DNA of 34,797 nt, taken from the NCBI GenBank assembly GCA_945860285.1, contig CAMAQB010000033.1, positions 1 through 34,797 on the forward strand, in the 5' to 3' direction. The stretch's first letter is position 1; each line of letters begins with the position of its first letter. The stretch is from Akkermansia muciniphila. GTDB lineage: Bacteria; Verrucomicrobiota; Verrucomicrobiia; Verrucomicrobiales; Akkermansiaceae. The notes under the pieces are model-generated. The model worked only from the letters and a program-made list of their open reading frames with translations, was not told where the DNA came from and did not search any database. A program made the position numbers and the translations under genes. Positions 1 to 34,797 of the stretch are shown one piece after another.

Positions 1-101
1 TGCCCGAAGGTCAGGGCAGTAACTGTATTCCAAAAGCAACGGATTTTTTCGTTTTTTTGCGGTGTCTCTTTTGCTCGAGTCGGTGGCTTTGCCTGGCTTC
101 C

Positions 102-119
102 TTGGGGGCTAGCCCCCAA
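102..119. repeat. 18-bp perfect palindrome in IS110 flank
   Basis: TTGGGGGCTAGCCCCCAA reads identically on both strands. It lies downstream of the transposase stop. It could be the stem of a structured RNA or part of an element end. It is not followed by a clear T-run on the minus strand, so it is not a standard terminator for the transposase. Confidence 0.6.
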
Positions 120-288
120 ACCCCCAGGATTTTTCGCTTTTTTACAGCAACGGCGGCATGGTGCACCAGGCCGGGGTGCTTTTGATGCTCTCCGACCTGG
201 TACCGCCGTATGCGTCACATTTTCGTGCTCAGGTTGCTTCCCAGCAGTGCCTTATCCCCGTCAATGTGATGGTTGTTTTGTCGTTGCT

Positions 289-1000
289 TTATTTTTCCTC
301 CGCAAGCTTGAAATCAGGGTCGCTGAGCAAACGATTCATCAGTATCACTAGTTTTCTCATTACGGCTACGACTGCTACTTTAACTGGTTTGCCAGCTTGG
401 CGAAGGCGCTTGTATACGGCCTTGAGCTGGCTGTTGTGGCGGATGCAGCAAATCGCATTCATGTAGATGATTCTGCGCAGTTTTGCCCGCCCGCCCTTGA
501 TTCTCCGTTGTTTTTCTTTGGTTCCGCTCTGATTTTGCATGGGGGCTACGCCCACAAGAGCCGCTGCTTGTGTTTCGCTGATCGTGCCCATTTCCGGCAT
601 GTAGCCGAGTGCTCCACTGGCTCCTACCAGTCCGACTCCTTTGATTTGCATGAGTCTCCGGGCTTTGGCTTCAAACTCTTCGTTTTCTAACAGGTCTTTG
701 ATTTCTTTTTCGATTTTTCCAATCTGATTTGCCAGGTCTTTGATGGTTTTTTCGAGGTGTTTGACAGCAACGGCATGATAGGTCTGTTGGAGTTGTTTGG
801 TGAGGTTGGAGCAATGATCGACGAGTTGCTGGCGGACGGAGCAGAGAGCTTTGAGTTGGCTTTGCTCGGCACTGGGTGGCACTAGCGCGGCGGGCTTGAC
901 GTGTTGGGCGTATTCGGTGATGGACCGTGCGTCGATTATGTCGTTCTTGGCTAATCTGCCAATGCTTTTGGCGTAGTCGCGCAGCAGGGAATTTTCTCCG
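289..1000 (-). pseudogene. Truncated IS110-family transposase
   Basis: Recognisable IS110 sequence starts near NSLLRDYAKSIGRLAKNDII and runs to a TAA stop at 289. IS110 enzymes combine an N-terminal RuvC-like DEDD domain with a C-terminal serine-containing transposase domain. Here the AKNDIIDA motif supplies the last two acidic residues of the DEDD set, and the C-terminal domain is present (IKGVG, AALVGVAPMQNQSG, and the MRKLVILMNRLL helix). Roughly the first 100 residues, with the first Asp and the Glu, are missing, because the frame upstream of about 1000 is unrelated sequence up to an ATG at 1053. The copy should therefore be inactive alone. The junction lies about 30 bp from the repeat described at 1036-1097. 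Confidence 0.8.
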
Positions 1001-1035
1001 AAAGTTCCGGCGGGGGCAGGATTGTTAGGTCTTGG

Positions 1036-1097
1036 GCATCCTTCCGGACTCACCGGCTTTGTTGGCGAACGAAAGCGTGGGGTGAAGGTAGATCACG
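1036..1097. repeat. Diverged long-range repeat, left copy
   Basis: The stretch with CTTCCGGACTCACCGGCTTTGTTGGC matches 34591-34649 at the other end of the window, in the same orientation and at roughly 80 percent identity over the alignable part. On the minus strand both copies read LHxTLxFANKxGES, so it may be the remnant of a coding end or a dispersed non-coding repeat. I do not recognise the family. Confidence 0.55.
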
Positions 1098-1629
1098 TTA
1101 GGGTGATCCGCATCCGCCCCCCACCGGAACGCTCGGAGATCGTTCCCTGCCTTTTGATTGCGACATTTCTTGTCAATCCTTTTCCTGGCTTGATCGCACC
1201 AATGGTCGGCTCGATTGGTGTGCGCGCTGATCCCATTCAGCGCCTTGCAGAGCTCTTGAGCTAATTCAGGCTCAGTGACCTGACATCGCACTGTTGGACA
1301 TCTGGTAGCCGGTCTTTTGGCCGCCCATGGTGTGCATGCCTGGCGGGCTTTTGCACTGTAAGGCACTAAAAAAACGAAACCACCCTCTCCGCAGCCCCGT
1401 CATGATTGCTTCCGAGTGCGGTTTTTTGGAATTGTGGAAGGTGGAATAAGCAAGATTCGAGAACCGAGCTCCTGCCGTCGCCGAGGAAGAACGCCGGCTT
1501 GCCATGGTGTGAAGGCACATGGCCCGGGTTCTTCACATGGACGCACGAGACCCGATGAAAAATCTCTCATCCTCCTTGCACTGCGTGGCAATCTCGGGCA
1601 TGGATGGACGCGTGAGAGGTTCTCCCGTC
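1098..1629. other. Gap without a supported gene
   Basis: Open frames exist on both strands here, but none resembles a known protein, they overlap each other, and none has a convincing start. The left part adjoins the diverged repeat and the transposase fragment, so this is probably degraded mobile-element or intergenic DNA. The promoter of the following + strand cluster should lie at its right end, but I could not identify one confidently. Confidence 0.5.
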
Positions 1630-2046
1630 ATGCGCGTATTGCTGGTCGTTGTGGGCCTGGCTATCACCGCGCTGCTGCTGCGTCAACTTACCCAACCACG
1701 CATCGATGTCGCGAAGCCTGCTGCGGGATCAGTTCCCGGGCAAAACGCGCAGCCGCCCGAGCAGATTTCCTTCGCCTTGTATCTCTCCGCGCCTGCCCGC
1801 CAGGTCAGCATGAAAGATCCGACCGGGGCGCTGCTTTTTGAAAAAGACTACGCCAACCCTGTTGCGGAGGTCCACGGCCACATCGGCACCCGGCCATCGG
1901 CTATTCTTCTCGCGGTTCATTGGCAGCAACCCGCCAGCTCACCCCGTTATTTCGCCAAACTGCAACTCGATCCGCCGGGCCGCGATTCACTGACGCATGT
2001 GTTTGACTCCACCACGCACATCGACGACATTTGGGAACTGCCATGA
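1630..2046 (+). CDS. Hypothetical membrane-anchored protein
   Basis: The 138-residue product starts with an N-terminal hydrophobic helix (about residues 2-17, LLVVVGLAITALLL), followed by a Pro/Ala linker and a roughly 100-residue soluble domain, presumably periplasmic. I do not recognise the family. The ATG at 1630 is chosen because it places the hydrophobic segment at the very N-terminus. In-frame starts from 1519 would add a low-complexity stretch. The stop overlaps the start of the ABC ATPase by ATGA, which implies translational coupling and a related job, perhaps an accessory to a metal transporter. That role is inference from position only. Confidence 0.7.
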   Translation: MRVLLVVVGLAITALLLRQLTQPRIDVAKPAAGSVPGQNAQPPEQISFALYLSAPARQVSMKDPTGALLFEKDYANPVAEVHGHIGTRPSAILLAVHWQQPASSPRYFAKLQLDPPGRDSLTHVFDSTTHIDDIWELP

Positions 2047-2807
2047 GCGACCACGTTCATCACGACTGCTGCGCCCATCATCATCAACACCACGAGCTGG
2101 TGGTGGAAAACCTGAGCGTCGCCTATCGGAAAATCATCGCCCTCGAATCGGTCTCCTTCGCCACCTCATGCGGCACCCGCGTCGCCCTTGTCGGCCGCAA
2201 CGGCGCGGGCAAGTCGACCCTGCTCAAGGCCATCGCTGGACTGGTGCCGCGTCGCACCGGCAGCATCCGTTGGCGCGGTGCGCCGGTGAAACGCTGGTCG
2301 CGCGAATTCGCCTACCTGCCCCAGCGCGAGGAGGTTGACTGGTCATTTCCGATCACCGTGCGCGGTCTGGTGGAGATGGGCCGCTACCCGCAAACCAACT
2401 GGTGGCGTCGCTACCGGCACGAAGACGACGACGCCGTCGATCAAGCATTGCAGGCTCTCGATCTAACGGATTTGCAGAGCCGTCAGATCCGCGAACTCTC
2501 GGGAGGACAACAACAACGCGCCTTCCTCGCCCGCGCCGTGGCCCAGGAGGCGCATGTGTTGTTGCTCGATGAGCCATTCAACGGCCTCGACCGCACCGCC
2601 TCGCTGCGACTCGGAAAACTTCTCGACCAGCTCGCCCACGAGGGCCGGTTGATCATCGCTTCCCATCACGACCTCGGCACGGCCTCGCTGCTTTTCAACG
2701 ATGCCCTGTTGCTCGACAAAACCGTTCTTGGTTTCGGACCCGTCGATGAAGTCCTCACACCTGCCATGCTCGACTCCGCATTCACGACAACGGCCCAGGC
2801 CATCTAA
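2043..2807 (+). CDS. Metal-type ABC transporter ATP-binding protein
   Basis: This 254-residue ATPase carries Walker A (GRNGAGKST), the signature LSGGQQQR, Walker B (VLLLDEP) and the switch His (SHHD). The stretch AYLPQREEVDWSFPITVRGLVEMGRY is typical of the zinc/manganese family (ZnuC/MntB/SitB type). The first 17 residues contain eight His and two Cys, which suggests metal binding. The ATG at 2043 is preferred over an upstream TTG because it overlaps the preceding stop. No permease or solute-binding gene follows: the next genes are HAD phosphatases. The partner subunits must be elsewhere, or the small upstream membrane protein is part of an unusual system. Family confidence is high; the substrate is inferred. 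Confidence 0.88.
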   Translation: MSDHVHHDCCAHHHQHHELVVENLSVAYRKIIALESVSFATSCGTRVALVGRNGAGKSTLLKAIAGLVPRRTGSIRWRGAPVKRWSREFAYLPQREEVDWSFPITVRGLVEMGRYPQTNWWRRYRHEDDDAVDQALQALDLTDLQSRQIRELSGGQQQRAFLARAVAQEAHVLLLDEPFNGLDRTASLRLGKLLDQLAHEGRLIIASHHDLGTASLLFNDALLLDKTVLGFGPVDEVLTPAMLDSAFTTTAQAI

Positions 2808-2818
2808 CAATCATTTCC

Positions 2819-3451
2819 ATGCACTACCGCGCCATCATTTTCGACTTCGACGGCACCCTCGCCGACACCCTGGAGCTAACCCGTAGCATATACAACAAAC
2901 TGGCTCCGGCCTACGGGCTTCGCAATGTCGAGGCGCACGAAGTGCCCACGCTGCGGGATTTTTCCCTCAAAGACCTGCTGCTTCATCTCGACATTTCCAA
3001 ATTCCGGGTCCCCTCGCTGCTGGCGCGGGGCACTTCGATGTTGCGCGAACAGATTTCCGAAATCGCCATCATTCCCGGCATCGCCGCGATGATTCCCGAA
3101 CTGCGCAGCCGCACCGAAACCTTTGGCATCCTGACTTCGAACGCCACCGATAACGTCAACCTGTTTCTCGAGGCGCATGGCTTGCTCGATTACTTCACCT
3201 TCGTTTCCTCCACCTCCAAGCTAACAGGAAAGGCAAAACATCTGCGCGCGATCCGCAAAACCTTCTCGTTGCAGCCGCACGAAATGCTCTATGTCGGCGA
3301 TGAAATCCGCGACGTGAAAGCCTCGCAAAAAGCCGGAATTCCCTGTGCCGCCGTCACCTGGGGATTCAATTCGCGCAGCTCCCTCAGCGCCGCGGATCCC
3401 ACGCACATCGTCGATGAACCCCACCAGTTGCTGGTTCTCGAAGGACAATGA
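2819..3451 (+). CDS. HAD hydrolase, phosphoglycolate-phosphatase-like
   Basis: A 210-residue HAD-superfamily enzyme expected to remove phosphate from a small metabolite. Motif I is FDFDGTLADT near the N-terminus, with the nucleophile and acid Asp residues. Motif II Thr/Ser is in GILTSNATDN, the Lys is in the SKLTGKAKH segment, and motif III is YVGDEIRDVKAS, followed by the KAGIPCAAVTWGF strand. The helical cap after motif I fits the Gph/PGP subgroup. It starts 11 bp after the ABC ATPase stop and precedes a second HAD gene, so it belongs to the same cluster. The exact substrate cannot be read from the sequence. Confidence 0.85.
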   Translation: MHYRAIIFDFDGTLADTLELTRSIYNKLAPAYGLRNVEAHEVPTLRDFSLKDLLLHLDISKFRVPSLLARGTSMLREQISEIAIIPGIAAMIPELRSRTETFGILTSNATDNVNLFLEAHGLLDYFTFVSSTSKLTGKAKHLRAIRKTFSLQPHEMLYVGDEIRDVKASQKAGIPCAAVTWGFNSRSSLSAADPTHIVDEPHQLLVLEGQ

Positions 3452-3494
3452 TGAGGACCGGCAACCGCACCTGACACGCTGCAAGCATTTCCCG

Positions 3495-4217
3495 ATGACC
3501 GCGCTCTTCGACCTCGACGGCACCATTCTGCCCTGGGACACGCAAAAGTTGTTCTGCCATCACGTCCTGCGATCAAACCCTTGGCGGCGTTTGTTTTTAC
3601 TGCTCTTCCTTCCCATGCTCGCTCTCGCACCGATCCTCGGAGCCGAAGGACTGAAGCGCGTCTTTCTGAGTTTCCTTTGGAGAATGAAGGAATCCGAGGT
3701 CGATCAACTCGCCCGCGACTTCGCCCGGCTGTGGCTGCCGTCGCGCGCCTGGCCGGAGATGCTCGAAAAAATCGCCTGGCACAAGCAGCGCGGCGATATA
3801 ACCGTCCTGATTTCCGCCAGCCCGGAACCCTACGTGCGCGAGATCGGCCGCATTCTCGGATTCGACCACGCACTGGGCACAGTGATCGGCTTCCCCGCCG
3901 GCGGGCTGCCACTGTTTCCCGACCTGGTCAACAACAAAGGCGGCAACAAGGTGCTCCGGCTGCGCGAATTACTACCTTCATCGTATTTCAATGAAGACGG
4001 TGAACTCCGGGAATCGCACGGTTACAGCGACAGCTCCGCCGATCTGCCCATGCTGGCTCTTTGCGAGTCGGTCACGCTTGTGAATCCTGACGTGAAACTC
4101 GCCGCGCTGGGGCTCGCGCACGGTTGGGAGCAGCTCCGGCTGCCGCGGCCCTGGAAATCCCCGGCGCATCGGCTGGTCAACCGGATTCTGATCATCAGCG
4201 GGCTCGGAACACCTTGA
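3495..4217 (+). CDS. HAD-IB (SerB-like) phosphatase
   Basis: A 240-residue HAD-IB enzyme. Motif I is LFDLDGTI at the extreme N-terminus, motif II is LISASPEPYV, the Lys lies in NNKGGNK, and motif III is GYSDSSADLPML. The cap includes a hydrophobic stretch (LFLLLFLPMLALAPILG) seen in HAD-IB proteins that act near membranes or on lipid-like or phosphoserine-like substrates. The ATG at 3495 is chosen because motif I follows directly; the longer frame from 3345 overlaps the preceding gene and adds unrelated residues. The stop is only 6 bp from the stop of the convergent OmpA-domain gene. Confidence 0.85.
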   Translation: MTALFDLDGTILPWDTQKLFCHHVLRSNPWRRLFLLLFLPMLALAPILGAEGLKRVFLSFLWRMKESEVDQLARDFARLWLPSRAWPEMLEKIAWHKQRGDITVLISASPEPYVREIGRILGFDHALGTVIGFPAGGLPLFPDLVNNKGGNKVLRLRELLPSSYFNEDGELRESHGYSDSSADLPMLALCESVTLVNPDVKLAALGLAHGWEQLRLPRPWKSPAHRLVNRILIISGLGTP

Positions 4218-4223
4218 AGCCGG

Positions 4224-5534
4224 CTACTCTTCCACCGGCTCCGCGCGCGGCGGGCTTGCTTCGCGCTCCGGCGGCGCGGGTGGCTCCTGTTCCTCTTCGA
4301 TGACTTTTGCTGTCGGAGGAATCTCCTCCTCGACTACCGGCTTCGCCTGCGGGGGTGGCGAATCCTCCTTCACAGGAATCGCACGCTTGGGTTTTACCAA
4401 AATCGCTTTCGGTGGCGCGGCAGGCTTGCTCGGCGCGAGAGGTTCGACCACGGGTTGGGCTTTCAAGGGAGGTGCCACAAATGCCCCGCGATCGGACGGC
4501 GGGGTTTTTCTCATCTTGATTTCGACGCGACGATTGATCGATTGCTCCTGCTCGGTGCCGCTCATTACGATTGGAAACTTCTTGCCCAGTCCGGTGGTGA
4601 TGATTTTGTCGGCTTTCATTCCGATGCCCACCAGATAGGATTTGACCGCCTCGGCCCGACGACGCGACAGGTCGTAATTGAACTGATCGCCACCGACCAA
4701 GTCCGAGTGGCCATCGATCCAACAAAACAGGCCCGGATTGAGATCCATCACCAGGGCAATTTTCTGAACGCCTACTTTGGAACTGTCGCGCAAAGTCGCG
4801 CTGTTGAATTCAAACAACAAGTCGCCGGGAAGCATGGTGGTGCGGCTTACCAGCACGTTTTCCGGCAGGCCGGCGATTTCATCCAGAGTCGATGTGCCCT
4901 CGGGCAGACCCACCGGGCGCTTGCCGTTGCTGCCTTTCTTGATCAGATCACTCATGAAGCCGTCGAGATTGTCCGGCTTGGTCAGGTCGCTGCCGGGATC
5001 AACCACCATCTGCCCTTCGGCGGCCTTGGGCATCGGGCTGTCGGACTTGCCCAACGAATCCATTTCCTCGGCGGTGATGTCGATATTGGAAACAACGTCC
5101 ACGGCATCACCATCCGGCTTGCCCGCGAGTGCCGGGGCCTCGATCTTGAGGTCGACATTGTAACTTGCCTCCACGACATCCGGTTTCATGGTCAACTCCG
5201 GATCCTTGATTTGTTCGAGAATCTCCACTTCATCGAAGACCTTGCTGCGATCAATCTCCGAGGGTTTTGGTTCTTCGGCCAGCGGTGCTTCTTCAATCCT
5301 CGCGTCTTCCTCGACCGGGCGGACGACAACCGGCCCGGTGGAATCATTTTCCTCGGTGCTCGACCAGCCGAAGCCCATTTTGATATGGCCGAGCGCGACG
5401 AAAAGCACGACGTGAAGCATGATGGCGGCAAGCAGCGAAACGACCATCCACCAGCCTACCCTGTCGGGAGGCGGCAGGATCGGACTGCGATCCTGCACAT
5501 AGGCGGGCCGCTGCCAGTCGAACTGTCCTTCCAT
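4224..5534 (-). CDS. Inner-membrane-anchored OmpA-domain protein
   Basis: The 436-residue product has about 26 cytoplasmic residues, one membrane helix (about 27-50, WWMVVSLLAAIMLHVVLFVAL), a long acidic linker, an OmpA/MotB-like peptidoglycan-binding domain (about 240-345, with GHSDLVGG and NYDLSRRRAEAVKSYL) and a Pro/Glu/Lys-rich tail of about 90 residues. The N-terminal arrangement resembles TonB more than an outer-membrane OmpA, so it probably holds the inner membrane to the cell wall. A low-complexity tail after the OmpA domain is unusual. The gene is monocistronic and convergent with the HAD gene; its own last codons hold a weak GCCGG/CCGGC hairpin. Confidence 0.82.
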   Translation of the reverse strand: MEGQFDWQRPAYVQDRSPILPPPDRVGWWMVVSLLAAIMLHVVLFVALGHIKMGFGWSSTEENDSTGPVVVRPVEEDARIEEAPLAEEPKPSEIDRSKVFDEVEILEQIKDPELTMKPDVVEASYNVDLKIEAPALAGKPDGDAVDVVSNIDITAEEMDSLGKSDSPMPKAAEGQMVVDPGSDLTKPDNLDGFMSDLIKKGSNGKRPVGLPEGTSTLDEIAGLPENVLVSRTTMLPGDLLFEFNSATLRDSSKVGVQKIALVMDLNPGLFCWIDGHSDLVGGDQFNYDLSRRRAEAVKSYLVGIGMKADKIITTGLGKKFPIVMSGTEQEQSINRRVEIKMRKTPPSDRGAFVAPPLKAQPVVEPLAPSKPAAPPKAILVKPKRAIPVKEDSPPPQAKPVVEEEIPPTAKVIEEEQEPPAPPEREASPPRAEPVEE

Positions 5535-5641
5535 GGCGAAATCATACGCGTTCCCACCGTTTTATCAACCACCGGATGGGGAAATATTCTTGGTATGGAT
5601 ACTGCTTGGCAAAGTTGTCCGGGATGTCCCCGGCTCCCGTT

Positions 5642-6004
5642 ATGAAAGAAAAGTCAGAAACAGGCAGGAAAAAGAAAGAGGCCCCCGCAAAACCTGAAAA
5701 AGCAGACAAATCCTCCGCAGCGACCACAACGAAGGCAAAAGCAGCGGCGAAAATGAAGGAAAAATCCAGTTCGACCCCTCCGAAGGCTGCTGCGGGCGGC
5801 GAGGCAGTGCAGATGAAAAAAAGCGGTCCGACGAGCCGGAGGCGCCGTGTATCAGTCGTAGCAACGTCTCCCGCCCGCCCTGGATATGCCGAAGTCGCAA
5901 TCGCCGCCTACCTGAATTGGTGCGATCGTAGGAAACAAAACTTGCCAGACGATGCGTTTGCTGATTGGATTGCGGCGGAGTCGGAAATGGGCTTGGTGAA
6001 TTAA
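5642..6004 (+). CDS. Basic low-complexity protein with DUF2934-like tail
   Basis: A 120-residue protein. The first roughly 80 residues are Lys/Ala/Ser/Pro-rich and disordered-looking (histone-H1-like composition). The last roughly 40 (YAEVAIAAYLNWCDRRKQNLPDDAFADWIAAESEM) resemble the short helical DUF2934 domain. The basic arm may bind nucleic acid, which is inference. The ATG at 5642 is preferred over one at 5576 because the upstream extension runs toward the divergent OmpA-domain promoter region. Confidence 0.65.
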   Translation: MKEKSETGRKKKEAPAKPEKADKSSAATTTKAKAAAKMKEKSSSTPPKAAAGGEAVQMKKSGPTSRRRRVSVVATSPARPGYAEVAIAAYLNWCDRRKQNLPDDAFADWIAAESEMGLVN

Positions 6005-6028
6005 CGCACATGCATGCTTTGACAGAGA

Positions 6029-6061
6029 ATGCGGGGCGTTGGCAGAGTTACATTCCCGCAT
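6029..6061. repeat. Inverted repeat upstream of PII promoter
   Basis: ATGCGGG (6029-6035) and CCCGCAT (6055-6061) form a perfect 7-bp inverted repeat separated by 19 bp, about 35 bp upstream of the -24 element of the PII gene. It could be an activator site, but it does not match the NtrC consensus. Confidence 0.3.
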
Positions 6062-6093
6062 ATTCGCAAATTTTTTTTGCAGCGTCCCGTCAA

Positions 6094-6111
6094 TTGGCAT
6101 GACCTGTGCTA
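6094..6111 (+). promoter_or_regulatory. Sigma-54 (-24/-12) type promoter for PII gene
   Basis: TTGGCATGACCTGTGCTA has the invariant GG (6096-6097) and GC (6108-6109) separated by exactly 10 bp, matching TGGCAC-N5-TTGC with two substitutions. The predicted start is near 6121, about 17 nt before the ATG at 6138. Nitrogen control of PII genes by sigma-54 and NtrC-type activators is well known in other bacteria, so the placement makes sense. Confidence 0.6.
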
Positions 6112-6131
6112 ATGCAATCCATACAACCTGA

Positions 6132-6485
<354 letters not shown>

Positions 6486-6516
6486 TTTCTGGGTTATTGT
6501 TTGTTTCATACGTTTG

Positions 6517-6549
6517 AAAAAACCGCTGCAGCAATGCAGCGGTTTTTTT
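6517..6549 (+). terminator. Intrinsic terminator after PII gene
   Basis: An A-run, then CCGCTGCA-GCAA-TGCAGCGG, then seven T residues. The stem is perfect, and the A-run makes it usable in both directions. Confidence 0.9.
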
Positions 6550-6648
6550 AATTTTGCTTCCGATGCAATGGCCTCAATGCAAAATGTCACGAAGAATTTT
6601 TCCAACACATGAAAAATTTCCCACACAGAATGCTTGGCGAAATCCAGC

Positions 6649-6969
6649 ATGTCCCGTAACATCTCGGCGATGGATCATAATGTGCTGATTCCCGAACCCT
6701 CCGCCCCGGTTACCCTGCGCGAAGTGATCGCGGCATTGCGCGCTCAAAAGCTCGACATCATGCACGACCACAAAAACTGGGGCGACTGGATCCGCATCGG
6801 CGGATGCGAAACAGTCATCAGCATCGAGGTGACCCACGGTCTAACAAGTTCCGCGACGATCGAACACAGCGATGACGACTCCGAGGACATTCTGCCGGCG
6901 ATCTATCGCGCCTTTGGACACATCGGCTGGGTTGGCATCGATGAGGACGGCGAGTACCAATTGATCTAA
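6649..6969 (+). CDS. Hypothetical small acidic protein
   Basis: A 106-residue protein without signal peptide or membrane segment. It has a short N-terminal helix (TLREVIAALRAQKLD) and then alternating strand-like and acidic segments ending in GWVGIDEDGEYQLI. I do not recognise the family. The start may be 6649 or 6670; neither has a clear ribosome-binding site, and a TTG at 6634 is also in frame. It stands between the PII terminator and the NlpC/P60-like gene, with a 21-bp gap to the latter. Confidence 0.6.
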   Translation: MSRNISAMDHNVLIPEPSAPVTLREVIAALRAQKLDIMHDHKNWGDWIRIGGCETVISIEVTHGLTSSATIEHSDDDSEDILPAIYRAFGHIGWVGIDEDGEYQLI

Positions 6970-6990
6970 CGCCCCACCTTCCGGATCATT

Positions 6991-7809
6991 TTGACCAGAA
7001 AATCATCAGTCAAGATTGCCGACAAACGAAAGACACAAAAAATCATCGGTTGCCTGCTTGCCTTGCTTTTGCTGGCCGCGTCGGGCATCGCCTACGTGAA
7101 AAGAACCGAACTGGCGATCCGCTGGCACAGGATGTTTCAAGGCCTTTCCCTATCGACAGTCGAAAAGGACCCCGTGCCCGACCCTGCACGCTGGAGCCTG
7201 CTGCGGCTGGATCTGCAAAGATGGCGGACTCATTACGCGGCCGCGTATCGCTCGGCGGCAACGGCGGAGGAAAAGCACCGGGTGCTTGAGGACACGCGGT
7301 CCTTGTTGGAAAACACCATGCCGGAAATGATGCGCTGCTGGCTGGGCACGCCATGGGATTTCAACGGCACTGCCACCGAACCGGGTGGCGGCAAGATCGC
7401 CTGCGGATATTTTGTCAGCTCGGTGATGGAAGGAGCGGACTTCCAGGTGTCGCGCACGCAACTCGCCCAGCAGGCATCACAAAACATCCTGCGCACTTTC
7501 CTGAACCAGAACGATTTGCGCGTGCGGGTCGGAGTGCCCTACAAAACCTTCTGCCAGGAAACGATACGCTGCGAACCGGGGATCTACATCATCGGCCTCG
7601 ACACTCATGTCGGCTTCATGATCGTGAAAAACCAATCATTGACCTTCCTCCATTCCTCCGGATCCAAGCCCTGGTGCGTCGTTGAAGAATCAGCGGAAAG
7701 CGCAGAGGTGATCGAAAGATCGAATTACCGCGTGATAGGCAACATCACCGGCAGCGATGACGTATTGCGGCGCTGGCTGCTGGGTGACACGTTTGCAACA
7801 TACCACTAA
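6991..7809 (+). CDS. Membrane-anchored NlpC/P60-like protein
   Basis: A 272-residue protein with an N-terminal hydrophobic segment (about 19-36, IGCLLALLLLAASGIAYV), so exported or membrane-anchored. The soluble part has LGTPWDFNGT, then KIACGYFVSSVM with a candidate nucleophile Cys, then IYIIGLDTHVGFMIV with a candidate His and a hydrophobic strand. That order of Cys then His, with YFV after the Cys, resembles NlpC/P60 cell-wall peptidases, though overall similarity is weak. The frame has no ATG before the hydrophobic segment; TTG at 6991 is the best start. It converges on the AddA-like gene with an 9-bp gap. Confidence 0.6.
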   Translation: MTRKSSVKIADKRKTQKIIGCLLALLLLAASGIAYVKRTELAIRWHRMFQGLSLSTVEKDPVPDPARWSLLRLDLQRWRTHYAAAYRSAATAEEKHRVLEDTRSLLENTMPEMMRCWLGTPWDFNGTATEPGGGKIACGYFVSSVMEGADFQVSRTQLAQQASQNILRTFLNQNDLRVRVGVPYKTFCQETIRCEPGIYIIGLDTHVGFMIVKNQSLTFLHSSGSKPWCVVEESAESAEVIERSNYRVIGNITGSDDVLRRWLLGDTFATYH

Positions 7810-7818
7810 CAAGCGCTC

Positions 7819-10815
7819 TCAGAAATCGACCACGATCGCCGCCTTGAGGCCGATGAGATAACAGCGGATCAGTGACTCGTCGGCGCTCAGGCCTTTGGCG
7901 ATCAGCGAACGATACACCGAAAGCTGCCTGCGGTGCGCTTCGAGCAGGACCTGCGGGTCGTCGGTGTTGTCGGTTTTGTAGTCGAGGATCTCAACTCCGA
8001 GCACCCGTTGCTGTTCGTCGCGCACGATGTGCAACCGGTCGATGACTGTGCGATACCATGTGCCCTCAACGATGCCCTCGACCGGAAATTCGTGACGCAG
8101 CTCGACATGACGGCCCCGTTTTTCTAACAATTTTCTGACTGCCGCGCTCCGCAATGCTTTGATGACATAGTCGGCGTGCTCTCCTGCGATCACTGGCTCC
8201 TGTTCATCGAGCCAGTGCACGCCTTCCATCAGCCCGTGGATTTTCGAGCCGAACTCCACCGCCCCCGCATCGATCTCACCGCTGTGACTAGCCGTTTTTC
8301 GCATCGGTCTCGTGACTGCGGCCCCGAGAGCCACCTTGTCGATCGATGTGTTTTCAGGCGGCAGCGCAACCACGCTGTCGTAACAACTCAGACTCCCCGA
8401 TTCGAACAACACCGAAGTTCCACCATGGCAAGCCGCCTTGATCCAATCGGCGAGAGAATTGTTCTCCTCCTTTGCTTCCTTCGCATCGAGCAGAACGTAA
8501 AGCCCCCGTTTGGCCCGGGTCAGAGCCACATACAGCAGACACATCGCCTCGTATTGTTGCTGTTCGCCCCACTCCCGCTCGGCATTTTTCAGCAGCGGCA
8601 ACAACGAGCGCGCCCACAACGGCGGCGGCGAACAGATCCAATCTTCGCCACGGGCGATGTTGAAATTGCGGGCATTGGGAATTTTGTCTTTGGAGATCAG
8701 CGGCAGCACCACGACATCGAAACCCAGGCCCTTGGCCTTGTGAATGGTCATCACCTGGACATGCGCGGCACCGGGGCTCTGACCGACCTCAAGTTTTTCC
8801 AGGGCATTCACCGCCGCCATCGCGGATGCCGCGCCGCTCAGATCGACGATCCGCAGGGCAGCGAGGATATCGTGGCAGCGGTTTTTGCCAAAGGCCGACA
8901 TGCCCTGCCATGATGGTTCTAACAAATTTCCGACAAACACGCTGAAGCCCTGCGCCAATGCCGCGCGGTTCGCGGCACTCCAGGTCATGCTCTCACACGC
9001 TTCACTCAGTTGCGGCCAGAGTGGCGACATCCGCAGCAGTTCCTCGGAAAAACGATCCGCGGGGTCGGCGAGCCAGCGCATCAGTTGCAAGACCGCCACG
9101 CCCATCGGATTGTCTTCGCACGGCTTGCGCACACCGTCTTCGATCACCCGGAATCCCGCCGCACGCAGATGATCGGCCACGTCATTCTGCTCCTTGTTGG
9201 TGCGCACCAGCACCCCGCAGCTCAGCGGTTTTTGACCAACCCCAATTTCCCGCAAGATCGCGGTCATCCGGCTCAGGCGGCCAGCCTCCTCGGTTTCCTC
9301 AACGCATTCAACCCGTGCATGGCCGCGCAGTCCGGATTTGGCGGAAACGTGATCCTCCCATTGCCAACGATCCGCTGCTTTGCCATAAAACCGCCCGATG
9401 ACCGGGAGATTTCCGCAAACGCGATTGACCAGATCGAGGACTTCGGTGGCCGACCGATAGGATTCGCGCATGGTTTCGATGACCAGGTCGTTGCCGTAGC
9501 GATCGGAAACTTCGTCGAACAAACGCACGTCGCCGCCCCGCCAGCCGTAAATCGCCTGTTTCTTGTCGCCGACGATGAAAAGACTGCCTTCGTCGTCAGT
9601 GGCGGCTTCATCGATGAGAGGAAACAAACCTGCCCAATCGGCGCGACTGGTGTCCTGGAATTCATCGAGCAACCAATGACCGAAGCGGGCGTGCAATCGA
9701 TAGTCGAGAGACTCGCGCAGCAAGCGGCTGTCCTCGCCTTTCGACCACGCACCCATCAGCACCTTGATGTCGTCGAAATTAAAAAACCCCTTGCGCCGCA
9801 TCCGCTGTTCGCACACACCGTCGAACATCGCAATCACCTCGCGCAACGCCCGGGTGCTCTGGCAGGCGCTGGCCATCTCCGCGCGGGCCGCACTCTGCAA
9901 TGCCTCTCTCAACAACGCCGCAGTGTCTTCGGGGATGATGAATTCCTTGCTCATCTTGATCACGAGTTCGCCATTAACTCCCGCGCCGATGGCATCGATC
10001 ACCCGATCCAGCAAAGAACCTCCATCCCCGATGACACCGCTGCCAGCGGAGTGCAGCGCCAGACATTCGCACATTTTTTCCCATGCCTTCGGTTGGTTGG
10101 CATGGTTGAATGCAATCTTCTCCGCCGCCGCCTGCAATCGTCCTGCATACTCCTCCCGCTGCCGATTCCACTCGTCGACACTGCCGCCCTCCGCCAAACG
10201 ATCCGGCCCCCACTCCAGGTGATCGGCACCATCCCGCCAGGCCCGGTGCCACACACCGACATACTCATCAAGTCGCGAGCGAACCTGAAAACTTTCACGC
10301 CCCATCAGGGTCTTGCGGAATGCCTGGAAAAATTCCGCCGACTTCGCATCGCCCAGTTCCTGGCGCAGGATGCCATCGAGTATGCCCTCGATCATGATTC
10401 GCAGTTCCGCGCCTTCGAGCAGTTGAAAGGTGCCCGATGAAACCCCCAGCTCGTGCGGAAAGGACTTCACCACCCGCGTGAAAAATCCATCCATGGTCCC
10501 GAGAGTCATCTGCGGCAATGCCACGATCAGCTTTTCCAGAATGGACACGAAATCCACCACCCCGGGTTCCCGGCCGCTCTCGTTCAGATCCCTGCGAATT
10601 GTTGCCGCCGCATTTTCATCCAAACAGGCACCGGCGATTTTCGTCAGCACCGAGTCGGTGAACTCCCCTGCCGCCTTGCGCGTGAATGTCAACGCAACAA
10701 TGCTCTCGGGGTCGATCCCCATCGCCACAAATCCAATGATGCGGTTGCCCAGTTGATAGGTTTTTCCCGACCCCGCCGATGCCAGCACCATCACGTTCGG
10801 ATCGAGGATTTTCAT
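7819..10815 (-). CDS. AddA/RecB-like helicase-nuclease
   Basis: A 998-residue UvrD-family (SF1A) helicase with a C-terminal RecB-type nuclease, expected to process double-strand DNA ends for recombination. Walker A is LASAGSGKT with Lys18. Further motifs are ALTFTRKAAGEF, LLDEFQDTS (Walker B), VGDKKQAIYGWRGG, MTIHKAKGLGFDVVVLPL and LLYVALTRAKRGL. The nuclease shows ILDYKTDN (Asp945, Lys947) and the downstream QLSVY. The ATG at 10815 is chosen because the helicase starts at once; an upstream ATG adds two residues. No addB or recC/recD partner is adjacent. Length is somewhat short for AddA (usually 1100-1250). Confidence 0.85.
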   Translation of the reverse strand: MKILDPNVMVLASAGSGKTYQLGNRIIGFVAMGIDPESIVALTFTRKAAGEFTDSVLTKIAGACLDENAAATIRRDLNESGREPGVVDFVSILEKLIVALPQMTLGTMDGFFTRVVKSFPHELGVSSGTFQLLEGAELRIMIEGILDGILRQELGDAKSAEFFQAFRKTLMGRESFQVRSRLDEYVGVWHRAWRDGADHLEWGPDRLAEGGSVDEWNRQREEYAGRLQAAAEKIAFNHANQPKAWEKMCECLALHSAGSGVIGDGGSLLDRVIDAIGAGVNGELVIKMSKEFIIPEDTAALLREALQSAARAEMASACQSTRALREVIAMFDGVCEQRMRRKGFFNFDDIKVLMGAWSKGEDSRLLRESLDYRLHARFGHWLLDEFQDTSRADWAGLFPLIDEAATDDEGSLFIVGDKKQAIYGWRGGDVRLFDEVSDRYGNDLVIETMRESYRSATEVLDLVNRVCGNLPVIGRFYGKAADRWQWEDHVSAKSGLRGHARVECVEETEEAGRLSRMTAILREIGVGQKPLSCGVLVRTNKEQNDVADHLRAAGFRVIEDGVRKPCEDNPMGVAVLQLMRWLADPADRFSEELLRMSPLWPQLSEACESMTWSAANRAALAQGFSVFVGNLLEPSWQGMSAFGKNRCHDILAALRIVDLSGAASAMAAVNALEKLEVGQSPGAAHVQVMTIHKAKGLGFDVVVLPLISKDKIPNARNFNIARGEDWICSPPPLWARSLLPLLKNAEREWGEQQQYEAMCLLYVALTRAKRGLYVLLDAKEAKEENNSLADWIKAACHGGTSVLFESGSLSCYDSVVALPPENTSIDKVALGAAVTRPMRKTASHSGEIDAGAVEFGSKIHGLMEGVHWLDEQEPVIAGEHADYVIKALRSAAVRKLLEKRGRHVELRHEFPVEGIVEGTWYRTVIDRLHIVRDEQQRVLGVEILDYKTDNTDDPQVLLEAHRRQLSVYRSLIAKGLSADESLIRCYLIGLKAAIVVDF

Positions 10816-10876
10816 GAACAAAGTCTAGCGTATCGTGTCGGAGGGGTCAATGTAAGACTTTGCACGCAGCTCCGGT

Positions 10877-12631
10877 ATGCTGGTCATGACGGCACGATTG
10901 CTTCTCCTCTTGTCCACCGCGATGGCAGCCCTGGCAGCCGATCGCCCGTATCCCGTCGATCCCGCCTCGCAGCGACAACCGGGGGTGCCGCAGGGCAAGG
11001 TGAACAAGTTCCATTTTTCCTCGAGCAAAATCTACCCCGGCACCGAACGCGATTGCTGGATCTATGTGCCGGCGCAATACCAGGCCGACAAGGCGGCAGC
11101 GCTGATGGTCTTCCAGGATGGCGAAGGCTACCTCAGTGAAAACGGTCCGGACAAGGCGACGATCGTTTTTGACAACCTGATTCACACCAAGGAAATGCCG
11201 GTGACCATCGGATTGTTTATCAACCCCGGCGTGGTGCCCGCACCCGGGGCCGATGCCCAACCGCGCTTCAACCGCAGTTTTGAATACGATGATTTCTCGG
11301 CGAAATACGCGACATTTCTGATCGATGAATTGCTACCCGAAGTTCGCAAAAGCTACAACATTTCCGACCGACCTGATGACCGCGGCATCTGCGGCGCATC
11401 CTCCGGCGGCATTGCGGCGTTCACTGCGGCCTGGCACCGGTCCGATGCGTTTCGACGGGTCTATTCGATGATCGGAACATTCGTCGGACTCCGTGGTGGA
11501 GATGAAATTTCCACGCTGATCCGCAAGACCGAGCCAAAACCGCTGCGGGTGTTTTTGCAGGACGGCAGCAACGACAACAACATCTACTGTGGCGACTGGT
11601 GGCTGGCGAATCAAATGATGGAGCGCTCATTGTCCTTCTCGGGTTACGAGGTCAACCATGTCTGGGGCGAAGGCCCGCATTCGCATAAGCACGGTGGATC
11701 GATCCTGCCCGAGGCGATGCGCTGGTTGTGGAAGGATTCCAAAAAACCCGTGACCACCCACTACGACAACTGCAAGGGCAAAGCCCGGGATCTGCTGATC
11801 GATGGCGAAAACTGGGAGCTGGTCAGCAAAGGCCACGGCTTCACCGAGGGCCCGGCAATCGGACCCGACGGCAGGGTCTTTTTCACCGACATCCCCAACA
11901 GCAAAATCCATCAGATCGACAAGGACGGCGTGGTCTCGGTGTTTCTCGAGAACACCAACAACACCAACGGCCTTGCTTTTGGTCCCGATGGCCGGCTGTA
12001 TGGATGCCGCGCGGGCAGCAAGGAAATCGTTTCGTGGGACCCCGCCAGCAAGATGGAAAAAGTCCACGCCACAGGCATCGATGCCAACGACCTGGTGGTC
12101 TCGTTTGATGGCACGATCTATGCCACCGAACCGGCGAAAAAATCCGTGTGGATCATCCGTGCGAACGGCGAAAAATTGTTAGGCTCCGACCAGTTCCACG
12201 GTGTCAATGGGTTGAAGCTCACCCCCGATCAAACGCGGCTCGAAGTCGCCGACCCGAATGGTCGATTTGTGTATTCGGCCACGCGGAAAAGTGATGGAAC
12301 GCTGAGCAACATCCAGCCGTACCATCATCTGCATCTTCCCAGTGCCGGTGTCGATCCGCGCAGCGGAGCCGATGGCATGGCCGTTACCCGCGACGGCTGG
12401 TTGCTGGTCGCCACCGTCATGGGCGTGCAGATCTGCGACCAGCCAGGCCGCGTCAACCTGATCGTGCCAATGCCTCCCGGCGCGCGTTTCCCCTCCAACC
12501 TCTGCTTCGCCGGCGATGACCGCAAAACCCTGATCGCCACCTGCGGCGACTCCGTCTATCGCCGCAAAACCAACATGACCGGCGTACTCTCCTGGGAGAA
12601 ACCCATCAAACCCCCGCAGCCGGGATTGTAA
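10877..12631 (+). CDS. Secreted esterase / SMP-30 lactonase fusion
   Basis: A 584-residue exported protein with a signal peptide (about 1-20, ending ALAA). Domain 1 (about 40-290) is an alpha/beta-hydrolase of the enterochelin-esterase type: WIYVPAQY, then GASSGG with nucleophile Ser175, and a late HSHKHGG His. Domain 2 (about 310-575) is an SMP-30/gluconolactonase beta-propeller: GFTEGPAIGPDGRVFFTD, NGLAFGPDGRLYGC, GVNGLKLTPD and PSNLCFAGDD. The combination suggests hydrolysis of a sugar ester or lactone outside the cytoplasm. The gene is divergent from the AddA-like gene. Its 3' end is 20 bp from the 3' end of the convergent tracrRNA. Confidence 0.85.
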   Translation: MLVMTARLLLLLSTAMAALAADRPYPVDPASQRQPGVPQGKVNKFHFSSSKIYPGTERDCWIYVPAQYQADKAAALMVFQDGEGYLSENGPDKATIVFDNLIHTKEMPVTIGLFINPGVVPAPGADAQPRFNRSFEYDDFSAKYATFLIDELLPEVRKSYNISDRPDDRGICGASSGGIAAFTAAWHRSDAFRRVYSMIGTFVGLRGGDEISTLIRKTEPKPLRVFLQDGSNDNNIYCGDWWLANQMMERSLSFSGYEVNHVWGEGPHSHKHGGSILPEAMRWLWKDSKKPVTTHYDNCKGKARDLLIDGENWELVSKGHGFTEGPAIGPDGRVFFTDIPNSKIHQIDKDGVVSVFLENTNNTNGLAFGPDGRLYGCRAGSKEIVSWDPASKMEKVHATGIDANDLVVSFDGTIYATEPAKKSVWIIRANGEKLLGSDQFHGVNGLKLTPDQTRLEVADPNGRFVYSATRKSDGTLSNIQPYHHLHLPSAGVDPRSGADGMAVTRDGWLLVATVMGVQICDQPGRVNLIVPMPPGARFPSNLCFAGDDRKTLIATCGDSVYRRKTNMTGVLSWEKPIKPPQPGL

Positions 12632-12651
12632 GGCGGGCGAGATTTCCTCTG

Positions 12652-12689
12652 AAAAAAAAGATTCCCCAACGGCCCGAAGGCCGAAGGGG
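12652..12689 (-). terminator. tracrRNA intrinsic terminator
   Basis: A hairpin with CCCC/GGGG and CGGCC/GGCCG stems and a UUCG loop (12664-12689), followed on the minus strand by AATC and eight T residues (12659-12652). The GC hairpin is also the last structural element of the tracrRNA. Confidence 0.9.
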
Positions 12690-12748
12690 TGACTTTACAG
12701 ATTCAAACCAATGGTAAAAATCTTTACCGTGGCTGACCTCCTGATTTC
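12652..12748 (-). ncRNA. tracrRNA
   Basis: Read 5' to 3' on the minus strand, it begins with the anti-repeat (12748-12727), which pairs with the repeat at 21 of 22 positions; the exception is a G-U wobble, and there is no bulge. A nexus hairpin follows (12728-12713, GGTAAA-GATT-TTTACC) whose first two bases overlap the anti-repeat. After a linker comes a terminal hairpin (12689-12664) with 4 bp, a UU/UU internal loop, 5 bp and a UUCG loop, then AATC and eight U residues. Length is about 97 nt, usual for type II-C. It pairs with the minus-strand form of the repeat, so it fixes crRNA polarity. Confidence 0.93.
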
Positions 12749-12754
12749 GCGAGA

Positions 12755-12783
12755 AATATGCTTGCGCTATGGGTCTCTGTCAA
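12755..12783 (-). promoter_or_regulatory. tracrRNA promoter
   Basis: The minus strand carries TTGACA (12783-12778), a 17-bp spacer and CATATT (12760-12755). The expected start is 12749-12747, the first base of the anti-repeat, so the transcript has no leader. The element lies in the gap between the tracrRNA and cas9 and must overlap the cas9 promoter region, which could couple expression of the two. Confidence 0.8.
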
Positions 12784-12815
12784 CAAGTATATAAAAAAAT
12801 TTACAGTAAATATAT

Positions 12816-15800
12816 ATGACACCACATTACATTGTCGGGAATGCAGCACCTCTCACGAAATTGCCTAAAACATTTCCTACCCAGATCGACGAGAATCTAT
12901 TCTGCGGGATCGACATAGGCATAGGCTCATGTGGCATAGCCTTGATTTCACATTCCAAGGCAAAACCAACAATCAAAGGCTTTGAAAAATTGCCCGGTGC
13001 CATCAGCTTCATGGGAGTTAGAGCCTTTGATGTTCCCGAAATTAAAGAAAAATCGGGTATTGTTTTAAAAAATCCCGAACGGAGACAGAAAAGGTTAATG
13101 CGTCGTGTCTTGGCTCGGCGCGCTTCACGCATGAAAGCAGTTAAGGCACTACTCATTGAAGCAAAAATTCTGCCTGCAGATTATTCCCCTATGCAGGATG
13201 CCTGGCGTGGCAGGCATGAAGCAGCAACACCGTGGAAGTGGCGTGTGGAAGCGTTAAATCGCAAATTATCAGATTGGGAATTTGCCGTGATTTTAATGCA
13301 CTATGCGAAAAGGCGTGGATTTAAAAGTGCAAAAAAAAACGATCTCGAAAGCAAAGGTTCGGAGGGCGGCACACTACAAAGTTCGAGAGCAAACCATGCA
13401 GCGCTCGCCAATTACCTCACCGTCGCAGACATGCTTACTCGGGACCGTCGCTTTGCTATCGATAACTCAGCACCGTCAGTTGAAACCAAAAAGCGCAACC
13501 GTGATGGACAATACATTGCGATGGTAACTAGGGCTGATGTAATTCATGAAATTGCCCAAGTCTTTGCCATGCAGCGCCAGCTTGGAAATTCACATGCGTC
13601 CATTGATTTTGAGAATGAGTTTCTGGCAGTCTTAAACGCGCAGAGACCTCTTCAGGATCCTATCAAGCTGCTGGAAGACTGCCCCTTTGTGCCCACTGAA
13701 AAGAGAGGTAGTTTGATGTCACCCTCTTTTGAACTTGCCCGTGCTTTGCAAAAACTGAATACAATTAAACTCTCTCAACCCGATAAAACCAAAGCTTTTC
13801 TGTCTTCATGGATTTTACAACATGGAGGCTATCATGCTTTCGTCTCCCAGTTCGGTAAAAAATCCAGAATTACTTGGGCTGATTTGCGAAAAATGTGGTC
13901 TATCCCAATAGAAATAACGTTTGACGATTTGAAAGCTCCTTTGTCAAAGAAAAAGAAAGACGGTTCTCTCGCGAATGAACTTTCACAAGCGGATAAAGAA
14001 AAGTACGATTTCTCTAATCGATCTAATACCAAGGGCTGCGCTCAGGGCACATGTTTGTTGAGAACTGTACTTGGTGAAACTTTATGGAGCCTCGTATTGC
14101 GCGATGGCTACGAGGCTCTGGATGATATCGCTTTTTGTCTAACATTTTATGAGGTTATCGAAGAAGAAGGAAGTGCGACCACGATGCTAGGTGCGCTTGC
14201 TCAAAAAAACTTAGCGCCTCAGTTTTATGATGCCATTGCAAATGATTTGCGATCGCAAAAGCCGAGTTTGCATGTATTTTCTGGATCGTGCTCCACTTCT
14301 TCAAAAGCGTTGCGCCAAATTATACCCTTTCTTATGCTTGGAGACGTCTATTCACTGGCTATGGAAAAAGCGGGCTTCAATCATGTTAAAACCGACTTTT
14401 CCCTCGAAAAAATCACAAATCCTATAGTCAAAGCTGTACTGAGAGAGGCAATCAAGCAAATCGCCCATGTCTTTCACGAGATTGGTTCACTGCCCGGCAG
14501 AATCCACATCGAGGTAGCGCGGGATGTGGGTAAATCGATGGAAGAACGAAATGAATTGGAAAGAGGACTGAAAACGCGCACCGATGCAAAAAATGCGAAC
14601 CGTCAAAAAGTTGCCGAGTTGCGCAATATCGATGTTACGGCAGTTACAGAAGATGAGTTATTGCGCTATGAACTTTATCTGGAACAGGGTGGCTTATGCC
14701 CTTACTCGGGATTATCACTACCCAACAACGAAAATATTTATGGCGCGGATTTGCAAGTGGACCACATACAACCCCGGAGCCGTAGCCATGACAACAGCTA
14801 TGACAACAGGTGCCTGGTCTATGCGTCTCAAAATCAGAATAAAGGTAATCGTACCCCGTATGAATGGCTGTCTGGTTCTGATTCGTCTTGGCAGGAGTTC
14901 CAAACACGCATTGCCGCCATGCGGGGACTTAGGCGAGGAAAAAGAAACCGGCTACTTAACGAAACATTTGCAGAAAATGAGCAGGATTTTTTAGAACGAA
15001 ACCTTAATGACACGCGCTATATCAGCAGGGTTCTACTTGCCTATGTTCAGGATTTTTACCGCATCGCTGGAGAAGAGCCTCTGGACAAAGGTGCTACCCG
15101 AAGGGTCTTCTCGAGGCCGGGACAAATGACATCACTCGTACGAAGGGCGTGGGGCCTTGAGAATTTGAAAAAAAACGTTCTGGGCAACCGAGTTGGTGAC
15201 AAGCATCATGCCGTAGATGCACTGGTGTGCGCCTGTCTTTCTGAAGGTAATGCTCAATGGATCACAAAGATTTCGCAAGCATATGCAAGCTCCAATCATC
15301 TACTGACACTTCGCAATTTACAAGAACCCTGGTCTAATTTCCGCAATGACGTAGTCGATGCCCTAAATCAAATTACGGTTTCCCGACGGGAACAGTGTGG
15401 TGCAGGAGGACCTCTTCACAAAGAAACAAATTACAGCCTTGAAATTGATCCGGACGGCAAGGAGGTGGCGTACAAACGCGAGAGTTTGGTGGGTAAAAAT
15501 GCTTCAAACAAACCTGTTGCCAATTTTACTACTCTGGGGGATCTGGAGGCGATTCGTGGAATCCATCATGAAAGAAACCAGTGGCTCAAAGATTCATTGA
15601 CGAACTGGATCAAAACCGGAAGCAAAATCGATCACGTTCATCTGCCGAGAGATCCCCAAGGTTGCCTTATTTACAAAGTGTCGGTGAGACAGGATAAGAT
15701 CAAGAACCTACGCAAGCAAAATCAGGGACATGTCGTGAGTGGCACAATGGTGCGCTGCGATGTTTTTTCCAAAAAGGGTAAATTTTATCTCGTGCCCGTA

Positions 15801-16163
15801 TACAACTACCAGCTTGCAAGTAAAACGCCGCCCATGAGAGCGATAGCTGCGGCTAGGGAAGAAGAAAATTGGACCTTAATGGATGGAACCTTTAAATTTG
15901 AGTTCAGTTTATGGAAAAATTCTCGGTTTGTTTGCGTCGATAAAAAAACGCAGAAACGAATTGAAGGATGTTACTGTGGATTGGATCGCAGCACAGGCAG
16001 TATCACTTACAATTTACCTGACGATTTTGGCTATAAGCAATTGAACAGAATTTCAACGAAAACTGGGCTATCCGTTTTCCAAAAGGTAACGGCGGACCGC
16101 TTAGGCCGCATCTTTCCCGTCAAACATGAAAAACGCATATGGCATGGCGAGGTCTGCATTTGA
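12816..16163 (+). CDS. cas9: CRISPR-associated endonuclease Cas9 (type II-C)
   Basis: A 1115-residue RNA-guided DNA endonuclease. RuvC-I is FCGIDIGIGSCGIALI with Asp33. The Arg-rich bridge helix spans about 88-110 (RRQKRLMRRVLARRASR). RuvC-II is RIHIEVARD with Glu566. HNH is LQVDHIQPRSRS with Asp649 and His650, plus the matching Asn673 (NQNKGN). RuvC-III is KHHAVDAL with His797/His798 and Asp801. All catalytic residues are present, so it should cut both strands. The C-terminal roughly 300 residues form the wedge/PAM-interacting part. Size, three-gene operon and absence of csn2 or cas4 indicate II-C. The ATG at 12816 lies in AT-rich DNA without a clear ribosome-binding site. The stop overlaps cas1 by 25 nt. 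Confidence 0.97.
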   Translation: MTPHYIVGNAAPLTKLPKTFPTQIDENLFCGIDIGIGSCGIALISHSKAKPTIKGFEKLPGAISFMGVRAFDVPEIKEKSGIVLKNPERRQKRLMRRVLARRASRMKAVKALLIEAKILPADYSPMQDAWRGRHEAATPWKWRVEALNRKLSDWEFAVILMHYAKRRGFKSAKKNDLESKGSEGGTLQSSRANHAALANYLTVADMLTRDRRFAIDNSAPSVETKKRNRDGQYIAMVTRADVIHEIAQVFAMQRQLGNSHASIDFENEFLAVLNAQRPLQDPIKLLEDCPFVPTEKRGSLMSPSFELARALQKLNTIKLSQPDKTKAFLSSWILQHGGYHAFVSQFGKKSRITWADLRKMWSIPIEITFDDLKAPLSKKKKDGSLANELSQADKEKYDFSNRSNTKGCAQGTCLLRTVLGETLWSLVLRDGYEALDDIAFCLTFYEVIEEEGSATTMLGALAQKNLAPQFYDAIANDLRSQKPSLHVFSGSCSTSSKALRQIIPFLMLGDVYSLAMEKAGFNHVKTDFSLEKITNPIVKAVLREAIKQIAHVFHEIGSLPGRIHIEVARDVGKSMEERNELERGLKTRTDAKNANRQKVAELRNIDVTAVTEDELLRYELYLEQGGLCPYSGLSLPNNENIYGADLQVDHIQPRSRSHDNSYDNRCLVYASQNQNKGNRTPYEWLSGSDSSWQEFQTRIAAMRGLRRGKRNRLLNETFAENEQDFLERNLNDTRYISRVLLAYVQDFYRIAGEEPLDKGATRRVFSRPGQMTSLVRRAWGLENLKKNVLGNRVGDKHHAVDALVCACLSEGNAQWITKISQAYASSNHLLTLRNLQEPWSNFRNDVVDALNQITVSRREQCGAGGPLHKETNYSLEIDPDGKEVAYKRESLVGKNASNKPVANFTTLGDLEAIRGIHHERNQWLKDSLTNWIKTGSKIDHVHLPRDPQGCLIYKVSVRQDKIKNLRKQNQGHVVSGTMVRCDVFSKKGKFYLVPVYNYQLASKTPPMRAIAAAREEENWTLMDGTFKFEFSLWKNSRFVCVDKKTQKRIEGCYCGLDRSTGSITYNLPDDFGYKQLNRISTKTGLSVFQKVTADRLGRIFPVKHEKRIWHGEVCI

Positions 16164-17068
16164 GTAAAGCTGCTTATTTGCGCATTGATCACCGCAACCT
16201 TGTGATCGACTTTCGGGGCGAAGAAAAAGGCTGTGCGCGTTTGCCATTGGAGGACATTGCCTACCTTATTCTCGATTCCCAGGAAGTGAGTATTACCGGA
16301 GCCGCTCTTGCTGCCATGAGCGAACATGAAATCATGGTTCTTGGCGTAAATGATCGCCACCTGCCTGCATGGACATCTTTTCCCTGGGGGCTTCACCATC
16401 GGCAAGGAGAAGTCACAGCTCTGCAATTGAATTGCTCCACTCCAGTGAAAAAGCGAATATGGCAACACATCGTCAAAGAAAAAATTCGCTCCCAAGCATG
16501 GGCCCTACACTCCTGCGGCGCTAAAGGTGCCGACACAGTGCGATGCTGGGCTAACGCAGTAAAATCAGGCGATACCAACAATGTAGAAGCCCGCGCGGCA
16601 ATCTTGTACTGGGAAGAAATTTTTGCTCCCCGCCTTTTCCGCCGCCATGATGACGATCTTCCGAATGCTTTATTGAATTATGGTTATTCCCTCATCCGTG
16701 CCGGTTTAGCTCGGCATCTCTGCGCTGCGGGTTTTATTCCAGTCCTTGGTGTCCATCATTGCTCCATGAGCAATGCTTTCAACCTGGCTGACGACCTTAT
16801 TGAACCTTATCGACCCTTGGTAGATTATTTTGTCCTTCGCATACTAGGCGACAGGCATTCTTCTGAGAAGCTGAACCTCGATGACAGGCGCGCCTTGACA
16901 CAGATACTTGAAGCCACCGTCCTGCTGGGTGAAGAGGAAATGACACTTTTTGCCTCGATCAAACTCGTTGTTCAATCCCTGAAACACGCCATTAAGTCTC
17001 GCGATCCCGAAATGCTAATCTTTCCAGATTTAAAACCATGCAAGGAGACCTCAGGCGTATGTGGGTGA
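16139..17068 (+). CDS. cas1: CRISPR integrase Cas1 (type II)
   Basis: A 309-residue Cas1 that, with Cas2, integrates new spacers. The start MAWRGLHLSKAAYLRI is typical of type II Cas1. The metal-binding residues are the Glu in NNVEARAAILYWEEIF, the His in LGVHHCSMSNAFNLADD, and the Asp in that last segment. The ATG at 16139 overlaps the end of cas9 by 25 nt, and the end overlaps cas2, so the three genes are translationally coupled. Length fits the family. It is complete, so adaptation is probably functional. Confidence 0.96.
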   Translation: MAWRGLHLSKAAYLRIDHRNLVIDFRGEEKGCARLPLEDIAYLILDSQEVSITGAALAAMSEHEIMVLGVNDRHLPAWTSFPWGLHHRQGEVTALQLNCSTPVKKRIWQHIVKEKIRSQAWALHSCGAKGADTVRCWANAVKSGDTNNVEARAAILYWEEIFAPRLFRRHDDDLPNALLNYGYSLIRAGLARHLCAAGFIPVLGVHHCSMSNAFNLADDLIEPYRPLVDYFVLRILGDRHSSEKLNLDDRRALTQILEATVLLGEEEMTLFASIKLVVQSLKHAIKSRDPEMLIFPDLKPCKETSGVCG

Positions 17069-17364
17069 TCGTTTTTTTTGACTTACCAGTCGGCACAAAA
17101 CCGCAACGTACTTCGGCTGCGCGCTTCAGAAACGATCTTCTCAATGATGGCTATATGATGATCCAGTTTTCAGTCTATGCGAGAATGTGCCGCGCCCAGG
17201 AGGCAGTAGACAAGCATATCAAGCGAATTCAAGGGTTTTTGCCCGATACCGGATCAATCCGTGCCTTGCAAGTTACGGATAAGCAATACAACCGCATGTC
17301 AATCCTACTAGGAAAACGCGTTTTGGAAGAGTGTCAAGGCGATCAACAATTACTTTTTTTTTAA
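17059..17364 (+). CDS. cas2: CRISPR adaptation protein Cas2
   Basis: A 101-residue Cas2, the structural partner of Cas1. It starts MWVIVFFDLP, the conserved first strand with its Asp, and ends DQQLLFF as in many type II Cas2 proteins. An upstream ATG at 17038 would add seven residues, but AAGGAG at 17042-17047 is well placed for the ATG at 17059, which matches the family start. The gene overlaps the cas1 stop by 10 nt. Its last codons are a T-run, and the stop is two bases from the palindrome that separates it from the array. Confidence 0.94.
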   Translation: MWVIVFFDLPVGTKPQRTSAARFRNDLLNDGYMMIQFSVYARMCRAQEAVDKHIKRIQGFLPDTGSIRALQVTDKQYNRMSILLGKRVLEECQGDQQLLFF

Positions 17365-17366
17365 AT

Positions 17367-17411
17367 CCAATGCCAGCAATGCCATATTTCATATGGCATT
17401 GCTGACATTGG
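17367..17411. repeat. 45-bp palindrome forming the CRISPR leader
   Basis: Two 21-bp arms (17367-17387 and 17391-17411) around a 3-bp loop, with a single mismatch that is a G-T wobble on the minus strand. The outer arms begin CCAATG and end CATTGG. The right arm ends exactly where repeat 1 begins. Neither strand has a T-run after the hairpin, so it is not a standard intrinsic terminator. It fills the leader position between cas2 and the array. Confidence 0.9.
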
Positions 17412-20400
17412 ATTGTAGCGACTTGAAATCAGGAGGTCAACCACGGCACGTGAGTGTTGACGGTTTTGTATGCGCTAATTGTAGCGACTTGAAATCAGGA
17501 GGTCAACCACGGCACTCCGTCAATGCTCCGCTGTTTCGTGACAATTGTAGCGACTTGAAATCAGGAGGTCAACCACGGCCGTTACATATACCGGACCCTT
17601 GTCCGTCCCATTGTAGCGACTTGAAATCAGGAGGTCAACCACGGCAAAGAGTTCTGCCTCTTCGTCGATTGGTAAATTGTAGCGACTTGAAATCAGGAGG
17701 TCAACCACGGCTCTTCGATTTTGGCATCCATTTTGGCATTGCATTGTAGCGACTTGAAATCAGGAGGTCAACCACGGCAAGAACGCTCCTCCTGTAACGC
17801 TACGGCGAATTGTAGCGACTTGAAATCAGGAGGTCAACCACGGCGCGGCTTACTGTTCCTGTTACGATTGCTTTATTGTAGCGACTTGAAATCAGGAGGT
17901 CAACCACGGCCGGCAAGTAGTTGTCGCCAGTTTAGCAAAAATTGTAGCGACTTGAAATCAGGAGGTCAACCACGGCTGGGCGGGTGCTGGTGCGGCGGCG
18001 GTCTGTATTGTAGCGACTTGAAATCAGGAGGTCAACCACGGCTTGCCGTCTCTCCGTGCTGTCACGCTGTTAATTGTAGCGACTTGAAATCAGGAGGTCA
18101 ACCACGGCGATCGACCCTGCCGACACCGGGGACTTGACATTGTAGCGACTTGAAATCAGGAGGTCAACCACGGCTCTTTAAATAGTTGGTCAAATCCGTT
18201 CTTGATTGTAGCGACTTGAAATCAGGAGGTCAACCACGGCTGTGAAAAAACTATCCTTGTCTTATCCACAATTGTAGCGACTTGAAATCAGGAGGTCAAC
18301 CACGGCGTCGATTATCTACCTGGCGCAACGCTTGCAATTGTAGCGACTTGAAATCAGGAGGTCAACCACGGCTCAGATCGAGCAATGCTTTTTCGGATGG
18401 CGATTGTAGCGACTTGAAATCAGGAGGTCAACCACGGCGAAATGCCCAGCCGTTGCCGATCCGGGGTTATTGTAGCGACTTGAAATCAGGAGGTCAACCA
18501 CGGCTGGATTGTGCATATCGTTTATTGTTTATTCATTGTAGCGACTTGAAATCAGGAGGTCAACCACGGCTCATGGCATTGTCTATTTTCTGCCGGTCTA
18601 ATTGTAGCGACTTGAAATCAGGAGGTCAACCACGGCTGCGCGACAACTTGTGATTGCGATTCTGCAATTGTAGCGACTTGAAATCAGGAGGTCAACCACG
18701 GCTGTTTTCCTACTGGCAAAAGGAGCGCTGTTATTGTAGCGACTTGAAATCAGGAGGTCAACCACGGCCAACCTTGCCAGCGTTCGGATGATGTTTCGAT
18801 TGTAGCGACTTGAAATCAGGAGGTCAACCACGGCATCCAGCTCCTGGCATCGTTTACATGCAAATTGTAGCGACTTGAAATCAGGAGGTCAACCACGGCT
18901 GATTGCTCATTGTAGTAGTTTGTCGATTGATTGTAGCGACTTGAAATCAGGAGGTCAACCACGGCCGGAAGAAAAACGAGAATCTCGTAAAATAAATTGT
19001 AGCGACTTGAAATCAGGAGGTCAACCACGGCTGGAATCGGACAGCATGCCGACAAATTTTTATTGTAGCGACTTGAAATCAGGAGGTCAACCACGGCGGT
19101 TTGGTTTGCCGGGAGTCGAACCCGGCGATTGTAGCGACTTGAAATCAGGAGGTCAACCACGGCTGAATACTGTGGCCATGATGGTTAGTTAGTATTGTAG
19201 CGACTTGAAATCAGGAGGTCAACCACGGCTGTTACATATACCGGACCCTTGTCCGTCCCATTGTAGCGACTTGAAATCAGGAGGTCAACCACGGCCGGCG
19301 TGGTCGTGGCGAGTGCTGTTAGCCCATTGTAGCGACTTGAAATCAGGAGGTCAACCACGGCCCAAGCCGTCGGCCATGATTTCAGCGTAAAATTGTAGCG
19401 ACTTGAAATCAGGAGGTCAACCACGGCCGGAAGCTACACCGTCAAGCAATGGCGAAAATTGTAGCGACTTGAAATCAGGAGGTCAACCACGGCCATAATA
19501 AGCCTTTCCGCGAGTGGGTGCCTATTGTAGCGACTTGAAATCAGGAGGTCAACCACGGCAACCAAGCAAGACGAGCCGTGGATAGTTTGATTGTAGCGAC
19601 TTGAAATCAGGAGGTCAACCACGGCGCCAAGCAATGCGCCCTCAATGACCATGTTATTGTAGCGACTTGAAATCAGGAGGTCAACCACGGCCAACCCCCG
19701 TTAGCTATCTTTTTGACGTTTATTGTAGCGACTTGAAATCAGGAGGTCAACCACGGCACAAATGAGTGCATACCGTCATCCGATCTCATTGTAGCGACTT
19801 GAAATCAGGAGGTCAACCACGGCGATACCGATACCGTTCTTGACTGCGTTGTCATTGTAGCGACTTGAAATCAGGAGGTCAACCACGGCACATTTAATGC
19901 AGCACAGAAAAATGACCACATTGTAGCGACTTGAAATCAGGAGGTCAACCACGGCTTTCTCGGTCCGGTGCTGTTGCCAGTTTGCATTGTAGCGACTTGA
20001 AATCAGGAGGTCAACCACGGCATCTCCAAGCCACGGCTACAAACTGAACTGATTGTAGCGACTTGAAATCAGGAGGTCAACCACGGCCGTAAAAGTCGGG
20101 CATGATGTTGCTGATTTATTGTAGCGACTTGAAATCAGGAGGTCAACCACGGCTCTTTAACGAGCTTGGATTAGGGCTTGGCGATTGTAGCGACTTGAAA
20201 TCAGGAGGTCAACCACGGCGCTATTATCACAACCGCATCGGCAAGCTAAATTGTAGCGACTTGAAATCAGGAGGTCAACCACGGCGCGCTCGTGCAATTC
20301 CTCGATGCGCTTATCATTGTAGCGACTTGAAATCAGGAGGTCAACCACGGCCCAAGCCGTCGGCCATGATTTCAGCGTAAAATTGTAGCGACTTGAAATC

Positions 20401-21208
20401 AGGAGGTCAACCACGGCAACGTCTTGGAATACTCATACAGCCGATGAATTGTAGCGACTTGAAATCAGGAGGTCAACCACGGCCACCAGCAGAATACTAC
20501 CAAGACCTTATTGATTGTAGCGACTTGAAATCAGGAGGTCAACCACGGCAGTGTCACTCGCGGCGACATGGACAAATTATTGTAGCGACTTGAAATCAGG
20601 AGGTCAACCACGGCTCGATTTCTGCTGGCGTTATCATGGTGTGAATTGTAGCGACTTGAAATCAGGAGGTCAACCACGGCTTTATTTGTGCTGACGTGAT
20701 CATGATGTAGATTGTAGCGACTTGAAATCAGGAGGTCAACCACGGCAACCTAGCAGCGTGAGAGTTTCAATGATGAATTGTAGCGACTTGAAATCAGGAG
20801 GTCAACCACGGCTTACACAAGCGGGAGCTATGAAATGCAAATATTGTAGCGACTTGAAATCAGGAGGTCAACCACGGCCAAGCTCATATCGTTAGTCTAA
20901 CAGATTTTATTGTAGCGACTTGAAATCAGGAGGTCAACCACGGCATCCAGCGTTTCTGGCATTGGCGGCAGCGGATTGTAGCGACTTGAAATCAGGAGGT
21001 CAACCACGGCCTAGGCACTACACCCACCCCCACGACTTCGATTGTAGCGACTTGAAATCAGGAGGTCAACCACGGCCGGCGTGCTTGTCATATCTGTCCC
21101 CTTTATATTGTAGCGACTTGAAATCAGGAGGTCAACCACGGCTGTCCGCTCGCAACGCAAAAATGGATGCGAATTGTAGCGACTTGAAATCAGGTGAACA
21201 ACAAAGAC
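17412..21208 (-). CRISPR. Type II-C CRISPR array, 57 spacers
   Basis: It has 57 intact 36-nt repeats and a degenerate 58th. On the + strand each begins ATTGTAGCGACTTG and ends GTCAACCACGGC. Spacers are 30 nt, except one of 31 (17712) and two of 29 (18835, 20550), giving a 66-bp period. The tracrRNA anti-repeat shows that crRNAs are read from the minus strand. In that polarity each repeat holds TTGACC (repeat bases 29-24), 17 bp and TACAAT (bases 6-1), so transcription should start about 6-7 nt inside each spacer and give 23-24-nt guides. The degenerate repeat is at the right end, so the cas2-proximal left end is probably the growing end. Spacers at 17580/19230 and 19362/20352 recur. Repeats looked identical by eye. 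Confidence 0.98.
21173..21208 (-). repeat. Degenerate terminal CRISPR repeat
   Basis: The first 22 bases equal the repeat; the last 14 match at only 8 positions. On the minus strand the conserved part holds TACAAT and most of the promoter spacer, and the -35 becomes TTGTTC. The lost part is the segment that pairs with tracrRNA, which is not needed here because no spacer lies upstream of it in crRNA polarity. Confidence 0.9.
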
Positions 21209-21306
21209 AGACTTTACAACGACGACAGGCATCAATAAGTCATAAAGCGATCTACAGGTTCCCCGCGCGATCCTTGACAACAACAGCTCGTTTCATAATC
21301 TCGGAC

Positions 21307-22119
21307 ATGCGCCAATTTTTTGCAAATCGAGGGCTCAATCATGCGGAACATCCTGGCCGGTTTTCGGGCTCGACCACGCTTGCCTGCCTCACGTTGCTGT
21401 TGGGTTGCGTGATTTTCTCCCCACCCGTTTTCGCGGCCGAGGAGTTGGTGTTGCCCTTGCGCTTGCATCTGACCCGCGGACTTTCGCTGACCGTCAAGGA
21501 CACGAAGATGGAAGTGTGGGTGAAACCGGAGGATGTCAAAAATGTGCTTCTGCCCGAGGTCAACCGGATCTGGAAACAGGCGGACATACGTTTTTCCATC
21601 GAAAGCGTGATCGAGGAAACAGTGCCCGCATCTCCCGCGCTCGACAAGTTTCTCGCCGATGTCGCCGCGTTCAAACGCAACAATGAGGAAAAGGGCGCCG
21701 GCTCGCCTTTTCCCCTGGCGATGAAGGCTGTGGATGACAGCAAGTTTCTGCCGTCCGCCATCAACGTCTATTTTTTTCCTTATGTCGGCGAAACCCTGCA
21801 AGGTGTTTCATCGCTCGGTGGCAACCGCTTGATGGTCGGAGTCTGGTCGGACAAATCCAGCGGCGGACGCAAACCCCCGCAGAAAACGCTGCTCACCGAA
21901 CCCGAACCGATGGTCATCGGTTCGCTAGCTCGAACGATGGCCCATGAACTGGGTCACAGTCTCACCCTGCAACACCCGTCGAAACAAGACGAACCCAAAG
22001 GTCGACTGATGGGCGGTGGCAAACAAGGCTATCTGCTCACCCCCGCCGAAATCACCCAGGCCCGCAACTCGGCCGAGGAACATCTGCAAGGCGGCAAGAA
22101 AAAACGCGCCAAGAACTGA
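21307..22119 (+). CDS. Secreted zinc metalloprotease-like protein
   Basis: A 270-residue protein with a signal peptide (hydrophobic about 24-38, cleavage near FAAEE). It contains HELGHSLTLQH (His213, Glu214, His217, His223), the HExxH motif with a third His at the metzincin distance, although the usual Gly is Thr220. A following RLMGGG could be the Met-turn. It is probably a periplasmic or secreted zinc protease. The ATG at 21307 is chosen because the signal peptide follows; the frame is open back into the CRISPR array, but that part is repeat. A weak TTGACA-16-TAATCT lies at 21274-21301. Confidence 0.75.
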   Translation: MRQFFANRGLNHAEHPGRFSGSTTLACLTLLLGCVIFSPPVFAAEELVLPLRLHLTRGLSLTVKDTKMEVWVKPEDVKNVLLPEVNRIWKQADIRFSIESVIEETVPASPALDKFLADVAAFKRNNEEKGAGSPFPLAMKAVDDSKFLPSAINVYFFPYVGETLQGVSSLGGNRLMVGVWSDKSSGGRKPPQKTLLTEPEPMVIGSLARTMAHELGHSLTLQHPSKQDEPKGRLMGGGKQGYLLTPAEITQARNSAEEHLQGGKKKRAKN

Positions 22120-22560
22120 GCGGGAACAGGGCTCAGGTAATGCGATCCTGCGCACATGCCGGGAGCTTGAAAATTGACCCGGCAGATCAAGATGCGCGGT
22201 TAGGCATCGGAATCATTGCATCATCAAGTCTATGGCTGCATCTCGCCCCTATGGACGAGTTCCCAATGATCCTAGAAACCGCAGTTAAAACGCTGAAATA
22301 CGCTCAAATGCGATTCATTTCGTCTTCAAACCATTGATGCAGCGTTACCAACATGCAAATTACATTTTTGCCATGTTTTCACCCATTAGGTGAAACGAAA
22401 AACGAATCGTATTTCCTCTCTAGCCCATGTTCTAAAAGGCTTTAAGAGAAATTCTGCAATTCCAACTGCGAACTTTAGGTTGCATCCGTTAGGGACCTCG
22501 TGATCCTAAGCGGGCTGCCACCACTGGAACTTTCGAAAAATATTCCCTTCCCATGGATCA
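22120..22560. other. Gap without a supported gene
   Basis: No convincing coding frame. The only structure I see is an inverted repeat TTTCACC-5-GGTGAAA at 22377-22395. The minus-strand cluster ends at the right edge and the zinc protease at the left, so this is a convergent gap and needs no promoter. Confidence 0.5.
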
Positions 22561-22565
22561 CTCCA

Positions 22566-22594
22566 CAAAAAAACGCACGGCATGCACCGTGCGT
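22566..22594 (-). terminator. Terminator of the pdh-lipoprotein cluster
   Basis: On the minus strand ACGCACGG and CCGTGCGT pair around a six-base loop and are followed by a run of seven T residues. It lies about 30 bp beyond the lipoprotein stop. Confidence 0.85.
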
Positions 22595-22622
22595 GTGACA
22601 AGGAGACGTTGCCAAAAAAAAC

Positions 22623-23003
22623 TTACGGTGCCAGGACCTTCATGGAGGGAATCAAGCCGATATGAGGACTTCCCGTGCTGCCTTGATCAGAGGACATGCG
22701 GATCAATTCGTCGCTGGTGGAACCACAGGGACCGCTTTTGGGGCAATAGCTGCGAACGCACTTGATGGTCTGCTTCTTCTTCACCTCTTTGTAAATCGGC
22801 TCTTTCACTGTCACGGTCTCAGTGAGCATGCCACCTTTGGATCCATTGCCGGAAACAGGAACTTCCTTCGTCACGGTCTTGTATCCGCAAATGCGGGTTT
22901 CCGTCGTGGTGTATTTGTTGTTGCTGCCGCTGAAAAGACAGCAGCACGATGAGAGACCCAGAGTGGTGACGGCAAGGAGCGAGCAGAGAAAATGGTTTTT
23001 CAT
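22623..23003 (-). CDS. Putative lipoprotein
   Basis: A 126-residue protein with a lipoprotein signal peptide (MKNHFLCSLLAVTTLGLSSC); three consecutive Cys make the acylated residue Cys20 likely. The mature part is Lys/Thr/Ser-rich with further Cys residues (RICGY, IKCVRSYCPKSGPC) that could form disulfides. No known domain. It is 76 bp downstream of pdhB on the same strand and ends at a terminator, so it may be the last gene of that transcript, though a functional link is unlikely to be specific. Confidence 0.7.
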   Translation of the reverse strand: MKNHFLCSLLAVTTLGLSSCCCLFSGSNNKYTTTETRICGYKTVTKEVPVSGNGSKGGMLTETVTVKEPIYKEVKKKQTIKCVRSYCPKSGPCGSTSDELIRMSSDQGSTGSPHIGLIPSMKVLAP

Positions 23004-23079
23004 GTCGGCCCGATACTAATCAATAAAGGACGGGTCAGGTCAACGATAAAAATGATTTTTCCAAAAGATTCATCTAAAC

Positions 23080-24063
23080 TCAGGCGATCGACAACACTTG
23101 GCTGACAATCCGGCGGGCGTTGGGAAGCTGCTCGTTTTCCACAAAGGGCGAATAAATCGCCGGGGCATCGATCGAACATACGCGCTTGACCGGGGCGTCG
23201 AGGTCATCAAAACAATGATCCTGAATCAAGGTGGCAACCATCGCCGATACACCACCGAAAGCCTTGGATTCATCGACAAGCACAGCCCGGTGGGTTTTGC
23301 GGACGCTGGTCAGGATGGCTTCCTGGTCGAGCGGACGAATGGTGCGCAGGTCGAGCACGTCGCAAGAAATCCCGTGCTCTTTTTGCAGTGTTTCCGCCGC
23401 TTCCAAAGCGTGCAGCACCGATCGTCCGTGAGCGATCAAGGATAAATCTGAACCCTGACGCTTCAAATCCGCCACGCCAAGAGGAATCACAAAATCCCCT
23501 TCCGCCGGATCCGGCACCTCGCCGGTGGTTCCGTAAAGAAGCGTGTTCTCCATGAAAAACACCGGGTCGTTGTCGCGGATCGATGCCTTGATCAGGCCTT
23601 TCACGTCCGCAGGTGTCGCCGGAGCCACCACCTTGAGACCAGGGAAAGCCGCGAACAGTCCTTCGGGAATGTGCGAATGCGTCGCACCCACACCCGTACC
23701 ACCATTGGCGGGACCGCGAACCACGATCGGACAATGGATCAAGCCGCCCGACATGTAGCGCACGCAGCCGGCATTATTGACCATTTGATCGAAAGCCACC
23801 GAGTGAAACGACCAGAACATCAATTCCATGACCGGACGCACACCGAGCATCGATGCACCAATGCCCATGCCGATGAATCCCGCCTCCGAGATCGGTGTGT
23901 CGACAACCCGCTTGTCGCCCCATTTTTTCCATAGCCCTTCGGTCACCTTGTAGGCTCCGTTGTACTGGGCCACTTCCTCGCCCATGATCACGACGTTTTC
24001 ATCGCGGGCAAGTTCCTCGTCGAGTCCCTCGCGGAGTGCTTCTCTGTATGTCAATGTGCGCAT
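23080..24063 (-). CDS. pdhB: Pyruvate dehydrogenase E1 beta subunit
   Basis: A 327-residue E1 beta subunit of the alpha2-beta2 pyruvate dehydrogenase, which decarboxylates pyruvate with thiamine diphosphate and acetylates the lipoyl group of E2. It begins MRTLTYREALREGLDEELARDENVVIMGEEV, with the conserved PISEAGFIGMGIGASM and the Glu that activates the cofactor in GEEVAQYNGAYKV. The transketolase C-terminal domain (DLRTIRPLDQEAI, RVCSIDAPAIYSP) is complete. It follows pdhA by 69 bp, in which a 20-bp AT-rich palindrome occurs. A branched-chain substrate cannot be excluded, but the adjacent pdhA and distant E2 both look pyruvate-type. Confidence 0.93.
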   Translation of the reverse strand: MRTLTYREALREGLDEELARDENVVIMGEEVAQYNGAYKVTEGLWKKWGDKRVVDTPISEAGFIGMGIGASMLGVRPVMELMFWSFHSVAFDQMVNNAGCVRYMSGGLIHCPIVVRGPANGGTGVGATHSHIPEGLFAAFPGLKVVAPATPADVKGLIKASIRDNDPVFFMENTLLYGTTGEVPDPAEGDFVIPLGVADLKRQGSDLSLIAHGRSVLHALEAAETLQKEHGISCDVLDLRTIRPLDQEAILTSVRKTHRAVLVDESKAFGGVSAMVATLIQDHCFDDLDAPVKRVCSIDAPAIYSPFVENEQLPNARRIVSQVLSIA

Positions 24064-24107
24064 GCTGAATGATGGAATGAAATTGTCGGAAAAGGCGTGG
24101 CGGATGA

Positions 24108-24127
24108 ATTACTATACTTATAGTAAT
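24108..24127. repeat. AT-rich palindrome between pdhA and pdhB
   Basis: ATTACTATA-CT-TATAGTAAT is a perfect inverted repeat in the 69-bp spacer. It could fold in the mRNA and affect processing or relative expression of the two subunits, or bind a dimeric regulator. There is no T-run, so it is not a terminator. Confidence 0.6.
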
Positions 24128-24132
24128 CAGAA

Positions 24133-25215
24133 TCAGTCATTGAAAAAATGCCGGCCGGTCGCGCCGGCGGCGGTCTTGTTGTCAACCTCCCAGTAGACAT
24201 CGTCCATGATCGATTCCACGGTCGGAGCGGGCGACTGCTCGGCAAAAACCACCGCCGCCGCCGCTTCGTCGGCCGCCGCTTTGTTGATCGCATCGGCCTG
24301 CTCCTGATTGATCACGCCCTCGTGGATCAGCCGGTTGCGGAAAGTGTTGATCGGATCGTGGTTGTTCTTGTAATTTTCAATTTCCTCGGGAGAACGGTAT
24401 TTCTTGGCATTGGCATCGGCAACGCTGTGACCGTAGTATCGATAGGTGGAAATTTCCAGAATCGTCGGACGACTCTCGCTGCGCGCCCGTTCGAGCGCGA
24501 TTTGCGTTTTCGCGCGGACTTCGTAGATGTCCGATCCATCGATCATGTCCCATTCCATGTCGTACGCCTCGGCGCGCTGGGCGAGACAACCGCGGTAGGC
24601 CGAGGATCGCTTTTGCGACGTGCCCATCGAGTAGCCGTTGTTTTCGATGATGTAAACCACCGGCAGCTCGAACAACGAAGCGAGGTTGAGCGACTCGTGG
24701 TAGGCGCCCTGATTCACGGCGCCATCACCCATGTAACAAAGGGCGGCACCGGGAATTCCCTTGTATTTCAAGCCGTAGGCGAGCCCCAGTCCCAGCGGCG
24801 TTTGTCCGGCGACGATCCCGTGGCCACCCCAGAAATTCTTGTCGGGCGCGAAAAAATGCATCGAGCCACCCTTGCCCTTCGCGCAACCGGTCGCTTTGCC
24901 AAACAATTCCGCCATGCATTCATTCATGTTCATTCCGCTTGCCAGCGCGTGACCATGACAGCGGTAGGCGGTGATGTTGTGATCATAAAGAGTGCACAGG
25001 GAGATCGTGCCCACCGCCACCGACTCCTGGCCGATGTAAAGATGCAAAAAACCACCAATGCGCCCGGCATTGTAATATTTCAACGCCGCCTGCTCAAAAC
25101 GACGGATGCGGATCATATGCGTGAACATCTCGATTTTTTTCTCGGCTGTCAGCGCTTGATTGATCGGCGAAGAGGCAAAATCCAAACGGGAGAATTGAGA
25201 GTCGGCAAAGGACAT
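24133..25215 (-). CDS. pdhA: Pyruvate dehydrogenase E1 alpha subunit
   Basis: A 360-residue E1 alpha subunit. The thiamine-diphosphate motif is YMGDGAVNQGAYHESLNLASLFELPVVYIIENN (GDG to NN). The start region MIRIRRFEQAALKYYNAGRIGGFLHLYIGQE and the loop STYRYYGHSVADANAKKYRSPEEI are typical. It is preceded by the DUF6580-like gene with a 24-bp gap and followed by pdhB, so all are probably one transcript. The E2 gene is 8 kb away, and no E3 gene is in the window. Confidence 0.94.
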   Translation of the reverse strand: MSFADSQFSRLDFASSPINQALTAEKKIEMFTHMIRIRRFEQAALKYYNAGRIGGFLHLYIGQESVAVGTISLCTLYDHNITAYRCHGHALASGMNMNECMAELFGKATGCAKGKGGSMHFFAPDKNFWGGHGIVAGQTPLGLGLAYGLKYKGIPGAALCYMGDGAVNQGAYHESLNLASLFELPVVYIIENNGYSMGTSQKRSSAYRGCLAQRAEAYDMEWDMIDGSDIYEVRAKTQIALERARSESRPTILEISTYRYYGHSVADANAKKYRSPEEIENYKNNHDPINTFRNRLIHEGVINQEQADAINKAAADEAAAAVVFAEQSPAPTVESIMDDVYWEVDNKTAAGATGRHFFND

Positions 25216-25239
25216 GGTTAGGTCGGTAAAAGGAAAAAA

Positions 25240-25857
25240 TCAACCTTCGATGAAGGAAGTGCGGCGCGCGGGGAAATACGAGGAAAGAGGTCGGATCGCA
25301 AGCAGAAAGATTGCGCCAAAAAGAATATTGGCGGCACAGGAATTTCTCAGAAAAACCCAGGTCGGGCCGAAACCCACCGGGCCCGACCACTGCGCTTGGA
25401 CAAATCCCTGCCAACTGCGCGGATACAGATCCGCAAGGGCGAAGAACGAAACCGTGTTGGTGATCAAATAGAATGAGAGGCTGCCAAGCAGCAATCCCGC
25501 CAGCGCTTTTGGCAAGGAAAAATCCCGTCGCAGCCAAAACGCCAGCGGCAACATCAAGCCCAGACCCAAAATTATGCCCCACTGATCCCAGACCAGCAAA
25601 TTTTGACCATACCAGAGATTGAGCAAGGGGTCGGACATCACCCAGGCAAGCAAAGGCACCAGCCAGCGTTGCCATCCCTGCAAGCAGGCAAACGACAAAA
25701 GCATCACCGCTGGCAAGGGAGAAAAATTCGCCCAGCCCTGCCAAGTGCCCAGGCATCGGAAAAGCAGCAGCAAGGCCAGCGGTGGGAGAATCAAAACCAT
25801 GCGGTTCATGGGCATAGGATTGCCATGAATCTCAGCCGATTGCCAGTGAAATTTCAT
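25240..25857 (-). CDS. DUF6580-like integral membrane protein
   Basis: A 205-residue protein with about five hydrophobic helices (for example MVLILPPLALLLLF, WGIILGLGLMLPLAFWL, ALAGLLLGSLSFYLI, ANILFGAIFLLAI). The motifs NFSPLPAVMLLSFACL and PLLAWVMSDPLL recall the uncharacterised DUF6580 family; that assignment is from memory. The ATG at 25857 is chosen because AAAGGA precedes it by about five bases; an upstream ATG at 25941 would overlap the divergent cdd gene. It lies 24 bp upstream of pdhA on the same strand. Confidence 0.7.
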   Translation of the reverse strand: MKFHWQSAEIHGNPMPMNRMVLILPPLALLLLFRCLGTWQGWANFSPLPAVMLLSFACLQGWQRWLVPLLAWVMSDPLLNLWYGQNLLVWDQWGIILGLGLMLPLAFWLRRDFSLPKALAGLLLGSLSFYLITNTVSFFALADLYPRSWQGFVQAQWSGPVGFGPTWVFLRNSCAANILFGAIFLLAIRPLSSYFPARRTSFIEG

Positions 25858-25893
25858 CATTTCCTTTGAAAAAATCGGCACTATCATCGCGCC

Positions 25894-26280
25894 ATGGATT
25901 GGAACATCATGATCGAACGCGCATGGGAATCCCGTGAGCATGCCTACGCGCCGTATTCCTCATTCGCTGTGGGAGCAGCAGTGGAAAGCTCCGACGGCGG
26001 AATTTTCGGGGGCTGCAATGTCGAAAACCTCAGCTTCGGTCTGACCATGTGCGCCGAGCGGGTCGCCATCGCATCAGCAATCGCGGCGGGCGGCAAATCC
26101 ATGCGACGGGTTGTCGTGGTCGCCGATACCCGCACGCCGGTGTCGCCCTGTGGGGCGTGCCGACAGGTCATGGCCGAATTCGGCGTGCAGGAAATCCTGC
26201 TGTGCAATCGCAGCGAACAAATCCTTTTCCGGCTCGATGAACTCCTGCCGCGCAGCAGTGCCGGCATTCTCGACCGCTAA
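25894..26280 (+). CDS. cdd: Cytidine deaminase
   Basis: A 128-residue homotetrameric-type enzyme that deaminates cytidine and deoxycytidine to uridine and deoxyuridine for pyrimidine salvage. Zinc ligands Cys53, Cys86 and Cys89 and the catalytic Glu55 are present in TMCAERVA and SPCGACRQ, and the substrate-binding NVEN motif is at 42-45. Length fits the short bacterial class. The gene is divergent from the DUF6580-like gene and ends six bases before a parS-like site. Confidence 0.94.
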
Positions 26281-26285
26281 GCCAA

Positions 26286-26301
26286 TGTTCCATGTGGAAC
26301 A
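26286..26301. promoter_or_regulatory. parS-like site 1
   Basis: TGTTCCATGTGGAACA matches the chromosomal ParB-binding consensus TGTTnCACGTGnAACA at all but one specified position. It lies in the short gap between cdd and mnmG. Confidence 0.65.
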
Positions 26302-26365
26302 AAACTTGTTGAAAAAATCATGGGCTCGACAAGAATATGCTGATATGCTATTTCCCCCGCCGCTT

Positions 26366-28249
26366 ATGTTTGTGCATCCGAAAGAATACGATGTTTTGGT
26401 CATAGGTGCCGGCCATGCCGGGATCGAAGCGGCATTGGCTGCAGCGCGACTTGGTTGTTCGGTCGCGATGCTGACTCAGAACCTCGATACAATCGGGCAG
26501 ATGAGCTGCAACCCCGCCATCGGCGGTCTGGCCAAGGGCCACATGGTTCGTGAGATCGATGCCCTGGGCGGCGCCATGGCACTCAATACCGATGCCACTG
26601 CCATCCAGTGGCGCATGCTCAACTCCAGCAAAGGACCCAGTGCCCGCGCACCGCGAGCCCAGTGCGACAAAAAAGCCTATCAGTTCCGGATGAAATGGCT
26701 GCTCGAAAACACCGCGCGCCTCGACCTGCACCAGGGCAATGTTGGCTCGTTGCTGGTGCAAAACGATCGAATCACCGGCATCACCACCAGCCTTGGACTG
26801 CAGTTTCGTGCCAGATCCGTCATTCTCAGTGCGGGCACCTTCATGCGCGGCCTGATGCATGTCGGACTTCGCAACGAAACCGGCGGTCGCATGGGCGATG
26901 CCTCATCGACGGTCAGCGACAGCCTGAAAGCACTCGGATTCGAAGTCGCGCGCTTCAAAACCGGCACGCCTTGCCGGTTGAATGGTCGATCGCTGGACCT
27001 CGATGCCTGCGAGATCCAGAACGGGGACTCCCCGGTATCGCATTTCAGCTTCCTCTACGATACCATCCAAAAAGGCGAGAACGACATCTTCACCCTGAAT
27101 GATTGGGCTGACCCAACGTTCCACGTGGAACAAATGCCGTGTTACATCACGTACACGACCCCGGCGACGCACGAGATCATCCGTCAGAACCTCGACCAAT
27201 CGCCGATGTACTGCGGCATCATCGAAGGCGTGGGACCACGCTATTGCCCGTCAATCGAGGACAAGGTGGTGCGTTTTGCCGAAAAGGAACGCCATCAGAT
27301 TTTTCTCGAACCGGAGGGTCGACATACGGGCGAATTCTACGTCAACGGCGTCTCGACCTCCCTGCCCTACGCAGTGCAGTTGGCTTTCCTGCGCACGATC
27401 CCCGGACTTGAGCGCTGCGAAATGCTGCGGCCGGGTTATGCCGTAGAATATGATTATTGTCCGCCGACCCAGCTCTATCCGACCCTGGAAACCAAGCGGA
27501 TATCCGGTTTGTATTTTGCCGGTCAAATCAACGGCACTTCGGGCTATGAGGAAGCAGCTGGCCAGGGACTGCTCGCGGGAACCAATGCTGCTCTCAAGGC
27601 GCTCGGTCGCCCTCCGTTCGTTCTCGGTCGCAACGAAGCCTATCTCGGGGTGATGGTCGATGACCTGGTCACCCGTGGCTGCACGGAGCCATATCGCATG
27701 TTCACCAGTCGCGCCGAATACCGCTTGCTCCTGCGCCAGGACAATGCCGACCTGCGTTTGACTCCGAAAGCCGCGGAAATCGGACTGGCTACCGGCGAGC
27801 GCGTGAGGCGCATCGAAGAAAAAATCGCCCAGCTGCAGCGCGCCGGGGAGTTCATACGTAAAACCAGCCACGAGGGCGTGAAGCTCGACCTCTGGCTGCG
27901 CCGCATGGAAAACACCTGGCCGATGCTGCCCGCAGAAATTCTCGACCAATTCAATGCCAAACTCTGGCCGCTGATCGAAACAGAGTTCAAGTATGAAGGT
28001 CATCTCGAACGACAGCAGGTTCAGATCAACCGCATGGCGCGACAGGAACAAAAAACCATTCCAAATTGGGTGGACTACGCATCCATGCACGGCTTGAAAA
28101 CCGAAGCAAAAATCAAATTGCAGCAAATCAGGCCGCTCACCCTCGGCCAGGCGGCGCGGGTCAGCGGCATCACCCCGGCCGACATCGCCCTGCTCTCGAT
28201 CTGGCTGGAAAAACGGGAACGCGAACAAAACGTCGAGCCAACATCCTGA
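26366..28249 (+). CDS. mnmG: tRNA U34 carboxymethylaminomethyl enzyme, FAD-binding
   Basis: A 627-residue FAD enzyme that with MnmE modifies the wobble uridine of several tRNAs. The dinucleotide-binding motif [21 protein letters not shown] starts near residue 9. Family motifs include [53 protein letters not shown] and [16 protein letters not shown]. The ATG at 26366 is preferred because the FAD motif follows at the usual distance; starts at 26345 and 26285 are also in frame. The segment [15 protein letters not shown] contains FHVEQ because a parS-like palindrome is embedded in the coding DNA. Chromosomal mnmG often lies close to parAB and the origin, but those genes are not in the window. Confidence 0.95.
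27117..27132. promoter_or_regulatory. parS-like site 2 within mnmG
   Basis: The core GTTCCACGTGGAAC is a perfect 14-bp palindrome and matches the central part of the ParB consensus. It lies inside mnmG and encodes FHVEQ in a position that has a different sequence in Escherichia coli MnmG, so it appears tolerated as a DNA signal. Confidence 0.75.
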
Positions 28250-28351
28250 TTCGCCAGCATTTTTGGCCAAAAGCAAATTCCGCCTTGCCTGACAGACAAA
28301 TTTATGGGAATGTAAGATCGAAAGTGAAAAACATCATTTTCGCATGACACG

Positions 28352-28888
28352 ATGAAAACCTACCTGATGCTCATTCCCCTGTCGGCACTGTGCCTGCATG
28401 GTCAAACCGTGGAAAAAACGGCGCCTGCCGATGCCACCACGCTCTACAACAACGGTCTCAATGCCATTGCCAACGGCAACGTTGTCGAAGGTGAAGCCAA
28501 TCTCCGCGCGGTCCTGAAGTTGCAGCCCGACAACCCGAACGCAAAATACCAGCTCAACTACCTGATCCTGCATCGCGACCAAATCGCCGCCCGCTACCGC
28601 GAAAAAATGATGGGCAAGATCACCGTCAAAACGGTTGACTTTGCAGATGCTAGCCTGAACGAAAGCCTGACCGCACTGACTTTATTGATCGAAGAGCAAA
28701 CCGGCAAAAAGTTCACCCCCAATTTCATCATCAGGGACCCTGAACGCATCTGGCAAAATCAAAAAGTCACCCTCAAACTGGAAAACGTTCCCGCAGCCGG
28801 GGTATTGAAATACATTCTTTCTACCGTGAATGGCAAAGCGACCTATGATGAACACGCCGTGGTCATCACGCCGCTGAAAACACCGTAA
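28352..28888 (+). CDS. Secreted TPR-like protein
   Basis: A 178-residue protein with a short signal peptide (MKTYLMLIPLSALCLHGQT). Residues about 30-70 look like one TPR unit (ALYNNGLNAIANGNVVEGEANLRAVLKLQPDNPNAKYQLNYL). The C-terminal half ends in VTLKLENVPAAGVLKYILSTVNGKATYDEHAVVITP, which resembles the small N-terminal domains of secretins and STN proteins. It may be part of a cell-envelope assembly, but I cannot name it. The SDR gene begins 10 bp downstream and has its ribosome-binding site at this gene's stop, so they are co-transcribed. Confidence 0.7.
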   Translation: MKTYLMLIPLSALCLHGQTVEKTAPADATTLYNNGLNAIANGNVVEGEANLRAVLKLQPDNPNAKYQLNYLILHRDQIAARYREKMMGKITVKTVDFADASLNESLTALTLLIEEQTGKKFTPNFIIRDPERIWQNQKVTLKLENVPAAGVLKYILSTVNGKATYDEHAVVITPLKTP

Positions 28889-28897
28889 GGATTCCGC

Positions 28898-29551
28898 GTG
28901 GCCGATTCAATCCTCATCACCGGCGGTCAGGGTTGTCTCGCCACGGCAACCGCCCGATATTTTCTCGACAAAGATCCGCGCGCCGTGGTCTGGATGCCGT
29001 CGCGTCAGGAACTCGACGTGACTTGCGAATCAAACATCATCGACTACATGCAAGACCATCCATGCGATTTGTTGATTTGCGCCGCCGGGATGATCGACGA
29101 CCACTTGCTCGCGAAAACAACGTCGGCCCACTGGGATCGGCTGCTCGATACCAATCTCCGCGGTGCGGCCTGGTGCGCTCGCGAAGCCGGAAAATCCATG
29201 CGAAAAAACGGCACGGGTCACATTATTTTTATTTCCAGTTATTCGGCGCTACATCCGCCCTTGGGACAAATTGCCTATGCGAGCGCCAAAGCAGGATTAA
29301 TCGGTCTAACAAAATCGCTGGCTCGTGAATGGGGTCTTGCCCAGATTCGCGTGAATGCCATCCTGCCAGGATTCATGGATAACAACATGAGCTCTCATGT
29401 GCCTGCTGCGCACAGGGAAAAAATCCTCGCCGATCACGTACTCGGGCACTTCAATACGGAAAAACAAGTCGCCCAATTCATCTACCATCTTCATAATGAC
29501 CTGACCCATACCTCGGGACAAATCATTAATCTCGACAGCCGGATCGTTTGA
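28898..29551 (+). CDS. Short-chain dehydrogenase/reductase (FabG-like)
   Basis: A 217-residue Rossmann-fold SDR. It has ITGGQGCLATATARYF (TGxxxGxx type; the usual Gly/Ile are altered), NNAG replaced by CAAG, a catalytic Ser in IFISSYSA and YASAK with catalytic Tyr and Lys, then RVNAILPGFMDN. It should use NAD(P)H on a ketone or alcohol, and FabG-like 3-oxoacyl-ACP reduction is possible. The start is GTG at 28898, supported by AAGG seven bases upstream. Length is slightly short for the family (about 245). Confidence 0.85.
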   Translation: MADSILITGGQGCLATATARYFLDKDPRAVVWMPSRQELDVTCESNIIDYMQDHPCDLLICAAGMIDDHLLAKTTSAHWDRLLDTNLRGAAWCAREAGKSMRKNGTGHIIFISSYSALHPPLGQIAYASAKAGLIGLTKSLAREWGLAQIRVNAILPGFMDNNMSSHVPAAHREKILADHVLGHFNTEKQVAQFIYHLHNDLTHTSGQIINLDSRIV

Positions 29552-29567
29552 AGCATACTGCGTGCCG

Positions 29568-29696
29568 ATGAAAAAATTCACGCTCTATGCCTGCTTGTTA
29601 TTGCTCCTTTGCCTGCTCCCCTCCTGTGCGCTTCTGCAAGGCTTGGGGCAAACAGGTGGACGCACAATGCAGAGTCTGGGTCGCACGATATTCTGA
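29568..29696 (+). CDS. Very small lipoprotein
   Basis: A 42-residue open frame with a Lys-rich start, a Leu-rich segment and the lipobox LLPSC, so the mature lipopeptide is only about 24 residues (CALLQGLGQTGG...). Size and pattern resemble entericidin-type or other tiny envelope lipoproteins, but I do not recognise a family. It starts 17 bp after the SDR stop and ends 3 bp before the convergent tsaE stop. Confidence 0.65.
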   Translation: MKKFTLYACLLLLLCLLPSCALLQGLGQTGGRTMQSLGRTIF

Positions 29697-29698
29697 TA

Positions 29699-30133
29699 TT
29701 ATTTTTGATACAAAACTTTACGGGAATTGCCGTCAATTTCAATAAGGATGCTGTGAGACTTCTCCGGCCACAATTCCGGAAACAGATCAGCCCATTCGAC
29801 TAGCAGAATTCCTTGTTGATCAAGATAATCGTCCCAGCCGATTGATAACACTTCGGATGCAGACGATAGGCGATGAAAGTCGAAATGGAAAATTGGCAAG
29901 CGTCCGCCGCGATACTCATGAACGAGGGCGAATGTAGGACTGCTGACTTCGTGCCGATATCCCAACCCACGGGCAAATCCCTTGGCAAAATGAGTTTTGC
30001 CAGCACCCATCGGGCCGATAAGAGCGATCAAAACAGGATCATCAATAGATTTGCCGGTCTCCTCGCCCCATTTCTCCATCTCTGCCACGTCGGCAATAAT
30101 CCGCAATCCATGACCTTCCTGCTGGCGATGCAT
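29699..30133 (-). CDS. tsaE: tRNA t6A biosynthesis ATPase TsaE
   Basis: A 144-residue P-loop ATPase that supports the TsaB-TsaD complex making t6A37 in tRNAs. Walker A is IGPMGAGKTHFAKG, followed by the family motif SSPTFALVHEY and the HFDFHRL and LLVEWADLF segments. The ATG at 30133 gives the usual N-terminus; an ATG at 30160 would add nine hydrophobic residues. It is divergent from rplU and convergent with the small lipoprotein gene. Confidence 0.9.
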   Translation of the reverse strand: MHRQQEGHGLRIIADVAEMEKWGEETGKSIDDPVLIALIGPMGAGKTHFAKGFARGLGYRHEVSSPTFALVHEYRGGRLPIFHFDFHRLSSASEVLSIGWDDYLDQQGILLVEWADLFPELWPEKSHSILIEIDGNSRKVLYQK

Positions 30134-30260
30134 GAAGTTGATCACAACAAAAAAAAACACGCGGACAAAGAAAATATTTTTTTCAAAAAAAACTTGTCAG
30201 CTCACGCCTTTTCTGATGAAGTTCGCGCCCCGCCCGTTCGGGCACAACCATCTTATCATC

Positions 30261-30572
30261 ATGGGCTACGCAGTTATCAAAACAGGCGGTAAACAATACC
30301 GCGTGCAACAAGGAGACAAAATCGATGTGGAGAAACTCGCCCTCGATGTCGGCAGCGAGACGTCATTTGATGTTCTGCTCATTGGCGAAGGATCGTCATT
30401 AACCATAGGCAAGCCCGTCGTGGATGGTGCCAAGGTAACCGCACGGGTGATTGAGCAACACCGTGGGGAAAAAGGCGTGGCGTTCAAGTTCAAACGCCGC
30501 AAAGGATTCCACAAGAAAATCGGCTTCCGCCGCCATCTTACCAAACTGGAAATCACCGCGATCACTGCTTGA
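30261..30572 (+). CDS. rplU: 50S ribosomal protein L21
   Basis: A 103-residue L21, a large-subunit protein that binds 23S rRNA. It begins [19 protein letters not shown] and ends with the basic [27 protein letters not shown], both typical. The ATG at 30261 is chosen over 30132 because it matches the family length; the extension would overlap tsaE. rpmA follows in the usual order. Confidence 0.96.
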
Positions 30573-30606
30573 TCGATTCTATCAAACAAACAACTCTTCA
30601 TACGTC

Positions 30607-30855
30607 ATGGCCCACAAAAAAGGACAAGGATCTGTTAAAAACGGACGCGACTCACGCAGCAAACGTCTCGGCGTGAAAAAGTTCGGCAGCCAGGCCGTCA
30701 TCGCCGGCAACATCATCATTCGTCAACGCGGAACCAGATGGACAGCCGGTGTCAACGTCGGTATGGGCCGCGACCATACGCTGTTCGCGCTCAGCGACGG
30801 CCGTGTGCTGTTTGACAAGAACGGCACCCGTGTGAATGTGGTGGCAGCCAATTGA
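30607..30855 (+). CDS. rpmA: 50S ribosomal protein L27
   Basis: An 82-residue L27 located near the peptidyl-transferase centre. It begins [27 protein letters not shown] and contains [12 protein letters not shown] and [11 protein letters not shown]. There is no cleavable N-terminal extension of the Firmicutes type. The gene lies 34 bp after rplU and ends at a terminator, so obgE does not follow in the same transcript. Confidence 0.96.
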
Positions 30856-30883
30856 TCGACTCCACAACGTTCTCCCACCTCTC

Positions 30884-30912
30884 CCGCCTGTTCTCACGAT
30901 CAGGCGGTTTTT
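30884..30912 (+). terminator. Terminator after rplU-rpmA
   Basis: CCGCCTG and CAGGCGG pair around a 10-base loop and are followed by five T residues and CTTT. Confidence 0.88.
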
Positions 30913-31244
30913 CTTTCTCGGGATCATTCGATGCTTCGACACATGCAAAAAACGCAAACGGACGATTTTGTTCACATACATGAATGATGTTTTTTTAAAT
31001 ATCGATATAAATCCTTCTTCTTATCCTTGTGAACAAATGCGGAAAATTAGGGTTCCATACCATCGCAGCAAGAGTTCCACAGCAATAACAACTTGTCAAT
31101 TTGTGTAGGAAAACTTGGTGATGCGGAGAATGGATTGCAAACGTGTGAACTTATCAGATCAATACTCACAACTTGTTCCCAATCATGAAGGTTTTTTTCA
31201 CAATTCCCCAATGACGAAACTCATTCCCAACAGATTTTTTCATC
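30913..31244. other. AT-rich gap with DnaA-box-like words
   Basis: No supported gene. The sequence is much more AT-rich than its surroundings. TTGTTCACA occurs at 30968-30976 and on the minus strand at 31028-31036, AAGTTCACA on the minus strand at 31144-31152, and TTTTTCACA at 31194-31202. These resemble the DnaA box TTATnCACA with one or two differences. Promoter signals for the GGCT-like gene should also lie at the right end. Confidence 0.4.
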
Positions 31245-31598
31245 ATGCATACTCTTTTTGTATACGGAACCTTGAGAAAAAACGGTTCGCAACAAGAGCG
31301 AATGAAAAATGCGGTTTTTCTCGCTGAGGCAACGGTTTCGGGCCAACTTTATCAAATCGATTGGTATCCCGGCGCGGTGATCGATGAATCACAGCGCACG
31401 AGAATTCATGGCGAATTGTATCAGGTGTCGGACACTCTACTTGCGGAACTCGATGTTTTCGAAGGATCCGAATACAGACGAGTCAAAGTGAACACCCTGA
31501 CGACAAAACATGAAATTGTAGGCGCCTGGATTTGGAAGTATGCCCGACCCACAGAAGGGAAAAAGATCATCGCTTCAGGAGACTGGCTGCAACGTTGA
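31245..31598 (+). CDS. Gamma-glutamylcyclotransferase-like protein
   Basis: A 117-residue AIG2/GGCT-fold protein. The motif FVYGTLRKNGS near the N-terminus is the substrate-binding signature, and the acidic catalytic candidate lies in LAELDVFEGSEYRRV. These proteins act on gamma-glutamyl amines or peptides, but the substrate is unknown here. It is complete and stands alone, convergent with the transporter gene downstream. Confidence 0.85.
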   Translation: MHTLFVYGTLRKNGSQQERMKNAVFLAEATVSGQLYQIDWYPGAVIDESQRTRIHGELYQVSDTLLAELDVFEGSEYRRVKVNTLTTKHEIVGAWIWKYARPTEGKKIIASGDWLQR

Positions 31599-31603
31599 AG
31601 CAA

Positions 31604-32938
31604 TCATGCTTCGCGCGGTTCGACGATGGCGACGTTGTCGATTTTGATATGAACCTCGACATCCAATTCGTTTTGATCGTTTTGCCTGGGTGCGGTCGTG
31701 CTGAGCAAGGCATTCACCGATGACCACTCTTCGATAATACGATAGCCCACAGCAAGCAGCGTAGGGCCCAGGAACACACCAACCAGGCCAAAGGCGAGCG
31801 CACCGCCAATCACGCCCATGAACACCAGAACAAAGGGGATTTTCGACCCATGGCTGATCAGATAGGGTTTGATAATGTTGTCGACACCACTGACGATGAA
31901 CATACCCCAGATCAACATGAAAATACCCCATCCGGTTCGACCCTGACTGAACAACCAAATGGTCGCGGGAATCCACACAGCTGGAGGTCCAACGGGCACA
32001 GCGGAAAGGAAAAATGTCAAAACCCCTAACAAAGCCGCTGCGGGAACACCTGCCAGCCCGAAACCGAGACCGGCCAGAACGCCCTGCGCCACGGCGGTGC
32101 CGATGATCCCGTAGACCACACCGCGCACGGTGCCACCAGCAACCTTGATCAGGCGCTGACCATGATGTCCGGCAATCCTGGAAGCGCCAACCGCAACCCG
32201 TGCGCCCAGAATCTGGCCGTTGCGCAGAAGGAAAAATGTCAAAATGATGCTGAGTCCGATCTGAAACATGCCTTTGCCCACTCCCAGAGTGACACTCACC
32301 AACCAGGTACGAGCCCATCCTAGCAATTTTCCCAAGGTTTCAAAAATCCTTGCGTTATCGATCGCTTTGTTTTCCGAATCAACCGATGTGACCTGTCGAT
32401 TCAATTCTTCCACCAATGCCGGAGCTGGTGGCACGATGGCGGAATCATTGAGAGCATTCGCAGCCACGCCTGTCGCTTTCGGTGGCTGCTCTTTCATGCC
32501 TTTGTCAATTTGTTCCATCCAGCGCTTGCGGCCATCGCTGAATTGCTCCCAGTAATCGTCAACGCGTTCGCCAATCACCGGGATGTTCGATGCCCAGGTT
32601 GGCGGTTTGTCGGAAAGCGATTCCACCCAGCGCTTGGTCGTGCTGCCCAGCAACGCCGCATCATCTGCAAGACCGACGCCGAGAAGCACAATAGGACCGA
32701 CGAAAAGCAGGCTCATTGTCAGCGCCAGCACGATTGAGGCAAGCGTGCGCCGACCGCGGAACCACTTCGTCAGCAATTGTTGGATGGGCCAGAGCGAAAA
32801 GGCAAGAATCACCGACCACATGATCGCGGTGACAAAAGGTTTGAGAATGTAGAATCCACCGATCAACAGCAATAACAGCGCGGCAATCCCGAGCAATTGC
32901 TCGAGCCGCTGATTATTGGCCTGGGCTGTATCGTTCAC
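31604..32938 (-). CDS. AI-2E family (PerM-like) transporter
   Basis: A 444-residue integral membrane protein. It has two N-terminal helices (LLGIAALLLLLIGGFYIL, FVTAIMWSVILAFSLWPI), a further helix (TLASIVLALTMSLLFVGPIVLLGVGL), a long soluble segment of about 130 residues and a C-terminal helix bundle with VRGVVYGIIGTAVAQGVLAGLGF and FFLSAVPVGPPAVWIPATIWL. The family exports small molecules or acts as a Na/H antiporter in some members; the substrate is unknown. The middle soluble segment with a Pro/Ala-rich part is longer than usual. It is downstream of pdhC on the same strand with a 206-bp gap. Confidence 0.88.
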   Translation of the reverse strand: MNDTAQANNQRLEQLLGIAALLLLLIGGFYILKPFVTAIMWSVILAFSLWPIQQLLTKWFRGRRTLASIVLALTMSLLFVGPIVLLGVGLADDAALLGSTTKRWVESLSDKPPTWASNIPVIGERVDDYWEQFSDGRKRWMEQIDKGMKEQPPKATGVAANALNDSAIVPPAPALVEELNRQVTSVDSENKAIDNARIFETLGKLLGWARTWLVSVTLGVGKGMFQIGLSIILTFFLLRNGQILGARVAVGASRIAGHHGQRLIKVAGGTVRGVVYGIIGTAVAQGVLAGLGFGLAGVPAAALLGVLTFFLSAVPVGPPAVWIPATIWLFSQGRTGWGIFMLIWGMFIVSGVDNIIKPYLISHGSKIPFVLVFMGVIGGALAFGLVGVFLGPTLLAVGYRIIEEWSSVNALLSTTAPRQNDQNELDVEVHIKIDNVAIVEPREA

Positions 32939-33144
32939 AAAAGAATGGGGGTGACAGAGTCAATCTACAAATGCTTGGGTCAAATAGCAAGCAAACAATC
33001 TGTTGCACGGGGAGAGCGCATTGCTCCGTAGAAGGTGACAATGTTCTTCGTCCGAGACCCGGACGCAGAATGAAGATCGCTCACGTCACGGAGATAGAGG
33101 ATCACATCCACAACCAGAAGACTCGGAGATCGTTTGTCACGACA

Positions 33145-34446
33145 TCAAACCAGCATCAACGCAGGACTTTCGATCAGTTTCTTCACCTCGCTGAGAAACG
33201 CGGCTCCAATCGCTCCATCGACGACACGATGGTCGCACGAAAGGCCAAGATTGATTTGCTGACCGATCACGATCTGACCATTTTTCACCACCGGTTTTTC
33301 GATCACCGCACCCACCGAGAGAATCGCCGCTTGCGGAGGATTGACAATCGCATCGAACGACTCGATACCCCAGGCGCCGAGGTTCGAAATGGTGATTGTG
33401 CCGCCGTCAAATTCGTCCGGCCGCAACTTGCGGTCCTTGGCGCGCACGGCAAAGTCCTTCACCTCGCGGGAAATTTGTAACAGCGATTTGGTCTCGGCAT
33501 TCTTCACCACCGGAGTAACCAAGCCGTCGTCGATGGCAATCGCCACCGAAAGACCGACAGAGCCGTAACGCACGATGTGATCGCCGGCAAAACTCGAGTT
33601 GATGGCGGGAACGGCCATGGTCGCGTTGATCAGCGCTTTCATGATGAAGTCGTTGACGGAATATTTGTTGCCTGTTGTGCCTGCTGCCTGGTCATTGATT
33701 TGCTTGCGCAAACTCATGAGTTGTGACGCGTCCGCCTCGACATGCAAATAAAAATGCGGGATCGTTTGCTTCGATGTCAGTAGCCTGCTGGCGATGATCT
33801 TGCGGAGTGAGGAGAGCTCGATGATTTGATCGCCCTCCTTGTTGACCGGAAGGATTGGTGTCGGTGCGGCGGCAGCGGCACTGCTCACGCGGGCCTTTGA
33901 TGCCGCAGCCAATGCGTTTGCCGCGGCGCTTTGTGAAAGGGCAGTTGGCGCGGAGACCACAGCGGGAGATTTTGACGCGCTTTCGACATCTTTCCGCACG
34001 ATGCGACCACCCGGTCCGCTGCCCACGATTTGGGATAAATCCACGTGCAGGCTCTCGGCGATCTTGCGGGCGAGAGGCGAGGATTTGATCCGCTCGCCAG
34101 CCGCATGAACCAAGGGCGCAGCGGCTGCGGCGGCCACTTGGGTGATTACCGGAGGTGTTGACTCTGAAGCAGGCGTCGCAGCGACGGCAATCGGGGCGAG
34201 ATCGGCATCCGAGCCATCCAGCACTCCGAGAACCGTGCCAATCAACGCTTTCCCACCGGCGGGTACGTGAATGGCAGTCAGCACACCCTCATCGAATGCT
34301 TCCATCTCCATGGTCGCTTTGTCGGTTTCGACCTCGGCGACAATGTCGCCGATTTCCACGCGGTCACCGACTTTTTTGTGCCATCGGAGCAAGGTTCCCT
34401 CGGTCATTGTGTCCGAGAGCTTCGGCATTTCAATATTTACAGCCAT
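33145..34446 (-). CDS. pdhC: Pyruvate dehydrogenase E2 (dihydrolipoyl acetyltransferase)
   Basis: A 433-residue E2 core subunit. The N-terminal lipoyl domain has Lys43 in VETDKATMEME. The E3/E1-binding domain is at about 119-155 (SPLARKIAESLHVDLSQIVGSGPGGRIVRKDV). An Ala-rich linker leads to the acyltransferase domain, with catalytic His and Asp in SCDHRVVDGA. One lipoyl domain only. The ATG at 34446 is chosen because the lipoyl domain starts at once; the frame extends to 34488 without family sequence. It is 8 kb from pdhA/pdhB, so the complex is encoded in two places. Confidence 0.94.
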   Translation of the reverse strand: MAVNIEMPKLSDTMTEGTLLRWHKKVGDRVEIGDIVAEVETDKATMEMEAFDEGVLTAIHVPAGGKALIGTVLGVLDGSDADLAPIAVAATPASESTPPVITQVAAAAAAPLVHAAGERIKSSPLARKIAESLHVDLSQIVGSGPGGRIVRKDVESASKSPAVVSAPTALSQSAAANALAAASKARVSSAAAAAPTPILPVNKEGDQIIELSSLRKIIASRLLTSKQTIPHFYLHVEADASQLMSLRKQINDQAAGTTGNKYSVNDFIMKALINATMAVPAINSSFAGDHIVRYGSVGLSVAIAIDDGLVTPVVKNAETKSLLQISREVKDFAVRAKDRKLRPDEFDGGTITISNLGAWGIESFDAIVNPPQAAILSVGAVIEKPVVKNGQIVIGQQINLGLSCDHRVVDGAIGAAFLSEVKKLIESPALMLV

Positions 34447-34797
34447 GGTAGAGTAGGAGCGGTTTGCGGCGCGGCAGACCTTAGGCACAAAGACTTTGCT
34501 TTGCCAGTTTTTTTCTCGGCAAAAGATCGATGCGCAAGGCAGGGATCATTCGGAGAAATTTCAGGCGGGTCAGGGTCGGTTGGTCGCGATCATGCTTCCG
34601 ACTCACCGACCTTGTTGGCAAATGTAAGCGTGCAGTGAAGGTTGTCCGCCTAGCAGTCTGTCTGACTTAAAATTCCGCTCAAAATCAATATGTGGACTTT
34701 CAGGTCGAGCTAACACTTGATTTGGTAGTTGATTTTCACTAATTTCTGAAATTAATGTATATCAGGAAATCTAACGGTTAGTATGGGGCCTTGCCGC
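34447..34797. other. Gap without a supported gene; upstream of pdhC
   Basis: The region next to pdhC must contain its promoter, which I could not identify. It holds the right copy of the diverged repeat, and beyond 34650 becomes clearly more AT-rich with no coding frame, as expected for foreign or decayed DNA. Confidence 0.5.
34591..34649. repeat. Diverged long-range repeat, right copy
   Basis: It matches 1036-1097 in the same orientation, apart from one single-base gap and a gap of about 15 bases. On the minus strand it reads LHCTLTFANKVGESEA and then a stop, parallel to the left copy. Confidence 0.55.

Follow-up and report, generated by a model that had tools for sequence, protein, structure and literature searches.

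The window analysed here, the whole 34,797-nt stretch of an Akkermansia muciniphila contig (CAMAQB010000033.1), carries what its gene content and layout identify as a type II-C CRISPR-Cas locus (cas9, cas1 and cas2; Table 1). We consider it highly likely that the repeat of this locus is built of two parts, one pairing with the tracrRNA and the other serving as a promoter, and that the crRNAs start inside the spacers, with a possible terminator at the end of the array; each repeat would very probably double as the promoter of the next guide RNA, as is known in related systems. Promoters in II-C repeats are already known, and in the accessible portions of the published reports they are described mainly with extended -10 boxes; the window adds a version with canonical -35 and -10 boxes, and with its 57 spacers it is a long and clear example of a known, little-dissected route to guide RNAs.

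Table 1. Coordinates of the features of the CRISPR-Cas locus in the window.
Feature	Position	Strand	Details
Predicted tracrRNA	12652..12748	minus	23-nt anti-repeat 12726-12748, stem-loops, hairpin + eight Ts
Predicted tracrRNA promoter	12755..12783	minus	TTGACA-17-CATATT, by eye
cas9	12816..16163	plus	1115 aa; best solved-structure match 6JDQ ('Cas9')
cas1, type II	16139..17068	plus	
cas2	17038..17364	plus	
Hairpin (proposed array-end terminator)	17367..17411	minus	45 nt, 21-bp stem, loop 3; in the cas2-array gap
CRISPR array	17412..21142	minus (crRNA polarity)	57 identical 36-nt repeats, each TTGACC-17-TACAAT
cas2-proximal repeat	17412..17447	minus	Full promoter: -35 17435-17440, -10 17412-17417; no spacer downstream
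Leader-distal degenerate 'extra' repeat	21173..21208	minus	TTGTTC-N17-TACAAT; 6 changes, TACAAT kept

Including its degenerate copy, the array spans 17412-21208 and is read on the minus strand; its spacers measure 30 nt in 54 cases, 29 nt in two and 31 nt in one. The first-pass annotation had reported TTGACC, 17 bp and TACAAT at the end of the repeat on the minus strand, and this was borne out in the 57 exact repeats, TACAAT being their last six bases and each box matching its consensus at 5/6 positions. The TTGACC-N17-TACAAT arrangement occurred 57 times on the minus strand, always inside the array, and nowhere else in the window on either strand; both boxes were intact in 57 of the 58 repeats, and the -10 element closed all 58. 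A simple promoter scan of 17250-21500 (threshold 9/12 matches) returned 58 promoter-like sites, 57 of them repeats, against a mean of 4.1 (sd 1.9) in shuffled sequences.

Since the 57 copies are one duplicated sequence, the fair test is that of a single 36-mer. A background sample taken from this genome, 38 stretches of 20 kb amounting to 760 kb of its 3.70 Mb, contained no exact TTGACC-N17-TACAAT, and sites with at least 5/6 matches in both hexamers at a spacing of 16-18 bp numbered 33 in 1.52 million positions, an expected rate of about 3.5e-4 per random 36-mer on both strands. When positions were classed with open frames from a simple purpose-made caller, such sites amounted to 7 in 56,986 sense noncoding positions upstream of open frames, 8 in 137,363 positions of other noncoding DNA and 18 in 1,323,447 coding positions. 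The enrichment upstream of open frames was ninefold relative to coding DNA but only about twofold relative to other noncoding DNA (7 and 8 sites), so that base composition may explain much of it, and the site densities lend weak support to a -35/-10 grammar in this species.

A full promoter precedes 56 of the 57 spacers in crRNA order; the expectation that every spacer would have its own therefore held for all but spacer 1, which follows the repeat with the damaged -35, while the last full promoter, in the cas2-proximal repeat, has no spacer after it. All six changes of the extra repeat lie within its first 14 nt (crRNA polarity), in the tracrRNA-pairing half, and two of them fall in the -35; its predicted duplex with the tracrRNA is of -19.5 kcal/mol, compared with -46.4 kcal/mol for a normal repeat, its TACAAT being intact. 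A similar distribution was described by Feussner 2025 (PMC12080349), where, in the part of the article that was accessible, mutations of extra repeats lie mostly in the first 15 nt and the extra repeat is suggested to have to keep a promoter for the first spacer. At the opposite end, the promoter of the cas2-proximal repeat points into the end hairpin. Judging from the sequence, what is new here is this putative promoter without a spacer, the damaged promoter of the first spacer and the 21-bp hairpin adjoining the growing end.

The claim that the minus strand is the crRNA strand was supported, at sequence level, by the anti-repeat of the predicted tracrRNA: as it lies on the minus strand upstream of cas9, the crRNA strand is the minus one, opposite the cas genes. 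This single anti-repeat differs from the repeat at two positions, both giving G-U pairs, and a continuous 23-bp duplex between repeat and tracrRNA is predicted. A search of the 3.70-Mb assembly for the first 23 nt of the repeat, allowing up to three mismatches, hit the tracrRNA gene and the array alone; the degenerate copy exceeds this limit. The tracrRNA is expected to start at about 12748, where the predicted anti-repeat begins, and would therefore need little or no trimming at its 5' end. Four relatives showed a similar tracrRNA layout, with TTGA upstream at a similar distance (by eye), and a search of Rfam gave no match. The tracrRNA with its anti-repeat, the crRNA strand opposite the cas genes and the degenerate, presumably oldest, repeat at the upstream end all point to type II-C; the overlaps of cas9 with cas1 and of cas1 with cas2 leave nothing between these genes, and no further cas gene was present within the operon. 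The best solved-structure match of the window Cas9, which we take to be the N. meningitidis Cas9, likens the system to the N. meningitidis/Pasteurella-type II-C loci.

From the boxes, the polarity, the anti-repeat and the position of the hairpin, we infer promoter activity, start sites, termination and crRNA 3' ends as follows. The last 13 nt of the repeat, together with the -35 embedded in the pairing half, would act as a housekeeping promoter, with transcription starting about 5-7 nt into the next spacer and giving a ready-made crRNA 5' end with a guide of 23-26 nt; the first 23 nt of the repeat, once transcribed, would pair with a tracrRNA made from its own TTGACA promoter and starting at about the first anti-repeat base. 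Transcripts would traverse the array toward the growing end beside cas2, where the hairpin may stop them short of running antisense through cas2-cas1-cas9. Guides of 23-24 nt, as had been forecast, are plausible by comparison with C. jejuni and C. cellulolyticum, although 23-26 nt is the fairer range for 30-nt spacers; interference between tandem crRNA units, also put forward at first pass, is a reasonable candidate effect.

The background claim that II-C repeats carry promoters agrees with the accessible portions of the literature, where they are established or proposed in several II-C systems. In C. jejuni (Dugar 2013, PMC3656092), differential RNA-seq and primer extension have demonstrated promoters in the repeats, and crRNAs begin at spacer position five, a start inside each spacer whose counterpart in the window is predicted; both loci have a minimal cas set, a -10 in the 3' part of the repeat and a separate tracrRNA, whereas the C. 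jejuni repeats end in GGTAAAAT, termed an extended -10, and the window repeat, in which a TG before the -10 was looked for and found to be absent, has a -35 instead. In C. cellulolyticum (PMC7038990) the array is likewise transcribed opposite the cas genes, the last nine bases of the repeat look like a promoter, crRNAs hold 23-26 nt of spacer, and repeat promoters were proposed, the choice between processing and internal starts being left undecided; its repeat is described with an extended -10, in contrast to that of the window, and such a box is also described for N. meningitidis (PMC3656092, PMC7038990). The EH CRISPR-Cas9 locus (PMC10281378) shares with the window the gene order and a tracrRNA gene that lies upstream of cas9 and has both a promoter and a terminator predicted, and a repeat promoter is named there as one possibility, although its array has two repeats at a contig end rather than 57 spacers. 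Repeat promoters have also been proposed for F. columnare and F. psychrophilum, and are given as general for II-C by Hoikkala 2021 and by Feussner 2025 (PMC12080349), according to whom a promoter belongs to every II-C repeat and spacers are added at the last one. Riemerella anatipestifer is the dissenting case, with a repeat promoter that was not found, as far as the accessible text goes.

There is a slightly better than even chance that the repeat promoters are real, yet mature crRNAs depend on RNase III, because transcripts would span many units and the enzyme would make their 3' ends. This is what the accessible text on C. jejuni describes, the 3' ends of crRNAs being formed by RNase III even though every crRNA is started from a promoter of its own (PMC3656092), which contradicts the first-pass statement that maturation in Campylobacter is independent of RNase III and makes that statement too broad. 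The continuous repeat:tracrRNA duplex predicted in the window and the finding of just one terminator-like site on the minus strand inside the array (simple scan) are in line with such a dependence. Against it stands N. meningitidis, for which RNase III is reported, in a citing paper, to be dispensable; repeat promoters are cited for this species as well.

The hairpin begins at the first base past the repeat. Of 6000 random 60-mers drawn from its own genome, a single one attained the hairpin's folding energy of -34.8. For comparison, a set consisting of one phylum and seven plasmid records was used, in which Cas9 relatives, with the own genome counted, were found in 19/387 genomes of the phylum, 2/10 of the genus, 12/260 of the family and 5/384 of the class, these draws overlapping and each search having its own cut-off; a genome-contig database searched with Cas9 and Cas1 gave no relatives. 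A first hairpin criterion, passed by 2318 of 6000 background stretches, was too lax and was replaced by a stricter one (at least 12 pairs, starting within 9 nt of the array). With this, growing-end hairpins were detected in 12 of 25 loci (the window included), compared with 90 of 4000 random stretches of own-genome sequence, a background other than the intergenic sequence of each relative. As a control, leader-distal ends had a hairpin in 1 of 18 usable cases (7 of the 25 loci lacked a usable flank), and again in 1 of 18 when degenerate extra repeats, ignored by a control taken from the last exact repeat, were included. One locus (L057) belonged to an earlier hairpin set and not to the 25-locus count, and another (L060) to both. 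Among the seven named plasmid loci, those of Pasteurella multocida (L113) and Limnohabitans (L115) had a terminator-like hairpin 8 and 6 nt from the array, that of Tistrella (L110, unannotated) had one 19 nt away, and that of Ilyobacter (L112) a short hairpin only; L116 yielded no repeat, and next to the cas genes of L111 and L114 an array could not be clearly made out.

These hairpins may be array-end terminators that shield cas2-cas1-cas9 from antisense transcription, which, if true, would explain how dozens of promoters avoid antisense transcription over their own cas genes. A competing reading, to which we give a substantial chance, rather below even, is that the cas2-side hairpin is an integration palindrome (a leader anchor) or the terminator of the cas operon. 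Its position exactly at the integration end would suit a palindrome, and a leader palindrome is in print for Riemerella, whose repeats are said to lack promoters in the portion of that report seen. The tail of the window hairpin is weak (ATTT, then an A-run), the hairpin was not among the sites listed by a simple terminator scan asking for 5 T in 8, and three loci (L049, L052 and L110) had no TTT in the first 8 nt past the stem. Hairpins also clustered by lineage: the TTGTAG repeat group, whose repeats look promoter-like as well, had one in 1 of its 13 loci, and the remaining loci in 11 of 12. On the other hand, the arms differ between loci (a median of 7/20 and a maximum of 13/20 bases in common over the first 20 nt of the flank), unlike what is expected of a protein binding site. 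In 16 loci picked because a hairpin had already been seen, which makes the counts descriptive, the crRNA strand had TTT within 8 nt after the stem in 13 and TTTT in 9; read on the opposite strand, the stem leads straight into the repeat. In the same loci, G-U pairs outnumbered A-C mismatches 10 to 4 on the crRNA strand, a weak excess. Feussner 2025 (PMC12080349) examined structures upstream of arrays, in the text seen, in contrast to the growing-end position of the window hairpin. No such growing-end hairpin was mentioned in the titles and abstract openings searched in CC-licensed literature, though it may be in print.

The promoter reading of the repeat end was compared with an alternative in which this end owes its form to RNA pairing, to recognition by Cas9 or to integration by Cas1-Cas2, its promoter look being incidental, and one long precursor comes from a promoter beyond the leader-distal end. 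In the 19 distinct repeats of 24 loci, the closing hexamer matched TATAAT at a mean of 4.37/6, compared with 1.58 at other positions, and ranked 1 of 31; at least 4 matches were found in 16 of the 19 distinct repeats of the phylum, and the difference persisted in the 10 repeats below 80% identity (4.10 vs 1.53). The 13 nt before the anti-repeat showed 9-12 mismatches of 13 to the last 13 nt of the repeat in the four systems with known repeats, so that tracrRNA pairing does not explain that end. Loci without an array (L040, L044, L045 and L090) or with an incomplete repeat consensus (L050, L057 and L060) stand outside the 24-locus counts.

In the near relatives, the repeat of the closest one (G389, Cas9 68% identical) carries TTGACC-17-TATAAT, that of G491 (58%) TTGACC-17-TAAAAC and that of G739 (50%) TTGCCC-17-TAAAAC, while an array was looked for and not found in a fourth (G742), whose Cas9 is in two pieces. 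Of the three near relatives that have arrays, two thus show the TAAAAC end, which lacks the usual last T, so even four closely related systems differ in how well the -10 is preserved; these decayed -10s are a ready-made comparison on the question whether an array needs promoters in its repeats. The -35 falls within the 23-nt pairing half and is kept in G491 (as TTGCCC in G739) despite the poor -10, so its conservation alone is no proof of promoter use, and the conserved end of the repeat might serve as an integration site. In all four arrays, weak -10s included, a T of the repeat stands opposite a tracrRNA G; this wobble at repeat position 8, the first T of the -35, is an ambiguous sign of DNA-level selection, since its persistence in weak-promoter repeats means that it need not reflect promoter selection. 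These points and the Riemerella result fit an incidental promoter, but the alternative is improbable given the TATAAT-like last hexamer of divergent repeats without tracrRNA complement, the crRNAs of C. jejuni that start inside spacers (PMC3656092, in its accessible part), the lack of any minus-strand promoter-like site reading into the array in the scan of 21142-21500 (threshold 9/12), and a growing end downstream of transcription, with which a leader promoter of the II-A type does not fit. A proposal that a weak -10 goes together with a longer anti-repeat, to serve RNase III, was rejected, mismatches being 9 and 10 of 13 in weak and 12 and 10 in strong systems (a comparison that omits G742, which has no known repeat).

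Returning to the promoter reading, the best mean -35 match over the 24 loci begins at repeat position 9, a lower peak of 3.3/6. In the 12 loci of the TTGTAG group the -35 was weak (3/6) and a TG preceded the -10 in 9, whereas in the other 12 loci 10 had a -35 with 5 or 6 matches and one had the TG; it looks as if lineages exchange two promoter types, -35 versus TG, the loci being related and few. The Pasteurella plasmid repeat (L113) shares the end GCTACAAT with the window repeat and has a TG one base before TACAAT with 3/6 -35 matches at 17 bp (by eye), the reverse of the window. More broadly, we regard it as close to an even call, falling just on the doubtful side, that II-C arrays of this class, and of some unrelated hosts, are closed transcription cassettes, with one promoter per repeat and a single shared intrinsic terminator forming the leader, the type of promoter (-35 plus -10, extended -10, decayed -10) being exchanged among lineages under an unchanged tracrRNA architecture; as every new spacer would go in behind the last promoter and ahead of the terminator, a growing array would not read antisense into cas2-cas1-cas9.

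The spacers were screened for traces of start sites and for targets. No purine preference was detected at spacer positions 6-8, either in the 55 distinct spacers of the window or in 390 distinct spacers from 24 arrays. As an independent check of polarity, protospacers were sought by comparing the array with phages and plasmids, with no match, and four spacer cores (4 of the 57 spacers) hit 0 contigs in viral_contigs. In the pooled spacers, purines were in excess at position 5 (0.54 vs 0.49, p = 0.033, uncorrected), an excess absent in the window alone, and deviated at position 1 (p = 0.038, uncorrected), and base composition deviated at positions 1, 3, 7, 11 and 14 (uncorrected).

Two spacer pairs of the window array, 13/28 and 30/55 (numbered in crRNA order), were nearly or fully redundant: the members of one pair were identical and those of the other differed in the last base only, and in both pairs the like spacers occupied non-adjacent positions of the array, suggesting either that the array sampled one source more than once or that it recombined. 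Spacer 32 (19098-19127) resembled part of a tRNA, its T-arm and acceptor end, and no other match to it was found in the genome when up to three mismatches were allowed.

A hairpin was detected between cas2 and the array of the window (see table), and hairpins in the same place were present in 12 of the 25 loci compared, the window included, their sequences being largely unlike each other. Among the open frames of the window, two overlapping ones resemble, in translation, a disrupted IS110-type transposase. A large frame, converging with the tracrRNA gene so that their 3' ends face each other, resembles an esterase fused to a gluconolactonase-like domain.

Features of the window outside the repeats and spacers
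Feature	Position	Strand	Location or basis
21-bp hairpin	17367-17411		gap between cas2 and array
Two overlapping frames	289-1366	minus	translation
Large frame	10877-12631	plus	3' end facing that of the tracrRNA gene

Of the three near relatives in which an array was present, two (loci L039 and L089) had repeats that end in TAAAAC and so lack the final T of a -10 element; their tracrRNA layout was the same as that of the window. In another genome (G006), a second array (L051, 19293-19989) was located near the II-C locus; its repeat, at least 26 nt long and present in 12 copies, has the appearance of type I-E.
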